Source: Prevotella sp.
GTDB taxonomy: Bacteria; Bacteroidota; Bacteroidia; Bacteroidales; Bacteroidaceae
DNA length: 59,103 nt
Direction of reading: 5' to 3'
Assembly (NCBI GenBank): GCA_017561825.1
Contig: JAFZBK010000011.1
Location: 1 to 59,103, forward strand
In this document: positions 1 to 59,103 of the stretch, one piece after another
How the letters are laid out: every line of letters begins with the position of its first letter
Position numbering within the stretch: the stretch's first letter is position 1
Translations under genes and position numbers: made by a program
Notes under the pieces: model-generated
Told to the model about the DNA's origin: nothing
Seen by the model: only the letters and a program-made list of their open reading frames with translations
The model's database searches: none

Positions 1-2
1 CA

Positions 3-530
<528 letters not shown>

Positions 531-638
531 GCAGCGAGTGCAATGCTAAGCTTGCTTGGAAATTGCCGAGTCGCGTTTTTCAGTCGACGAAGTCAATTGA
601 AATAAGAAATAAGCAATTAGCGAATATCATAAAAAATT

Positions 639-669
639 GCCGTCCGATTTTGTCGGGCGGCATTTTTTT
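639..669 (+). terminator. Intrinsic terminator after gap
   Basis: A 9-bp stem (GCCGTCCGA / TCGGGCGGC, one G-U pair) with a TTTTG loop is followed directly by a run of eight T. The loop also contains the TTTG that serves as the -33 box of the next promoter. Confidence 0.9.
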
Positions 670-679
670 TGTATTTTTG
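649..679 (+). promoter_or_regulatory. Bacteroidota-type promoter for the gene at 702
   Basis: The -33 box TTTG (649-652) and the -7 box TATTTTTG (672-679) are separated by 19 bp, which matches the Bacteroidota consensus TTTG-N19-20-TAnnTTTG. The -33 box lies in the loop of the upstream terminator. Confidence 0.75.
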
Positions 680-701
680 CAGTCAACACAATAACAATCA
701 A

Positions 702-1280
702 ATGAAGAATATGAAAAGAACGTTCCTAATAGCCATTGGTCTCTGCTGTTTGTTGACAACCGGAGCCCAATCGTCACCCGCAGCCAAGGCGCGTGTGGCA
801 GAGATCCGCAAACTATATACACAGGCCAAACAGGACATCGCCAACAGTGAGAAGTTGGCCAAGGAAGGTACCCCTGCCAATGAGACCGTGGTGAACAGTA
901 ACTATATGATGCCGGGTAGTGGTCCTGGTAAATGTACTACCCATTACTACTACACCCTGCAGGAGGATGAGAACCTGGGGCGTTATTTCTTCACCCCTTA
1001 CTTCATCACCAACAGCTATAACGTGGCTGCCCATACCTACTATCAGGAGTTCCTGTACGACAAGGAGGGTGACCTGGTGTTCTACTATGAGAAGAACAAC
1101 CAGAGTGGAAAGGATGAAGAAACTCGTCTGTACTTCGGAAGTGAGGCACAGGGGGGAGGTGATGAAGGACTGGTGCATGAGATCAATTCCGGGAGTCGTA
1201 CGATGGAACCATCATTCGCCAGTAGGGTAGGCTATGAACTGACCAATGCCTTCCATCTGCTGATGAATCGGGAATTCTGA
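702..1280 (+). CDS. Secreted protein of unknown function
   Basis: Unrecognised exported protein of about 192 residues. The ATG at 702 (MKNMKRT) or at 711 is preferred to the earlier in-frame TTG at 669, because that TTG lies in the -7 promoter box. A signal peptide is clear: Lys/Arg start, hydrophobic core LIAIGLCCLLTTG, then AQSS. The middle has an aromatic-rich stretch (CTTHYYYTLQ) and a probable beta-rich fold. It is the first gene of a co-directional group with the next secreted protein 44 bp downstream. No function is proposed. Confidence 0.75.
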   Translation: MKNMKRTFLIAIGLCCLLTTGAQSSPAAKARVAEIRKLYTQAKQDIANSEKLAKEGTPANETVVNSNYMMPGSGPGKCTTHYYYTLQEDENLGRYFFTPYFITNSYNVAAHTYYQEFLYDKEGDLVFYYEKNNQSGKDEETRLYFGSEAQGGGDEGLVHEINSGSRTMEPSFASRVGYELTNAFHLLMNREF

Positions 1281-1324
1281 AACCATACAGGTATATTATA
1301 TATAATAAGGTGTAATAACAGACC

Positions 1325-2602
1325 ATGAAGAGATTGTTGGTATTTTGTTTGATGGCTATCATCGCCGGGGTCGTGCAGGCTCAGACTACCCGTCATGAAC
1401 GGAGTGAGTTCTCGTTCAAGAACACCAAGGTGAAAAATGACGATGGGGAGATCTCGCATGTGAAGCTGGGTGCCTATGTGGGTAACCAGCTCGTCAAGGA
1501 GTACACGCTTGAGTTGCCTGTCCCTGTTCCTGAGGATATGGCAGAACTTATCGGAAGGGTTTCTGAGGAGGACCTGAACTTCGATGGTTATCCTGATGTG
1601 AACGTCTATCTGGGTTATATGGGCGGTTTTGCCAACAATACGTGGCACGAAGCATTGTTATGGGATCAGCAACAGCGTTGTTTCGTTGAGGCAGAGGACT
1701 TCTCTGGTATTGGTGAGCCGATGTGTGATGCGGAGACAAAAAGCATCAGTACCGTACTGAGTGCCGGTCCTGACCATAGGGTTTCCTCTTATTACCGATG
1801 GAAGGGGAACAAGCTGGTGAAATATTTCGAGAACACATGGGCGATAGAAGATGATGAATACGTGAACTTCGACGGTCTGCTGAACTACCCCTGTCATCGC
1901 TTTGATGCCATGCTCGACGGACGGATTCCCGTCAACATCGTTTTCCAAAGAACGGATGATGATGTGGTGGCAGGCTATATCTTCTATCCCAAGGCAAAGA
2001 ATCCCGCACCCATCATGGTTGCAGGGACTGTTACTCAGTACGAAGGTACTGACTACTACCACATGTACGAATATCAGTCGGACGGTATCATCTCGGGCGA
2101 GATTGCCATCGAATACAAGAAGGAGGACGAGTGGAAAGAGGTGATGACGGGTACTTGGAAGAATCCCAAAACCGAGAAGGAACTGGTGATGAACAATATG
2201 AGTTACAGTCGTGAGATGCCCAAGTGGTTCACGCAGTCGCTCCTTACTCCCGAAGATCCTGGTAATATCGGCAAGGAATACTCCTTCCAGAAATGGGATC
2301 AGAATTACCAGTCGATGATGGGCGGACATATCACCTTCCGTGCTGCTGGCAAGAACCATGTGCATTTCGAGTGCGGGAACGTGCGGCACAATATCGCAGA
2401 GGGTGGAAGTGAGACAGGGCGTCCCGCAGAACTCAAGGGCAACAGGTTCGAATACCGCGATGTCAATGAGTGCGGCTATGGCTTCAGTGCCACCTTCTAT
2501 CCGCGATTTGTGGTATTGAATACTATTACCGGCAATGAGTCGCTCGAGTGCTTCGGCATGGGTGCTGCATTTGATGGTATATATATTAAAGTAAAACAAT
2601 AG
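1325..2602 (+). CDS. Secreted protein with a DxNxDGxxD calcium-type motif
   Basis: An exported protein of 425 residues with a signal peptide (MKRLLVFCLMAIIAGVVQAQ). Around residues 83-93 it carries EDLNFDGYPDVNVYLG, a DxNxDGxxD-like loop of the kind found in calcium-binding or VCBS/EF-type repeats. This is followed by aromatic residues and a WHEALLWD segment seen in Bacteroidota exported proteins of unknown function. It lies between another secreted protein and the DUF5020 gene (7 bp gap), so cotranscription is likely. The family is not recognised with certainty. Confidence 0.75.
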   Translation: MKRLLVFCLMAIIAGVVQAQTTRHERSEFSFKNTKVKNDDGEISHVKLGAYVGNQLVKEYTLELPVPVPEDMAELIGRVSEEDLNFDGYPDVNVYLGYMGGFANNTWHEALLWDQQQRCFVEAEDFSGIGEPMCDAETKSISTVLSAGPDHRVSSYYRWKGNKLVKYFENTWAIEDDEYVNFDGLLNYPCHRFDAMLDGRIPVNIVFQRTDDDVVAGYIFYPKAKNPAPIMVAGTVTQYEGTDYYHMYEYQSDGIISGEIAIEYKKEDEWKEVMTGTWKNPKTEKELVMNNMSYSREMPKWFTQSLLTPEDPGNIGKEYSFQKWDQNYQSMMGGHITFRAAGKNHVHFECGNVRHNIAEGGSETGRPAELKGNRFEYRDVNECGYGFSATFYPRFVVLNTITGNESLECFGMGAAFDGIYIKVKQ

Positions 2603-2609
2603 GTGTAAG

Positions 2610-3305
2610 ATGAAAAGATTATTGACAACAGGACTGATGACAATTGCTGTCATCGCAATGCAGGCTCAGAACATCCAGCTTCATTATGATTTAGGTAGGA
2701 ATATCTATCCTAACGAGGAGGCAGGCAGACCGAAGGTAACGATGACCTTGGAAGAGTTCAAGCTTGACTATTGGGGATCATGGTTCTATTTCGTGGATGT
2801 GGATTTCAGTAGGAAGTTCACGGAGAGTGCTTATACGGAGATTTCCCGTGAACTGAATCTATATGGGAACTATGCCGCTCATGTGGAGTATAATGGCGGA
2901 TTGAGTAAGAGTGGCAGCTTTCAGCAGGCGGTTCTGGTGGGTATGGCCTATAACGGATGGAACCCTGCTCTTTCTGCTACCTACTCGTTGCAGCTGATGT
3001 ATAAACGCTATTTCAAGAGCTATGACTATACGTCTTCTTACCATAGTATGCAGCTTACTGGTGTGTGGTACCTGCCGTTTGGAAAGTGGTCTTGCTCGGG
3101 GTTCATTGATCTCTGGCGAGGCGAGAAAGCCAACCATCACGGTCAGCTGGTTCTTCTCACGGAACCTCAGCTCTGGTACAACGCCACTAAACACCTGAGC
3201 ATCGGTACGGAGTGCGAGATCAGCAATAACTTCATCTATAATACGTACAACGACAAATCCTTCTTCGTCAATCCCACCCTCGCACTGAAGTGGAGGTTCT
3301 ACTAA
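2610..3305 (+). CDS. DUF5020-type outer-membrane protein, Tsx-like channel
   Basis: A 231-residue exported protein with signal peptide MKRLLTTGLMTIAVIAMQAQ and then NIQLHYDLGRNIY, which I recognise as the start of DUF5020 proteins of Bacteroidota. The alternating aromatic/polar strands and the C-terminal LALKWRFY (terminal aromatic residue) suggest an outer-membrane beta barrel related to nucleoside channels of the Tsx type. The next gene, 26 bp downstream, is a nucleobase permease, which fits uptake of nucleosides or nucleobases across both membranes. The family call is good; the substrate is inferred from context. Confidence 0.8.
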   Translation: MKRLLTTGLMTIAVIAMQAQNIQLHYDLGRNIYPNEEAGRPKVTMTLEEFKLDYWGSWFYFVDVDFSRKFTESAYTEISRELNLYGNYAAHVEYNGGLSKSGSFQQAVLVGMAYNGWNPALSATYSLQLMYKRYFKSYDYTSSYHSMQLTGVWYLPFGKWSCSGFIDLWRGEKANHHGQLVLLTEPQLWYNATKHLSIGTECEISNNFIYNTYNDKSFFVNPTLALKWRFY

Positions 3306-3331
3306 TCTAAGGACACTATCAACATCAAAAG

Positions 3332-4534
3332 ATGAACAGTCAAACGCTAACCCCGGCACGCAAGACCATCGTGGGCGTGCAATTCCTTTTCGTGGCCTTC
3401 GGTTCCACCGTACTGGTGCCACTGCTTATCGGATTAGATCCTGCTACGGCATTGCTGACTGCAGGTGTAGGTACCTTTATCTTCCATCTGGTGACAAAAG
3501 GTGTCGTGCCCATCTTCCTTGGAAGCAGCTTCGCCTTCATCGCCCCGATCATGGCGGCTTCGAAACAGTGGGGTATGCCAGGTACAATCGCGGGAATTGC
3601 CGGCGTTGCCTTGGTGTATTTCTTGATGTCGGCACTTATCAAATGGCAGGGAAAGAAGTTTCTGGATCGTTTCTTCCCTCCTGTAGTCATAGGACCGGTC
3701 ATCATCCTCATCGGCTTGTCGTTGTCGCCTGCCGCTGTGGATATGGCGAAGAACAACTGGCTGCTGGCATTTATCTCGCTTATAACTGCAATTATAGTGC
3801 TTACGTTTGCCAAAGGATTGTTAAAGCTGGTGCCTGTGGTATGTGGTATCATCGTTGGCTATATCGTTGCTGTTTGTATGGGACTGATCGACTTCACGCC
3901 AGTGAGGGAGGCTCCATGGTTCGCCCTACCGCAGAGCATAGCACATTTCCAACTGCCCCAGTTTGCATGGGAGCCGTTTGTGTTCATGATCCCTGTGGCC
4001 ATCGCTCCTGTGATTGAGCATATCGGTGACGTGTATGTGGTGAGCGAGGTGGCTGAAAAGGACTTCGTGAAAGATCCCGGTCTTCATCGTACGATGCTGG
4101 GCGACGGTCTTGCCTGTCTGTTCGCCTCGTTGTTCTGCGGTCCTCCTGTAACCACCTATAGTGAGGTGACAGGTGCCATGCAGATTACCCGTGTAACGCA
4201 TCCACAGGTGATCCGCATCGCGGCAACCACGGCTATCATCTTCTCGGTCATTGCCAAGCTGAACGCCCTGCTGCGAAGCATTCCTGACGCTGTGCTCGGC
4301 GGTATCATGCTCCTGCTCTTCGGTACGATAGCCAGTGTAGGCGTAAAGAACCTGATTAATCATAAGGTAGATCTCAATCAGACACGTAACATCATCATCG
4401 TCAGTGTCATGCTGACCATGGGTATTGGCGGTGCCGTTCTAAACTTCGGCTCGTTCTCCATGAGCGGAATCGGTCTTTCTGCCATCATCGGCGTATTGCT
4501 CAACCTCCTGTTGCCGGCAACGAAAGAAGAATAA
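3332..4534 (+). CDS. uraA: Uracil/xanthine permease, NCS2 family
   Basis: An inner-membrane nucleobase:proton symporter of 400 residues with roughly 12-14 hydrophobic segments. Family features are GSSFAFIAPI near residue 70, EHIGDVYVVSE near residue 229 (TM8 carboxylate) and TYSEVTGAMQITRVT near residue 276 (TM10 Glu), followed by GGIMLLLFGTIASVGVKNL. The length matches UraA-type proteins. It follows the DUF5020 barrel gene by 26 bp, suggesting a two-membrane uptake pair. Uracil is the likeliest substrate, but xanthine or another base cannot be excluded. Confidence 0.9.
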   Translation: MNSQTLTPARKTIVGVQFLFVAFGSTVLVPLLIGLDPATALLTAGVGTFIFHLVTKGVVPIFLGSSFAFIAPIMAASKQWGMPGTIAGIAGVALVYFLMSALIKWQGKKFLDRFFPPVVIGPVIILIGLSLSPAAVDMAKNNWLLAFISLITAIIVLTFAKGLLKLVPVVCGIIVGYIVAVCMGLIDFTPVREAPWFALPQSIAHFQLPQFAWEPFVFMIPVAIAPVIEHIGDVYVVSEVAEKDFVKDPGLHRTMLGDGLACLFASLFCGPPVTTYSEVTGAMQITRVTHPQVIRIAATTAIIFSVIAKLNALLRSIPDAVLGGIMLLLFGTIASVGVKNLINHKVDLNQTRNIIIVSVMLTMGIGGAVLNFGSFSMSGIGLSAIIGVLLNLLLPATKEE

Positions 4535-4568
4535 ACGACAAGAAGCGTGTAGATTCAGATATTTTGTA

Positions 4569-4576
4569 TATCTTTG
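4569..4576 (+). promoter_or_regulatory. -7 box upstream of the small beta-grasp gene
   Basis: TATCTTTG matches TAnnTTTG. No clear -33 TTTG lies 19-20 bp upstream. If used, transcription would begin only about 8 nt before the ATG at 4588. Confidence 0.5.
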
Positions 4577-4587
4577 CCGAGGAATCC

Positions 4588-4794
4588 ATGAGAGTGAAAG
4601 TAAATAGACGATACGTGGAGGTGTTCGAAGGAGCCAAGGTGAAACATGCCCTGCTCAGATACTTCGTCGCCAAGGACCTTGACAGACAGCTGATACCTAC
4701 TGTGGAGGTGTTCGACGCATGGGGGCATCCGATTGACCACGATGCTCCTTTGAAAGAAAACCAGAAGATAAAATTCAAAGAAAAGAAGATATGA
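4588..4794 (+). CDS. Small beta-grasp (ThiS/MoaD-like) protein, function unknown
   Basis: A 68-residue protein beginning MRVKVNRRYVEVFEGAK; the earlier in-frame TTG at 4564 is rejected because it overlaps the promoter box. The pattern is beta hairpin, helix (KHALLRYFVAK), then VEVFDAWGHPIDHDAPLKEN and a final strand KIKFKE. This resembles the beta-grasp fold of ThiS/MoaD proteins, including the typical 'xPLKExxxI' turn. The C-terminal GlyGly needed for sulfur carriage is absent (it ends KEKKI), so sulfur transfer is unlikely. The stop overlaps the next ATG by 4 bp, indicating translational coupling with the metallophosphatase. Confidence 0.75.
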   Translation: MRVKVNRRYVEVFEGAKVKHALLRYFVAKDLDRQLIPTVEVFDAWGHPIDHDAPLKENQKIKFKEKKI

Positions 4795-6218
4795 GAAGAA
4801 GACTACTAATCGTGTTGGCCGCCTTTTGGTCGCTGACGCTTTTTGCAGAGAAGAAAGAAGTGCATATCCTGTCGGCCAACGATATGCATGCAGCCATCGA
4901 GGCCTTCCCCCAGTTGGCTGATATCGTTGACAGTCTGCGAACGCTTTATCCATCCTTGCTGGTCTTGTCAGCAGGTGACAACCGTACAGGTGAGCCGTTG
5001 AACGACCGCTACGAGATCCCTGCCTATCCCATGGTGGCACTGATGAACCAGGTGGGTTTCAATGCCTCTACCTTGGGGAATCATGAGTTCGACTCCCGTC
5101 AGAAGGGCATGGCACAACTTATCAGCATGTCGAACTTCCGTCATATATGCGCCAACATCCAGCCGGATTCCGAATGGGGAATCCATTGCATCCCATACCA
5201 GTTATTCGATGTGGAAGGAGTGAAAGTTGGTGTGGTAGGTGTTGTGCAGATCGGACAAAGGGGTATTCCTGATTCCCATCCCGATAATGTGAAGGGCATC
5301 TCCTTCCTGCCCGTCAAAGAGACGGTACAGGAGTATAAGTGGTTGCGCGACCAGTGCGACGTGACCATCCTGCTTTCGCATATTGGTTATGAGGATGATG
5401 TGGAGCTGTCGAAGGATGTGCCCTGGATTGACCTGATCATTGGCGGACATACCCACACACAACTGGATGGCGGAGAGATACACAACGGTGTCCTGATCAC
5501 TCAGAATGAAAACCGACTGAAGAAGGTGACACATACCACACTTGTTGTTGATAACGGTAAGGTGGTGGAGAAGAAGGCGGAGAATATCAATGTGCGGACA
5601 TGGCCGAAGAAGAACAAGGTGGTGGCCGACATGGTACAAAGCTTCAGTGATAACCCCGAGTTCCATCGTCAGCTGACCGTCGCTGAGGCACCTTTCAACG
5701 GTTATGAGGAACTGGGATGTATGGTCTGCGATGCCTTTATCGGTGAGACCGGTGCTGATGTGGCTATCCAGAACACTGGTGGAATCCGCTATGAGGAGAA
5801 GGCCGCAGGACCTATCACGGTGAGTGACATCCTTCAGCTGGATCCCTTCGGCAACGAAGCCGTGGAGCTGATGCTCACTGGGGATGAGTTGCGTAAGATG
5901 CTGATTGCCTGTGGAGAAAGCGACGGTTATGGATTCCCCAGGATAGGAGGAATCAAGTGCGATGTGACTTATGAAAAGGGTGATCCACAGCATATCAAGG
6001 ATCTGAAGGTTTATACCCTTGACGGTAAGAAACTCAATATGAAGAAGACCTACCGTGTGGTGACCAGTAGCTATGTGGTGTCGATTTGCGACTCTCCAAG
6101 GAAGGATCAGGGACATAGTCTGAACAGACAGACAGCCGACTTGATTATCAACTATCTGGAGAAACAGCCGAGTGTCAACTACCAAGGTATGCGACGGGTG
6201 AACCGCATCGTGAAATAA
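4791..6218 (+). CDS. Exported bifunctional metallophosphatase/5'-nucleotidase
   Basis: UshA/5'-nucleotidase family hydrolase of 475 residues, exported to the periplasm (signal peptide MRRRLLIVLAAFWSLTLFA). Metal-binding motifs are visible in order: SANDMHA (D31, H33), SAGDN (D63), GNHEFD (96-101), LLSHIGYEDD and GGHTHTQ near 217-223. The C-terminal nucleotidase domain contains NTGGIR and LDPFGN. It is translationally coupled to the small beta-grasp gene, and miaA follows after 6 bp. Removal of phosphate from nucleotides would fit the nucleobase permease nearby. Confidence 0.92.
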   Translation: MRRRLLIVLAAFWSLTLFAEKKEVHILSANDMHAAIEAFPQLADIVDSLRTLYPSLLVLSAGDNRTGEPLNDRYEIPAYPMVALMNQVGFNASTLGNHEFDSRQKGMAQLISMSNFRHICANIQPDSEWGIHCIPYQLFDVEGVKVGVVGVVQIGQRGIPDSHPDNVKGISFLPVKETVQEYKWLRDQCDVTILLSHIGYEDDVELSKDVPWIDLIIGGHTHTQLDGGEIHNGVLITQNENRLKKVTHTTLVVDNGKVVEKKAENINVRTWPKKNKVVADMVQSFSDNPEFHRQLTVAEAPFNGYEELGCMVCDAFIGETGADVAIQNTGGIRYEEKAAGPITVSDILQLDPFGNEAVELMLTGDELRKMLIACGESDGYGFPRIGGIKCDVTYEKGDPQHIKDLKVYTLDGKKLNMKKTYRVVTSSYVVSICDSPRKDQGHSLNRQTADLIINYLEKQPSVNYQGMRRVNRIVK

Positions 6219-6224
6219 CGTTCC

Positions 6225-7181
6225 ATGAGGAGGTTGATAACGATACTCGGTCCTACTGCCTGTGGCAAGACCTCTCTTGCCGTGGCTCTCGCTGCGAGAA
6301 TCGGCGGGGAGATTATCAGTGGTGATAGTCGTCAGGTCTACCGCCGAATGGATATCGGAACTGGTAAGGACTTGGATGATTATACGATAAAGATCAAAGA
6401 TGAAAGAATTGAGATTCCCTATCATCTGATCGATATCTGTGAACCGGGAACCAAGTACAACCTCTTTCAATACCAACATGATTTCCTTCAAGCATACGAG
6501 GATATCACAAGTAGGAGAGCACAGCCCATCCTTTGCGGAGGAACAGGACTGTATATTGAGTCGGTACTGAAAGGCTACTCACTGTCGCCTGTTCCCCAGA
6601 ACCCGGAACTGAGAGCGCAGTTGGCTAACAGGTCGTTGGAGGAACTGACCGCGATGCTTGTTGACCTGAAGAAGCAGACGGGCTCGAACATGCATAACCG
6701 CACCGATGTGGATACCGTGCAACGTGCCATCCGTGCCATCGAGATAGAAACGTATAACCTGCATACCCCGATGGAGGAACGACAGTTCCCGATGATACCC
6801 TATATAATAATAGGTGTGGATGTGGATCGGGAGATAAGAAGGCAACGGATTACCCAACGACTCCAGCAACGTCTGGAGGAAGGGATGGTGGATGAGGTGA
6901 AAGGACTGCTGGATAGTGGTATTCCGGCTGATGATCTGATCTACTATGGATTGGAGTATAAGTACGTCACGGAGAATGTCATCGGTAAGCTCTCCTACGA
7001 CGAGATGTTCCGTCAGTTGGAGATTGCCATCCACCAGTTTGCCAAACGACAGATGACGTGGTTTCGGGGCATGGAAAGACGAGGATTCAAGATCCATTGG
7101 CTGCCCGCACCGTTCCTTCCTGAAGGAGGGGGGATGGAGCATGCCGTGGATCATATCATAGATATTCTAAAAACTCAATAA
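6225..7181 (+). CDS. miaA: tRNA dimethylallyltransferase
   Basis: Adds the dimethylallyl group to A37 of tRNAs reading UNN codons. The protein has 318 residues, normal length. The P-loop GPTACGKTS is at residues 9-17, followed by ISGDSRQVYRRMDIGTGK and FCGGTGLYIE-type motifs (LCGGTGLYIESVL near 105). The C-terminal half carries the MVDEVKGLL and FAKRQMTWFRG motifs. Bacteroidota often have two miaA copies; this may be one of a pair, which cannot be judged from the window. It sits 6 bp after the metallophosphatase and 1 bp before the next gene, so it is within an operon. Confidence 0.95.
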   Translation: MRRLITILGPTACGKTSLAVALAARIGGEIISGDSRQVYRRMDIGTGKDLDDYTIKIKDERIEIPYHLIDICEPGTKYNLFQYQHDFLQAYEDITSRRAQPILCGGTGLYIESVLKGYSLSPVPQNPELRAQLANRSLEELTAMLVDLKKQTGSNMHNRTDVDTVQRAIRAIEIETYNLHTPMEERQFPMIPYIIIGVDVDREIRRQRITQRLQQRLEEGMVDEVKGLLDSGIPADDLIYYGLEYKYVTENVIGKLSYDEMFRQLEIAIHQFAKRQMTWFRGMERRGFKIHWLPAPFLPEGGGMEHAVDHIIDILKTQ

Positions 7182-7182
7182 G

Positions 7183-8403
7183 ATGAAAAGATTATTGTTC
7201 TTACTAACCGTTGGATGCTTTTCTGTTCTCGCCTCAAAGGCGCAGGATCAGCATTTTGAGAGTACTCCGCTGGAGGTGATCGATAAAGGATGGAGCACCA
7301 AGACCATTGACAACGTGATAAACGGCAGCTTCGGCATTATGCTGGAACGGTTCGACCAGACATGGCCCACATGGATGGTGGGTTCCATCAGGAACACGAT
7401 GGAGCAGGGCCTTTCCAAAGAGGTGCTGGATGATGAGACGGAACTTACCGTTACCATCGATAGCAAGAATGGTTATGTGTCGGTGGGCGATGGTGGTACT
7501 GACGGAGAGTATATGTCTGCCTGTTATTGGAACCGTTCCAACGGTCATAAGCTCTTGGCGGTCCTTTTGGGCAAGCCTACGGATCCCTGCATCGAGGTAT
7601 TATGCACCTACGACTACGATCCGCAGAAGAAAACGCTCACCCCGGAACCTGATATCCTGAAGGGTTACCGTTGGGGTGACAAGGGAGAGTTCAAGCAGAT
7701 ATTCTGTAAACTGCCGAAGAAAGGTAAGAACGTAATCGTAGAAGATTGGAGCGGTGACGACGGTCCTGTACTGCATACGTTCACCTGGGATGGCATGAAG
7801 CCTGTATATGCCAAGACAGAACCCTATGTGTTTGATGATGGTTTGAATGACATCACCGTCAGTTTCAATGGCGCATCACCTACTATCAAGGACTTTGTGT
7901 CGGCCCTGCTCTCGCAAAGGGATGAGACAGATGAGTCTCTTAATGGGTTGAGGGAAGCATGGGGTTTCTACAAAAATGGCATGAAACAGATGCCGGGAGA
8001 TGATCTCATCGTGGATGTGCAGAATGGGTATGTGGGTTATGTATCCGTTGATACCGACGATGACAACACCAATCGACAGGTTATCGAGTGCTGCTATTGG
8101 AACTATGCTGACAAGAAACATAAGTTAGTGGCTATTTCCAACGACTGGTACATGAACGGTAAACCCGTGGTCGGACAATACACAGGTATCACATTCTACA
8201 AGTACGACAATGCCTCGCGCACCATGAAAGTGATCTATCCCGATGATATTGGTGGCATCACCCTCGAGGCACCTCAGGGTACGACGGCCACTACACACGC
8301 CCTGCCCCGTCAGGGAAAAACGATGATTTATACCTATTATATCCCTCTAGGAAAGATTGAGAAAAAGTTGATGTGGAACGGTACGCATTTTGTATATCCC
8401 TAA
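7183..8403 (+). CDS. Secreted protein with an internal duplication, function unknown
   Basis: A 406-residue exported protein (signal peptide MKRLLFLLTVGCFSVLASKAQ). Two halves repeat the same plan. In the first half, a helix region is followed by LTVTIDSKNGYVSV, YMSACYWNRSNGHKLLAVLLG and CTYDYDPQKKTL. In the second half the order is LIVDVQNGYVGYVSV, VIECCYWNYADKKHKLVAIS and TFYKYDNASRTM. This is an internal gene duplication of roughly 200 residues. It starts 1 bp after miaA and is followed by a lipoprotein gene after 25 bp. No known family was recognised. Confidence 0.75.
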   Translation: MKRLLFLLTVGCFSVLASKAQDQHFESTPLEVIDKGWSTKTIDNVINGSFGIMLERFDQTWPTWMVGSIRNTMEQGLSKEVLDDETELTVTIDSKNGYVSVGDGGTDGEYMSACYWNRSNGHKLLAVLLGKPTDPCIEVLCTYDYDPQKKTLTPEPDILKGYRWGDKGEFKQIFCKLPKKGKNVIVEDWSGDDGPVLHTFTWDGMKPVYAKTEPYVFDDGLNDITVSFNGASPTIKDFVSALLSQRDETDESLNGLREAWGFYKNGMKQMPGDDLIVDVQNGYVGYVSVDTDDDNTNRQVIECCYWNYADKKHKLVAISNDWYMNGKPVVGQYTGITFYKYDNASRTMKVIYPDDIGGITLEAPQGTTATTHALPRQGKTMIYTYYIPLGKIEKKLMWNGTHFVYP

Positions 8404-8428
8404 AAATGAATAACATCCGTCATTTGGT

Positions 8429-9919
8429 ATGAAGAAACTAGTGCTTTCGGTCATCTGCATGGTGGCCATGATGATCAGTTGTCAGAACAAGAGCCAGACG
8501 GCTCCTGTTGGGAATACCGACTCAGTGAACACCGTCATTGACAGTATCATCGAAGAGAACGATACCACCCCTCTGCCGATGTTCCTTATCGGTGGTGACG
8601 GAAAGTATATGCACATGCTCTATTGGGCATACCTCGAGGAACCGCAGAAGAATGACGATAATGCTGATTACTTCGATACTTGGCATAGTAGTTGGGAGCA
8701 GCAGGAGATGTTCCGTCGCCATGCAGCCCAATATACCAACCTGCTCACAGACAACGGTATCGTAAAGGTGCGGTTTGTCGATGAGGTGCTGAAGGATCCC
8801 GATGGCAACACGCCCAGCATTGGTGAGATCCACGGTCGTGAGGAGATTCCTGCCCTCTGCGCCCGTTACGAATATGTCAATCCCAAAGACAAGATAGACA
8901 ACACTTGGGGAACGGTCATCGTTACCGACAGTTACCTAAAATCCCGCAAGCGCCTCGATATCAAGAGTCTTCGTACCGCTGATTACAACTACCCCAGTCT
9001 TCCTGCCGACATTGTCAAGCAACTCGAGACTGAGTATGGCATGAAGGTTCAGCGCTCTTCCAAGACCTGTACGATTGGCGACCGCTATACGATGGGTGCT
9101 ATAGAGTTCAAGGGCGAGTACAAGAATGCCCCCAAGGATAAGTACTATGCTGACCGTAAGTACGCCTTAGCCCTTGAGTTGTTGATTGATGGTGACAGTA
9201 TCTATAAACTGGAGCAGTTGGGCTATTATGATGAGGAATGGGGATCAACATGGAATGCTGATGCTGACGGCTATATCCCCAACACTATCGAGGCAGCCTT
9301 CGAGGGTCCGAAAGGATTGGAACTCTGCTATACCCATAGTGCTCCTGAGAGTTTTGTCATCGGTATGCTCTTCCCGCGGGACAACAAACTCATAGAAATG
9401 GAATACGAGTGCTTCCACTCCTTGATCGATGAGGAAATCCCCGTCTGGAAGAAGGATCTCGCTGCAATGGACAAGATGTATCATGCTGACGAGATGAGTG
9501 ATAAGAACGTGAAACTCACCAAGTGGGCCCACTGCTACATTGATTACAATAACGAGTGGATCTGGATGCGCGACAAAGATGACAAGAACGGAGCCTTCTT
9601 CATCCGCAAAGATGACACATTCTCACTGATCGCCATTGAGAATCCCAGACTGCGTCCATCTCGGTGTGAGAATAACGGCATCAGTTATCTGAAACTTGCA
9701 GGACCTGCCGGAGGACCCTCATGGCAACAGGAGATCCATGCGTTCCAGAACGGCAAGCGCATCTGGAAACTCAATGTCCTCGAAGTGGAGGGCGAGATCA
9801 ATGGTTGTTCTCTCAATGGTAAAGAGATCTCCAAGGAGGCAGGGAAAGCTTACTTGGACAAGGTTCCTGAAGGCAAGGAGATCACCGCTTATTTTAAGGA
9901 TATTGATTCAAATGAATAA
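8429..9919 (+). CDS. Lipoprotein of unknown function
   Basis: A 496-residue protein with a lipoprotein signal: hydrophobic LVLSVICMVAMMI followed by S-C at about residue 18, then a Ser/Thr/Asp-rich linker. The body is rich in acidic and aromatic residues (YADRKYALALELLIDGDSIYKLEQLGYYDEEWG near 235-265) with no catalytic motif I can name. It lies 25 bp after a secreted protein and 18 bp before a lipid-kinase-like gene. It is expected to be anchored to the outer or inner membrane; the role is unknown. Confidence 0.72.
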   Translation: MKKLVLSVICMVAMMISCQNKSQTAPVGNTDSVNTVIDSIIEENDTTPLPMFLIGGDGKYMHMLYWAYLEEPQKNDDNADYFDTWHSSWEQQEMFRRHAAQYTNLLTDNGIVKVRFVDEVLKDPDGNTPSIGEIHGREEIPALCARYEYVNPKDKIDNTWGTVIVTDSYLKSRKRLDIKSLRTADYNYPSLPADIVKQLETEYGMKVQRSSKTCTIGDRYTMGAIEFKGEYKNAPKDKYYADRKYALALELLIDGDSIYKLEQLGYYDEEWGSTWNADADGYIPNTIEAAFEGPKGLELCYTHSAPESFVIGMLFPRDNKLIEMEYECFHSLIDEEIPVWKKDLAAMDKMYHADEMSDKNVKLTKWAHCYIDYNNEWIWMRDKDDKNGAFFIRKDDTFSLIAIENPRLRPSRCENNGISYLKLAGPAGGPSWQQEIHAFQNGKRIWKLNVLEVEGEINGCSLNGKEISKEAGKAYLDKVPEGKEITAYFKDIDSNE

Positions 9920-9937
9920 ACGAAATACGATCGATAT

Positions 9938-10879
9938 ATGGCGAATAACGAGGTAAACAACCGCTGGGCCATTCTCTACTGTCCGAAGCGCGACATCTTT
10001 CGTCCGCAGAAGCGGTGGGAGAGAATCGAGAAGATCCTCAATGAGAAAGGGGTGGTCTTCGATAAGGTTCAGAGCGAGAATTCCAATAGTGTGGAACGAC
10101 TGGTGAACATGATGATCAACAATGGTTACAAGACCATCATCATCGTGGGAGGCGACTCGGCACTGAACGATGCGGTGAACTGTTTGATGCAGGCACCGCA
10201 GGAGGTTCGTGAAGAGATTGCCTTGGGCGTCATCCCTAACGGTGTCATGAACGATTTTGCCCGTTACTGGGAGATCAAGGAAGGAGAGGAGGAGCAGACC
10301 ATCGACTGGCTGGTGAAACATCGGGTGCGCAAGATCGACCTGGGATGTGTGCGCTATACCAACCGCGAAGGGGAACGTTGTCATCGTTATTTCCTGAACT
10401 GCCTGAATATCGGACTGATCGCCTCTGTCATGAACCTGCGCCGTCAAACCCGTCGTTTATTTGGTTCCCGCACCTTGTCATTCTTCACATCATTCCTTTT
10501 GATGGTGTTCCAGCGCATGGAATACAAGATGAATCTGAAGATCAATTCGGATGTGATCAAACGGAAGGTCATGACTGTCTGCATAGGTAGTGCAAGGGGC
10601 TACGGCCAGACACCGAATGCCGTGCCGTATAATGGTATGCTGGATGTGTCGGTGGTTTATCATCCGCAGGTGGCACAACTGATAGAAGGCTTCTATCTCC
10701 TGTTCACGAACAAGTTCCTGAATCATCGTAGCGTTCATCCTTACCGTACCACTGAGGTGGAGGTGAACGAGGCTGCCCATGCCTTGGTGAGTGTTGACGG
10801 ACGACTGATGAATACGCCCGAAGGACCGTTCACGGTGGGGATTGAGCAGGAAGTGATCAACTTCCTGATTCCGGGTTAA
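9938..10879 (+). CDS. Diacylglycerol/lipid kinase-like protein
   Basis: A 313-residue protein of the DAGK_cat family (DgkB/YegS type), expected to phosphorylate a lipid substrate. The nucleotide-binding loop reads GGDSALNDAVN (residues about 70-80) instead of the canonical GGDGTxNE. The second motif is IPNGVMNDFARYW rather than IPxGTxNDFA. The C-terminal half has SARGYGQTPNAVPYNGMLDVSVV, matching the usual 'GGG...aP.a...DG.l' region. The ligand-loop changes may be a feature of a Bacteroidota branch or may alter activity. It converges with the Crp-type gene 19 bp away. Confidence 0.82.
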   Translation: MANNEVNNRWAILYCPKRDIFRPQKRWERIEKILNEKGVVFDKVQSENSNSVERLVNMMINNGYKTIIIVGGDSALNDAVNCLMQAPQEVREEIALGVIPNGVMNDFARYWEIKEGEEEQTIDWLVKHRVRKIDLGCVRYTNREGERCHRYFLNCLNIGLIASVMNLRRQTRRLFGSRTLSFFTSFLLMVFQRMEYKMNLKINSDVIKRKVMTVCIGSARGYGQTPNAVPYNGMLDVSVVYHPQVAQLIEGFYLLFTNKFLNHRSVHPYRTTEVEVNEAAHALVSVDGRLMNTPEGPFTVGIEQEVINFLIPG

Positions 10880-10898
10880 CGAAAGACAATGGCTTTTG

Positions 10899-11600
10899 CT
10901 ACCCGTTTTTGGAGACTTTCAGTAACTCTTCTTCCTCAAGGATCTTAATCTTCCTGCCATCGATGGCAATGAGCTTTTCGCTGGCAAAGGAAGATAGTGT
11001 GCGGATGGCATTGCTGGTGGTCATGTTCGAGAGGTTCGCCAGGTCCTCACGACTCAATGAGATGTTGAGCGTACAATGGTCATCTGCCACTCCATAGTAA
11101 TCTTTCAGGAATATCAAAGCTTCTGCCAAACGACCGCGGATATGCTTCTGTGTGAGGTTGATGATGCGGTCGTCGGATTTACCCAGTGCTGTTGACAACT
11201 GGGTGACGATGGTTTGGGTAAGTGTATGGCAATCTCGCATGAGATGGGTGATGATGTTCATGGGTATGAAAGCAACGATGGATGATTCGAAAGCCATGGC
11301 GTTGGTCTTGTAACACTCATGAGCGAAAAAGGCACTATAGCCGAACATCTCCTGTGGCTTGACGACACGGACAATCTGACAACGCCCCATTCCTTCCTTG
11401 AAGATCTTCACCTTGCCTTGTATCAGACACATCATCTGCAAAGGCTGTTCATCTTCCTTGTAGATAATCTCGTTTTTCTTGAACTGTTTGAAGGTTAGAT
11501 GCTGTGCGATCATACGTCGTTGGGCAGCACTCAACGGCTCCCATATGGAACAAACCATATCGGTGATTTCCTCTTTTCCTAGTTCTTTCGTTGTGTTCAT
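10899..11600 (-). CDS. Crp/Fnr-family transcriptional regulator
   Basis: A cytoplasmic regulator of about 233 residues. The ATG at 11600 (MNTTKELGKEE) or at 11615 is preferred; the longer reading frame opens with a TTG inside the promoter box. The N-terminal cyclic-nucleotide-binding-like beta barrel includes KNEIIYKEDEQP and MFGYSAFF. The C-terminal winged helix contains LSREDLANLSNMTTSNAIRT, typical of HTH_Crp. There is no N-terminal Cys cluster for an Fe-S centre and no clear cAMP phosphate-binding motif, so the ligand is unknown. It is divergent from the glycogen operon and may regulate it (inference). Confidence 0.88.
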   Translation of the reverse strand: MNTTKELGKEEITDMVCSIWEPLSAAQRRMIAQHLTFKQFKKNEIIYKEDEQPLQMMCLIQGKVKIFKEGMGRCQIVRVVKPQEMFGYSAFFAHECYKTNAMAFESSIVAFIPMNIITHLMRDCHTLTQTIVTQLSTALGKSDDRIINLTQKHIRGRLAEALIFLKDYYGVADDHCTLNISLSREDLANLSNMTTSNAIRTLSSFASEKLIAIDGRKIKILEEEELLKVSKNG

Positions 11601-11639
11601 TGCTAATACCTTCATCCAGTTGATGGGTGATTGGTGGTG

Positions 11640-11647
11640 CAAAAGTA
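11640..11647 (-). promoter_or_regulatory. -7 box of the Crp-type gene
   Basis: On the minus strand the sequence reads TACTTTTG, matching TAnnTTTG, 25-40 bp upstream of the proposed starts. No exact -33 TTTG was seen. Confidence 0.5.
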
Positions 11648-11739
11648 CGATATTTTCTTGAAATGAGAAAATTATCTGACAGTTTTTGTATTCTAAAACA
11701 TAAAAAACGATAAGCGAATTGAAATTCTTGTTATTTTAT

Positions 11740-11770
11740 TTTGTGCTCATTGATATTTTTATTACTTTTG
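11740..11770 (+). promoter_or_regulatory. Promoter of the glycogen operon
   Basis: The -33 box TTTG (11740-11743) and the -7 box TACTTTTG (11763-11770) are spaced by 19 bp, an exact match to the Bacteroidota consensus. The leader to the ATG at 11820 is about 47 nt. Confidence 0.8.
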
Positions 11771-11819
11771 AAGTGGATTTATCCAACCGGAACAACTAAA
11801 AAACCTCAATATAGCATCT

Positions 11820-13769
11820 ATGAGTTATTTGCGATTTGAAAAGGCTCTGATGACCAACTTGGAAGAAGCATTACCGCGCGAGTTATTGCGTACCAATCGC
11901 TCGGGTGCTTACTCCTGTTCCACGATTGTTGATTGTAACACAAGAAAGTACCATGGACTGCTCGTCGTTCCCGTCCCGGAGATCGATGATGAGAACCATG
12001 TCCTGCTTTCATCGCTCGATGTGACGGTCATTCAGCACGGTGCTGAATTCAATCTGGGACTCCATAAGTATCAGGGCAACAACTACAGTCCTAAGGGACA
12101 TAAGTACATTCGGGAATTTGATTGTGATAAAGTACCTACCACCGTTTATCGTGTGGGTGGTGTGATCTTGAAAAAGGAAGTGGTGTTCCAGCATTATGAG
12201 GACAGGATCCTGATCCGCTATACGCTGGAGGATGCACATTCTGCAACTACACTCCGCTTCCGTCCTTTCCTTGCATTCCGTAGTGTGCGACAGTTCACGC
12301 ATGAGAATTCCGTGGCCAGTCGTGACTACCAGTCGGTTGACAATGGTATCAAGACTTGCATGTATGCTGGCTATCCCGACCTGTACATGCAGTTCAGTAA
12401 GAAGAACGAGTTTATCTTCCAGCCCGACTGGTACAGAGGGGTGGAGTATCCGAAGGAGCAGGAGAGAGGGTATGCCTCCAACGAGGACCTCTACGTGCCT
12501 GGGTATTTTGAGATGGACATCAAGAAAGGCGAGAGCATCGTCTTTGCCGCTTCTACTTCCAGCATCCGTACAGGTAGTCTGAAGTCACTCTTCGACAAGG
12601 AAGTGGATGAACGTGCACCGCGTGATAACTTCTTCCACTGTCTGGTGAATGCCGCTCATCAGTTCCATAACCGTACCAAGAAGGATGAACGGTATATCCT
12701 CGCTGGTTACCCGTGGTTCAAATGCCGTGCCCGTGATACCTTCATCGCCTTGCCGGGTCTGACGCTTGCCATCGAGGAGCAGGACTACTTCGAACTGGTG
12801 ATGAAGACGGCCGAGAAGGGCTTGCGTGAATTCATGAAAGGCAAGCCTGTGTCGGTGAAGATCTACGAGATGGAACAGCCTGACGTACCCCTTTGGGCGA
12901 TATGGGCTGTTCAACAGTATGCCAAGGAGGCAGGCGAAGAGAAGTGCTTCAACATGTACGGAAAGCTGGTGCGCGACATCGTGGAGTATATCGAGAAGGG
13001 CGGTCATCCCAACCTTACCTTGGAGGAGAACGGACTCCTTCGTACGGAAGGAAGAGAAAAGGCTGTTACCTGGATGAACTCCACCGCAAACGGTCGTCCG
13101 GTTGTGCCGCGTACAGGCTTCATCGTTGAGTTCAATGCCTTGTGGTACAATGCCCTGAAGTTCTGCGCCAAGCTGGCAAGGATGAGGAAGGACGAGAAGG
13201 CAGAGAATCATCTGGAGAAGCTGGCTGCCAAGACAAAGGAGGCGTTCGTTGATACCTTCCTGAACGACTACGGCTATCTCTTCGACTATGTCGATGGGAA
13301 CATGATGGATTGGAGCGTTCGTCCGAACATGATCTTCGCGGTGGCGCTCGACTATTCACCGCTGTCAAACGACCAGAAGAAGAGTGTGTTGGATATCTGT
13401 ACCCGTGAGTTGCTCACGCCCAAGGGACTGCGTTCCCTCTCTCCGAAGAGCGGTGGCTACAACCCGATGTATGTGGGTCCGCAGACACAGCGCGACTATG
13501 CCTACCATCAGGGTACGGCGTGGCCATGGCTCGGTGGCTTCTACCTGGAGGCTTGTCTGAAACTCTACAAGCGTACCCGCATCAGCTTCGTGGAACGTCA
13601 GATGGTGGGTTATGAGGACGAGATGGTAAGGAACTGCTTGGGAACCATTCCGGAGATGTCTGACGGTAACCCGCCGTTCCGTGCCCGCGGTGCCATGTCA
13701 TTTGCCATGAATGTGGCGGAGGTGCTGCGAACACTGAACATGCTGGAGAAATATACATATAATAGATAA
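11820..13769 (+). CDS. Glycogen debranching enzyme (amylo-alpha-1,6-glucosidase type)
   Basis: A 649-residue cytosolic enzyme of the bacterial GDE family. The N-terminal domain begins with LPRELLRTNRSGAYSCSTI and NTRKYHGLLVVP, the hallmark of the GDE N-terminal domain. The C-terminal (alpha/alpha)6 domain contains the RARDTFIALPGLTLA and SVRPNMIFAVAL motifs and YAYHQGTAWPWLGGFY. It removes alpha-1,6 branches from glycogen. It heads an operon with a GT4 glycosyltransferase (12 bp gap) and a GH57 enzyme. From memory, the same three-gene order occurs in Bacteroides. An upstream consensus promoter is present. Confidence 0.92.
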   Translation: MSYLRFEKALMTNLEEALPRELLRTNRSGAYSCSTIVDCNTRKYHGLLVVPVPEIDDENHVLLSSLDVTVIQHGAEFNLGLHKYQGNNYSPKGHKYIREFDCDKVPTTVYRVGGVILKKEVVFQHYEDRILIRYTLEDAHSATTLRFRPFLAFRSVRQFTHENSVASRDYQSVDNGIKTCMYAGYPDLYMQFSKKNEFIFQPDWYRGVEYPKEQERGYASNEDLYVPGYFEMDIKKGESIVFAASTSSIRTGSLKSLFDKEVDERAPRDNFFHCLVNAAHQFHNRTKKDERYILAGYPWFKCRARDTFIALPGLTLAIEEQDYFELVMKTAEKGLREFMKGKPVSVKIYEMEQPDVPLWAIWAVQQYAKEAGEEKCFNMYGKLVRDIVEYIEKGGHPNLTLEENGLLRTEGREKAVTWMNSTANGRPVVPRTGFIVEFNALWYNALKFCAKLARMRKDEKAENHLEKLAAKTKEAFVDTFLNDYGYLFDYVDGNMMDWSVRPNMIFAVALDYSPLSNDQKKSVLDICTRELLTPKGLRSLSPKSGGYNPMYVGPQTQRDYAYHQGTAWPWLGGFYLEACLKLYKRTRISFVERQMVGYEDEMVRNCLGTIPEMSDGNPPFRARGAMSFAMNVAEVLRTLNMLEKYTYNR

Positions 13770-13781
13770 GGAGGCACGACT

Positions 13782-15056
13782 ATGAAAGTATTAATGTTTG
13801 GATGGGAGTATCCTCCTCACGTATTCGGTGGTCTTGCCACAGCCAACTATGGCATCTCTGAAGGACTGAAGGCGCAGGGCGACATAGAGATCGCGCTTTG
13901 TCTGCCGCATCCCTTCGGTGATGAGGAGCAGCACGCTGCCCGGATTATTGCCATGAATGCGGTGCCTATTGCTTGGCGGGATGTGAGTCGCGACTATGTA
14001 CAAAGTCGCGTGGGAAACATCATGAACCCAGACTATTACTATAAACTGCGCGAGAATATCTATGCTGACTTCAACTACATGAATGTCAACGACCTTGGCT
14101 GTATGGAGTTCGCAGGTGGCTATCCTTCGAATCTGCACGAGGAGATCAATAACTACTCGGTGATTGCAGGTGTGGTGGCACGCACGGAAAACTTTGATAT
14201 CATCCATGCACACGACTGGCTGACGTATCCAGCTGGTATCCATGCCAAGAACGTCAGCGGGAAGCCGTTGTGCATCCATGTGCATGCTACCGACTTCGAC
14301 CGTAGTCGCGGTAAGGTGAACCCCACCGTGTATGGAATTGAGAAGGACGGAATGGACAATGCCGACTGCATCATGTGTGTGTCGGAGCTGACACGCCAGA
14401 CCGTCATCAACCATTACCATCAGGATCCCCGCAAGTGCTTTACCGTACATAATGCGGTGTATCCGCTGCGCCAGGAACTGCAGGACATCCCGCGTCCTGA
14501 TCATACAGGAAAGGAAAAGATCGTGACGTTCCTCGGACGAATCACCATGCAGAAAGGTCCTGAGTATTTCGTGGAGGCTGCCAATATGGTACTTCAGCGT
14601 ACCCGTAACGTGCGTTTCTGCTTTGCCGGTAGCGGTGATATGATGGAAGCCATGATCTATCTGGCTGCCGAAAGAGGTATTGCCGACCGCTTCCACTTCC
14701 CTGGATTCATGCGCGGCAAACAGGTGTATGAATGTCTGAAAGACTCTGATGTATATGTGATGCCCTCGGTATCTGAACCGTTTGGCATCTCACCACTCGA
14801 AGCCATGCAGTGCGGCACGCCCTCGATCATCTCCAAGCAGAGCGGTTGTGCCGAGATCCTGAACAACTGTATCAAGGTTGACTACTGGGATATCCACGCA
14901 TTGGCAGATGCCATGTATTCCATCTGTACCAACGAAAGCCTTTTCAAGTACCTGCAGGAAGAAGGTAAGAAAGAGGTTGACCAGATCACCTGGGAGAAGG
15001 TGGGACGATGGATCCGTACGCTCTACATAAGAACGATGGGATGGGAACAAAATTAA
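13782..15056 (+). CDS. GT4-family glycosyltransferase, probable glycogen synthase role
   Basis: A 424-residue GT-B glycosyltransferase. The N-terminal donor/acceptor loop reads WEYPPHVFGGLATANYGIS. IIHAHDWLTYPAGIHA lies in the N domain, and the C-terminal nucleotide-sugar site shows VSEPFGISPLEAMQCGTPSI, the E-x7-E motif. It lies between the debranching enzyme and the GH57 gene, so a glycogen-building role is likely; the donor (UDP- or ADP-glucose) cannot be read from sequence by eye. It is shorter than classical GlgA and lacks an obvious starch-synthase KxGGL motif (it has FGGL). Confidence 0.88.
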   Translation: MKVLMFGWEYPPHVFGGLATANYGISEGLKAQGDIEIALCLPHPFGDEEQHAARIIAMNAVPIAWRDVSRDYVQSRVGNIMNPDYYYKLRENIYADFNYMNVNDLGCMEFAGGYPSNLHEEINNYSVIAGVVARTENFDIIHAHDWLTYPAGIHAKNVSGKPLCIHVHATDFDRSRGKVNPTVYGIEKDGMDNADCIMCVSELTRQTVINHYHQDPRKCFTVHNAVYPLRQELQDIPRPDHTGKEKIVTFLGRITMQKGPEYFVEAANMVLQRTRNVRFCFAGSGDMMEAMIYLAAERGIADRFHFPGFMRGKQVYECLKDSDVYVMPSVSEPFGISPLEAMQCGTPSIISKQSGCAEILNNCIKVDYWDIHALADAMYSICTNESLFKYLQEEGKKEVDQITWEKVGRWIRTLYIRTMGWEQN

Positions 15057-15080
15057 ATTAATAATTGAAAATTGAAAATT

Positions 15081-16454
15081 ATGAAAACTATTTGTTTATA
15101 TTTCGAGATACATCAGATTATTCATCTGAAGCGTTACCGTTTCTTTGATATCGGTGCAGATCATTATTACTATGATGACTACGAGAACGAACGTAGCATC
15201 ACGGATATAGCAGAACGTTCGTATATGCCGGCACTGACGGCACTGCAGGAGATGATTGCCGAGCATGGCAAATTCTTCAAGGTGGCCTTCTCGCTGTCGG
15301 GAACAGGTATCGAACAGCTGGAGATGCATGCTCCGCAGGTGCTGGAGAAGCTACAACAGCTGAACGAGACCGGTTGCGTGGAGTTCCTGGCAGAGCCTTA
15401 TAGTCATGGTCTTTCCGCCCTTGCCAATGAGGAGTGCTTTGCAGCAGACGTCAAGAAGCAGGTCTCCAAGATGGAAGAGTACTTCGGTAAGAAGCCCACC
15501 ATCCTCCGCAACTCCTCGCTGATCTATAGTGATGATATCGGTGCGCAGGCTGCCGCCCTCGGCTTCAAGGGTATGCTCACCGAAGGTGCCAAGCATGTGC
15601 TCGGATGGAAGAGTCCGCACTATGTTTATAACTGTGCCCTGGCACCGAGTCTGAAACTGTTGCTGCGCGACGTGGAGCTGTCTGACGATATCTCCCTGCG
15701 CTTCAACAACAGCGAGTGGGAAGGCTATCCGCTCTTCGCAGACGACTATATCAAGCGCATTGCCAACTTCCCCGAGGAAGAGCAGGTCATCAATATCTTC
15801 ATGGAGCTCTCCGCATTGGGTATCGCCCAGCCGTTGAGCAGTAATATCCTGGAGTTCCTCAAGGCACTGCCTGCTTGCGCCAAGCAGAAGGGCATCACCT
15901 TCTCCACACCTTCTGAGATCTGTGGAAAGATGAAGAGCGTAGGTGCGCTCAACGTGCCTGACACCTTGTCGTGGGTGGATGAGGAGCGCGACGTTTCCTG
16001 CTGGCTCGGTAACCCCATGCAACGGGAGGCTTTCAATAAGCTGTACAGCATTGCCGATCGTGTCCGCATCGCCAATGATCCGCGAATCAATCAGGACTGG
16101 GACTACCTGCAGGCTTCGAACAACTTCAGGTTCATGACCACCAAGCCCAGTAATGTGGGTCTTGACCGTGGTATCTATGCCAGTCCGTTCGATGCGTTCA
16201 CCAACTACATGAACATCCTGGGTGACTTTATGAGTCGTGTTCGTGGTCTCTATCCAGAAGATATCGACAATGATGAGCTGAATGCCTTGCTCACCACCAT
16301 CAGAAACCAGGGTGATGAGATCAACATGAAGGACAAGGAGATCACTCGTCTGCAGGCAAAGGTGGAGAAGATGCAGGCAGAAGAGGATAAGCTTAAAGCC
16401 AAGATTGACAAGGCTAAGGCTGCCTCGAAGAAGGCTCAAATGTTAAAAAATTGA
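15081..16454 (+). CDS. GH57-family alpha-glucan hydrolase/transferase
   Basis: A 457-residue protein of glycoside hydrolase family 57. The start MKTICLYFEIHQ matches the family's first motif (an HQP-like region near residue 11); the upstream in-frame TTG at 15072 lies in an ATTGAAA tandem repeat and is rejected. VEFLAEPYSHGLSAL and the catalytic-region block around LGFKGMLTEGAK also fit. A C-terminal coiled coil of about 55 residues (ITRLQAKVEKMQAEEDKLK) is present. It is the third gene of the glycogen operon and probably acts as an alpha-amylase or 4-alpha-glucanotransferase on glycogen in the cytosol. Confidence 0.9.
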   Translation: MKTICLYFEIHQIIHLKRYRFFDIGADHYYYDDYENERSITDIAERSYMPALTALQEMIAEHGKFFKVAFSLSGTGIEQLEMHAPQVLEKLQQLNETGCVEFLAEPYSHGLSALANEECFAADVKKQVSKMEEYFGKKPTILRNSSLIYSDDIGAQAAALGFKGMLTEGAKHVLGWKSPHYVYNCALAPSLKLLLRDVELSDDISLRFNNSEWEGYPLFADDYIKRIANFPEEEQVINIFMELSALGIAQPLSSNILEFLKALPACAKQKGITFSTPSEICGKMKSVGALNVPDTLSWVDEERDVSCWLGNPMQREAFNKLYSIADRVRIANDPRINQDWDYLQASNNFRFMTTKPSNVGLDRGIYASPFDAFTNYMNILGDFMSRVRGLYPEDIDNDELNALLTTIRNQGDEINMKDKEITRLQAKVEKMQAEEDKLKAKIDKAKAASKKAQMLKN

Positions 16455-16471
16455 AGATTTCTTCGTAAATA

Positions 16472-16503
16472 TTTGGAACTTTCGCAAATATACCCTATAT
16501 TTG
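16472..16503 (+). promoter_or_regulatory. Promoter of the small RNA candidate
   Basis: The -33 box TTTG (16472-16475) and the -7 box TATATTTG (16496-16503) are spaced by 20 bp, a consensus match. No protein gene starts downstream before a strong terminator at 16547-16584. Confidence 0.75.
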
Positions 16504-16507
16504 CAGC

Positions 16508-16584
16508 ATCTCATTTTATGGTTTCGCCTTTTTCACGAAACAACAAAGAGGTTGACTGCGTCCTGCAGACAACCTCTATTTTTT
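16508..16584 (+). ncRNA. Small RNA candidate, about 75 nt
   Basis: The region between a consensus promoter and an intrinsic terminator. It contains a small 5' hairpin (GTTTCG ... CGAAAC, 16520-16540) and then the terminator hairpin. The only reading frame (ATG at 16518, 25 codons) runs through the terminator and is not convincing. It faces, tail to tail, the cobalamin-riboswitch transcript on the other strand. The existence of the RNA is inferred from signals only. Confidence 0.5.
16547..16584 (+). terminator. Intrinsic terminator, probably bidirectional
   Basis: AGAGGTTG pairs with CAACCTCT (16547-16554 / 16570-16577). An inner CTGC/GCAG helix follows after a symmetric A-A mismatch, and ATTTTTT comes after the stem. 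On the minus strand the same stem is followed by TTTGTTGTTT, so it could also stop transcripts from the riboswitch side. It may also terminate the glycogen operon. Confidence 0.85.
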
Positions 16585-16593
16585 GCTACAAAT

Positions 16594-16948
16594 GAAAAGA
16601 GCGATGCTTCACGCACCACTCTTTCCACCTAATAAACTTATATAATAATACACGTACGGTTAGATAAATAACTAACGATTGCTATTCTCTTGTACCTATA
16701 CAACATCCCCTAACTGCCTGGCGGTAGGATCGTTGCTATTCAATTATTTCGGGTTGCCTCCATCCCTTACATCGAGAGAGTCGGCGAGTTACATAAGGCA
16801 GGTCTTCTGACTCTGTTCCACCCTCAAGCGCCTTCCCGCCGATGGCAGTGGCTTATTGCTTGTGGGTATAATGGAACTTACAGCTGCGGGACAGTCGGAG
16901 ATTTCCACTCCATTCCCTTTTTAATCGCGTCTGTAGCGAACCTTACGA
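16594..16948 (-). ncRNA. Orphan transcript carrying a cobalamin riboswitch
   Basis: Proposed transcript from the minus-strand promoter at 16952-16982 to the hairpin at 16594-16625 (GAAAGAG...CTCTTTTC). It is about 350 nt and contains the riboswitch in its first half. The second half has no convincing protein gene: the best frames are 7 and 22 codons. Downstream on this strand lies only the antisense of the GH57 gene. The extent is inferred. Confidence 0.5.
16794..16945 (-). promoter_or_regulatory. Cobalamin (B12) riboswitch
   Basis: Read on the minus strand, all core elements are present in order: P1 5' strand UAAGG; GGGAAUGGAGUGGAAAUCUCC; GACUGUCCCGCAGCUGUAAG; GCCACUG; CGGGAAGGCGC; and the B12 box AGUCAGAAGACCUGCC, closed by CCUUA, which pairs with the 5' UAAGG. 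The aptamer binds a cobalamin and controls downstream expression in cis. Unusually, no B12-transport or B12-dependent gene follows it in this window. Confidence 0.92.
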
Positions 16949-16951
16949 CTG

Positions 16952-16982
16952 CAAAGTTATAACGAAAATGCGAATAGACAAA
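16952..16982 (-). promoter_or_regulatory. Promoter of the cobalamin riboswitch transcript
   Basis: On the minus strand, TTTG (16979-16982) and TAACTTTG (16952-16959) are spaced by 19 bp. Transcription would begin at about 16948, directly before helix P1 of the riboswitch. Confidence 0.82.
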
Positions 16983-17009
16983 GAAAAATGCAATTTTTTT
17001 TATCAGAAG

Positions 17010-17041
17010 TTTGCATATTTCAACGAAACTTTTTATCTTTG
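17010..17041 (+). promoter_or_regulatory. Promoter of the sigma-factor gene
   Basis: TTTG (17010-17013) and TATCTTTG (17034-17041) are spaced by 20 bp. The leader to the ATG at 17117 is about 72 nt. Confidence 0.75.
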
Positions 17042-17116
17042 CCCCGCAAATTCATTAATAATTAAAATCAAATGCCTATCGAAACATTGTTACTTCAATA
17101 CCAATAGATAGAAAAA

Positions 17117-17716
17117 ATGGACAATCTGAAAGGTATGACCGACGAAGAGTTGGCCTTATCGTATGTTGGAGGAAACAATAAAGCATTTGATTTACTGCTC
17201 TCACGCACACAATCAAAGCTCTTTTCGTATATCTTATTCGTGGTGCATGACCACGATAGGGCTAATGATGTCTTCCAGGAGACATTTGTCAAGGTGATCA
17301 CAAAGCTTCACCAGGGGAAGTATGTGAACAGTGGCAAGTTCTCTGCCTGGTTGATGCGTATTGCGCATAATGTGATCATGGACTGGTATCGTGATCATCG
17401 TACGGAGAACATTGTGGAGCCGAACGAAGAGAACGACCTGTCGAACATCTCCTCAAGGGATCTGATGGAGGCGAACGTGGAGAACCAGTACGTCAACGCA
17501 CAGGTGATGAATGATGTCACACGGATGATGAACCAGTTGCCACCCACCCAGCGTGAAGTGGTGTACATGCGTTTCTATCAGGATATGTCGTTCAAGGAGA
17601 TTGCTGAGACGACGGGCGTGAGCATCAACACATCATTAGGTCGTATGCGCTATGCCGTGATGAACATGCGCAAGATGGCACGTGAACATCAGATTACGCT
17701 CCAATTGGAGATGTAA
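17117..17716 (+). CDS. RNA polymerase sigma factor, sigma-70 family (ECF-like)
   Basis: A 199-residue sigma factor with region 2 (residues about 20-95, including FSYILFVVHDHDRANDVFQETF and FSAWLMRIAHNVIMDWYRDHR) and region 4 (about 130-185, LPPTQREVVYMRFYQDMSFKEIAE with the helix-turn-helix). It lacks regions 1.1 and 3, so it is of the alternative/ECF type. No anti-sigma gene lies beside it; the next gene on the plus strand is the trp leader. It has its own consensus promoter. The target genes are unknown. Confidence 0.9.
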   Translation: MDNLKGMTDEELALSYVGGNNKAFDLLLSRTQSKLFSYILFVVHDHDRANDVFQETFVKVITKLHQGKYVNSGKFSAWLMRIAHNVIMDWYRDHRTENIVEPNEENDLSNISSRDLMEANVENQYVNAQVMNDVTRMMNQLPPTQREVVYMRFYQDMSFKEIAETTGVSINTSLGRMRYAVMNMRKMAREHQITLQLEM

Positions 17717-17756
17717 TCATGTTCCCGCACCAAGGTGTTCGCAATACTTTGAGGGA

Positions 17757-18407
17757 TTAAAGGGCTTTCAGCTCTTTGATGGTCTGATGGGGGGCTTTGG
17801 CCTTGAAGACATAGCTGCCGCTGACGAGTACATCTACGCCAGCCTTCACGAGTCGTGGGGCTGTCTCTTCCTGTACGCCACCGTCAACTTCGATCAGTGC
17901 TTTCGAACCACTCCTAACGATCAGCTCTTTGAGTCGTTTTACTTTGGCGATGGTGTTTTCAATGAATGTCTGGCCGCCGAAGCCGGGGTTGACGCTCATC
18001 AGCAGAACCATATCTACATCGTTGATGATGTCTTCCAGTACACTGACAGGCGTAGAGGGATTCAGGGTCACTCCAGCTTTCATACCTGCATCGTGTATCT
18101 CCTGGATCGTCCTGTGCAGATGCGTGCAGGCCTCGTAGTGTACATTCATCATCATGGCTCCGATCTTGGCTGTCTGCTGGATATACTGCTCGGGATGAAC
18201 GATCATGAAATGAACGTCAAGCGGCTTTTTGCATATCTTGGCCACAGCCTCCAATACAGGGAATCCGAAAGAGATGTTAGGTACGAAGACACCGTCCATA
18301 ATGTCCATGTGGAGCCAGTCGGCCTCACTTCGGTTGATCATGTCCACATCGCTGCGCAGGTCGGCGAAGTTGGCGGCCAGCAGTGATGGAGAAACCAATG
18401 TTGCCAT
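17757..18407 (-). CDS. rpe: Ribulose-phosphate 3-epimerase
   Basis: Interconverts ribulose 5-phosphate and xylulose 5-phosphate in the pentose-phosphate pathway. It is a 216-residue TIM barrel of normal length. Motifs seen are PSLLAANFADL, the metal site WLHMDIMDGVFVPNISFG, HFMIVHPEQ, MSVNPGFGGQTFIE and EVDGGVQEETAP. It is preceded on the same strand, 19 bp upstream, by a 50-codon gene, and it converges with the sigma-factor gene. Confidence 0.96.
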   Translation of the reverse strand: MATLVSPSLLAANFADLRSDVDMINRSEADWLHMDIMDGVFVPNISFGFPVLEAVAKICKKPLDVHFMIVHPEQYIQQTAKIGAMMMNVHYEACTHLHRTIQEIHDAGMKAGVTLNPSTPVSVLEDIINDVDMVLLMSVNPGFGGQTFIENTIAKVKRLKELIVRSGSKALIEVDGGVQEETAPRLVKAGVDVLVSGSYVFKAKAPHQTIKELKAL

Positions 18408-18426
18408 TTCTTTCTGCTTTAATGAA

Positions 18427-18579
18427 TTAGTTCAGACAATAGTTGGGGCATTGACCGTATTGCTTCAACAGATTATAAGCATAGGCGAACTGCCGGATGG
18501 TGTTTAACGTCTTCTCTGACGGACCAATTGTCTCTTGAGGTGTAAAATGCTGCATAGGCGGATTTGTTATAGTGTTCAT
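18427..18579 (-). CDS. Small conserved-looking protein upstream of rpe
   Basis: A 50-residue frame from the ATG at 18579 with the core TPQETIGPSEKTLNTIRQFAYAY and the end CPNYCLN. Short proteins with a PSEKTL-IRQ-A-Y core and a Cys-containing tail are, as I recall, widespread in Bacteroidales, which supports a real gene. It ends 19 bp before rpe on the same strand, so cotranscription is likely. It has no signal peptide or membrane segment and its function is unknown. Confidence 0.55.
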   Translation of the reverse strand: MNTITNPPMQHFTPQETIGPSEKTLNTIRQFAYAYNLLKQYGQCPNYCLN

Positions 18580-18586
18580 CTTATTA

Positions 18587-18613
18587 ACGTAATAGTAGGT
18601 GTGTTTATTACGT
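18587..18613. repeat. Inverted repeat between the divergent rpe and trp units
   Basis: ACGTAATA (18587-18594) and TATTACGT (18606-18613) form a perfect 8-bp inverted repeat with an 11-bp spacer. The centre-to-centre distance is 19 bp, about two helical turns. It could be an operator; no regulator is known. Confidence 0.4.
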
Positions 18614-18638
18614 CACAAATAAAAAAGTTACTAAAAAT

Positions 18639-18669
18639 TTTGCAGATAAAAAGAAAATGTGTAAATTTG
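18639..18669 (+). promoter_or_regulatory. Promoter of the trp operon
   Basis: TTTG (18639-18642) and TAAATTTG (18662-18669) are spaced by 19 bp. The predicted start at about 18673 gives a leader of roughly 200 nt before trpD that contains the leader peptide and attenuator. Confidence 0.82.
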
Positions 18670-18703
18670 CACCCGAAATCATTCAAATTAAAAGAAAAAG
18701 AGC

Positions 18704-18763
18704 ATGATTAATAATGTATTCGCAGCATGGTGGTGGCGCTACTCAAGATTGAACAAGTCGTGA
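18704..18763 (+). CDS. trpL: trp operon leader peptide
   Basis: A 19-codon frame, MINNVFAAWWWRYSRLNKS, with three consecutive UGG Trp codons at 18728-18736. It lies between the trp promoter and a terminator hairpin upstream of trpD. Its stop codon lies inside a sequence (18757-18768) that can pair with 18808-18818. Ribosome position can therefore decide whether the terminator forms. Too short for automatic gene finding, but the context makes it convincing. Confidence 0.88.
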   Translation: MINNVFAAWWWRYSRLNKS

Positions 18764-18829
18764 GCAACGTTGCCGTGTGTATACATTTAAGATATCAGAG
18801 GCCTGCCGTTCTTACGACAGGCCTCTTTT
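18757..18829 (+). promoter_or_regulatory. trp attenuator (antiterminator and terminator)
   Basis: Terminator: AGAGGCCTG (18797-18805) pairs perfectly with CAGGCCTCT (18818-18826), followed by TTTT. Competing helix: GTCGTGAG-c-AAC (18757-18768) pairs with GTTCTTACGAC (18808-18818) over 11 bp with one G-U pair and one bulge. A ribosome stalled at the Trp codons leaves the competing helix free; a ribosome reaching the stop codon covers it and lets the terminator form. Confidence 0.82.
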
Positions 18830-18874
18830 CATCATGCAGGTATCAAAGCAAACAATAATATAAATAGATAAGGT

Positions 18875-19879
18875 ATGGAAATGAAAGAAATCTTGAACAG
18901 GATGTTGAATCACGAGGAGCTGACTCGTGAGGAGACCAAGAACATCCTGGTGGGAATCACCAAGAGCGAGTTCCCTAACGAGCAGATTACGGCCCTGCTG
19001 ACCGCTCTGCAGATGCGTGGTATAACCGTCGATGAGTTGTTGGGCTTCCGTGATGGTATCCTGGAGACAGGTGTGCCGGTGCCGCTCGACTGTGACCGTT
19101 ATATCGATGTGGTGGGAACAGGTGGTGACCGTAAGAACACCTTCAATATCTCCACCACCAGCTGCTTCGTGATTGCCGGTGCGGGCTATAAGGTGGCCAA
19201 GCACGGCAACTATGCGGCAACCAGTACCAGTGGTGCTTCGAATGTCATTGCCCATCACGGCATCAAGTTCACCGATGATATCGATAAGCTGAACCGCTCC
19301 ATCAACGAGTGCGGCATCGTTTATCTCCATGCCCAGCTCTTTGCCAAGGCCATGAAGTTCGTCGGCCCTATCCGCAAGGCCTTGCAGTTCCCCACATGCT
19401 TCAACCTCCTGGGCCCGATCGTGAATCCTTCCAAGCCACAGTGCCAGCTGTTGGGCGTGGCCAACCTCGACCAGATGCGCCTGTATAACCATGTGTACCA
19501 GAAGATCGGCATCGACTATGGTATCGTGAACAGCATCGACGGCTACGATGAGATCTCGCTGACTGGTGATTTCAAGGTGACCACCAACAACTACGAGCGC
19601 ATCTTCAAGCCGCAGGATCTGGGCTTTGATATCGCCAAACCCGAAGAGTTGGTGGCAGGTGCCTCTGAGGATGAGGCAGCAGCTATCTTCGACAGTGTAC
19701 TGGAGAACCGCTGTCTGCCAGCACAGAAGAACATCGTTCTGGCCAATGCGGCCTTCGGTATTCAGGTATTGGAGAAAGGTCAGAAGGATATCAGTGAGTG
19801 TGTGGAGATTGCCCGTGAGAGTATTGACAGCGGTAAGGCACTGGCAACCTTCAAGAAGTTCGTGGAGCTGAACAGTTGA
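18875..19879 (+). CDS. trpD: Anthranilate phosphoribosyltransferase
   Basis: Second step of tryptophan synthesis: anthranilate plus PRPP gives phosphoribosyl anthranilate. It has 334 residues, normal length. Motifs are the PRPP loop VVGTGGDRKNTFNIST, KHGNYAATSTSGASN and LGPIVNPSKPQCQLLGV. Start at 18875 (MEMKEIL) or 18881. It is the first structural gene after the trp attenuator. Here trpD is not fused to trpG; a separate trpG lies at the end of the cluster. Confidence 0.96.
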   Translation: MEMKEILNRMLNHEELTREETKNILVGITKSEFPNEQITALLTALQMRGITVDELLGFRDGILETGVPVPLDCDRYIDVVGTGGDRKNTFNISTTSCFVIAGAGYKVAKHGNYAATSTSGASNVIAHHGIKFTDDIDKLNRSINECGIVYLHAQLFAKAMKFVGPIRKALQFPTCFNLLGPIVNPSKPQCQLLGVANLDQMRLYNHVYQKIGIDYGIVNSIDGYDEISLTGDFKVTTNNYERIFKPQDLGFDIAKPEELVAGASEDEAAAIFDSVLENRCLPAQKNIVLANAAFGIQVLEKGQKDISECVEIARESIDSGKALATFKKFVELNS

Positions 19880-19915
19880 TCATCGCTTGTCAAACGGTTC
19901 TAATCATTCAGAGAT

Positions 19916-20740
19916 ATGGATATACTGGAAGAGATCGTAGCACGGAAACGGGTTGAGGTGGAGCGCTTCAAGGAGGCGATACCTGCCCAGACGCTGCATG
20001 TGAAGGTGGAGGAGCTGATGATGGATGGCGAGGCATGTCCTTCCATGCGTCAGGCGCTGATGGAAGCCGAGTGCGGTATCATCGCAGAGTTCAAGCGGAA
20101 ATCACCTTCCCGTGGCTGGATCCGTGAAGAGGGCAGGGCAGAGGAGATCCCTTTGTCGTACCAGCAGAACGGTGCCGCAGCGTTGAGTATCCTCACCGAC
20201 GATTACTATTTCGGGGGTCGTGACGCATTCATTACGGCTGCCCGTCGTTCAGGTGTTACCCTCCCGATACTCTATAAGAACTTCGTGATCGACGAATACC
20301 AGCTTTTCCAGGCTCGGCTTTGTGGGGCTTCTGCTGTGTTGCTGATCGCTGCCGACCTCCGTATTGACGAGTGTCGTGACCTACTGAGGATGGCACACGA
20401 GTTAGGTATGGAGGTGCTGTTGGAGATCCATGGGGAACAGGAGCTCGACTATGTGGAGCTGGAACCCGATATGTGTGGGGTGAACAACCGCAACTTAGGT
20501 ACGTTCATCACTGATGTCAACAACTCCTTCCGTCTGGCATCACGCTTACCCAAGGATATCTGTAAGGTGAGCGAAAGCGGTATCTCGAATCCCGATACGG
20601 TTCGTCAGTTGCAACTGGCAGGATTTAACGGTTTCCTCATCGGTGAGAACTTCATGAAGACCGCTGATCCAGGTGCTGCTTTGAAGTCGTTCCTGACAGA
20701 ATGTACGTTGAAAAATGTTGAATCATCAATCATGATATAG
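19916..20740 (+). CDS. trpC: Indole-3-glycerol phosphate synthase
   Basis: Closes the indole ring from carboxyphenylaminodeoxyribulose phosphate. It is a 274-residue TIM barrel with DILEEIVARKRVEVE at the start, IIAEFKRKSPSRGWI (catalytic Lys region), LPILYKNFVIDEYQ, EVLLEIHGEQEL, GVNNRNLGTF and KVSESGISNPD. It is not fused to trpF, which begins 2 bp after its stop. Confidence 0.96.
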   Translation: MDILEEIVARKRVEVERFKEAIPAQTLHVKVEELMMDGEACPSMRQALMEAECGIIAEFKRKSPSRGWIREEGRAEEIPLSYQQNGAAALSILTDDYYFGGRDAFITAARRSGVTLPILYKNFVIDEYQLFQARLCGASAVLLIAADLRIDECRDLLRMAHELGMEVLLEIHGEQELDYVELEPDMCGVNNRNLGTFITDVNNSFRLASRLPKDICKVSESGISNPDTVRQLQLAGFNGFLIGENFMKTADPGAALKSFLTECTLKNVESSIMI

Positions 20741-20742
20741 AT

Positions 20743-21474
20743 ATGATTATCAAGGTATGTGGTATGCGTGAGCCAGAGAATATTCGCGCAGTGGCTGCTT
20801 TAGGCATTGACTTGATGGGCTTTATTTTCTACCCGTCGAGCAGTCGTTTCGTACAGATGATCTCTTCCCGTGCAGGTATCATTCCTGATTATTCCGAGGA
20901 GAGACTGACCAAGGCGAAACATGTGGGTAAGAAACAGGATGATGACGCTTCTGAGGCTGAAGCAGAACAGTATGCGGGTCCGAAACGGGTAGGCGTCTTT
21001 GTGGATGACATGCCCCAGAACATTGTGACGCGTGTCTATAATTATGCCCTCGACTATGTGCAGCTGCATGGAAATGAGAGCGTTGAGATGATTGATAACC
21101 TGCGTAGAACAATTGATCCAGATATCCGTCCCAATATTAAGATTATTAAAGCATTAAGCATCTCATCTAAAGAAAGTCTTCAAGCATACAAAGCGTATGA
21201 AGGACATGTAGATATGTTCCTTTTCGATACACGTTGTGAGAGCTATGGTGGCAGTGGCGAACAGTTCGATTGGTCGGTACTCCAATCGTATGAGGGTAAC
21301 ACTCCTTTCCTGTTAAGCGGTGGTATTGGTCCTGAGGATGCTGCTCGCATCAAAGCATTCTCTCACCCACAGTTTGCCGGTGTTGACCTCAATAGCAAAT
21401 TCGAGATTTCTCCTGCCGTGAAGGATGTAGAGAAACTCAATACGTTCATCCAAGAGATTCGTCAGGAGGATTGA
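20743..21474 (+). CDS. trpF: Phosphoribosylanthranilate isomerase with an acidic insertion
   Basis: Isomerises phosphoribosyl anthranilate. It starts IIKVCGMREPENI (catalytic Cys in KVCGM) and ends with LSGGIGPEDA and GVDLNSKFEISPAVKD (catalytic Asp region). The protein has 243 residues against about 205-215 usual. The excess is a hydrophilic, acidic stretch at about residues 50-80 (KKQDDDASEAEAEQYAG) before KRVGVFVDD, replacing the short loop normally there. It lies 2 bp after trpC and 45 bp before trpA. The catalytic core looks intact. Confidence 0.94.
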   Translation: MIIKVCGMREPENIRAVAALGIDLMGFIFYPSSSRFVQMISSRAGIIPDYSEERLTKAKHVGKKQDDDASEAEAEQYAGPKRVGVFVDDMPQNIVTRVYNYALDYVQLHGNESVEMIDNLRRTIDPDIRPNIKIIKALSISSKESLQAYKAYEGHVDMFLFDTRCESYGGSGEQFDWSVLQSYEGNTPFLLSGGIGPEDAARIKAFSHPQFAGVDLNSKFEISPAVKDVEKLNTFIQEIRQED

Positions 21475-21519
21475 TGGGATAGGTAAAGGATAACAATGAT
21501 ACTTTATACTGAATAAGAA

Positions 21520-22314
21520 ATGACAACAATGAATAAAATTAACAAACTCTTTAGCGAGCAGAAGGAAACAGGAAAGAAGATCCTGTCGCTCTATTTCTGC
21601 GCAGGCTGTCCTACTCTTGAGGGAACAGCTGATGTCATCAAGACCTTGGAGAAGCGTGGCATCGGCATGATCGAGGTGGGCATTCCTTTCAGTGACCCCT
21701 TGGCTGACGGACCAGTCATTCAGAGTGCAGGAACCATAGCCTTGAAGAACGGCATGACCTTAACCAAGCTCTTCGAGCAGTTGCGCAGCATCAAGGATGA
21801 GGTGCAGATACCACTCGTGTTGATGGGATACTTGAATGTGGTTATGCACTTCGGCATCGAGCGGTTCTGTCAGCAGTGTGTGGAGAGTGGTGTGTCTGGA
21901 ATGATCATTCCCGACCTCCCCTTTGCGGATTACCTGAGTGAGGTGAAACCCATTGCCGACAAGTATGATCTCCGCGTGATCATGATGATTACGCCCGAGA
22001 CGAGTGAGGAGCGTATTCGTTTCATCGACGAGCATACGGATGGCTTCATCTATATGGTCAGCTCTGCCAGCATCACAGGTGCTCAACAGAACTTCGATGA
22101 GCAGAAGCAGGCTTATTTCCGTCATATCCATAGCATGAACCTGCGCAATTCCCGCATGATTGGCTTCGGTATCAGTAACAAGCAGACACTGGAGAGCGCA
22201 TGGAATAATGCCGCTGGTGCCATCATCGGTTCCAAGTTCGTGAGTCTGCTGAACGAGACCAAGGGGGATGCGGATAAGGCGATGGACCTTTTGGAGACTG
22301 CGTTGAAAAGTTGA
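21520..22314 (+). CDS. trpA: Tryptophan synthase alpha subunit
   Basis: Cleaves indole-3-glycerol phosphate to indole and glyceraldehyde 3-phosphate in complex with TrpB. 264 residues. MIEVGIPFSDPLADGPVIQ carries the catalytic Glu and Asp; LVLMGYLNVVM, IIPDLPF and GFGISNKQT are also present. The start at 21520 is an ATG (MTTMNKINKLF); 21529 is possible. Its last codons run into a GTTGAAAA tandem repeat. TrpB is separated from it here by a thioesterase-type gene, unlike the usual direct neighbours. Confidence 0.96.
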   Translation: MTTMNKINKLFSEQKETGKKILSLYFCAGCPTLEGTADVIKTLEKRGIGMIEVGIPFSDPLADGPVIQSAGTIALKNGMTLTKLFEQLRSIKDEVQIPLVLMGYLNVVMHFGIERFCQQCVESGVSGMIIPDLPFADYLSEVKPIADKYDLRVIMMITPETSEERIRFIDEHTDGFIYMVSSASITGAQQNFDEQKQAYFRHIHSMNLRNSRMIGFGISNKQTLESAWNNAAGAIIGSKFVSLLNETKGDADKAMDLLETALKS

Positions 22315-22418
22315 AAAATTGAAAAGTTGAAAAATTAAAATTATGCATTATGCATTATGCATTATGAATTAAGCATTAAAATTATGCATTAAGCATTATG
22401 CATTATGAATTGAAAGAG
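22312..22418 (+). repeat. AT-rich tandem repeats between trpA and the thioesterase gene
   Basis: Two adjoining arrays: TTGAAAAATTGAAAAG-type units (22312-22340), then repeated ATTATGCATTATGCATTATG / AAGCATTAAAATT units (22341-22412). They fill the whole gap between trpA and the next gene and supply a spurious ATG start at 22398. They mark the junction between the two trp gene blocks. Confidence 0.85.
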
Positions 22419-22832
22419 ATGTCATTAAAGGATTATTTGAACAACGGGGATGTGTTCGCCAAGAACATGGGTGCGAAGATCACGGATATTCGTGAAGGCT
22501 ATGCACGGGCGGAAATGGTGGTGACGAAAGACCATCTGAATGCTGGAGGCGTCTGTCAGGGTGGTGCTATCTTCACCTTGGCTGATCTGGCCTTTGCCGC
22601 CATTACCAACAGTCGTGGTAAGCTCACCTTCGGACTCGAGAACACCATCGCCTTCCTGCACAGCGCCTTCGAAGGGGATGTGCTCGTGGCTGAGGCTGTC
22701 GAGACGTTGAACCACCATAAGATTCCCTATTGCGAGATCAAGGTGAAGAACCAGCATGGCGACCTGATCTGTACCATGACCGGTCTGGCTTATCGGAAGG
22801 ATAAGCCGATGGTGTTCGATTCCTTGATGTAA
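22419..22832 (+). CDS. PaaI-type hotdog-fold thioesterase
   Basis: A protein of about 137 residues with the hotdog fold: GYARAEMVVTKDHLNAGGVCQGGAIFTLADLAFAA carries the HxNxxGxxxGG...D core of the PaaI/YbgC-like family. The start at 22419 (MSLKDYLNNGD) is chosen because the longer frame begins in the ATGCATT repeat. It probably hydrolyses an aromatic or other acyl-CoA. Its place inside the trp operon, 10 bp before trpB, is unexpected; a link to tryptophan synthesis is not known to me. Confidence 0.88.
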   Translation: MSLKDYLNNGDVFAKNMGAKITDIREGYARAEMVVTKDHLNAGGVCQGGAIFTLADLAFAAITNSRGKLTFGLENTIAFLHSAFEGDVLVAEAVETLNHHKIPYCEIKVKNQHGDLICTMTGLAYRKDKPMVFDSLM

Positions 22833-22842
22833 TAAAAAGATA

Positions 22843-24048
22843 ATGTACAAAGATATGAAAGAGAGTTTTTTTGTAGATGAGCACGGCTTCTATGGAGAGT
22901 TTGGCGGTGCTTATGTTCCCGAGATACTGTATAAGTGCGTGGATGACCTACGGAAGTCGTACCTGCCCATCATCGAGAGCGAGTCGTTCAAGAAGGAATA
23001 CCACCAGTTGCTGAAGGACTATGTGGGTCGTCCGTCTCCCCTGTATTATGCCAAAAGGATGAGCGAGAAGTACGGCTGTCAGCTGTATCTGAAGCGCGAG
23101 GACCTGAACCATACGGGTGCCCATAAGATCAATAACACCATCGGACAGATCCTGATGGCCAAGCGGATGGGTAAGACGCGTATCATCGCAGAGACCGGTG
23201 CTGGTCAGCACGGCGTGGCCACTGCTACGGTATGTGCCTTGATGAACATGAAATGCGAGGTGTTCATGGGGGCCACCGACGTGGAGCGTCAGCATACCAA
23301 TGTGGAGCGCATGAAGATGCTGGGTGCTGAGGTGCATCCTGTCAGGACGGGTAACATGACTTTGAGTGATGCGTGTTCCGAGGCGATACGCGACTGGTGC
23401 TGTCATCCCTCCGACACCTTCTATATCGTGGGCTCTACCATGGGACCGCATCCCTATCCGGACATCGTGGCCAGGATGCAGAGCGTCATCTCGGAAGAGA
23501 TCAAGTGGCAGCTGCAGGAGAAGGTGGGGCGCGACTATCCCGATTACCTCATCGCATGTATCGGTGGGGGTAGCAATGCGGCAGGTACCATCTATCACTA
23601 TATCGACGACGAGCGCGTAAAGATCGTGCTGGCTGAGGCTGGCGGTCATGGCATCGATACCGACTATACCGCTGCCACCATCCATCGCGGAACAGTGGGC
23701 ATCCTTCATGGCTCGAAGATGCTGGTGATGCAGACGCCCGACGGACAGATCCAAGAGGCGTTCACCATCTCTGCAGGACTGGATTACCCGGGTGTAGGAC
23801 CCATGCACTGTAACATGGCCGTGAAAGGGCGCAGTAAGGTGCTGGCCATCAACGATGATGAGGCTATCCGTGGTGGCTATGAGCTGACACGCATGGAGGG
23901 AATCATCCCTGCCATAGAGAGTGCCCATGCCATCGCCGTACTCGAGAAACTCTCCTTCAAGCCCGAAGATGTGGTGGTGCTGACCGTCAGCGGTCGTGGC
24001 GACAAGGATATTGAAACCTATTTGAATGCATATCAATCTTATGAATAA
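22843..24048 (+). CDS. trpB: Tryptophan synthase beta subunit
   Basis: PLP enzyme joining indole and serine to tryptophan. 401 residues, of the TrpB1 type. FGEFGGAYVPE-type start (GEFGGAYVPEILYKCVDDL), the PLP lysine in EDLNHTGAHKINNT, ETGAGQHGVATAT and the glycine-rich CIGGGSNAAG. It follows the thioesterase gene by 10 bp and overlaps the start of trpE by 8 bp. Confidence 0.97.
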   Translation: MYKDMKESFFVDEHGFYGEFGGAYVPEILYKCVDDLRKSYLPIIESESFKKEYHQLLKDYVGRPSPLYYAKRMSEKYGCQLYLKREDLNHTGAHKINNTIGQILMAKRMGKTRIIAETGAGQHGVATATVCALMNMKCEVFMGATDVERQHTNVERMKMLGAEVHPVRTGNMTLSDACSEAIRDWCCHPSDTFYIVGSTMGPHPYPDIVARMQSVISEEIKWQLQEKVGRDYPDYLIACIGGGSNAAGTIYHYIDDERVKIVLAEAGGHGIDTDYTAATIHRGTVGILHGSKMLVMQTPDGQIQEAFTISAGLDYPGVGPMHCNMAVKGRSKVLAINDDEAIRGGYELTRMEGIIPAIESAHAIAVLEKLSFKPEDVVVLTVSGRGDKDIETYLNAYQSYE

Positions 24049-25483
24049 GGATGTACGTTTCCATTATGTCACCGAAAGCAGAACGATTCTCGGTGACCTC
24101 TATACGCCGGTAGGTGTATATATGCGGTTACGCGACCTCTATCCGCAGAGTGCCTTGATGGAGAGTTCCGATTACCACGATGCCAACAACAGTCGTTCGT
24201 TCATCGGTGTCAACCCCATCGCCTCCGTGGCGGTCAGTCATGGCGAGAGCATCTGCACCTTCCCTGATGGTAGTGTGGTGCGCCGTCAGCTCGATAACGA
24301 CTACCGTACGCATCATGTCATCAACGACTTCCTCGATCACTTCCAGGTGGAAGGCGAGAATGCTGCGTTCTGCGGACTCTATGGCTATACGTCGTTCAAT
24401 GCCGTGCGCTACTTCGAGGATATTGCCGTGAAGGATGAGACCATGGAGAAGAACGATGCGCCAGACATGTGTTATATCCTCTATCGGGATGTCATCGTCT
24501 TCGACCATCATAATAGTAAGGTGACACTCATTACCCTCCGTCAGGCAAGCGCCCCTTCTGGTCATGTCCTCGATGACCTGCTGCGCTCCATGAACCGCTC
24601 GAATATCAATGCCTATGATTTCCACCCTGTAGGCGATACCACTTCTTCCTTGACGGACGAGGAGCATAAGGAGAATATCCGCAAGGGTATCCGTCATTGT
24701 CTGCGTGGTGATGTGTTCCAGATCGTGCTGTCGCGTCGCTTCGTGCAGAAATACGAGGGAGATGACTTCAAGCTCTACCGTGCCCTGCGCAGCATCAACC
24801 CCTCGCCGTATCTGTTCTACTTCGATTTCGGTGGCTTCCGTATCTTCGGCTCTTCGCCTGAGACGCACTGTAGGATTGAACGCGAGTGCGGAAGTACGGG
24901 CGAACAGAGGTACACCGCCTATATCGATCCCATTGCAGGAACCACGCGTCGTACTGGTGATGAGGAGCAGGATCGCAAGAATGCAGAGTATCTGCGCAAC
25001 GATCCCAAGGAGAATGCCGAGCATGTCATGCTGGTAGATCTGGCTCGTAACGACCTCTCCCGAAACTGTCATGGAGTGAAGGTGGAGTTCTACAAGGACC
25101 TCCAGTACTACAGTCATGTGATACATCTCGTCAGCAGGGTGAGTGGTATCCTCGATGAGGACGCCGATCCTATCAAGTCGTTCATCGACACCTTCCCCGC
25201 AGGAACCCTTTCAGGCGCCCCGAAGGTGCGTGCCATGCAACTGATCTCCGAATACGAGCCACACAACAGAGGTGCCTATGGCGGTTGTATCGGCTATATC
25301 GGCTTCGACCGCAGTCTGAACCATGCCATCACCATCCGCACGTTTGTCAGCAGGAACGGAGAGCTGTGGTTCCAGGCTGGCGGTGGTATTGTGGCGAAGA
25401 GTAACGAGGAATACGAATTGCAGGAGGTGAACAACAAGCTCGGTGCGTTGAGAAGAGCCATCCTGTTGGCAGAAACTATGTAA
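24041..25483 (+). CDS. trpE: Anthranilate synthase component I
   Basis: Converts chorismate and ammonia to anthranilate. About 480 residues. N-terminal domain with YPQSALMESSDYHDANNSRS (feedback-binding LLES-like motif). Chorismate-binding domain with FQIVLSRRF, NPSPYLFYFDF, DPIAGTTRRTGDEEQD, LVDLARNDL and FPAGTLSGAPKVRAM. The start at 24041 (MNKDVRFHYVTES) overlaps trpB by 8 bp; 24026 is an alternative ATG. It pairs with TrpG encoded 12 bp downstream. Confidence 0.95.
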   Translation: MNKDVRFHYVTESRTILGDLYTPVGVYMRLRDLYPQSALMESSDYHDANNSRSFIGVNPIASVAVSHGESICTFPDGSVVRRQLDNDYRTHHVINDFLDHFQVEGENAAFCGLYGYTSFNAVRYFEDIAVKDETMEKNDAPDMCYILYRDVIVFDHHNSKVTLITLRQASAPSGHVLDDLLRSMNRSNINAYDFHPVGDTTSSLTDEEHKENIRKGIRHCLRGDVFQIVLSRRFVQKYEGDDFKLYRALRSINPSPYLFYFDFGGFRIFGSSPETHCRIERECGSTGEQRYTAYIDPIAGTTRRTGDEEQDRKNAEYLRNDPKENAEHVMLVDLARNDLSRNCHGVKVEFYKDLQYYSHVIHLVSRVSGILDEDADPIKSFIDTFPAGTLSGAPKVRAMQLISEYEPHNRGAYGGCIGYIGFDRSLNHAITIRTFVSRNGELWFQAGGGIVAKSNEEYELQEVNNKLGALRRAILLAETM

Positions 25484-25495
25484 ATCCCTGAAGCT

Positions 25496-26083
25496 ATGAA
25501 GAAGAAAAAGATCATCATTATAGATAACTACGATAGTTTTACCTATAACCTGTCGCATCTGTTGAAAGAGTTGGGAGCCGATGTAACGGTCTATCGTAAC
25601 GACCAGTTCGAGCTGTCATCACTCAACGACTTCGACAAGATCGTGCTCAGTCCTGGTCCTGGAATCCCTTCCGAGGCAGGCCTCCTTTTGGATGTGATCC
25701 GCACCTATGCCGGAAAGAAACCTATCCTCGGCGTGTGCTTGGGGCATCAGGCCATCGGAGAGGTGTTCGGTGCAAAGCTCGAGAACCTGTCGGATGTGTT
25801 CCATGGCGTGGCAACAGAAGGTACATTGATTACAGAGAACGGAAAGAGCATCGATCCGATCTTTACGAATGTCAGCGAACGGTTCACCATGGGACGGTAT
25901 CATTCCTGGGTGGTGTCCACCGACAACTTCCCCGAGTGCTTGGAGATCACCGCACTGAGTGATGAAGGACAGATCATGGCGCTCCGTCATCGTGAATACG
26001 ACATCCATGGCATTCAGTTCCATCCCGAGAGTGTGCTCACTCCTGATGGACGCACCATCTTGCAGAATTGGTTAAATGACTAA
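25496..26083 (+). CDS. trpG: Anthranilate synthase component II (glutamine amidotransferase)
   Basis: Supplies ammonia from glutamine to TrpE. 195 residues, class I amidotransferase. IIDNYDSFTYNL start, SPGPGIPSEAG (oxyanion region), nucleophile Cys in GVCLGHQAIGE, and His/Glu in QFHPESVLTPDG. It is the last gene of the trp cluster. A GC-rich REP-like palindrome follows within 10-70 bp of the stop. Confidence 0.95.
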   Translation: MKKKKIIIIDNYDSFTYNLSHLLKELGADVTVYRNDQFELSSLNDFDKIVLSPGPGIPSEAGLLLDVIRTYAGKKPILGVCLGHQAIGEVFGAKLENLSDVFHGVATEGTLITENGKSIDPIFTNVSERFTMGRYHSWVVSTDNFPECLEITALSDEGQIMALRHREYDIHGIQFHPESVLTPDGRTILQNWLND

Positions 26084-26085
26084 TC

Positions 26086-26150
26086 CCCAACCCCCCTTCC
26101 TCCTCCTTTACTCCCCTCCCATCTCAGGGGAGGGGCAAGGGTGGGGTAAG
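26086..26150. repeat. GC-rich REP-like element after trpG
   Basis: CCCCTCCC ... GGGGAGGGG forms a palindrome (about 26114-26135) with a purine-rich tail AAGGGTGGGGT. Closely similar sequence occurs at 51918-51960, inside prfC at about 45472-45512, and within the inverted repeats around 53.9 and 55.5 kb. It may act as a terminator or mRNA 3' end stabiliser. Confidence 0.65.
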
Positions 26151-26215
26151 TTGGCACTTTACTGATAGTTTGTGACGTTCAAACTCGAAAATTCTCTCGA
26201 GAATTTATTAGTAAG

Positions 26216-26293
26216 AAGCCTAGTTGCTATGAGAAAGTGGCCTGGTTTGAGGTGGTAATCAGCCTAGTTACTATGCGAAAGTAGCCTAGTTCC
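26216..26293. repeat. Imperfect direct duplication of about 30 bp
   Basis: Two related copies of GCCTAGTTnCTATGnGAAAGTnGCCTnGTT begin at about 26218 and 26262. The second can fold as CTAG-TACT / AGTA-CTAG. A palindrome AAATTCTC-TC-GAGAATTT (26189-26206) lies just upstream. No gene is seen here. Confidence 0.5.
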
Positions 26294-26357
26294 TTTATAT
26301 GAAGTTTATGTGGAATATTTCTCCGTTAAACTCTCTAATTCTCTGTAAACTAAAAAG

Positions 26358-26443
26358 ATGATGGCGGAGGAATTGGAATGCTTACATTCGACACGCTTGG
26401 AGGCTTTATTCACTTCTGAATGAAAGAATTCCTCCGCCATCAT
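26358..26443. repeat. 17-bp perfect inverted repeat with two internal hairpins
   Basis: ATGATGGCGGAGGAATT (26358-26374) is perfectly complementary to 26427-26443. The 52-nt loop holds two further 5-bp hairpins, GAATG-ctta-CATTC (26376-26389) and ATTCA-cttc-TGAAT (26408-26421), so the whole folds as a branched structure. No promoter or U-run is obvious. It may be a structured RNA or a small mobile palindrome. Confidence 0.6.
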
Positions 26444-26537
26444 ATTTCTGATATATAGATAGTTAATGGGCTTAGCGGAGTAATAATAGAAAGTATATAG
26501 ATAAATGAACAAAGATAAAGGGGCACCTGTCATCAAC

Positions 26538-26574
26538 AAAAAAGAGGTTGTGCCTATTTGACACACCCTCTTTT
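26538..26574 (-). terminator. Intrinsic terminator of the susC-susD operon
   Basis: Read on the minus strand: AAAGAGG-g-TGTG ... CACA-a-CCTCTTT, an 11-of-12-bp stem followed by TTTTTT. It is located 18 bp beyond the susD-like stop codon. Confidence 0.85.
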
Positions 26575-26591
26575 GGTTTCTTGGTTTTGAT

Positions 26592-28334
26592 TTATTTGAA
26601 CCGATAGGGTAGGTCACCCTTCGACCAGTTGGTACCATCGCCCCAACCTGGGTTCTGCTCCAGCACGCCTTCTGACAAGATCACCTGATCCTCAGGAATC
26701 TTGAAGAAACCACCACCGGTTTCGTTGTAACGCTGCATGAAGTCGTTGGTGAAGGCATACTCACCTTCAATACCTTGGTTCAGGATATGGTTACCCACCT
26801 GGTTCTTCACCTTCTCCTGTACATCGCCCCAACGACGGAGGTCGTTCCAGCGCAGTGCCTCGAAGCAGAGCTCGTAGCGACGCTCCTTCTTCAGCAGTGC
26901 CAGACTATAGGGAAGATCACCCAGTCCTGCACGCTGACGAACAGCGTTCAGACCGCTCTTGCCATTATAGATGGTCTTACCATCGGTGAGCTCTGAGTGC
27001 ATCAGGAGCACATCAGCGAAGCGCAGCCATACGAGCGACTGAGTCAAACCGGTCTGACGGTTGTTCTCACTACCATAGTAGTAGGCGTAGCTCAGGTAAC
27101 GACCGCTGTGGTCTTCGTTCCAAGCTTCAACGCCGAGGTACTTCTTAGCCAGTAAGTCGGTATTCTCGACCTCCTTGGACTTGTCGCCAACGTAATCGGG
27201 AATCTCATCGGCACGCTTACAGATAGAGCCTACACGACGGTAGTCGCCTGCGTAGTCGGGATCCTCAGCCCAGTCGGTCCACAACTTCTCGCATACAGGA
27301 CCGTTGGAATAACCCTGTACAGAGAACGGGAAGGCGGCCTCGGTGGTTTTACGGGGATTGTAGAACTCCACGATACGGTTGTGGCGTAGCAAACCGTCAG
27401 CACTCCAACCAGGAACGTTCGACATCTTCACAGCAAACATGCTCTCGATGTTCTCGTCGGTCTCCCAGTTCAGTCCATTCTCAAGGGCATAGGGATAGTC
27501 CTTGGCGGTGTAGGGATTGGTATAGGGCCAGAGGTTACGCTGGTCGCTTACCAGTCCATAGCCACTGTTTTGGATACAATCCTCGAGCCATGATACAACC
27601 TGTGACTTGGAGACGCTTCCACCCTCAGCGAGGGGCAGCTCAGCTTTCTTATAGAAACCAGTATAGAACAGCCATACACGAGCCATCATTGCCTCGGCAG
27701 TCCACTTGGACACACGTCCGATACCAAAGTCGGGATACTTGGTTGACGGACCAGCCTCGATGGAAGCTTTCAGGTCGGATGCGATCTGTGCATACACCTC
27801 ATCCGCTGAAGCCCTCGGCAGGTTCTGGGGCACTGTTGACAATACCAGAGGTACGCCATTGAATACCTGCGCCAGGTTGAAATAGTAGAAAGCGCGGAGG
27901 AAATAGACTTCGCAAAGCAATTGGTTCTTCTTGTTGGCATTACTCCATTCTGTTACATTATCCATAGTTTCAAGGGCATTGTTGGCACGGTTGATACCAG
28001 CATAGCGCTGTTTCCACAGAGGTTTCATCCAGTCAAGATATGCGTTCATCAGACGGTCAACGCCCTGTGCACCGATGTTACTCTGACTACCACCGCCCAG
28101 ACGGTCGTCTGAAGCGATATCGAAGATAAAGAAGGGATCTTCCTCGGGGTCGGCCAGGTTACGGTTCATGGCGGCATAGATACCATTCACCATCTGTACG
28201 GCATCGCTCTCGCTGATCGGGAAGTTCGAGGTATCCTTCTTTGTGAGGTTGTCTGTGTCGAGGAAGTCGTCACAGGCACACAAACCACAGATTGCGCAGA
28301 TTGCGCAGATCATATATAATAGATTCTTTTTCAT
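26592..28334 (-). CDS. SusD/RagB-family outer-membrane lipoprotein
   Basis: Glycan-binding surface lipoprotein of a SusCD uptake system, about 580 residues. The start at 28334 (MKKNLLYMICAICAICGLCAC) gives a lipoprotein signal with the Cys at residue 21, then DDFLDTDNL. Typical SusD features follow: NFPISESDAVQMVNGIYAAM, FLRAFYYFNLAQVFNGVPLV (TPR-like helices) and the C-terminal ERRYELCFEALRWNDLRRWGD. The gene follows the susC-like gene on the same strand. The ligand cannot be read from sequence. Confidence 0.94.
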   Translation of the reverse strand: MKKNLLYMICAICAICGLCACDDFLDTDNLTKKDTSNFPISESDAVQMVNGIYAAMNRNLADPEEDPFFIFDIASDDRLGGGSQSNIGAQGVDRLMNAYLDWMKPLWKQRYAGINRANNALETMDNVTEWSNANKKNQLLCEVYFLRAFYYFNLAQVFNGVPLVLSTVPQNLPRASADEVYAQIASDLKASIEAGPSTKYPDFGIGRVSKWTAEAMMARVWLFYTGFYKKAELPLAEGGSVSKSQVVSWLEDCIQNSGYGLVSDQRNLWPYTNPYTAKDYPYALENGLNWETDENIESMFAVKMSNVPGWSADGLLRHNRIVEFYNPRKTTEAAFPFSVQGYSNGPVCEKLWTDWAEDPDYAGDYRRVGSICKRADEIPDYVGDKSKEVENTDLLAKKYLGVEAWNEDHSGRYLSYAYYYGSENNRQTGLTQSLVWLRFADVLLMHSELTDGKTIYNGKSGLNAVRQRAGLGDLPYSLALLKKERRYELCFEALRWNDLRRWGDVQEKVKNQVGNHILNQGIEGEYAFTNDFMQRYNETGGGFFKIPEDQVILSEGVLEQNPGWGDGTNWSKGDLPYRFK

Positions 28335-28344
28335 AATCGTCATT

Positions 28345-28379
28345 TTTTTCAATTTTTCAATTTTTCAATTTTTCAATCC
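28345..28379. repeat. Tandem repeat between susC and susD
   Basis: About four units of TTTTTCAA fill the gap between the two genes (on the coding strand TTGAAAAA). It is the same family of short AT-rich spacer repeats found before the GH57, thioesterase and other genes. Confidence 0.8.
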
Positions 28380-31300
28380 TTAAAAATTGACGTTCAGACC
28401 CACCTGGAAGGCACGTGACGAAGGATAGTAGCCACAGTCGATACCAGATGCCCAGCTGTTTCCGTTACCGAAGCCAACCTCAGGATCCATACCAGAGTAG
28501 CCGGTGAAGGTAAAGAAATTGCTGAGAGAGATATAGAGACGACACTTCTGTACGGGCAGTTTCGAATAGAGACGCTTGAAGTCGTAACCGAAGGAGATGC
28601 GTGAGATCTTGAAGAAGTCGGCATCCTCAATCCATACTCTTGAGATCTCAGACATGTTAGCGGTCTTACCGTGAGAGAAGCGCGGATAGCGGTTGGTGCT
28701 GCCTTCGCCTGTCCAGTACTTGGTATAGACATCTGTACAGTAGTTGTCATCGGGATGATCAGAGAACTGACGATAGCTCTTGGCTACCTGCTGTCCGAAG
28801 GAACCATAGCCGTTGATACCCAGGTCGAAGCCCTTATAGGCAAGGTTGATGTTCAGACCAAGGGTGTAGTCAGGATTCGGATCACCGATCATGGTCTTGT
28901 CATCTTCTTTCGTGATCTTACCATCACCATTGAGATCCTTGAACATCACGTCACCAGGCTGCAACGACTCACCCTGCAGTGAATTCTTCTTGTCGCCTTT
29001 ACAGTTGCGGTCGAGGTAGGCCTGCAACTCTTGCTCGTTCTGGATGATACCTTCCATCTCGTAGCCCCAGAAGTAACCGATAGGATAGCCAACCTGTACG
29101 CGGTTGATCTCGGCTGTGTTCTGTGCAATGGCGTTTTCGCTACCGTGGATGATACCCTCGGAGTTAGCCAGACGGGTAACCTCGTTCTTGTTATGTGAGA
29201 AGTTGGCAGAGATGCTGTATCTGAAGTCCTTGCCAATCTTGTCGTTCCATGTCAGCTGAACCTCATAACCCTTGTTCTCGATGTCACCACCATTCTTATA
29301 AGGTGGATTCGTTCCGTATGAGAGCAATGCCGGAGCAACAACGAGCCAGTCCTTGGTGGTCTTCTTATACCAGTCGAAGACAACGCCTAAGCGGTTGTTC
29401 AGCAAACGGGCATCGAAACCGAAGTCGAGCTGCTCTGAAGTCTCCCACTTCACTTCCTCATTGGGAAGGATATCGGGGAAGGCACCTAAGCCTGGAGTGT
29501 CCTTGCTGTCGAAGTAGTAAGGCTCGTTGATGTTGATGGTGGCCAGATACTGGAAGTTGGAGATATTACAGTTACCGTTCTGTCCCCAGCTTGCACGCAG
29601 CTTCAGGAAATCCAACCAGCTCTTGGTTGACTCAAAGAAGCTCTCGTTACTGATCACCCAACCTGCAGAGATTGAGGGGAAGTAACCCCAGCGGTGGCCG
29701 CGTGCGAAGTTGGAAGAACCATCGGCACGGAGTACGAGTGAGAGCAGGTAGGTCTCGTCGTAGTTGTAGTTGACACGTCCGAAGAATGATGCGATGGCAC
29801 CCTGTGCTTCAGGACTACCGCCAACCGAGGTCAACGATTTGTCAATCACATTGGCATTGTCAATATAGGCATGGTCGAATGAACCTGGGAACTGTGAGTT
29901 GCTGTTGGTCACGTTGACACCATTGCCATAGCCCCATTTCTCAAGAGACTGGCCGAGGAGGGCATCGATATTGTGGTTACCGAAGGACTTCACCCAATTG
30001 ATGGTGTTCTCCAATGACCAGCGGATGCTGTATGATTGGCTCTGACGAACATCGTCGTTGGGGTTCGACTTCTTGGCACTGAGCTCATAGACAGGCACGT
30101 AGCTGCGACTCTCTCTGTGACGATAGAGCCAACCTGCACTGGTGCGCCAGGTAAGACCCTTGATGGGGGCGAACTCCAGGAAGAAGTTCGACTGCAGGCG
30201 CCAGCCCTTGTTGTAGCCCATGCTGTTGTCATATTTCATCGCTGCCAGCGGGTTAGCTGCCTCATCGAGGAAGTTCCAGTTGTCAGCCAGGATATCCTTA
30301 TACTCGTAATAGCTACCGTCACTGTTGTATGCCGGAAGCAATGGAGTCAAAGCTAAAAGCGTACGGATGCTGTTTCCATAGATACCGCCCACGGAAACAC
30401 CTTTCTTATTCGTGGACGAGAAGGTTACGTTCTCACCAACCTTCAGCACGTCACGACCGTGCTTCTTGATCAGTGAATAGTCGGAGTTCATACGAACAGT
30501 ATAACGGTCGAACTTCGGATCGGCAGGAGCACCCAGCGTACCTGTCTGGTGGTACTTGGTGAAACCGAGGGCGAAGCGTGACAGATCACTACCGCCGTTG
30601 ATATTGATGGAGGCATTGTGCATCGGTGCATTGTCGATGGTGGTCTCCTCGAGCCAGTTGGTACCATTCCATGTGCCATTCATGATCAGCGGATATTGCT
30701 TGGGTATTTCATCCTCCCAGACATAGGGGGCAACATTATTGGTCTCAAGAGCCTTGTTGATGATCTCCATATACTGCTTGGCGTTCAACGGGGTTACACC
30801 ATTGGTGTTCACGTTCTGCCAACCCATATAACCATCGAAAGAAACATTCACATGACCAGCACCAGCCTTACCTTTCTTGGTGGTGACGAGGATGACACCG
30901 TTAGATGCTCGGGCACCGTAGATGGCGCTGGATGCAGCATCCTTCAGAATGTCGATGCTCTCGATGTCGTTCGGGGAGAGGTCGTCGATATTGGCACCCG
31001 GCACACCATCCACTACATAAAGCGGTGTATTGGAACCTACGGTACCCATACCACGGATCACAACCTTGTAACCCTCACCAGGCTGACCTGAGTTCATGAC
31101 GATGTTCATACCTGAAGCCAAGCTCTGCAAGGCGCCGAAGGCATCCACCGCATTGATGGCCTCGATGTTCTCAGAGGTAACATGGACCGTAGAACCAGTA
31201 ACCAACTTCTTCTGTTGGGTACCATAACCCACGACAACCACGTCGTTCAACACTTCTGAATCCTCTTCGAGGATGATTGTAGCACTCCTCCCTTCTGTCA

Positions 31301-31622
31301 GCTTTTGGACAACGGTCTTGTAGCCAACATAAGAGATTCTCACACTTGCACCTTTCGTAATGGTCAGGGCGAAAGACCCGTCAGCCCCTGTCAGGGTTCC
31401 ATTACTCTGTGTGCCCACTTCGATAACAGACGCACCGATGATCGGCTGTCTGTCTGAGTCGAGAACGACTCCCTTCACCTGTGCGGTCTCCTTTCCTGGA
31501 GCTACTTGTTCTCCAGTAGTGAGCGGTGCGGCAGACACAGATCCACCGAACACCATCATCCCAACACAGATGATGGATAGCAATTTCCGATAGTTTTGCA
31601 TAATTTTTGATAAGTTTTGCAT
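28380..31622 (-). CDS. SusC/RagA-family TonB-dependent outer-membrane receptor
   Basis: A 1080-residue TonB-dependent transporter for glycans or peptides. Signal peptide near MQNYRKLLSIICVG; the ATG at 31622 or 31601 may start the protein. A carboxypeptidase-D-like domain (VKGVVLDSDRQPIIGASVI, residues about 48-125) is followed by the plug (VIRGMGTVGSNTPLYVVDGVPG, IDILKDAASSAIYGARASNG) and a beta barrel ending in GLNVNF. It lies directly upstream of susD. No sensor or sigma/anti-sigma regulator adjoins it; the nearest glycosidases are GH43 and GH3 about 8-10 kb away. Confidence 0.96.
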   Translation of the reverse strand: MQNLSKIMQNYRKLLSIICVGMMVFGGSVSAAPLTTGEQVAPGKETAQVKGVVLDSDRQPIIGASVIEVGTQSNGTLTGADGSFALTITKGASVRISYVGYKTVVQKLTEGRSATIILEEDSEVLNDVVVVGYGTQQKKLVTGSTVHVTSENIEAINAVDAFGALQSLASGMNIVMNSGQPGEGYKVVIRGMGTVGSNTPLYVVDGVPGANIDDLSPNDIESIDILKDAASSAIYGARASNGVILVTTKKGKAGAGHVNVSFDGYMGWQNVNTNGVTPLNAKQYMEIINKALETNNVAPYVWEDEIPKQYPLIMNGTWNGTNWLEETTIDNAPMHNASININGGSDLSRFALGFTKYHQTGTLGAPADPKFDRYTVRMNSDYSLIKKHGRDVLKVGENVTFSSTNKKGVSVGGIYGNSIRTLLALTPLLPAYNSDGSYYEYKDILADNWNFLDEAANPLAAMKYDNSMGYNKGWRLQSNFFLEFAPIKGLTWRTSAGWLYRHRESRSYVPVYELSAKKSNPNDDVRQSQSYSIRWSLENTINWVKSFGNHNIDALLGQSLEKWGYGNGVNVTNSNSQFPGSFDHAYIDNANVIDKSLTSVGGSPEAQGAIASFFGRVNYNYDETYLLSLVLRADGSSNFARGHRWGYFPSISAGWVISNESFFESTKSWLDFLKLRASWGQNGNCNISNFQYLATININEPYYFDSKDTPGLGAFPDILPNEEVKWETSEQLDFGFDARLLNNRLGVVFDWYKKTTKDWLVVAPALLSYGTNPPYKNGGDIENKGYEVQLTWNDKIGKDFRYSISANFSHNKNEVTRLANSEGIIHGSENAIAQNTAEINRVQVGYPIGYFWGYEMEGIIQNEQELQAYLDRNCKGDKKNSLQGESLQPGDVMFKDLNGDGKITKEDDKTMIGDPNPDYTLGLNINLAYKGFDLGINGYGSFGQQVAKSYRQFSDHPDDNYCTDVYTKYWTGEGSTNRYPRFSHGKTANMSEISRVWIEDADFFKISRISFGYDFKRLYSKLPVQKCRLYISLSNFFTFTGYSGMDPEVGFGNGNSWASGIDCGYYPSSRAFQVGLNVNF

Positions 31623-31738
31623 GAAATATAATAAAGGTGTTAGAATTTTGATAGATAGTTTCTCTCACAAGGGGTAATCATGCCCACAAGTGACAGGTGG
31701 CACTCCACCGAATAGTAATATTGACATAGATTCTGTTG

Positions 31739-31769
31739 CAAAAGTAATTAATATTTTTTAAACGACAAA
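31739..31769 (-). promoter_or_regulatory. Promoter of the susC-susD operon
   Basis: On the minus strand, TTTG (31766-31769) and TACTTTTG (31739-31746) are spaced by 19 bp. The leader to the first ATG is about 113 nt. It is divergent from the PadR promoter; the rest of the 31623-31922 gap shows no gene. Confidence 0.82.
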
Positions 31770-31861
31770 CTTTTTAATGAGTTTTTTGTTGTTATTCTTA
31801 CAATGATTGGGGTTGGGTTGTTAAAAAGATATAAATTCTAAAAGAAATATGGTACTTTGTA

Positions 31862-31892
31862 TTGCAAGGTACTAATCTTTTGCATATCTTTG
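31862..31892 (+). promoter_or_regulatory. Promoter of the PadR-PspC operon
   Basis: TATCTTTG (31885-31892) with TTG at 31862-31864, spacing 20 bp. The -33 box is ATTG rather than TTTG. The leader is about 27 nt. Confidence 0.6.
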
Positions 31893-31922
31893 CGGCGAAA
31901 ACAGATATCAAACTGAAGAAAT

Positions 31923-32264
31923 ATGAATATCGAGAATGCCAAATCACAGATGAGAAAGGGGATGCTTGAGTATTGCGTCCTGTTACTCCTTGAGCATCGG
32001 CCTTCGTATGCCAGCGACATCATCCAGCAACTGAAGGATGCTGAGCTGCTGGTGGTGGAGGGAACCCTCTATCCGTTGCTGACCCGCTTGAAGAACGACG
32101 GACTCTTGCTGTACCAATGGCAGGAATCCACGCAGGGTCCGCCACGCAAGTACTACGCCCTCAGTCCTGAAGGTGTTCAGTTCCTCGAAGGACTTGATAA
32201 ATCCTGGATGGAACTCTCTAATACCATTGATTATCTCAAAAACATCACCCCAAACAATCAGTAA
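31923..32264 (+). CDS. PadR-family transcriptional regulator
   Basis: A 113-residue winged-helix regulator. MRKGMLEYCVLLLLEHRPSYASDIIQQL and VVEGTLYPLLTRLKNDGLLLY are the characteristic PadR pattern, followed by KYYALSPEGVQFLEGL. It directly precedes the PspC-domain gene (1 bp gap), the usual pairing in Bacteroidota, and probably regulates its own operon. Confidence 0.93.
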   Translation: MNIENAKSQMRKGMLEYCVLLLLEHRPSYASDIIQQLKDAELLVVEGTLYPLLTRLKNDGLLLYQWQESTQGPPRKYYALSPEGVQFLEGLDKSWMELSNTIDYLKNITPNNQ

Positions 32265-32265
32265 A

Positions 32266-34050
32266 ATGAAGAAGAATATCACAATCAACCTGTGCGGTCG
32301 TCTTTTCCAGATTGATGAAGACGCCTATGAACTCCTGCAAAACTACATCGAGTCGCTGCATGCCTCTTTCGGACGGCAAGAGGGAGGTGAGGAAATCGCC
32401 GACGATATCGAGGAACGTATCGCCGAACTGTTCGAAGAACTGAAAGCCAATGGTACAGAAGCCATCACTATCGATCATGTGAAGGATATCATTTCCCGTA
32501 TCGGCGAGCCTGAGCAGCTGACTGGTGAAGAGGAGGGTTCTGAGAGAACCGATGAGAACAGCGGTAAGCATTCCACAGCTCAGGACATATTAAATAATGT
32601 ACGGGCGAGGACAGCAGGTAAACGACTCTATCGCAACCCCAACGACAAGATGCTGGCTGGTGTGCTTTCAGGTTTTGCCGCCTATACAGGAACAGATGCC
32701 ACCTGGTGGCGTATCGGTTATGTGTTGTTGCTGCTGGGCTCGAACCTGTTCTTAGGTCCTTTGTTCAGACTGCTCCATTTAGGAGGTTTCTTCTTCTCCA
32801 TAAACATGACGCTCGTTCTTCTCTATATCATCCTGGCTTTTGCCATGCCTGAGGCCAAGAAGCCCCAGCAGATGTTGGAGATGGAAGGTAAGGATGTGAC
32901 ACCACAGAGTCTGGCCGATGTGGTGGTAGAGGATAAGCAGCCCGTACAGCAACATCGTGGATGCTTGGGGTCATCCTTTTCTGTGATCCTGTCAATCATT
33001 GCAGGAATCTTCGTGGGATTTGCTGCTATCTTCGGACTCATCTTGTTGGTCTGTCTATTACTGATCATTGTGTCTATCATCATCGTCTTTACCGTTCCTT
33101 CGGCTATACATATACCCCTGCCTTTCGATATCAACTACCTGAACCTGGCTGAGATGTATACAAGTCATCCCTGGGTAGTGGCCGTGTTCATCATCGGACT
33201 CTTGCTGACACTGTTCATCCCTCTCTATGCCATCGGTCATATGCTACTCTCGAAATCGGGTAAGATTCAGCCCATGGGTGTCGGACAACGCATTCTGTGG
33301 ATTGTACTGTGGTTAGCAGCTCTGTTCAGTATGATACCTTCGCTCATCTGGGTTCATGAACAGGCATCTGAACGTGAGATGGCTCATTATCGGAAGACAC
33401 ATACCTACCAAGGTGTGGTGATGAGTTCTCAAGACAAGGATTTCCTGCGCCAAGGCGATTGGAAACTGATTAAGGCAGAGAACTGTGCACACCTGACCTA
33501 CAGTGGGGAGCATTGGAGCGGCGACCCCAATGCCCGTTATCTTGATGCATGGAATGGTGACTGCGAAGAGGTTTATCAGGTTGAGCATACAGGACAGGTA
33601 GAGCCCGGCATCTATCGTCTGGACTGCTTAGCCCGTGCCGAAGGTCCTGGCACCTATATCTATGCTCAAGCAGATAAACTAACGATGTTCAAACAGATTC
33701 CCGCATACGGCAACTCGGGTGGTGAGTTCGTAGAGCAGGTAAGGGAGAAAATGGCAGACATACAGATAAAGGATTCAGTTAGGAAAAAACTTGTCAGTAC
33801 CACAACGTTCGAAATCATGGGTATGAAGTTCCATATCAATGATTATGAAGAGAATAACAGCAAGAGTATGTCCGACTATTTCGGTGAGGGTAAAGGCTGG
33901 TCTTTGGTCAGTATCGACAGTATCGTTGTTTACAACGGTAGCATTACCTACGGTGTTTCCACTGACGCAGCCTTTACTGGTCAGCCCTGTCATGCCCAGT
34001 GGTTCTCCGCATCCGATTTCAAAGTAACGCGCATCGGTGATTTGCCATAG
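32266..34050 (+). CDS. PspC-domain membrane protein
   Basis: About 594 residues. The start at 32266 (MKKNITINLCGRLFQID) is chosen; the longer frame runs back into the PadR gene. The N-terminal soluble domain (DEDAYELLQNYIESLHASF, DDIEERIAELFEEL, VKDIISRIGEPEQL) is followed by a PspC domain (KRLYRNPNDKMLAGVLSGFAAY), four or more membrane segments (FFFSINMTLVLLYIILAFAM and others) and a large C-terminal extracytoplasmic domain. It is probably an envelope-stress or membrane-integrity protein controlled by the PadR gene just upstream. Confidence 0.88.
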   Translation: MKKNITINLCGRLFQIDEDAYELLQNYIESLHASFGRQEGGEEIADDIEERIAELFEELKANGTEAITIDHVKDIISRIGEPEQLTGEEEGSERTDENSGKHSTAQDILNNVRARTAGKRLYRNPNDKMLAGVLSGFAAYTGTDATWWRIGYVLLLLGSNLFLGPLFRLLHLGGFFFSINMTLVLLYIILAFAMPEAKKPQQMLEMEGKDVTPQSLADVVVEDKQPVQQHRGCLGSSFSVILSIIAGIFVGFAAIFGLILLVCLLLIIVSIIIVFTVPSAIHIPLPFDINYLNLAEMYTSHPWVVAVFIIGLLLTLFIPLYAIGHMLLSKSGKIQPMGVGQRILWIVLWLAALFSMIPSLIWVHEQASEREMAHYRKTHTYQGVVMSSQDKDFLRQGDWKLIKAENCAHLTYSGEHWSGDPNARYLDAWNGDCEEVYQVEHTGQVEPGIYRLDCLARAEGPGTYIYAQADKLTMFKQIPAYGNSGGEFVEQVREKMADIQIKDSVRKKLVSTTTFEIMGMKFHINDYEENNSKSMSDYFGEGKGWSLVSIDSIVVYNGSITYGVSTDAAFTGQPCHAQWFSASDFKVTRIGDLP

Positions 34051-34089
34051 ACTGTGTGTTCGAAAACAAAAGCAAAACAATAACGAATC

Positions 34090-36402
34090 ATGAAAAAATT
34101 ATTATCGACTATGCTGCTTGCCCTCGTCGTATTGGTGGGGCAGGCACAGACGAAAGTCTGGAACGATGTTGTAACGAGTTATTCCAACGCTTCAATAGTG
34201 AAAGTGACGCAAGTGACGTTCTATAACGACCGTACGGAGATGTCGCTTCACGTTGATTCCAGAGCAGGACAATGGATCAGGATTAACGAAAAATCCTTTC
34301 TGCAAGCCGAGGGGAAACAGTATGCTATCAAGGATGTCACCGTACTGAAGCTCGGTGAGAAATATACCCTGCCGACTGATATGCTCGACTTCGTGCTAAT
34401 CTTCGAGCCGGTGCCGCAGGATGTACAGTCAGTTTATTTTGTAGAGCCGAATGGCTGGCAGATTGGGAATATCCGCAGTGCCAGCATATTGCCTCAGGGA
34501 CTTGTCGATACCTATTGGCGCAACGATGCAACGGGCGACTGGCTGATTGGTATTGCTCCGGAGCATGTCATCTATAAGAATAAAATTTACGACATCGTTT
34601 CAAGGAAAGAGAAGAAGGATGCCTACACCCTGACGCTCGATGATGAAACGACCATCAAGGTGAGCAAATATAAAAAAGGTGTACGTACCTTTACCATTGG
34701 CAACGGGAAACCTGTGGCATGCAGTCCTATCACTACTGCAGCCTTGCCCGACTATCCCACGAAGGATACCCACACAGGTTTCGTAGATAATGGCTTCCGC
34801 ATGGGTGACAGTGTTACGATTGTCGGCTGGCTGAAGAATATGCCCCCAGGGCTTCGCGAACAGAACCCTGAGTTCACCGTATCCTACGAAAACATCCTCT
34901 CCGGTAATCAGGAAACCGCTTATACCAAGATGGACTCCCTGGGTCGCTTCACCCTCAAGATGCCGTTGATGAACTCGTCGGAAGTGTATATCGACTGGGG
35001 ACGCTCTACCGTGGGGGCAGTCTTGGAACCTGGTAAGACTTATTTCCTTCTTCATGACTTTTGGACAGGACAGAAGCTGTGGATGGGCGATGATGTCAGG
35101 GTACAGAATGAGTTGCTGCAACCGTTTGTTCCTTCGCGGGCCAGACCTTATGGAGCCGAGGTGCCCTATTACGAGGATAATGTTGACCTGATGGCTTACT
35201 GGGCGCAATGTGACAGTGTGCGACTTCAGCAGGAGGCTGATCTGAAAGTCGTGCAGCAGAACCATCCCACACTCTCGCAGCGGTTCCTCGACTATGAGGC
35301 TGGTTACTATCGTATGCGACAGGGGCGTAATATGATGCAGGCCCGTTTCTGTGCCCAGAACAGTCCTGTACCAAAGGAATATGTCGATTACGTGGGTGAG
35401 AACTTCTGGAAGAAGGCACCGAAGCCTTATACCCTCTATAGTTACTTCACTACGCTGAACCGCGACTTCATTAATCAAGTAGAGCGTGATAGGGGTAGTG
35501 TTGATATTAATGTTGTCCTCAAACAGTTTGAGGAATCAGGGCAGTTCGTGACGAACGATGAAGAGAAGGCTATCTTGGAGAGATATAACAAAGAGTTTCC
35601 CCAGGTGATGGCTAAAATCAATGCTGCTGAGACGATTGAAGAGAAAGCGGCTATTGCCGAAGCCTTCAATACCAGCGAGACGGTTACCAATATGGATGTC
35701 CTTTTAGAGAGAAGCATGCCGTTGCTGAACACCTATGGCTTCCAGCATTTGATGGATATTGTCGATTCCCTTGGCGGTGACCGCAAGATACGTGACATCA
35801 TTCTCGCCCAGCGTTTGATACAGGAAATAGATGCTACGCGGACGCCTCTCAACTCTTACATTATAGCTTTCGCTGAAAAGAATATCCAACTGCCTTTTGC
35901 CCTGACAGCTGTCAAAACCCTTAACGATCACTATCTCGCCATTGAGAACCGCGAGTTCGATAAGTTGGTGCTCAAGTCATCGGATGACCTCGCGAACATC
36001 AGCGAGGGCGAGGCGTTACTGAAGAAGATCCTCGAACCCTATAAAGGCAAGTTCGTACTCTTAGATGTCTGGGGCACATGGTGTGGTCCTTGTAAGGAGG
36101 CTCTCAGTCACTCCGCAGAAGAATACGAACGTTTGAAGGACTACGACATCGAGTTCCTCTATTTGGCCAATAACAGTCCGCAGACGGCGTGGGAGAACGT
36201 CATCAAGGAGTATAATGTCAGTGGTGACAACGTGGCTCACTACAACCTACCCAGTGATCAACAGCGGGCCATCGAGCACTACCTCAATGTGACGGGATAC
36301 CCCACCTACAAACTTTTCAATCGCGACGGTAACCTGCTCGATCTGAATGTGGATGCCCGCGATATCGAGAATATCGCACGGTTGCTGGAACAAATGAAAT
36401 AA
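34090..36402 (+). CDS. Large exported protein with C-terminal thioredoxin-like domain
   Basis: A 770-residue exported protein (signal peptide MKKLLSTMLLALVVLVGQAQ). The first 600 residues resemble no domain I can name; parts at 255-330 have the look of a DUF4369-like beta domain. The last 130 residues are a TlpA/thioredoxin fold: FVLLDVWGTWCGPCKEALS with WCGPC near residues 664-668, then the cis-Pro region VTGYPTYKLFNRDG. It is expected in the periplasm as a thiol-disulfide oxidoreductase. The next gene, also thioredoxin-like, begins immediately after its stop, so the two may be partners. Confidence 0.85.
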   Translation: MKKLLSTMLLALVVLVGQAQTKVWNDVVTSYSNASIVKVTQVTFYNDRTEMSLHVDSRAGQWIRINEKSFLQAEGKQYAIKDVTVLKLGEKYTLPTDMLDFVLIFEPVPQDVQSVYFVEPNGWQIGNIRSASILPQGLVDTYWRNDATGDWLIGIAPEHVIYKNKIYDIVSRKEKKDAYTLTLDDETTIKVSKYKKGVRTFTIGNGKPVACSPITTAALPDYPTKDTHTGFVDNGFRMGDSVTIVGWLKNMPPGLREQNPEFTVSYENILSGNQETAYTKMDSLGRFTLKMPLMNSSEVYIDWGRSTVGAVLEPGKTYFLLHDFWTGQKLWMGDDVRVQNELLQPFVPSRARPYGAEVPYYEDNVDLMAYWAQCDSVRLQQEADLKVVQQNHPTLSQRFLDYEAGYYRMRQGRNMMQARFCAQNSPVPKEYVDYVGENFWKKAPKPYTLYSYFTTLNRDFINQVERDRGSVDINVVLKQFEESGQFVTNDEEKAILERYNKEFPQVMAKINAAETIEEKAAIAEAFNTSETVTNMDVLLERSMPLLNTYGFQHLMDIVDSLGGDRKIRDIILAQRLIQEIDATRTPLNSYIIAFAEKNIQLPFALTAVKTLNDHYLAIENREFDKLVLKSSDDLANISEGEALLKKILEPYKGKFVLLDVWGTWCGPCKEALSHSAEEYERLKDYDIEFLYLANNSPQTAWENVIKEYNVSGDNVAHYNLPSDQQRAIEHYLNVTGYPTYKLFNRDGNLLDLNVDARDIENIARLLEQMK

Positions 36403-36420
36403 ATGCCTTATTTATATAAC

Positions 36421-37458
36421 ATGAACAAGAAATCCATTATTACCACATTGCTTGCCCTCGTTGCGTTGGCAGGGCAGGCACAAACAAACAAGTTCACCCT
36501 TCATGGCGATATGTCAAGGGCTGTTGAAGAAGTATCAAAGCAAGGCGTCACTTTTGATAGTGTCGTTATAGTGAATCCGGTAACGAATGAAGTGGTGGAA
36601 AAACAAGTTGTACAGAACGGGATGTTTACAATCCAGGGAACCGTTGACAAACCTTATTATGCCATTCTGGGCATCATGGTCAAAATTCCTGGAAGGGAAG
36701 AGAGAATGCAAAAGAAAATCTTGCCCATCATCATCGAGCCGGGCAATATTGCATTCAATGGCAACAACAATATCCCGAGCATCAGTGGAACACCCCTCAA
36801 TGACGTGATTAATGACGTGATATCCAAGATGAGCGTAGAGGGAGCCTCTGTGTCCATCAAAGAACTATTCATGCAGCACATGGATGACGTAGTAGCAATC
36901 CCTCTTTTACTCATGCTGGATGATACCATGATGGAGCCCAAAGAATTGCTGTCGCTGATCAGTCTGTTAAGCGAAGACGCACAACATCATCCTCAAGTTG
37001 TCAAAGTGAAGGAAAAGGCTGAGGCTTTTCTGGCTCGATTGGACGAGGGTGACATGTTCAAAGACTTTGCTGTAGAATACGATGGCAAGAACACCCGCCT
37101 TAGCGACTACGTGGGACGTAACCAGTATGTGTTGGTTGACTTCTGGGCTTCGTGGTGCGGTCCCTGCCGAGGTGAGATCCCCAACCTCATTGCTGCCTAC
37201 GAGAAATACAAGGATAAAGGATTGCAGGTGCTTGGCATTGCTGTAAATGATAAGCCCGAAGAAACACTGAAAGCCATCAAAGAGATGAATATACCTTATC
37301 CGCAAATCATTAACTCACAGCGTATTGCTATAGAAATCTACAGCATCACAGGCATTCCTGAAATCATCCTCTTTGCCCCCGATGGAACCATCCTTGCCCG
37401 AGGACTGCGTGGAGAGGAAGTCGAGATGAAGCTGGCGGAAATCTTTAGCAATCAATAA
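36421..37458 (+). CDS. TlpA-like thiol-disulfide oxidoreductase with DUF4369-like N-terminus
   Basis: About 345 residues, exported (MNKKSIITTLLALVALAGQAQ). The ATG at 36421 gives a cleaner signal peptide than the ATG at 36403 that abuts the previous stop. Residues about 25-110 look like DUF4369 (FTLHGDM, VEKQVVQNGMFTIQGTV). The C-terminal TlpA/AhpC-TSA domain has VLVDFWASWCGPCRGEIPNL (WCGPC near 245-249) and ITGIPEIILFAPDG. Probably reduces or oxidises periplasmic thiols. Confidence 0.9.
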   Translation: MNKKSIITTLLALVALAGQAQTNKFTLHGDMSRAVEEVSKQGVTFDSVVIVNPVTNEVVEKQVVQNGMFTIQGTVDKPYYAILGIMVKIPGREERMQKKILPIIIEPGNIAFNGNNNIPSISGTPLNDVINDVISKMSVEGASVSIKELFMQHMDDVVAIPLLLMLDDTMMEPKELLSLISLLSEDAQHHPQVVKVKEKAEAFLARLDEGDMFKDFAVEYDGKNTRLSDYVGRNQYVLVDFWASWCGPCRGEIPNLIAAYEKYKDKGLQVLGIAVNDKPEETLKAIKEMNIPYPQIINSQRIAIEIYSITGIPEIILFAPDGTILARGLRGEEVEMKLAEIFSNQ

Positions 37459-37522
37459 TTTTTTTCTAATCTCCATTTGACCTTTGCCCTTCTTCATCGT
37501 ATTATAAGTAGAACAACAGATT

Positions 37523-38074
37523 ATGGTACAGATAGAACGCGATATCATCTTACAATGCCAACAAGGCGACAAGGAAGCATTCCGATGGGTGGTGAAAACC
37601 CATCAACGGATGATCTTCTCGCTGGCACTGAAGATGTTATGCGATGAAGAAGAGGCAAAGGACATGGTGCAGGAGACATTCATCCGCGTGTGGCAGAGCA
37701 TCAGGAGCTATGATCCGCAGAAGACCTTCTCGACATGGGTTTATACGATAGCCTCACGACTTTGTATCGACAGATTGAAAAAGAGCAGTCGTATGGTCGT
37801 CCTGCCTGAAGACGAGATCGCCCTTCGACGCTTCGCATCCGACACCGACAGTCAGCAGTCGCTGGAGAACAGTGAATGGGTATCCATCGTCAGGATGATA
37901 GCCGAAGGACTGAGCGACAAGCAGCGTCTGGTGTTCACGCTCTGCCAACTGGAAGGAATCCCTTCGGCAGAGGTGGAGCAGATCACAGGACTGGATGCCA
38001 AACAAGTGAAAAGCAATCTGTATGTTGCCCGACAAACCATTCGTAAACGATTAAAAGATTTAGGATATGAATAA
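37523..38074 (+). CDS. ECF-type RNA polymerase sigma factor
   Basis: A 183-residue sigma factor. Region 2: CQQGDKEAFRWVVKTHQRMIF, EEEAKDMVQETFIRVWQSI and FSTWVYTIASRLCIDRLKK. Region 4: LSDKQRLVFTLCQLEGIPSAEVEQITG and VKSNLYVARQTIRKRL. It overlaps the next gene by 8 bp, which encodes a small protein with one membrane segment, the arrangement of a sigma/anti-sigma pair. It is likely autoregulated, but no clear promoter was seen. Confidence 0.93.
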   Translation: MVQIERDIILQCQQGDKEAFRWVVKTHQRMIFSLALKMLCDEEEAKDMVQETFIRVWQSIRSYDPQKTFSTWVYTIASRLCIDRLKKSSRMVVLPEDEIALRRFASDTDSQQSLENSEWVSIVRMIAEGLSDKQRLVFTLCQLEGIPSAEVEQITGLDAKQVKSNLYVARQTIRKRLKDLGYE

Positions 38075-38447
38075 GATAGACGATATATTGGAGAGACTCA
38101 GCAGACAGCCACAGCCAGTCATCGACAATCCCGATGAACTGACAGATATGATCATCGATCAACTGCCTGAGCAGGATGCACCACAGCAGGAGCATTCACC
38201 AAAGTCACATGCCATCTTGGTAACGTTGCGCGTAATCTCGTCGATTGCCGCCATCTGGCTCGTCGGTTTATTCTTCTATCAGCAGAGTGCCGTATCAGCA
38301 CCGGATATCCCTACGAATGAAGTACCTCATTATATCTCTCAACTCTCATCTGGCAGCACCCTTAAGGATGTGTACACAAGCCGTCAGCAACGAGATCAAC
38401 TCATCAGTTACACCCAATTAAGACAAATGCGTTATGAAAACAAGTAG
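38067..38447 (+). CDS. Small single-pass membrane protein, probable anti-sigma factor
   Basis: 126 residues: N-terminal cytoplasmic part (MNKIDDILERLSRQ, about 50 residues), one membrane segment (ILVTLRVISSIAAIWLVGLFF, about 50-70), then a short periplasmic tail. It lacks a recognisable zinc anti-sigma HxxxCxxC motif. The 8-bp overlap with the ECF sigma gene and 14-bp overlap with the next gene argue for a translationally coupled regulatory unit. Confidence 0.75.
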   Translation: MNKIDDILERLSRQPQPVIDNPDELTDMIIDQLPEQDAPQQEHSPKSHAILVTLRVISSIAAIWLVGLFFYQQSAVSAPDIPTNEVPHYISQLSSGSTLKDVYTSRQQRDQLISYTQLRQMRYENK

Positions 38448-39513
38448 TTATTTCGGAATACTAACAGGAGCAATTCTGCTTCTTGCATCCTGTCAGGAGA
38501 ATGCCAATGTGAAGATGCATACCATCGTCAACAAGGATGGCAGTTGTGAACGTGAGATCAGTTACAGTACCATCATGTCGAAGGAAATGCGCGATTCCAT
38601 GATGCAAGGAGAAGGAGCAATAATAGCTCAGCCCATTCCCTCATGCCTGAACACAGATGCTTTCATGGGAACACATACCGAGATGGAAGGCGACACGGTT
38701 ACCACCACCTTCTCACGTCCGTTCCATACCCCGGAAGACATGTGCAAAGAGACTCCCTTGCTACTCAACGGCACCCGTCTGCGCTCAACGGCTAAAGTGG
38801 AGAAACATTTCCGTTGGTTCTATACCGAATACACCTTCGCTGAGGTATTCTACTGCGTGGGCGACACCTTCAAGATTGCCCCTACGAACTATGCCGACAA
38901 GGAAATCGTCAGTTATTGGTTCACGGGTCAGCCGAATCTTGTTGAAGGAATGAGCGGTGCTGAGGCTTTACAGAAGATCGAAGAAATGGAACCCTTCGTG
39001 AACAAGTGGCTCAACGACAATCTCTTCCAGACCAGTTTCGACTTTATCGTCAATCACTACGACTCCATTGCCAATCCGCCCGTCAGTCGTGAGCGATTCG
39101 TGGAACTCCATGACTCATTGGCAAATCACGTGTTGAAAGGTCAAAAAGACATCCTCGATGTCAATCCAAGAGAAGTCATGCAGTCGTTCTTCCACTCAGA
39201 TGCCTATGCCATCTTCTTCGACGATGAGACACCTTGCGGAAAGGAACTGAACAAGGAGCTTACCAACAGTCTGAACATCTTGTGGTTCAACGTGCCCTAC
39301 ACCTTGACGATGCCAGGAAAGGTCACCAACACAGGCAATGGAACGCTACAACCCGACGGTACCGTCTTCTATCCCTTCACGGGTGAGCGACTCATTCCGC
39401 AAGACTATGTTATCACTGCCACCTCGCATGTCACCCATATCTGGGCCTACATCCTCACCTTCCTCGTGATCCTCCTTGCCCTTGGCAGTTTCCTGATTTC
39501 CAAACGACGTTAA
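38434..39513 (+). CDS. Lipoprotein with an additional C-terminal membrane segment
   Basis: A 359-residue protein with a lipoprotein signal (GAILLLASC, Cys at about 20) and also a hydrophobic C-terminus (IWAYILTFLVILLALGSFLI) followed by the positive tail SKRR. The central part has DGSCEREISYSTIM near the start and no known catalytic motif. Two membrane anchors on one exported domain is an unusual topology. It is coupled by overlap to the sigma/anti-sigma pair and may be the sensed target or sensor partner. Confidence 0.75.
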   Translation: MKTSSYFGILTGAILLLASCQENANVKMHTIVNKDGSCEREISYSTIMSKEMRDSMMQGEGAIIAQPIPSCLNTDAFMGTHTEMEGDTVTTTFSRPFHTPEDMCKETPLLLNGTRLRSTAKVEKHFRWFYTEYTFAEVFYCVGDTFKIAPTNYADKEIVSYWFTGQPNLVEGMSGAEALQKIEEMEPFVNKWLNDNLFQTSFDFIVNHYDSIANPPVSRERFVELHDSLANHVLKGQKDILDVNPREVMQSFFHSDAYAIFFDDETPCGKELNKELTNSLNILWFNVPYTLTMPGKVTNTGNGTLQPDGTVFYPFTGERLIPQDYVITATSHVTHIWAYILTFLVILLALGSFLISKRR

Positions 39514-39538
39514 GAGAATGTACATCCGAACAAATAAA

Positions 39539-39626
39539 AATACCTATGGTTTCGGGTTCTGAAACCATAGGTATTGTCGTCTAAAACCATAGGTATTGCG
39601 ATGCAAAACCATAGGTGTTGTAAAGC
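39539..39626. repeat. Hairpin followed by a three-copy 22-bp tandem repeat
   Basis: AATACCTATGGTTTC (39539-39553) pairs perfectly over 15 bp with GAAACCATAGGTATT (39561-39575). That right arm is then repeated with a 22-bp period (39561-39582, 39583-39604, 39605-39626), AAACCATAGGTrTTG being constant and the 6-bp spacers different. One left arm can thus pair with any of three right arms. It lies between the convergent lipoprotein and GH43 genes. Confidence 0.85.
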
Positions 39627-39637
39627 ATGTTAACTGC

Positions 39638-41380
39638 TTAACGGATAACCTTTCTACTCTGTTTCTTTCCGTTCACATCAGTACTTTGCTCAATCACAAT
39701 GCCCTTTGAGGCGTTGTTGTTGATCCGACGACCGGAGAGGTCGAAGAACTTACTATCAGAGGACTGTGTATGAACAACATTCTTAATTCCAGTAGTCTGT
39801 TCTGTGCTGAACTGCCAGGAATCAAACTGCACCTTGTCGGCTGCAGTGAATACGAAATAGACGTTATGAACACCTTTGAAAGGTGCAGGATCAATGTTGG
39901 TTTCATGCTCTTCCATGGTTGTAGAAGAGAACCGTATGGTGGCAGCAGGCTCAGCGGTCTTCTTGTCAAGACGAATCTCCAGTTTACCAGTTCCCTGGGC
40001 CGTGAACTTAAACGACTGTGCCCCTTCTTCGCCGAAATCGACATTGCGCACCATGGTCCAGGCTCCTTCTTTCATCTGCACATACATATTCTGCGAAGCA
40101 TCATTACCGAGTGTATTGATTTTGGTGTTCTTTTCGATGTTCTTGTAGTCATCGTACATCACACCACCGCTGTTGGCCGTTGTCTCAGCCTGCTGAAGAT
40201 CGTAGGGGTTCAGGTTCTTGATGGCGGTGACACCTGTGAGGTTTTGCGCTACCGAGTTGATCTTCGGTGTCTCCTCATCCACTGTCGCCTTATTCACACA
40301 GATGGAACGGTAGCCGTCGCAACTGCTGTCGATGGCTTTCTCATCCAACATACTCTTCATCAGGGGAGCCCAATGGTAGAAATAATAGTATTCGCCTTGG
40401 AATTTCTGCAGACGGGAATGGTTGTTGGGTGACGGCATGCCAGGATGCTTACCGCAAACGCCTTTATATTCCCACGAGTCGGGATTCATCGGATCATCGG
40501 AAACCATATAGCACATGGTGCATTTGTCTGGTTTCCCAAACTTCAGACCCTTTTCATTCTTATAGGCGTTCCAGTCGGCATCATCACGGTCTGCCCAGTT
40601 AGAACAATAGGTATAGACGAACTTGCCGTCCATGATGTTCAGTTCGCTGGCCTCGAAGTGATAAGGTGCAGGAATCTTGGCGGGTTGACCGTCGAGGGCT
40701 GTCATGGATGGCTTCAGCTTGGCAAAGCGGGCGTTGTTGGGCTGAATGTCGGTACCTTGCTCGTTGGGATCACCACCACCGAAGGAGATCCAGCCTACAC
40801 CGTTCTCATCGATCACCACACCGGGGTCGAAAATCCAAGTGCAGGGAAGCACACCCGGGGTGTCTCTGTTGATCATCGATTCCTTGAGCGGTGATGTCCA
40901 AGGACCAATAGGAGAGCTGGCTTTCAAAACGCCTACACCATGACTGGTATTGGCAAAATAAAGGAAGAACTCCTCGGTGCCATCTTCTGTCGTACGCCAG
41001 GTTACTGATGGTGCCCATGAGTTCATAAAGCCTTTGTACCATGGATTGCCTGTCCACGAAGAACAGATCTTAGCCACGTCGATGGTGCCATGGAAGGTCC
41101 AGTTTACCAGATCGTCGGTAGAGAAAACCACCAACGACTTGATGTTGCCATAGCCGTTTCCGTTTTTCTTGTTGTTCTTGATGAACTGCTGATGGTCGTT
41201 CGAACCATAGACATACAGTCGTCCGTTGTATTCCAGCGACGTTGGGTCGGCGCAGAACACACTGGCACTGATGGGGTTGTTGTTATTATCAGCCTTGTAA
41301 TTCTTGGCTATACTCTGGGCACTGACGGTTCCTGCGAAACAGGGAAGCACCGACAGAAGAATGAACAAACTGCGTTTCAT
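39638..41380 (-). CDS. Exported GH43 glycosidase with CBM6-like and C-terminal sorting-like regions
   Basis: A 580-residue exported enzyme (MKRSLFILLSVLPCFAGTVSAQ). Five-bladed propeller motifs of GH43: SVFCADPTSLEYNGRLYVYGS (catalytic base Asp), TWIFDPGVVIDENG and the general-acid Glu in HFEASELNIMDG. Residues about 400-530 look like a CBM6 sandwich (MYVQMKEGAWTMVRNVDFG, FVFTAADKVQFDSWQF). The last 45 residues (FFDLSGRRINN ... KGIVIEQ) resemble a type IX-like C-terminal sorting motif. Likely activity is beta-xylosidase or alpha-arabinofuranosidase. It is divergent from the GH3 gene. Confidence 0.9.
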   Translation of the reverse strand: MKRSLFILLSVLPCFAGTVSAQSIAKNYKADNNNNPISASVFCADPTSLEYNGRLYVYGSNDHQQFIKNNKKNGNGYGNIKSLVVFSTDDLVNWTFHGTIDVAKICSSWTGNPWYKGFMNSWAPSVTWRTTEDGTEEFFLYFANTSHGVGVLKASSPIGPWTSPLKESMINRDTPGVLPCTWIFDPGVVIDENGVGWISFGGGDPNEQGTDIQPNNARFAKLKPSMTALDGQPAKIPAPYHFEASELNIMDGKFVYTYCSNWADRDDADWNAYKNEKGLKFGKPDKCTMCYMVSDDPMNPDSWEYKGVCGKHPGMPSPNNHSRLQKFQGEYYYFYHWAPLMKSMLDEKAIDSSCDGYRSICVNKATVDEETPKINSVAQNLTGVTAIKNLNPYDLQQAETTANSGGVMYDDYKNIEKNTKINTLGNDASQNMYVQMKEGAWTMVRNVDFGEEGAQSFKFTAQGTGKLEIRLDKKTAEPAATIRFSSTTMEEHETNIDPAPFKGVHNVYFVFTAADKVQFDSWQFSTEQTTGIKNVVHTQSSDSKFFDLSGRRINNNASKGIVIEQSTDVNGKKQSRKVIR

Positions 41381-41418
41381 GATGCTTTAATACTTAAGTT
41401 GTCTTATTAATTATGGTA

Positions 41419-41450
41419 CAAAGGTACGATTAAGTGAGCGAAAATGCAAA
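41419..41450 (-). promoter_or_regulatory. Promoter of the GH43 gene
   Basis: On the minus strand, TTTG (41447-41450) and TACCTTTG (41419-41426) are spaced by 20 bp, with a leader of about 35 nt. Confidence 0.75.
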
Positions 41451-41548
41451 TGATTTTGCAATTTTCCGAACGTGAGTACCTAAAACGGAGTTAAAGGTAC
41501 TGCTTTTTCTTGAAATGCGAAAAAAGTGCGAGTTTTATTTACGAGTTG

Positions 41549-41580
41549 TTGGGATTATTCTTTATCTTTTCGTATCTTTG
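41549..41580 (+). promoter_or_regulatory. Promoter of the GH3 gene
   Basis: TATCTTTG (41573-41580) with TTG at 41549-41551, spacing 21 bp; the leader to the ATG at 41608 is about 24 nt. Confidence 0.6.
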
Positions 41581-41607
41581 CAAACAAATAACCATCTATT
41601 ATTCGCA

Positions 41608-43962
41608 ATGAAAGGATTCATCATGTTGTGCCTCGTCGCTGTATTAGCGGGATGCAGTAAAAACCAGGATATGGAAAAGTATATCAATGAGCTCTACGAC
41701 AAGATGTCGCAGGAGGAGCGTATTGCTCAGTTGAGAAGTATGTACATGGACGACTTGTTCGACGAGCAGGGTCAGTTGGATACCGCGAAGTGCCAGCAAC
41801 TGATTCCTAACGGTATCGGACACTTCTCGCAGTTCGCCAGTCAGAAACCGATGGATCCTAATGTGCTGCGCGACCGTGTGGCTGCCGTGCAGGACTGGCT
41901 CATGAACCATACGCCCAATGGTATTCCCGCTTTGTTCCACGAGGAGGTGCTGTCAGGTATCAATACCCTTGGTGCCACTATCTATCCCCAACAGATCGGT
42001 CAGGCTTGTTCGTTCAATACCGAGCTGGCGGAACTGAAGACGCTTCAGACGGGTATTGCCATGCGTAAGATGGGTGGTGTACTCTCGCTTTCGCCGATGG
42101 TGGATGTGTGCCGTACACCAAGTTTCAACCGTCTGGAGGAGTCGTATGGCGAGGATGGCTACCTCTCAGCAGCCATGGGTGTAGCTTTTGTCAAGGGCTT
42201 GCAGCAGGGTGATCTCCGTAAGGGCGTGGGTACCTGTTCCAAGCACTATCTGGGCTATGGCGGTGGTGGCAATGCTGATGAGAAGGAACTGATGGAAGAG
42301 ATCCTGATGCCCCATGAGGCAATGATCCGTCTGGCTGGCAGTAAGGCAGTGATGCCGGGCTATCATGCCATGCTCGATGCAAACGGCGATACCACCAACT
42401 GCGTGGCCAACAGTAAGATCCTGCAGGATATCCTGCGCGACTATCTTGGCTTTGACGGGATGGTGGTGAGCGACTATACCGCTATTGACCAGATTCCTGG
42501 TCTGGAGAGTCCTGTGGAGAAGGCGGCAGCAGCCATCAATGGTGGGTGCGATGTAGATTTCCCCCACGGTGCCAATTACCAATATCTGCAGGAGGCTATT
42601 GATAAGGGTCTTGTAAAACCCGAAGTGTTGGAGCGTGCTGTGAAGAATGTGCTCAGGTATAAGTGGCGTGCTGGTTTGTTTGATAAGGATGCCTACCTCT
42701 ATAGCACAGAGAAAATCCAATTTGATTCGCCCGAGGAGCGTCAAACTTCCTACGATATCGCAAGCCAGTCGATTGTTTTGCTCGAAAACAATGGTGTACT
42801 GCCTTTGAAGGATGTTAAGAATGTGTTTCTTACAGGACCGAACGCCAATTCCATGTGGGCGATGTGTGGCGACTACAGTTATCCTGCCATGTCGTACTTC
42901 TGGAAGATGATGGAGGATGTGGCCGATATGGATCAGCCGCATATCGTCAGACTGCTCGAGGGTATGAATGCTCGTAAGCCCGAGAATGTCAATATCATGT
43001 ATTCCCGCGGTTGCGACTGGACCGAAGAGATAGAGACAATCTTCAACAAAGGTGGTGATGAGCGTGCTTGGGATTATGACATCCTGCACCGTAAGGTGGA
43101 CGCTGGCGAGAAACCCGACAAGGCTGAGGCTATCCGTTTGGCCAAGCAAGCCGATGTGATCATCGCTGCCATGGGTGAGAATGTGATGCTGTGCGGTGAG
43201 AATCGCGACCGTCAAGGATTGCGACTGCCGGGTAAGCAGGAACAGTTCGTGGAGGAGTTGATCAAGACAGGTAAGCCCGTGGTACTGGTGTTGTTCGGCG
43301 GTAGGGCACAAGTCATCTCTGGTCTTGCAGAGAAGTGTGCGGCCGTCATCCAGGCATGGTATCCCGGTGAGGAGGGTGGAAATGCCGTGGCTGATATCCT
43401 CTATGGTAAGGTGTCACCGTCGGCCAAACTCTCTGTCAGTTATCCCAACACCGAGATCTATACTCCCATTTGTTATAACAATCCTTCCTCTTCACTGATC
43501 CAGTGGCCCTTCGGCTATGGTCTGAGCTATACATCGTTTAAGTATGATAACCTGAAGGTTGACAAAGAGGCGAAGACATCGGATAAATTCGTGATGCTCT
43601 CGTTCGAGGTGACGAATACAGGAAAGATGACGGCTGATGAGGTTGCACAGATCTACCTCTCACCAACAAGTAATGATCAGCAGATCCGTCCTATCCAGTT
43701 GCAGGGTTTTGCCCGTGTATCACTTGAGCCAGGGCAGACCAAGACGGTACAGGTGAGACTCAACACCGAGCAGTTCGGCTTCTACAACGAACGTCAATGG
43801 AATATCCTTCCAGGAACATATATGATCAAGGTAGGAGCCTCGTCAACTGACATCAAACTGCAACAGGAAATCACGTTAAAGGGAAAGAAGGTTACGCAGC
43901 CCTTGCGGGAGTTCTATTTCTCTGAGACTACTGTTCTTCCTTCTGGCAGCACCAACGGGTGA
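41608..43962 (+). CDS. GH3-family glycosidase lipoprotein
   Basis: About 784 residues. The start at 41608 gives a lipoprotein signal (MKGFIMLCLVAVLAGC); the longer frame is rejected because it spans the promoter. GH3 features: PALFHEEVLSG, RLEESYGEDGYL, CSKHYLGYGG, and the nucleophile Asp in DGMVVSDYTAIDQ (about D289). The second domain has VLLENNGVLPL, CGENRDRQGLRLPG and WPFGYGLSY, with a C-terminal Fn3-like domain (FEVTNTGKMTADEVAQIYL). Beta-glucosidase or beta-xylosidase activity is likely. Its 3' end overlaps the NusG-like gene by 35 bp. Confidence 0.93.
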   Translation: MKGFIMLCLVAVLAGCSKNQDMEKYINELYDKMSQEERIAQLRSMYMDDLFDEQGQLDTAKCQQLIPNGIGHFSQFASQKPMDPNVLRDRVAAVQDWLMNHTPNGIPALFHEEVLSGINTLGATIYPQQIGQACSFNTELAELKTLQTGIAMRKMGGVLSLSPMVDVCRTPSFNRLEESYGEDGYLSAAMGVAFVKGLQQGDLRKGVGTCSKHYLGYGGGGNADEKELMEEILMPHEAMIRLAGSKAVMPGYHAMLDANGDTTNCVANSKILQDILRDYLGFDGMVVSDYTAIDQIPGLESPVEKAAAAINGGCDVDFPHGANYQYLQEAIDKGLVKPEVLERAVKNVLRYKWRAGLFDKDAYLYSTEKIQFDSPEERQTSYDIASQSIVLLENNGVLPLKDVKNVFLTGPNANSMWAMCGDYSYPAMSYFWKMMEDVADMDQPHIVRLLEGMNARKPENVNIMYSRGCDWTEEIETIFNKGGDERAWDYDILHRKVDAGEKPDKAEAIRLAKQADVIIAAMGENVMLCGENRDRQGLRLPGKQEQFVEELIKTGKPVVLVLFGGRAQVISGLAEKCAAVIQAWYPGEEGGNAVADILYGKVSPSAKLSVSYPNTEIYTPICYNNPSSSLIQWPFGYGLSYTSFKYDNLKVDKEAKTSDKFVMLSFEVTNTGKMTADEVAQIYLSPTSNDQQIRPIQLQGFARVSLEPGQTKTVQVRLNTEQFGFYNERQWNILPGTYMIKVGASSTDIKLQQEITLKGKKVTQPLREFYFSETTVLPSGSTNG

Positions 43963-44512
43963 CTTTTATCATCACGGCCATGCCGGGAATCTCTTTCAGA
44001 AGGTAGTACTTACCGCTTGACCGTACCAATCTGCCGGTCAGGCCTTTCAGCGGACCGTGTGTTACTTTCACACGGTCGCCTTTCTTTAGTTTGGCTTCAC
44101 TCTCACTGAGGTATTTTTTCATGAGGAGGTCAGGATTGCACATGATCATGAACTCCTGCATCTGACGGGCGGGAATCTGGTAGAACACGATACTGCCGCG
44201 GGTTTTGCGAACGATGTAGAAATGACCTTTGAACCGGTCGTCAAGAAGTGCCTGTATCTCCTTGTCATCCATCTGCTTCTTGATGAACATCAGGTTGGAG
44301 ACGACAGGGCGCAACTCATGACGACGTTTTCCTTCGCGGTCGATGAAGTCAACATTTTGCATGGGCACGAAACTCTCCACACCCTTCTCCGTGAGATATT
44401 CCGACATCTCCTTCTGGCGCATGCCAAACAACTGAACGCCATACCAGGGAGTGGTGTCCTGATCGTTCAGCGCCCCCTCATCGTATATCGGCTTCTCGTC
44501 AATCTCTTTCAT
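43928..44512 (-). CDS. NusG/UpxY-like transcription antitermination protein
   Basis: A 194-residue protein with an N-terminal NGN domain (PWYGVQLFGMRQKEMSEYL, RHELRPVVSNLMFIK) and a C-terminal KOW domain (KKGDRVKVTHGPLKGLTGRL). It is a specialised NusG paralog of the type (UpxY) that antiterminates polysaccharide operons in Bacteroides, although no capsule locus is adjacent. It starts directly after prfC stops. Its C-terminus is encoded antisense to the GH3 3' end. The target is unknown; rfbD and ugd in the window are possible (inference). Confidence 0.85.
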   Translation of the reverse strand: MKEIDEKPIYDEGALNDQDTTPWYGVQLFGMRQKEMSEYLTEKGVESFVPMQNVDFIDREGKRRHELRPVVSNLMFIKKQMDDKEIQALLDDRFKGHFYIVRKTRGSIVFYQIPARQMQEFMIMCNPDLLMKKYLSESEAKLKKGDRVKVTHGPLKGLTGRLVRSSGKYYLLKEIPGMAVMIKVTRWCCQKEEQ

Positions 44513-46132
44513 TTAGAACTCACTTGTGAAGTGGAACTTGATATGCTCAAAGTCCTGCTGAGCCATCTGCAGCACATACCCGCTGTCAGCCAGGAACACA
44601 TCACGTCCGTCCTTATCCTTGGCCATATACTGGTACTTACGTTTCTTGAACGCCTCCAGTTCTTTCTCGTCATCCGACTCAATCCAGCAGGCCTTGTACA
44701 GATGAACAGGCTCCCAACGACACTTGGCATTATACTCGTTCTCCAGTCGGTATTGGATCACCTCAAACTGGAGCTGTCCTACCGTACCGATGATCTTGCG
44801 GTTGTTGAACTGGTTGACGAACATCTGTGCCACACCCTCGTCCATGAGCTGGTCGATACCCTTGGCAAGCTGCTTGGCCTTCATCGGATCATCGTTCTCA
44901 ATATATTTGAACATCTCCGGTGAGAAGGAGGGCAGACCGCGGAAATGTAGTTCTTCGCCCTCTGTCAGGGTGTCACCGATCTTGAAGATACCGTTATCGG
45001 GCAGACCGACGATATCTCCGGGATAGGCTTCCTCGATGGTGCTCTTCCGCTGCGCCATGAACTGGGTGGGGGAGGAGAATCGGACAGTCTTTCCCTGACG
45101 TACCAGCAGGTAGGGCTGGTTACGCACGAACTTTCCGCTACACACCTTACAGAAGGCGATACAGGAGCGGTGGTTCGGGTCGATATTGGCAGTGATCTTG
45201 AAGATGAAGCCCGTGAATTTCTGCTCCTCGGGATTCACCATGCGCTCCTCGGCCTTGGTAGGACGGGGTGATGGGGCAATCTCCACGAAGCAGTTCAACA
45301 GTTCCTGTACACCGAAGTTGTTCAGGGCAGAGCCGAAGAATACAGGTGCTACCTCAGCGGTGCGATACGTCTCTACGTCGAACGGAGGATACACACCATC
45401 CACCAGTTCCAGATCCTCGCGCAATTTCTCTGCATCCTGCGCTCCAATTACATCATCCACCAGAGGCTTATTACTCCCCTCGCCCGTTGGAGAGGGGGTG
45501 GGGGTGAGGCTTACCTCAACCTTATCCGTAACGCGTTGCTTATCAGGTGTGAACAGGTCGAGCTTGTTCTCGTAGATGTTATACACCCCTTTGAACTTCG
45601 CTCCTTGGTTGATGGGCCATGACAGCGGACGCACCTTGATCTCCAGTTCCTGTTCCAGCTCATCGAGCAGATCGAACGGATCACGTCCTTCGCGGTCCAT
45701 CTTATTGATGAAGATGATGACCGGTGTATTACGCATACGACATACATTCATCAGCTTACGCGTCTGTGCCTCCACACCTTTCGCTCCGTCCACCACGATG
45801 ATGGCAGAATCCACGGCAGTCAGCGTGCGGTAGGTATCTTCGGCAAAGTCCTGGTGACCCGGTGTATCCAGGATATTCACCTTGTATTCCACATCAGTGC
45901 CCTCAGGGGTATAGTCGAACTCCATCACGGAGGTGCTCACCGAGATACCACGTTGCTTCTCGATGTCCATCCAGTCGGAGGTAGCTGTCTTCTTGATCTT
46001 ATTACTCTTCACGGCACCAGCCACCTGGATCTGTCCACCAAACAGCAGGAACTTCTCTGTCAGGGTGGTCTTACCGGCGTCAGGGTGCGAGATAATGGCG
46101 AATGTTCGCCTGCGTTCTATTTCTTGATTCAC
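44513..46132 (-). CDS. prfC: Peptide chain release factor 3 with an in-frame REP-like insertion
   Basis: GTPase that recycles RF1/RF2 after termination. 539 residues. G motifs: [12 protein letters not shown] (residues 15-26), G3 DTPGHQDF (89-96) and [10 protein letters not shown] (143-152); also [10 protein letters not shown] and the C-terminal [11 protein letters not shown]. Between KVEV (204-207) and [15 protein letters not shown] lies [18 protein letters not shown] (208-225), translated from the GC-rich REP-like repeat found elsewhere in the window. The frame is kept, so the protein is probably functional with an extra surface loop. Confidence 0.95.
45471..45512. repeat. REP-like element inside prfC
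   Basis: CCCCTCGCCC...GAGAGGGGGTGGGGGTGAGG, a relative of the GC-rich intergenic elements at 26.1 and 51.9 kb. On the coding strand it translates as [13 protein letters not shown] without breaking the frame. Confidence 0.8.
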
Positions 46133-46209
46133 TTGTTTTCTGTATTATTATATATTCCTTTGGCTGAATCGGGACAAAAGTCAAAGTAGAAATTCTTAAT
46201 TATTAATTA

Positions 46210-47070
46210 TTAATTCTTAATTCTTAATTTGCTTACGCACTCCCTCAGACTCTCTTCCCAGTATGGGATATCAATGTGGTAGGTCTGCTTGATCTTCGTC
46301 TTGTCAAGCACCGAATAGTGCGGACGGTTGGCAGGGGTGGGGTATTCCTCGGTATGCAGGGGATTCACCTTGCAGGTGGTGATACCTGCGATGCGGTGAA
46401 TAGCCTTGGTGAAGTCGTACCAGCTGATAACACCCTCGTTCGAGAAATGATATACGCCGGGGATGATACCCTTGTCGATGATCTCCATGATAGCTTGTGC
46501 GAGGTCACGGGCATAGGTAGGTGTTCCAATCTGGTCGAAGATCACACCTAACTGCTCCTTCTCCTTACCCAGTCGTATCATGGTCTTCACGAAGTTGTTA
46601 CCGAAGGTGGAGTAGAGCCATGCCGTACGGATGATGACACTGTTCTTGCAGAACTTCTGCACGCCGAGTTCGCCTGCGAGTTTCGTGGAGCCATAGACAC
46701 TGTCAGGACAGGGCGTATCGGTCTCCACATACGGAGTATGCTTTGTTCCGTCGAACACATAGTCGGTAGAGATCTGAATGATCCATCCGCCCCTTTTCTC
46801 TATGGCGGCAGCAAGGAAGGCAGGTGCCACGGTGTTCAGCGTGGTACACAGCTCCTTGTTCTCCTCCGCCTTGTCAACAGCGGTATAGGCGGCACAGTTC
46901 ACGATGCCGTCGATTTTGTTCTCTGCCACGAACTGTTCCACCGCCAGTTGGTTGGTGATGTCGAGTTCTTCCACATCGGTGTTGAACCAGGTGTGTTGAC
47001 CGTATGTCTTCTCCAGCAACTGCATCTCGTTACCGAGCTGACCATTGCATCCTGTAATCAGTATATTCAT
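46210..47070 (-). CDS. rfbD: dTDP-4-dehydrorhamnose reductase
   Basis: Last step of dTDP-L-rhamnose synthesis. 286 residues, short-chain reductase fold: NILITGCNGQLGNEM (Rossmann), VNCAAYTAVDKAEENKE, IQISTDYVFDGTK and YGSTKLAGE (Tyr/Lys catalytic pair), then RTAWLYSTFGNNFVKTM. The other rhamnose genes (rfbA-C) are not in the window. Its C-terminal codons meet a TTAATTATTAATTC repeat. It converges with nothing and lies 76 bp beyond the prfC start on the same strand. Confidence 0.95.
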   Translation of the reverse strand: MNILITGCNGQLGNEMQLLEKTYGQHTWFNTDVEELDITNQLAVEQFVAENKIDGIVNCAAYTAVDKAEENKELCTTLNTVAPAFLAAAIEKRGGWIIQISTDYVFDGTKHTPYVETDTPCPDSVYGSTKLAGELGVQKFCKNSVIIRTAWLYSTFGNNFVKTMIRLGKEKEQLGVIFDQIGTPTYARDLAQAIMEIIDKGIIPGVYHFSNEGVISWYDFTKAIHRIAGITTCKVNPLHTEEYPTPANRPHYSVLDKTKIKQTYHIDIPYWEESLRECVSKLRIKN

Positions 47071-47082
47071 AAGCTTTTTTAA

Positions 47083-47117
47083 CTATCAACTGTCAACTGT
47101 CAACTATCAACTTTCAT
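47083..47117. repeat. TCAACTGTCAACT tandem repeat overlapping a gene end
   Basis: Units TCAACTGTCAACTGTCAACTATCAACTT run from the rfbD upstream gap into the end of the DUF4924 gene, so the last residues VDS and stop codon of that protein are encoded by repeat sequence. Confidence 0.8.
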
Positions 47118-47630
47118 AAACTCATCATTCAACATACCGATAAAGGTGGTGATCTCCTTGATAGCATGCTGGGTGTCAGGACTCACCTCCTTCTTCTGCA
47201 GTCGCAGCATCATCATGCCATAGAGAGCGTTGAAGCAAGTCTCGATCTCCGGTTCCTCATTCCCGTCACCACGTTTCCTTCTCAGTTCCACGATATAGGG
47301 CAGAACCTTGTAGTACTCACTCGTATAGAACGGATGCTCTGTACCGGCCAGTAGTTCGGCATTCAGTTCCACCAGCTGTTGCAGCACGATCTTGTTGATT
47401 TGCAGATGACCGCTTTGGCGACATCCTTCCTGGTTCATCATTCGGATCAGGTCGCCATACCAGTCGGCCATCTCCTCCTTCTGCTCATCGGTATAGTCGA
47501 ACTGGTCGATATACTCCCTCCGTATCCTGCTCAAGGAGCAGTCGTATGCCCGCAGCAGATCTTCCACCTGCCACATATACAGCAGGTACTCTGCAATATT
47601 CCTCTTCCTTAATTCTCTTGAAATATACAT
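47100..47630 (-). CDS. DUF4924-family protein
   Basis: A 176-residue cytosolic, helix-rich protein. Starts MYISRELRKRNIAEYLLYMWQ, then DLLRAYDCSLSRI and YTDEQKEEMADWYGDLIRMM, which I recognise as the DUF4924 family of Bacteroidota. The function is unknown. The final codons lie in a TCAACT tandem repeat. Upstream, the gap to the LysE-like gene is filled with ACCTTTGACCTTCG repeats. Confidence 0.85.
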   Translation of the reverse strand: MYISRELRKRNIAEYLLYMWQVEDLLRAYDCSLSRIRREYIDQFDYTDEQKEEMADWYGDLIRMMNQEGCRQSGHLQINKIVLQQLVELNAELLAGTEHPFYTSEYYKVLPYIVELRRKRGDGNEEPEIETCFNALYGMMMLRLQKKEVSPDTQHAIKEITTFIGMLNDEFMKVDS

Positions 47631-47687
47631 TTTACATCATTCCACATTCGTCCATCCTACTTCCTCCTTCCCGAAGGGAATCCTTCG

Positions 47688-47741
47688 GCCTTTGACCTTT
47701 GACCTTCGACCTTTGACCTTCGACCTTTGACCTTCGACCTT
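47688..47741. repeat. GACCTTTGACCTTCG tandem repeat
   Basis: About four units of a 14-bp repeat (CTTTGACCTTCGAC) end exactly at the stop codon of the LysE-like gene. A related GACCTTTGACCTTAGACC array occurs at 55634-55710. Confidence 0.85.
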
Positions 47742-48419
47742 CTAGTAATAGTTCGGCAACTTATACAAGTTAAACACCGTTCCGAAGAGTACAATCAGCG
47801 AGAAGATGATCACGATGGATCCAATCACCTTATTAATTATAAGAATACCGCTTGTGTCGAAGATACCACGGATCTTATCCACCAACCAGGTCAGACCATA
47901 CCACCACAGCAGCGCACCGAACGGGATGCTCAGATAACCCAGACACATCTCCACGGGGTGGTTGGGCACCACAAACGAGAACTGGGCATACATGGCAATA
48001 AAGAGGAAGATGATCAGGGGGTTGGAGAAGGTGACGAAGAAGGCCGTCACACCGTTGTGTATCAACGTACCCTTCTGCTTACCGCTCACATGCATGTTTT
48101 TCATCGGGTTACTACGATAGCAGTAGATACCGAAGGCCAGCAGCATGATACTTCCGAGGATCTGCAGCAGGAACTGATAGCGAGAGTTGTTCACCATGTC
48201 CATCACGAACGACATACCAAAACCGGTGATCAGGGCATAGATGATGTCACTGATGGCAGCACCGATGCCTGTCACGAAGCCGTACCACCTCCCCTTGTTC
48301 AGGGTGCGCTGGACACACAAAATACCCACAGGACCCATGGGAGCACTGGCGATAATACCGATCATGATTCCCTTGAATACAAGATCGACAATGTCTATAT
48401 GAAACTCGAACGGTAGCAT
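47742..48419 (-). CDS. LysE-family amino-acid/metabolite exporter
   Basis: About 225 residues. The start at 48419 (MLPFEFHIDIVDLVFKG) is chosen; the longer frame runs through the promoter region. Six hydrophobic segments, and the family signature ASAPMGPVGILCVQRTLNKGRWYGFVTGIGAAISDIIYA. Inner-membrane exporter; the substrate is unknown. A TACCTTTG -7 box at 48429-48436 would give a leader of only about 7 nt. It is divergent from the ROK kinase. Confidence 0.88.
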   Translation of the reverse strand: MLPFEFHIDIVDLVFKGIMIGIIASAPMGPVGILCVQRTLNKGRWYGFVTGIGAAISDIIYALITGFGMSFVMDMVNNSRYQFLLQILGSIMLLAFGIYCYRSNPMKNMHVSGKQKGTLIHNGVTAFFVTFSNPLIIFLFIAMYAQFSFVVPNHPVEMCLGYLSIPFGALLWWYGLTWLVDKIRGIFDTSGILIINKVIGSIVIIFSLIVLFGTVFNLYKLPNYY

Positions 48420-48428
48420 ATTCGCTTG

Positions 48429-48436
48429 CAAAGGTA
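48429..48436 (-). promoter_or_regulatory. -7 box of the LysE-like gene
   Basis: TACCTTTG on the minus strand, about 10 nt before the chosen ATG; no clear -33 TTTG. Confidence 0.5.
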
Positions 48437-48491
48437 CGAATTTTTTTATATATTTTATGCTTTTAGACAACGACATTTCAAAAAAAAACAC

Positions 48492-48499
48492 TAACTTTG
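48492..48499 (+). promoter_or_regulatory. -7 box of the ROK kinase gene
   Basis: TAACTTTG, about 30 nt upstream of the ATG at 48530; the -33 region is A-rich without an exact TTTG. Confidence 0.55.
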
Positions 48500-48529
48500 C
48501 CCCATAATCATTCAAAACATACATAGAAA

Positions 48530-49510
48530 ATGAATAATCAGACTGAGATGAAGCCGTATGTAATCGGCTTGGATTTAGGAGGTACGAACTCCGTGTTCGG
48601 CATCGTTGACTCACGTGGTGAGATCAAGGCAACCACCGCCATCAAGACACAGGGGTACGACAAGGTAGAGGACTATGTTGATGCTTGTGTGGAGGCACTC
48701 CAGGTGATTATCGACCAGGTGGGCGGTATCGAGAAGATCAAGGCCATGGGTATCGGTGCCCCTAATGGAAACTTCTATAGCGGAACCATTGAGTTCGCGC
48801 CGAACCTGGCATGGGCACACCATGGCGTGGTGCCTCTGGCAAAGCTGTTCAGCGAGCGGTTGAATAACATTCCTGTAGGACTGACCAATGATGCCAATGC
48901 TGCAGCCATCGGTGAGATGATCTACGGCGTGGCTCGTGGTATGAAGAACTTCATTGTGATCACCCTGGGAACAGGTGTGGGATCAGGTATCGTGGTGAAC
49001 GGACAACTGCTGTATGGTTGCGATGGTTTTGCCGGTGAGTTAGGACATGTCATCATGGTACGCGAAGGCGGTCGTACCTGCGGTTGCGGACGAACTGGCT
49101 GTCTGGAGGCTTACTGCTCGGCTACAGGTGTGGCTCGTACAGCCCGTGAGCTGTTGGCTACCACCCAGGAGCCCTCTCTGCTCCGTGAGTTGGATCCCGA
49201 GAAGATCACATCGCTGGATGTGTCTATCGCTGCCGGCAAGGGTGACAAGCTGGCCAAGGATATCTATGAGTTCACAGGTAAGATGTTAGGTGAGGCCTGT
49301 GCCGACTTCGCCGCTTTCTCTTCTCCTGAGGCATTCATCTTCTTCGGTGGTATGACCAAGGCTGGTGATCTGATCATGGAGCCTATCAAGCGCAGCTACG
49401 AAGAGCATGTGCTGAAGGTGTTCAAGGGTAAGGCTAAGTTCCTGGTGAGCGGTCTTGATGGTGCATCTGCAGCTGTGCTGGGTGCATCGGCCATTGGATG
49501 GGAACTTTAG
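48530..49510 (+). CDS. ROK-family sugar kinase, probable glucokinase
   Basis: A 326-residue cytosolic kinase. ATP motif IGLDLGGTNSVFGI (about 12-25), catalytic region LTNDANAAAIGE, TLGTGVGSGIVVNG, and the ROK zinc motif GHV...CGCGRTGCLEAYCS. Likely phosphorylates glucose to glucose 6-phosphate, feeding glycolysis and, through glucose 1-phosphate, the glycogen genes in the window; another hexose is possible. Ends 27 bp before the TTG start of the next gene. Confidence 0.92.
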   Translation: MNNQTEMKPYVIGLDLGGTNSVFGIVDSRGEIKATTAIKTQGYDKVEDYVDACVEALQVIIDQVGGIEKIKAMGIGAPNGNFYSGTIEFAPNLAWAHHGVVPLAKLFSERLNNIPVGLTNDANAAAIGEMIYGVARGMKNFIVITLGTGVGSGIVVNGQLLYGCDGFAGELGHVIMVREGGRTCGCGRTGCLEAYCSATGVARTARELLATTQEPSLLRELDPEKITSLDVSIAAGKGDKLAKDIYEFTGKMLGEACADFAAFSSPEAFIFFGGMTKAGDLIMEPIKRSYEEHVLKVFKGKAKFLVSGLDGASAAVLGASAIGWEL

Positions 49511-49537
49511 TGGCTTCGCCAAATTAAGAATTAAGAA

Positions 49538-50107
49538 TTGGACTATTCTAAGGATATAGAGGCAGCGGTGAAGGTGCTGCGAGAGGGTGGGGTGATTCTT
49601 TACCCCACCGATACCGTATGGGGCATTGGTTGTGACGCGACCAATGCCGCTGCCGTATCACGGGTGTATGAGATTAAGCAGCGTGATGATTCGAAGGCGA
49701 TGATCTGTCTGGTGGATAGCGATGTCCGTCTGCAGCGTTATGTGCGCAACGTGCCTGAGGTGGCATGGGACATCATGGAGTTAGCCACCAAGCCTACCAC
49801 GGTGATCCTCGACGGTGCCGTGAACCTGGCACCGAACCTGATCGCTGAGGATGGTAGTATCGCCATGCGTATCACACAGGAACCGTTCTCCAAGCAGCTC
49901 TGCTACCGCTTCCAGAAACCGCTGGTCAGCACCAGTGCGAATATCAGTGGCGAGCCACCTGCCCAGAACTACTGCGACATTAGTCAGCAGCTTCTCGATG
50001 CGGTGGATTATGTGTGTACGTCGCGTCGTCAGGAGCATAAGCCCCACACCCCGTCGAGCATCATCAAACTCACCCGTGAGGGAGTGGTTACGATTATCAG
50101 GAAATGA
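49538..50107 (+). CDS. L-threonylcarbamoyladenylate synthase (TsaC/Sua5/YrdC family), TTG start
   Basis: Makes threonylcarbamoyl-AMP for the universal tRNA t6A37 modification. 189 residues: GVILYPTDTVWGIGCDAT, KQRDDSKAMICLV, TTVILDG and LVSTSANISGEPPA. The start must be the TTG at 49538: an in-frame TAA lies at 49532-49534 and the first internal ATG is inside the conserved core. The upstream sequence is an AATTAAGAATTAAGAATT repeat. The stop overlaps the next ATG by 4 bp. Confidence 0.93.
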   Translation: MDYSKDIEAAVKVLREGGVILYPTDTVWGIGCDATNAAAVSRVYEIKQRDDSKAMICLVDSDVRLQRYVRNVPEVAWDIMELATKPTTVILDGAVNLAPNLIAEDGSIAMRITQEPFSKQLCYRFQKPLVSTSANISGEPPAQNYCDISQQLLDAVDYVCTSRRQEHKPHTPSSIIKLTREGVVTIIRK

Positions 50108-51912
50108 CAGACCAACATACCGATATCAATCCAAACACGCCCTTGCAACGTTTCCTGCAATGGCGTGAGAAGCATATTACCGATAAGCAGTTCACTCTCC
50201 TGCTCAGCTTCTTCGTGGGCTTCTTCGCGGCGGTGGCTGCCTATGTGCTCCACTGGATCATCAACGAGATCGGGAAACTGCTCACGGCCGACTTCGATAT
50301 CTCTTCCATCAACTGGCTTTATCTGTTGTATCCTGTTATCGGTATCTATCTGACTTCCTTATTCGTACGACATATCGTTAAGGATAATATCTCACACGGT
50401 ATTACCCGAATTCTTTATGCCATTTCCCGCAAGCAGAGTCGTCTGCGTGGACACCATTGCTGGAGCTCGGTAATCGCCTCTGCCATCACCATCGGTTTCG
50501 GTGGATCGGTGGGTGCTGAGGCTCCGATTGTGCTTACGGGTTCGGCCATCGGAAGTAACCTCGGTCAGGTGTTCAAGATGGACAACCGTACGCTGATGCT
50601 CCTGGTGGGATGTGGTGCGGCTGCAGCCATTGCAGGAATCTTCAAGGCACCGATTGCAGGACTGGTGTTTACGCTCGAGGTACTGATGATCGACCTGACC
50701 ATGGCGTCGCTGTTGCCGATCCTGGTGGCGAGCGTCACGGCCGTGCTGTTCAGCTATGTGTTCAACGGTAGCGACTCCCTGTTCGTCTTCACCAATGAGA
50801 GCTCCTGGCAGCTGGATCGGGTACCGGCCTATATTCTGTTGGGTGTGTTCGGCGGATTGGTCAGTCTGTACTTCATCCGTACCATGACGGCCTGCGAGAA
50901 CATATTCGCCAAGTTAGGTGATAACCACTATGCCAAGTTAGCGTTGGGCGGTGTGGTGTTGAGTACCTTGATCTTCCTTTTCCCGTCACTCTATGGCGAG
51001 GGATATGGTAGCATCAACATCCTGCTGAATGGTAAGACGGAGGCGGATTGGAACATGGTACTGAACAACTCGCTGTTCTACGGGAATGGTAAGTTATTGG
51101 TGCTGTATATCGCCCTCGTACTGCTCACCAAGGTGTTTGCTACTTCTGCCACCAATGGCGGTGGCGGTTGCGGTGGTACCTTCGCTCCGTCGTTGTTTAT
51201 CGGTGCCTTCGGTGGCTTCCTTTTTGCCCGTGTGTGGAACATCGAACAGATAGGTGTGTATATCCCCGAGGGAAACTTCGCGATGCTGGGCATGGCGGCG
51301 GTGATGGCGGGTGTGATGCATGCTCCGCTAACGGGTATCTTCCTTATTGCTGAGCTCACGGGTGGCTATCAGCTGTTCATCCCCCTGATGCTGGTCTGCA
51401 TCTTTGCCTACCTCACCATCATCATCTTCGAACCACATAGTATCTATGGTATGCGACTGGCAAGGCAGGGTAAGCTCATCACGCATCATACCGATAGGGC
51501 AGTGCTTACGCTGATGTCGTTGAAGAGCATCATCGACCATACTTATACTGCAGTGAATACCGACATGAAATTAGGTGCTTTGGTGCACGCCTTGAGTCGG
51601 AGTAAGTCGAACCAGTTACCTGTGCTCGATGATGCGGGAAACTTCCTTGGTGAGGTGGATATCACCAAGATTCGTCATATCGTGTTCCGCTCTGAGCTGT
51701 ATCAGCATTTCACGGTGGCGCAGTTGATGTCTAAGCCTGCCGCCATTCTAGGTGTGAACGATTCGATGGAGGAGGTGATGGGGCAGTTCGACCGCACCCA
51801 TGCACAGATGTTGCCGGTGCTGGATACCGAGAATCATTTCATCGGATATATCTCCCGAACACATATGTACGCCACCTACCGTCAGATGGTAGCGGATTTG
51901 TCAGCGGAATAA
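50104..51912 (+). CDS. ClC-family chloride channel/antiporter with CBS domains
   Basis: A 602-residue inner-membrane protein. ClC motifs: ISHGITRILYAI, GGSVGAEAPIVLTGSAIGSN (GxExP motif), CGAAAAIAGIFKAPIAGLVF and GGGGCGGTFAPSLFIGAFGG. The C-terminal 140 residues form two CBS domains (LMSLKSIIDHTYTAVNTDMKL, VAQLMSKPAAILGVNDSMEEV). It is coupled by 4 bp to the tRNA-modification gene. Whether it is a channel or a proton antiporter cannot be decided here. Confidence 0.94.
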   Translation: MTDQHTDINPNTPLQRFLQWREKHITDKQFTLLLSFFVGFFAAVAAYVLHWIINEIGKLLTADFDISSINWLYLLYPVIGIYLTSLFVRHIVKDNISHGITRILYAISRKQSRLRGHHCWSSVIASAITIGFGGSVGAEAPIVLTGSAIGSNLGQVFKMDNRTLMLLVGCGAAAAIAGIFKAPIAGLVFTLEVLMIDLTMASLLPILVASVTAVLFSYVFNGSDSLFVFTNESSWQLDRVPAYILLGVFGGLVSLYFIRTMTACENIFAKLGDNHYAKLALGGVVLSTLIFLFPSLYGEGYGSINILLNGKTEADWNMVLNNSLFYGNGKLLVLYIALVLLTKVFATSATNGGGGCGGTFAPSLFIGAFGGFLFARVWNIEQIGVYIPEGNFAMLGMAAVMAGVMHAPLTGIFLIAELTGGYQLFIPLMLVCIFAYLTIIIFEPHSIYGMRLARQGKLITHHTDRAVLTLMSLKSIIDHTYTAVNTDMKLGALVHALSRSKSNQLPVLDDAGNFLGEVDITKIRHIVFRSELYQHFTVAQLMSKPAAILGVNDSMEEVMGQFDRTHAQMLPVLDTENHFIGYISRTHMYATYRQMVADLSAE

Positions 51913-51917
51913 GGTAA

Positions 51918-51960
51918 TTCCCCGCCCCTTAAGGGGAGGGGTGCCGAAGGTGGGGTGGGG
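51918..51960. repeat. GC-rich REP-like element after the ClC gene
   Basis: CCCCGCCCCTTAAGGGGAGGGG palindrome followed by TGCCGAAGGTGGGGTGGGGT, immediately before the TTG start of the PAP2 gene. Same family as the elements at 26.1 kb and in prfC. Confidence 0.75.
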
Positions 51961-51969
51961 TAAACAAAG

Positions 51970-52548
51970 TTGAAAGTGCAAAGAATATTAACAATCATAG
52001 CCTGTATTGTTGTCTCAACCTCTTCATTCGCCCAAAAGGAGTACAAGGGCGACGGACCAGATGACTACCTCCGACTGATCCCGCTGGGAGCGACAGTCGC
52101 ACTCAAGGCATGTGGCGTGCAGAGCAGGGACGATTGGCAGCATCTCCTCTTGAATGCTGGCGTTTCCACGCTGGTATCAGCCGCCACCACCTACACCCTG
52201 AAGAACACCATCCATGATACTCGTCCTGACGGTACCGACCGCCATGCTTTCCCTTCCGGTCATGCTGCCATCGCCTTCTCAGGAGCCCATGTTCTTTATA
52301 AGGAGTACAAAGATGTGAGTTCGTGGATCGGCATCGGAGGATATGCCGTAGCCACGGCAGTGTCGTTGGATAGGATTCGCCGGAACCGTCATCGTTGGGA
52401 TGATGTGGCGGCGGGTGCTGCCATCGGCATTCTCTCTACGGAATTCTCGTATTGGTTGGGCAGTAAGTTGTGGCCCAACAACAAGGAAAACCTCCAGGTT
52501 TCCCTCACCCCCTCCTCCCTCCAGTTTTCTTTCATCCAACCCCTGTAA
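51970..52548 (+). CDS. PAP2-family phosphatase, exported, TTG start
   Basis: A 192-residue exported phosphatase. TTG at 51970 starts a good signal peptide (MKVQRILTIIACIVVSTSSFAQ); an in-frame TAA at 51961 excludes an earlier start, and a GTG at 51976 is an alternative. PAP2 motifs are complete: KNTIHDTRP (K-x6-RP), FPSGHAA, and RNRHRWDDV (R-x5-H-x3-D type). It could dephosphorylate lipids or undecaprenyl pyrophosphate. The REP-like element ends about 10 bp before the start. Confidence 0.9.
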   Translation: MKVQRILTIIACIVVSTSSFAQKEYKGDGPDDYLRLIPLGATVALKACGVQSRDDWQHLLLNAGVSTLVSAATTYTLKNTIHDTRPDGTDRHAFPSGHAAIAFSGAHVLYKEYKDVSSWIGIGGYAVATAVSLDRIRRNRHRWDDVAAGAAIGILSTEFSYWLGSKLWPNNKENLQVSLTPSSLQFSFIQPL

Positions 52549-52689
52549 AACACTTTTTCCACCTTTTTTATGTCCCGCAGAAATAGCGGAAATGGCGGAA
52601 ATATCTTTTTCTCATAGATATAGTTATTTAATCTCCCACAGTAAATCCAAAAAAAGTAGTAATTTTGGCTTCGCCGAACTTACTCACGC

Positions 52690-52731
52690 TCGGAAATACA
52701 AACAAAAACAATCTTTTGTTTGGTATTTCGC
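52690..52731. repeat. Inverted repeat overlapping the fmt promoter
   Basis: CGGAAATACAAACAAAA is nearly complementary to TTTTGTTTGGTATTTCG (two bulges), forming a stem of about 15 bp. The -33 box of the fmt promoter lies in the right arm. Confidence 0.7.
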
Positions 52732-52750
52732 TCGCTTAATCGTAACTTTG
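52719..52750 (+). promoter_or_regulatory. Promoter of fmt
   Basis: TTTG (52719-52722) and TAACTTTG (52743-52750) spaced by 20 bp. The predicted transcription start is only about 5 nt before the ATG at 52758. Confidence 0.75.
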
Positions 52751-52757
52751 CAGTCGA

Positions 52758-53747
52758 ATGAAGAAAGAAGATTTAAGAATCGTGTTCATGGGCACCCCCG
52801 AGTTCGCCGTTGGCACCCTGAAAGCACTGGTAGAGAACAACTACCAAGTGGTAGCCGTGGTTACCCAACCCGACAAGCCCGTTGGGCGACATCAAGACAC
52901 CCTGCAACCCTCTGAGGTGAAGAAATACGCCCTGGCACACGGCATCCCCGTACTCCAGCCAGTGAAGATGAAAGACCCCGATTTTGTCGAGGAACTGCGC
53001 AGCTATAAGGCCGATCTGCAGGTTGTAGTAGCCTTCCGCATGCTACCCGAGGTGGTGTGGGCCATGCCCCGCTTCGGCACCTTCAATGTCCATGCCTCCC
53101 TGTTACCGCAGTACCGTGGTGCTGCGCCCATCAACTGGGCCATCATCAACGGAGAGACGCAGACTGGTGTCACCACGTTCTTCCTCGACCACGAGATCGA
53201 TACGGGCAGGATCATCCTACAGAAGCCGTTACCCATCCCCGATGAGGCCGATGTGGAGTATGTCTATGATGCCCTGATGAACCTCGGTGCCGAGATATGT
53301 CTCGATACCGTAGAACAGATCCTTTCTACCGACGGACAGCCTGAGAGTATCCCGCAGGAGCAGATTCCGCAACCTGCCACTCTCCATGCCGCCCCGAAGA
53401 TCTTCAAGGAGACCTGCGAGATCAACTGGGAGCAGTCGGCCAAGCAGGTATATGACTTCATCCGCGGTCTGAGTCCGTACCCCGGTGCATGGACCACCCT
53501 CGTAACAGAAGATGGTAAGCGCACCGTCCTGAAGGTGTTCAAGACCGCCAAGACCTCCCTCACCACCAACCTGGAAACAGGTCGACTGATGGTTGAGAAC
53601 AAGCACCTGTACGTAGCGGTGCAAGGACAACTCCTGGAACTCCTGGAGCTCCAGCTCACTGGTAAGAAGCGCATGACCGCCCGTGACTTCCTCAATGGAT
53701 TCCGCAATATTGGCGAAGCCAAATTGAAAATCACGCCAGGGCTTTGA
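52758..53747 (+). CDS. fmt: Methionyl-tRNA formyltransferase
   Basis: Formylates initiator Met-tRNA with 10-formyl-THF. 329 residues, normal length. LRIVFMGTPEFAVGTL at the start, then the catalytic block FNVHASLLPQYRGAAPINWA and TTFFLDHEIDTG. The C-terminal OB-like domain (INWEQSAKQVYDFIRGLSPYPGAW) recognises tRNA. The first ATG is the only reasonable start because the next Met is in the conserved MGTPEF motif. No def gene adjoins it. Confidence 0.97.
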   Translation: MKKEDLRIVFMGTPEFAVGTLKALVENNYQVVAVVTQPDKPVGRHQDTLQPSEVKKYALAHGIPVLQPVKMKDPDFVEELRSYKADLQVVVAFRMLPEVVWAMPRFGTFNVHASLLPQYRGAAPINWAIINGETQTGVTTFFLDHEIDTGRIILQKPLPIPDEADVEYVYDALMNLGAEICLDTVEQILSTDGQPESIPQEQIPQPATLHAAPKIFKETCEINWEQSAKQVYDFIRGLSPYPGAWTTLVTEDGKRTVLKVFKTAKTSLTTNLETGRLMVENKHLYVAVQGQLLELLELQLTGKKRMTARDFLNGFRNIGEAKLKITPGL

Positions 53748-53801
53748 TGCCCTGAGCGTACCTTAATGTATGAGCGACGAGGAGGAGCGGAAAAGAAAGA
53801 G

Positions 53802-53960
53802 ATGGCTCACCCCGAAGGGGCAAAGGCTGGTGAGCCATACCAAAACCCTGATGGAGGGCGGTTTCTGCCCGGAATCAGTTACATCCTCCCCATATAGGGG
53901 GAGGCTTGGTGGGGGTGGATGTTTCTTTTGCCTCTTTTCTTTGCGCCAAAGAAAAAGAGG
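53802..53960 (+). repeat. Long inverted repeat, left copy (upstream of ugd)
   Basis: About 158 bp, matching the reverse complement of 55421-55578 with only a few differences. It contains hairpins ATGGCTCACC...GGTGAGCCAT (53802-53838), a TCCTCCCCATATAGGGGGAGG palindrome, and CTTTTCTTTG-cgc-CAAAGAAAAAG near its inner end. That last hairpin is repeated at 53981-54010 as CCTCTTTTCTCTGCACCAGAG. The gap 53748-54090 has no gene. Confidence 0.88.
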
Positions 53961-54090
53961 AGAAAAAGAGGAAAGAAGTGCCTCTTTTCTCTGCACCAGA
54001 GAAAAAGAGGGGATATATCAATTGAAAATTGAAAGTTTGTTTCTTTACAAAAAAAGAAAATATTAGAGAATTGATAATGATATTTTATTT

Positions 54091-55392
54091 ATGAAAATAG
54101 CAGTAGCAGGAACCGGGTACGTTGGCCTCTCCATCGCCACACTACTCGCACAACACAATCAAGTAACCGCAGTAGATGTCATCCCCGAGAAGGTTGACAT
54201 GATCAACAAGCGTCAGTCGCCCATTCAGGACGATTACATCGAGAAGTACCTGGCAGAGAAAGAGTTGAACCTCACTGCCACGCTCGATGGAGCAACCGCC
54301 TATAAGGATGCCGACTTCGTCGTTATCGCTGCCCCCACCAACTACGACCCCGTGAAGAACTTCTTCGATACCCATCATATCGAGGATGTCATCGACCTGG
54401 TTCTCTCCGTGAACCCCCATGCCGTGATGGTTATCAAGAGCACCATCCCCGTGGGCTACTGTCGTAGTCTGTATGTCAGGTACGCCCAGAAAGGCGTGTC
54501 ACAGTTCAACCTCCTCTTCTCTCCCGAGTTCCTCCGCGAGAGCAAGGCGTTGTACGATAACCTCTATCCTTCGCGCATCATCGTGGGCTACCCCAAGGAG
54601 ATCGCTCAGTACCCCGAGGAGAACGAGGCCATCAAGAAGATTACCGATGTGGAGAAGATGAAGAAGGCCGCCGAGACCTTCGCCTCCCTGCTCGTTGAGG
54701 GAGCCATCAAGGAGGATATCCCTGTGCTCTTCATGGGTATGAAAGAGGCCGAGGCCGTGAAGCTCTTCGCCAACACCTATCTTGCCCTCCGTGTGAGCTA
54801 TTTCAACGAACTCGATACCTATGCCGAGGTGAAAGGACTTGATGCCCAGGCCATTATCCAGGGAATCGGCCTCGATCCCCGTATCGGCACTCACTATAAC
54901 AACCCGTCGTTCGGTTATGGCGGCTACTGTCTGCCGAAGGACACCAAGCAGTTGTTGGCTAACTACGAGGATGTGCCGCAGCAGATGATGTCGGCCATCG
55001 TGGAGAGCAACCGCACCCGTAAGGATTTCATTGCCGATCAGGTGCTGAAGAAGGCCGGTTATTATGATTATACCACAGGTAGCAGATATAACCAGGCGGT
55101 GGAGAAGACCGTTGTTATCGGTGTGTACCGACTCACCATGAAATCCAACTCCGACAACTTCCGTCAGAGTAGTATCCAGGGTGTGATGAAGCGTATCAAG
55201 GCCAAGGGAGCCACCGTCATCATCTACGAGCCCACTCTGCAGGATGGCACCACCTTCTTCGGTAGTGTTGTGGTGAACGACCTCGCCAAGTTCAAGGCAC
55301 AGAGCGATGCCATCATTGCCAACCGCTATGATCCCGTCCTTGATGATGTGGAATCCAAGGTCTACACCCGTGATTTGTTCCGGCGTGATTAA
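54091..55392 (+). CDS. ugd: UDP-glucose/nucleotide-sugar 6-dehydrogenase
   Basis: Oxidises UDP-glucose (or a related nucleotide sugar) to the uronic acid. 433 residues. Rossmann motif [18 protein letters not shown], substrate region [45 protein letters not shown], and the catalytic Cys in [16 protein letters not shown] (about C280). The C-terminal domain has [16 protein letters not shown]. It is flanked on both sides by long inverted repeats. Together with the sugar kinase and nucleotidyltransferase downstream it suggests nucleotide-sugar metabolism. Confidence 0.93.
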
Positions 55393-55420
55393 TTTTCTTT
55401 GAAAAGAAACAAACTTTTTC

Positions 55421-55578
55421 CTCTTTTCTTTGGCGCAAAGAAAAGATCCAAAAGAAACATCCACCCCCACCAAGCCTCCCTCCTATATGGGGAGGATGTA
55501 ACTGATTCCGGGCAGAATCCGCCCTTTATCAGGGTTTTGGTATGGCTCACCAGCCTTTGCCCCTTCGGGGTGAGCCAT
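55421..55578 (-). repeat. Long inverted repeat, right copy (downstream of ugd)
   Basis: Reverse-complement copy of 53802-53960, beginning 29 bp after the ugd stop codon. Differences are a handful of substitutions and one small indel (for example TATAGGAGGGAGG against TATAGGGGGAGG). Confidence 0.88.
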
Positions 55579-55633
55579 GCTTTTTTATCGCCCCATCAAA
55601 GGGGCGGCTTATATTTCTTATCGGCTTGCCCCG

Positions 55634-55715
55634 ACCTTTGACCTTAGACCTTTGACCGAATCCCTTCTCCCTTTGACCTTAGACCGAATCCCTTTGACCT
55701 TAGACCGAATCCCTT
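55634..55715. repeat. GACCTTTGACCTTAGACC-type tandem repeats
   Basis: Irregular tandem units of CTTTGACCTTAGACC and GAATCCCTT. Related to the array at 47688-47741. No gene. Confidence 0.75.
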
Positions 55716-55750
55716 CGTCCTTCGTTCCCTCGTACTTTACTCCCATTTTA

Positions 55751-55782
55751 TTTGGTTTTTTCGTAGAAAAACCGTATTTTTG
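55751..55782 (+). promoter_or_regulatory. Promoter of the GHMP-kinase operon
   Basis: TTTG (55751-55754) and TATTTTTG (55775-55782) spaced by 20 bp. It predicts a leader of about 210 nt before the kinase gene. Confidence 0.8.
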
Positions 55783-55806
55783 CATCCAAAATAAGTATTG
55801 TTCTGC

Positions 55807-55904
55807 GAGCCCATACGGGTTCCCATGCGGAGGCGTACCTGTTTGTCATGCCATCCTGCTTACATAAGTAGGATAAAAAAGGTATGTCTGCGCCTCCCGT
55901 AACC
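55807..55904 (+). ncRNA. Structured leader RNA candidate before the GHMP kinase
   Basis: Outer helix: GGTT / AACC and CGGAGGCG (55828-55835) / CGCCTCCcG (55891-55899). Then TACC (55836-55839) / GGTA (55881-55884), with a 6-nt internal bulge. A terminal hairpin ATCCT-g-CTT / AAG-t-AGGAT (55853-55874) closes it. An alternative 5' hairpin GAGCCC-AUAC-GGGTTC (55807-55822) competes with the outer helix. This looks like a switchable cis-regulatory RNA; I do not recognise the class. Confidence 0.5.
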
Positions 55905-55925
55905 AACTCATTTAATTCCACTTAC

Positions 55926-55982
55926 ATGACTCAGTTATCTGAAATAGACCGTGCCGCCCAGATGGAAAGCATGGCTAGTTAG
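55926..55982 (+). other. 18-codon upstream reading frame
   Basis: ATG at 55926 encodes MTQLSEIDRAAQMESMAS and ends in TAG 15 bp before the kinase ATG, in the same frame. It could be a translated leader peptide, or the remnant of a longer N-terminus cut by the TAG. No enrichment for one amino acid. Confidence 0.35.
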
Positions 55983-55997
55983 GTGATATGTAGTGTT

Positions 55998-57170
55998 ATG
56001 AATTGCGAAAAAACTTTCTTTGAGATTTACAAGCGCGACCCCGACGGCATCGCGTTCTGCCCCTATAGGATCTGTCCCATCGGAGCCCACTCCGACCACA
56101 ACCTCGGTAAGATCACGGGTCTGGCTATCGACAAAGGTATCCATATCGCCTACGCCCCCAAGCAGAATGGGGTGGTGGAGATGGCCTCCCTGCAGTTTCC
56201 CAAACGTGCCCAGTGGCATATCGCTTCCGTACCTGCCCAGAAACAAAACGACTGGGCCGATTACCTCCGCGGAGCCACTCTGTCATTGTCCAAGCACCAC
56301 CGACTGAGCATCGGTCTCTGTGGTGTCATCGAGGGTTCCCTGCCCATCGGTGGACTCTCCTCCAGTGCGGCAGTCATCATCAGTTTCCTCACCGCCCTCT
56401 GCAAGGTGAACAATATCCAGCTCTCCCAACAGGAGATCATCGATATCGCCTACGATGCTGAGTTGAACTACGTGGGAGTAAGCGTGGGTAAGCTCGACCA
56501 GAGTTGCGAGGTGCTGAGCAAGAAGGACCATCTGCTCTATCTCGACACCAAGGACAACCACTACGAGTTGATTCCGCAGCATCCGGCGATGAAACCCTAC
56601 AAGATTGCCATCTTCTTCTCGGGCTTGGAACACAGTCTGGCAGGATCCAAATACAACATGCGTGTTGACGAACTCCGCTCAGGCGTCTATGCCCTCCAGG
56701 CCTTTGCAGGTATGGAGTATGGCAAGTTCAACGAAGCCAACGCCCGTAACGTACCCCGCGAGATCTACGAGCAGTATAAGCCTCGCCTCCCCGAACCCTG
56801 GGCCAAGCGCTGTGAGCACTGGTACACCGAGTTCGAACGCGTGGAGAAAGGAGCAGAAGCATGGCGAAGAGGCGACATCGAGGCCTACGGTAAGCTCTCC
56901 TTCGAATCCGGTTGGAGCAGCATCCATAACTGGGAGTCGGGAGCCCCCGAGCAGATCCGTCTCTATGAGATCATGACGCAGACCGACGGCATCTATGGCG
57001 GTCGTTTCTCCGGTGCCGGTTTCAAGGGCTGTTGCATGGCCCTCATCGATCCCGCCTACGAAGAATCCATCCGCGAATCCGTCACCACCCAGTACCTCAC
57101 CTCCTTCCCCGAGATGACCGACAAATACCAAGTCTTCATTTGCGAAAGCGCCGATGGAGTAATACTTTAA
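55998..57170 (+). CDS. GHMP-family sugar-1-kinase, galactokinase/galacturonokinase-like
   Basis: About 390 residues. The start at 55998 (MNCEKTFFEIYKRDP) is chosen over the upstream GTG. The galactokinase signature region reads CPIGAHSDHNLG (residues 26-37) instead of the canonical LIGEHTDYN. The ATP motif is SLPIGGLSSSAAVIISF and the third motif GRFSGAGFKGCC. The IGAHxDH variant is, as I recall, typical of plant galacturonokinase, so the substrate may be a uronic acid or another sugar rather than galactose. An operon with a nucleotidyltransferase supports activation of a sugar 1-phosphate. Confidence 0.85.
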   Translation: MNCEKTFFEIYKRDPDGIAFCPYRICPIGAHSDHNLGKITGLAIDKGIHIAYAPKQNGVVEMASLQFPKRAQWHIASVPAQKQNDWADYLRGATLSLSKHHRLSIGLCGVIEGSLPIGGLSSSAAVIISFLTALCKVNNIQLSQQEIIDIAYDAELNYVGVSVGKLDQSCEVLSKKDHLLYLDTKDNHYELIPQHPAMKPYKIAIFFSGLEHSLAGSKYNMRVDELRSGVYALQAFAGMEYGKFNEANARNVPREIYEQYKPRLPEPWAKRCEHWYTEFERVEKGAEAWRRGDIEAYGKLSFESGWSSIHNWESGAPEQIRLYEIMTQTDGIYGGRFSGAGFKGCCMALIDPAYEESIRESVTTQYLTSFPEMTDKYQVFICESADGVIL

Positions 57171-57200
57171 CTCTCAACTGTCAACTTTCAACTTTCAACT
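57171..57200. repeat. TCAACTTTCAACT tandem repeat
   Basis: CTCTCAACTGTCAACTTTCAACTTTCAACT fills the gap between the kinase stop and the nucleotidyltransferase ATG. Same unit as at 47083-47117. Confidence 0.8.
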
Positions 57201-57953
57201 ATGAAGTGTATTATTTTGGCCGCGGGCTATGCGACCCGCTTATACCCTTTAACCGAGAACTTCCCCAAGCCATTGCTGGAAGTTTCCGGTAAACCCATTC
57301 TCGACTGGATCATCGACGACATGTCCCAGACCGGTCTCATCGATGAATACATCATCATCTCCAACCATAAGTTCGCCCCCATCTTCCATACCTGGGCCAA
57401 TAAAAAGTTCAATGTTCAATGTTCAATGTTCAATGTTCTAGATGACGGCACGTTATCCAACGAATCTCGTCTCGGTGCAGTCCGCGACATCCAGTTCGCC
57501 ATTGACCAGCTCCACTTAGACGATGATCTCCTCGTTATGGCAGGCGACAACCTCCTGGATTTCAGTCTCGATGCTTTTATCCGCTATGCCAAGGACAAAC
57601 AGGCCACCTGTGTGATGCGCTATTACGAGGAAGACGAGGCACGGCTCCACAAGACCGGTGTTGCTGAGATCGATGACAACGGTCGCATCCTCTCCATGGA
57701 AGAGAAGCCCGCCAACCCCAAGAGTCACTGGTGCATCCCCGCCTTCTACTACTATACCCGTCAGGACGCCCGTCTCATCAAGAAAGGCATTGACAGCGGT
57801 TGCGGCGTTGACGCCCCTGGTAGCTTCATCGCCTGGCTCGCCTCCCAGACCACCGTCTATACATACCCCATGCCCGGTCGCCGTTACGACATCGGCACCC
57901 TCGCCAGCTACGAGGCCGTCAAAAACTCCTTCCCCCCATCCAAGAAACTATAA
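57201..57953 (+). CDS. Sugar-1-phosphate nucleotidyltransferase-like protein
   Basis: 250 residues, NTP-transferase fold. The start MKCIILAAGYATRLYPLT followed by ENFPKPLLEVSGKPILDW is the nucleotide-binding signature. Later motifs are VMAGDNLLDFSL, MEEKPANPKSHW and RRYDIGTLASYEAV. It probably couples a sugar 1-phosphate from the adjacent kinase to UTP or another NTP. Residues about 70-80 (FNVQCSMFNV) are encoded by a 7-bp microsatellite; the usual proteins run straight into DDGTxSNExRLGA there. Change in copy number would shift the frame. Confidence 0.9.
   Translation: MKCIILAAGYATRLYPLTENFPKPLLEVSGKPILDWIIDDMSQTGLIDEYIIISNHKFAPIFHTWANKKFNVQCSMFNVLDDGTLSNESRLGAVRDIQFAIDQLHLDDDLLVMAGDNLLDFSLDAFIRYAKDKQATCVMRYYEEDEARLHKTGVAEIDDNGRILSMEEKPANPKSHWCIPAFYYYTRQDARLIKKGIDSGCGVDAPGSFIAWLASQTTVYTYPMPGRRYDIGTLASYEAVKNSFPPSKKL
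57407..57438 (+). repeat. 7-bp microsatellite (GTTCAAT x4) inside the nucleotidyltransferase gene
   Basis: Four full units of GTTCAAT plus GTTC. Because 7 is not a multiple of 3, gain or loss of one unit would break the reading frame; the present copy number keeps it open. Confidence 0.88.
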
Positions 57954-57965
57954 ACTAAAAAACGC

Positions 57966-58700
57966 GTGCTCTCTTCTCCCTTCTTCTACATCCTCCTTCT
58001 GCTCCTCTCAGCATACCTCCTCCGCCGTAACAAGCGGACACGGAACGTGCTGATCACCATTGCAGTAGTATCGATGTTGTTCTTCACATGCCGTCCCATC
58101 TACAACCTCGTGTCACAGATGTGGTCATCCGGATACCCGTCATCGGTGGAGAAAGGAAAGGTCTATCACTACGGAATCGTCCTTGGCGGTTTCGGTGAAT
58201 GGGATGAGGAACGCGACCGCCCCGACTTCAGCAAGCATGTTGACCGCCTGTTAGAAGGCATCCAACTCTATCATAAGGGAGCCATCAAGAAGATCATATT
58301 AGCATCCGACGGTAGCAATCGCATCCCCGATGACCCCGACGACCAGTCAGGCAATCCCATCGGCATGCGCAAGTATATCGAGCGCTTGGGTGTAGCCCCG
58401 TCAGATCTGATCCTGGAGAATAAAGCCACTACCACCCGTGAGAATGCCCAATTTCTTTTGGAACAGTTCGGCGACTCCCTCAAGAACGAGCACCCCTTAC
58501 TCATTACCTCTGCCGAGCACATGCGCCGTGCCGTGATGACCTTCGAGCAAGCAGGAATCCCCGTTGATCCCTACGCCACCGACTGCATCATCAAGGAGAA
58601 TGAAAAAAACAAGAAATGGTTCTCCCTTACCGTCATGACCAACTGGCAATCCCTCCTCCACGAACTCCTCGGTTACCTCTACTACCGTCTAACTAATTAA
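57966..58700 (+). CDS. YdcF/ElyC/SanA-like (DUF218) membrane protein, GTG start
   Basis: 244 residues. GTG at 57966; two N-terminal membrane segments (FFYILLLLLSAYLL and VLITIAVVSMLFFTC), then a DUF218 domain with YGIVLGGFGEWDEERDRPDF, KKIILASDGSNRIPDD, LENKATTTRENAQFL and PLLITSAEHMRRAV. Relatives in other bacteria affect envelope polysaccharide or peptidoglycan steps. It lies 12 bp after the nucleotidyltransferase and is the last gene of that operon. Confidence 0.88.
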   Translation: MLSSPFFYILLLLLSAYLLRRNKRTRNVLITIAVVSMLFFTCRPIYNLVSQMWSSGYPSSVEKGKVYHYGIVLGGFGEWDEERDRPDFSKHVDRLLEGIQLYHKGAIKKIILASDGSNRIPDDPDDQSGNPIGMRKYIERLGVAPSDLILENKATTTRENAQFLLEQFGDSLKNEHPLLITSAEHMRRAVMTFEQAGIPVDPYATDCIIKENEKNKKWFSLTVMTNWQSLLHELLGYLYYRLTN

Positions 58701-58779
58701 AGATAAAAGGATTGCTTGTAATCACAAATTTTGATCACATAATAAAGTACTAAAACAAATAGATATAGGAATACACACT

Positions 58780-59103
58780 ACTGTCCGGTTAAATTTTGTC
58801 GAACATTAATTAACTAATTAAATTTCAATGAGATACAGCGATTTTAAAATTTTCCGATTTGATTTTGTATCTTTGTACTATTTCATATATAAGATAGCAC
58901 TGGATATGAATGTCGGAAATACTGTATTCTCGCAACTGATGTTTCTCGTCCCTGACTACGAGCTCAGGAAATGTATTGACAGATATCGAGGGGATTTTCA
59001 TGCAAGGCGGTTCACATGTCGCGACCAGTTCCTTGTCATGAGTTACGCTCAGTTTACCAGCAGCGCAAGCCTTCGTAGCATAGAGGCTCAGTTGACTGCA
59101 TTC
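58780..59103 (+). mobile_element. Left end of an IS4-type insertion sequence (cut by window end)
   Basis: The probable left terminal repeat starts near 58780 (CTGTCCGGTTAAATTTTGTC), followed by about 105 bp of AT-rich leader with a TATCTTTG box (58868-58875), then the transposase start. The right end lies outside the window, so length and target duplication cannot be read. Confidence 0.7.
58906..59103 (+). CDS. IS4-family transposase with DUF4372 N-terminus (partial)
   Basis: The first 66 codons are visible and open to the window edge. MNVGNTVFSQLMFLVPDYEL, then CIDRYRGDFHARRFTCRDQF and FTSSASLRSIEAQL match the DUF4372 domain that begins many Bacteroidota IS4-type transposases. The catalytic DDE domain lies beyond the window. 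Expressed from the element's own promoter-like box. Confidence 0.85.
   Translation, partial: MNVGNTVFSQLMFLVPDYELRKCIDRYRGDFHARRFTCRDQFLVMSYAQFTSSASLRSIEAQLTAF

Follow-up and report, generated by a model that had tools for sequence, protein, structure and literature searches.

The cobalamin riboswitch on the minus strand of the window (the whole 59,103-nt stretch of Prevotella sp. DNA analysed here) is probably the 5' part of a B12-responsive, trans-acting Prevotella small RNA that would repress mutA, the gene for the small subunit of the B12-dependent methylmalonyl-CoA mutase, at low B12. Shortly before its proposed terminator the putative RNA carries an invariant 20-nt motif (UACGUGUAUUAUUAUAUAAG; 16656-16637, minus strand), which we propose as the target-pairing seed on the basis of its conservation in the genus and of its complement in mutA 5'UTRs. 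The first-pass annotation had described an orphan cobalamin riboswitch with no gene behind it, which our analysis confirmed, and had suggested a vitamin-controlled small RNA, an idea that appears to gain support from copies of the layout, from the motif and from the matching sites in B12-pathway mRNAs; the motif itself was absent from that description.

In an Rfam search of the window, minus-strand positions 16960-16780 matched the cobalamin model over its full length (RF00174, model positions 1-189 covered), and the score of 106.7 bits, well above the gathering threshold of 31.5, places the element in the cobalamin riboswitch class and bears out both the complete aptamer and the coordinates given at first pass. 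It was the only Rfam match in the window at or above the gathering threshold. The promoter (16982-16952, minus strand), read from the sequence, consists of TTTG at 16982-16979, a 19-nt spacer and TAACTTTG at 16959-16952, boxes that we take to be the Bacteroidota -33/-7 consensus; it abuts P1, as had been claimed, and its position predicts a transcription start near 16946, at P1. Boxes of the form TTTG-N17-23-TAnnTTTG lay upstream of 77 of 93 leader-type motif loci, with one mismatch tolerated in the first box and no shuffled control. Directly 3' of P1 a short hairpin, CUCUCGAUGUAAGGG (16778-16764, minus strand), with similar post-P1 hairpins in related loci, is probably the P13/L13 kissing hairpin of the expression platform, its kissing role being presumed.

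Downstream of the 20-nt motif, AAAGAGUGGUGC-GUGAA-GCAUCGCUCUUUU folds into a hairpin with a GUGAA loop and a U-rich tail (16624-16595, minus strand), which was not reported by a simple terminator scan and which we propose as the intrinsic terminator of a small RNA gene of about 355 nt (16946-16590, minus strand). Minus-strand ORFs of at least 20 aa in or behind the aptamer comprise one of 39 aa that lies within it and others of 22, 31 and 23 aa, so that the statement that no credible reading frame follows the aptamer stands, and a locus with its own promoter and terminator and without a credible ORF has, as far as sequence can tell, the features of a trans-encoded small RNA. Past the terminator the minus strand holds nothing but the 3' end of the plus-strand GH57 gene (15072-16454; PF03065, E 9.7e-54), again as first described, and a second hairpin at 16547-16577, read from the sequence, is probably the terminator of that convergent gene. 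The riboswitch thus has no same-strand gene before the GH57 gene that it could control in cis, such control being usual, though not strictly defining, for cobalamin riboswitches. Upstream, and divergent from the RNA, lies a conserved neighbour, an ECF sigma factor gene (17117-17716, plus strand; TIGR02937, 89.9 bits). The genome that contains the window (88% complete; window contig G000:C26) has one further cobalamin aptamer, directly before an ORF that we call TonB-receptor-like by position and length, without a family search.

A search with the 199 nt of DNA behind the aptamer matched one sister genome, G094, over almost its full length (195 nt at 88%); in many other genomes it gave short matches downstream of cobalamin aptamers, centred on TACGTGTATTATTATATAAG (window 16656-16637). 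The 20-nt motif was present, with at most two mismatches, in 36 of 100 sampled genomes of the genus, against 2 of 100 for the reversed control. Among 251 genomes of the family, 17 of which belong to the genus of the window by our own count, matches with zero or one mismatch were restricted to that genus; at two mismatches, 18 of the 234 genomes of other genera had a match, equal to the reversed control (counted by hand). Public genomes held at least 120 places with an exact 19-mer, and 72 of 80 listed match titles, by our own count, were Prevotella or Prevotellaceae, P. koreensis, P. communis and one X. ruminicola MAG being among the 80. Among the 120 matches listed, 104 lay downstream of a cobalamin aptamer as assigned with regular-expression anchors, at a distance of no more than 300 nt in 88 cases and of 0.3-6 kb in 16, and the other 16 had no aptamer in the fetched flank; one of these, in a Clostridium MAG, was taken as a chance match. 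Rfam found the aptamer in all 18 loci chosen from these matches.

Several other functions for the motif and its surroundings were considered and set aside. A small peptide encoded around the motif was rejected because the reading frames differ, or stops lie nearby, between loci, and the AUG-UAA in the loop GAUGUAA is not kept as a codon pair, since related loci read GAUGCAA, GGUGUAA, GAGUAA and GAGGACA. Pairing of the motif with the 3' strand of P1 (CUUAUGUA) as a switch was not conserved; as for a B12-controlled terminator ahead of the motif, terminator-like hairpins stood there in 7 of the 24 related loci, against an expectation of 1.25, and none did in the window. Predicted accessibility, which was barely higher in the motif than in the remainder (0.44 vs 0.39), is a weak argument in its favour.

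The motif occurred in four kinds of layout, and in most of the loci examined it was followed on the 3' side by a hairpin, often with a GNRA-type loop; the scans for hairpins, locus classes and sigma-factor neighbours were crude, and the count of GNRA-type loops (74 of 125 distinct motif loci) comes from a naive scan that misses bulged stems. The first kind, type (a), comprises RNAs like that of the window, with the motif mostly 120-260 nt past the aptamer. The 28 listed rows of type (a) count one contig twice and take in two loci that have an ORF of receptor size; 17 of the 28 lack any same-strand ORF of at least 150 aa that begins with ATG 25-300 nt past the motif. A similar divergent sigma-factor ORF was found in 11 of these 28, and among those 11 the next ORF was convergent in 8, absent from the flank in 1 and on the same strand, at least 197 nt beyond the motif, in 2. 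No receptor gene followed the motif in the sister genome (G094, L126) or in a near relative (L171), and the earlier suggestion that the locus is what remains of a lost btuB locus thus found no support; type (a) gives the impression of a long-standing locus without a gene rather than of a recent loss of btuB. In an X. ruminicola MAG (L113) the aptamer scored 72.1 bits and was followed after 56 nt by the motif; a hairpin was also present, and the next gene was convergent.

In type (b) the motif lay mostly 51-58 nt past the aptamer and before a gene that is TonB-receptor-like by its N-terminus and length. In these btuB-like leaders the 3' end of the motif could form base pairs (AUAAGUC/GACUUAU) with the 5' strand of the terminator as a possible antiterminator and, since the motif precedes the terminator, it would be present in short and long RNA alike. 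In type (c) the motif precedes a gene of 132-133 aa, for which no Pfam match was found in L097, the one copy searched. This protein (..VVYDSCQA.EEIADKLGAE..), encoded after motif and terminator at L097 6198-6593, had similar counterparts in L098, L104, L124 and L129. Type (d) has the motif inside or at the end of aptamer-headed operons; among 17 cases examined, the aptamer lay 3.3-5.4 kb upstream in 9. In L119, a locus of this kind, the aptamer was identified by Rfam, and the one operon searched with Pfam (L112) encodes a TonB receptor, a CbiK-family protein and a second TonB receptor. In L096, L112, L114, L130 and L138 a second TonB-receptor-like gene overlaps both motif and hairpin in its signal-peptide codons, in frames that differ by species, so that the RNA element seems to dictate the first residues of the protein. 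The sense motif likewise forms the first codons of cbiK (MKYVYYYIS..) in L119 (5027-5842; PF06180), L042 and L043. Prevotella communis L099 carries two divergent, back-to-back cobalamin aptamers, at 5973-6157 on the minus strand and 6225-6412 on the plus strand.

A search with the complement of the 3' half of the motif led to the 5'UTRs of mutA and lctP. The pattern ACTTATATAATAA..ATG matched in 57 of the 100 genomes, against 11 for its reversed control, and the places listed included 24 before mutA and 6 before lctP (counted by hand). The same 100 genomes contain 67 mutA genes, in 66 genomes, and when the last 80 nt before the AUG were scanned, runs complementary to the motif of at least 10 nt were found in 50 of the 67 and of at least 12 nt in 37; the corresponding counts for runs of at least 10 and at least 12 nt were 0 and 0 for the sense motif, 1 and 0 for the reversed motif and 0 and 0 for the unreversed complement. 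All 51 mutA sites of at least 9 nt ended 5-26 nt before the AUG, and 46 of them lay downstream of a TAnnTTTG box. For comparison, 2.5% of 907 other 5'UTRs from the fetched loci, and 6.3% of an AT-rich subset of 221, had a run of at least 12 nt, a control that is biased upward because many of these loci were fetched for carrying the pattern. Outside the genus, mutA was present in 39 of 46 chosen genomes, from which 30 loci were returned and 29 parsed, with one set aside; among the 29 a run of at least 10 nt occurred once and one of at least 12 nt never. For the longest divergent ORF across the mutA intergenic region the count was 0 of 35 countable cases, some of which may not be genes, 32 of the 67 mutA loci having no countable divergent ORF. 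In the genome of the window, mutA (PF01642) forms predicted duplexes with the window RNA of -17.9 kcal/mol (mutA-1) and -14.5 kcal/mol (mutA-2). The two mutA-like genes of this genome (G000:C33:1687-1956 and G000:C17:128426-128689) have 5'UTRs that match different parts of the motif.

The motif and the mutA site also tended to occur together. mutA was found in 34 of the 36 genomes with the motif, being absent from two, and in 32 of the 64 others (Fisher p 2.5e-6, phylogeny ignored); among genomes at least 90% complete the counts were 17 of 18 with the motif and 16 of 34 without it (p 7e-4, phylogeny likewise ignored). Among 40 riboswitch tails from 22 mutA genomes scored as motif-negative, 7 showed a variant motif with a hairpin, and two further variants were found in L031 and L301. 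With phylogeny again left out of account, a mutA site of at least 10 nt was present in 32 of 35 cases with the motif, in 9 of 9 with a variant and in 9 of 23 where no motif was found; these last 9 of 23 mutA genes, which carry a site with no motif to match it, are at variance with the proposed model. One variant, AACCGAAGUGUAUUAUAUAAG, is common to five genomes, and the mutA sites of this clade end in AUUUCG (4) or AUUUCA (1), which pair with CGAAGU or part of it. Mean duplex energies followed the same division, at -17.4 kcal/mol for variant RNA with variant mutA and -12.4 for variant RNA with other mutA, and at -13.6 kcal/mol for other RNA with variant mutA and -15.8 for other RNA with other mutA. 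In a set of 40 genomes, some of them represented by the motif copy in the operon or in cbiK, the average was -16.7 kcal/mol for cognate duplexes against -14.9 kcal/mol (permutation p 5e-5, phylogeny ignored). Comparison of genomes thus shows a family of putative RNA genes that share a conserved proposed seed, and complementary target sites that are specific and covary with it, as would be expected of a base-pairing small RNA.

Other candidate targets were also considered. Among the 120 matches listed, only two (L120 and L196) lay antisense to the start of an ORF of at least 150 aa within 70 nt, and both precede an OAD_gamma gene (PF04277), which in L120 is followed by biotin-carrier and OAD_beta genes and at which the L196 stretch ends. 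We infer that the L120 operon corresponds to the oadG/methylmalonyl-CoA decarboxylase operon of X. ruminicola. lctP, for which 38 stretches were looked at and 10 set aside, had a complement of at least 10 nt in 13 of 28 parsed genes and a sense match in none, and would be a weaker candidate target than mutA. The FAD-linked oxidase gene divergent from lctP (L223, L224, L226, L231, L234) showed complements of 10-12 nt in 5 of 15 parsed loci, and in 3 of the 15 the match was to the other half of the motif (TAATACACGT, from the 5' half). PduO cobalamin adenosyltransferase, chosen from the X. ruminicola paper discussed below, was rejected as a target, a run of at least 9 nt being present in 1 of 29 parsed loci (1 of 30 having been set aside). 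A 14-nt stretch complementary to the motif lies 52-53 nt upstream of the start of a DUF3417 (glucan-phosphorylase-like) gene (L292 and L284); this site was seen in the window's own and the sister genome only, and most other places of the 14-mer CTTATATAATAATA fell within coding sequence and were taken as chance.

A published B12 response bears on how such an RNA would act. In X. ruminicola KHP1, B12 raises mutA and mutB transcripts and proteins (log2FC 1.3-1.7), mmdB, mmdC and oadG at the mutAB locus are slightly raised (log2FC <0.8), and mmdA and a second mmdC are not raised (PMC11575231). There oadG belongs to a putative operon with methylmalonyl-CoA decarboxylase subunits that adjoins mutAB, and none of the four KHP1 riboswitches lies near the mutAB, mmd or oadG genes (PMC11575231). 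Its authors stated in 2024 that the mechanism acting on mutA was not known and that riboswitches were seemingly not directly involved, judged the mutA effect to be minor and named indirect routes, including propionate itself (PMC11575231). They also reported that six genes behind one KHP1 riboswitch were among the seven most changed, a passage in which the direction is not given, and that the cobalamin adenosyltransferase is induced by B12; in their introduction, cobalamin riboswitches are said mostly to lower expression on binding (PMC11575231). If the riboswitches that head the transport operons are such OFF switches, the copies of the motif late in these operons would be made at low B12, and together with the higher expression of mutA in the presence of B12 this argues for an RNA that is made at low B12 and represses mutA.

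Transcription of the gene-less RNA, repression as its sign and its switching by B12 are accordingly proposed here as a conditional scheme. When B12 is scarce, the RNA would extend to its terminator and display the 20-nt motif just before it; the motif would pair with the mutA 5'UTR, and because the complementarity ends just before the AUG we argue that translation would be blocked. The same block is probable for a decarboxylase operon that belongs to this pathway and may, in some species, extend to the lactate genes (lctP and the divergent FAD-linked oxidase). With ample B12 the RNA would not be made in active form, whether through premature or Rho-dependent termination or through B12-dependent RNA stability, and the propionate branch would be expressed, the whole amounting to a B12-sparing response. 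The reverse arrangement, in which the B12-bound, terminated RNA is the active form (as in SreA) and pairing raises mutA at high B12, would also fit the rise of mutA with B12 (PMC11575231) and a pairing of the motif 3' end with the terminator 5' side in btuB-like leaders, by which termination would free the motif. We regard it as unlikely, since pairing 5-26 nt before an AUG usually blocks initiation and since the copies at the ends of, or between, genes of riboswitch-headed operons are expected at low B12, provided that the riboswitches concerned act as OFF switches.

Much less probable still is that the motif is a DNA operator at which one regulator binds both the B12 loci and mutA. The mutA site does lie between promoter and start codon, a place compatible with a repressor, and in X. 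ruminicola mutA transcripts, not proteins alone, rise with B12 (PMC11575231). However, the orientation of the site is fixed (antisense in 50 of 67 mutA genes and sense in 0 of 67), a hairpin stands 3' of the motif in most RNA loci examined, the variant clade pairs with bulges that a fixed operator would hardly allow, and the match in the FAD-linked oxidase gene is to the motif's other half. That the motif is part of the expression platform only, an antiterminator without action in trans, is more doubtful again: the possible antiterminator pairing in btuB-like leaders is in keeping with it, but the same motif also occurs between genes, within cbiK codons and where operons end, and the mutA complement is found mostly where the RNA is. 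A decaying btuB remnant, to which the absence of a gene behind the window aptamer might point, can hardly be credited when aptamer, promoter, motif and terminator are intact, the layout is kept beside the same sigma-factor gene elsewhere and the same genome has its other riboswitch directly before a TonB-receptor-like ORF (so called by position and length).

The repressing small RNA that we favour has partial parallels in known systems. RyhB-type sparing RNAs respond to a shortage signal by repressing enzymes that use the scarce cofactor, as proposed here; RyhB itself is Fur-controlled and Hfq-using, whereas the window RNA would itself sense its ligand. EutX of Enterococcus is a non-coding RNA gated by a cobalamin riboswitch, through which a B12-dependent pathway is expressed only with B12. 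The first-pass annotation had drawn this eut analogy, which holds for the riboswitch-gated RNA and fails for the target: EutX and its Listeria counterpart Rli55 sequester the antiterminator EutV via ANTAR elements and belong to the eut locus, whereas the window RNA carries a 20-nt motif complementary to mRNAs and has a sigma factor gene and a GH57 gene as neighbours. In the account consulted for Listeria, Rli55 is likewise a non-coding RNA under a cobalamin riboswitch, by which a B12-dependent pathway is switched on only with B12, and AspocR is a B12-riboswitch RNA that also lowers a B12-dependent pathway without B12, in this case as a long cis-antisense RNA to pocR, whereas the proposed targets of the window RNA lie elsewhere in the genome (PMC8079631). 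The same account describes SreA and SreB, Listeria SAM riboswitches, as riboswitch RNAs that pair with a 5'UTR in trans (PMC8079631). SreA is a leader terminated by its ligand that regulates the operon behind it as well; the window RNA lacks such a gene in cis, and its action would fall at low ligand, while the related btuB-like leaders do have a gene to control in cis. Listeria therefore already offers B12-riboswitch-gated RNAs in Rli55 and AspocR, and a trans-acting riboswitch in SreA, on the evidence of that account (PMC8079631). Our literature search, which was mostly outside subscription journals, found no report of a base-pairing, B12-gated RNA aimed at methylmalonyl-CoA mutase.

Taking the layouts together, we lean, with rather less assurance than for the window RNA itself, towards a portable cassette made up of the 20-nt seed and a terminator whose loop is often of the GNRA type. 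Attached to cobalamin riboswitches across Prevotella, the cassette would serve as a dedicated RNA without a gene, lead transport genes, stand in the 3'UTR of an operon or between its genes, or lie within signal-peptide codons, and it would form a B12-sparing regulon setting the succinate/propionate balance through mutA and the decarboxylase operon. The small RNA of such a regulon would carry its own ligand sensor and have a seed that is repeated in several of the regulon's transcripts, and the regulon would supply the connection that is missing in rumen Prevotella and Xylanibacter between B12 and the expression of mutA. With a candidate regulator, a seed and target sites named, the question of B12 and mutA left open in 2024 (PMC11575231) becomes testable. 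In the rumen, propionate formed through the succinate pathway, which depends on B12, ranks among the major products and supplies glucose production in the host, and if our reading is true a gut microbe could tune a propionate-making enzyme to its vitamin supply.
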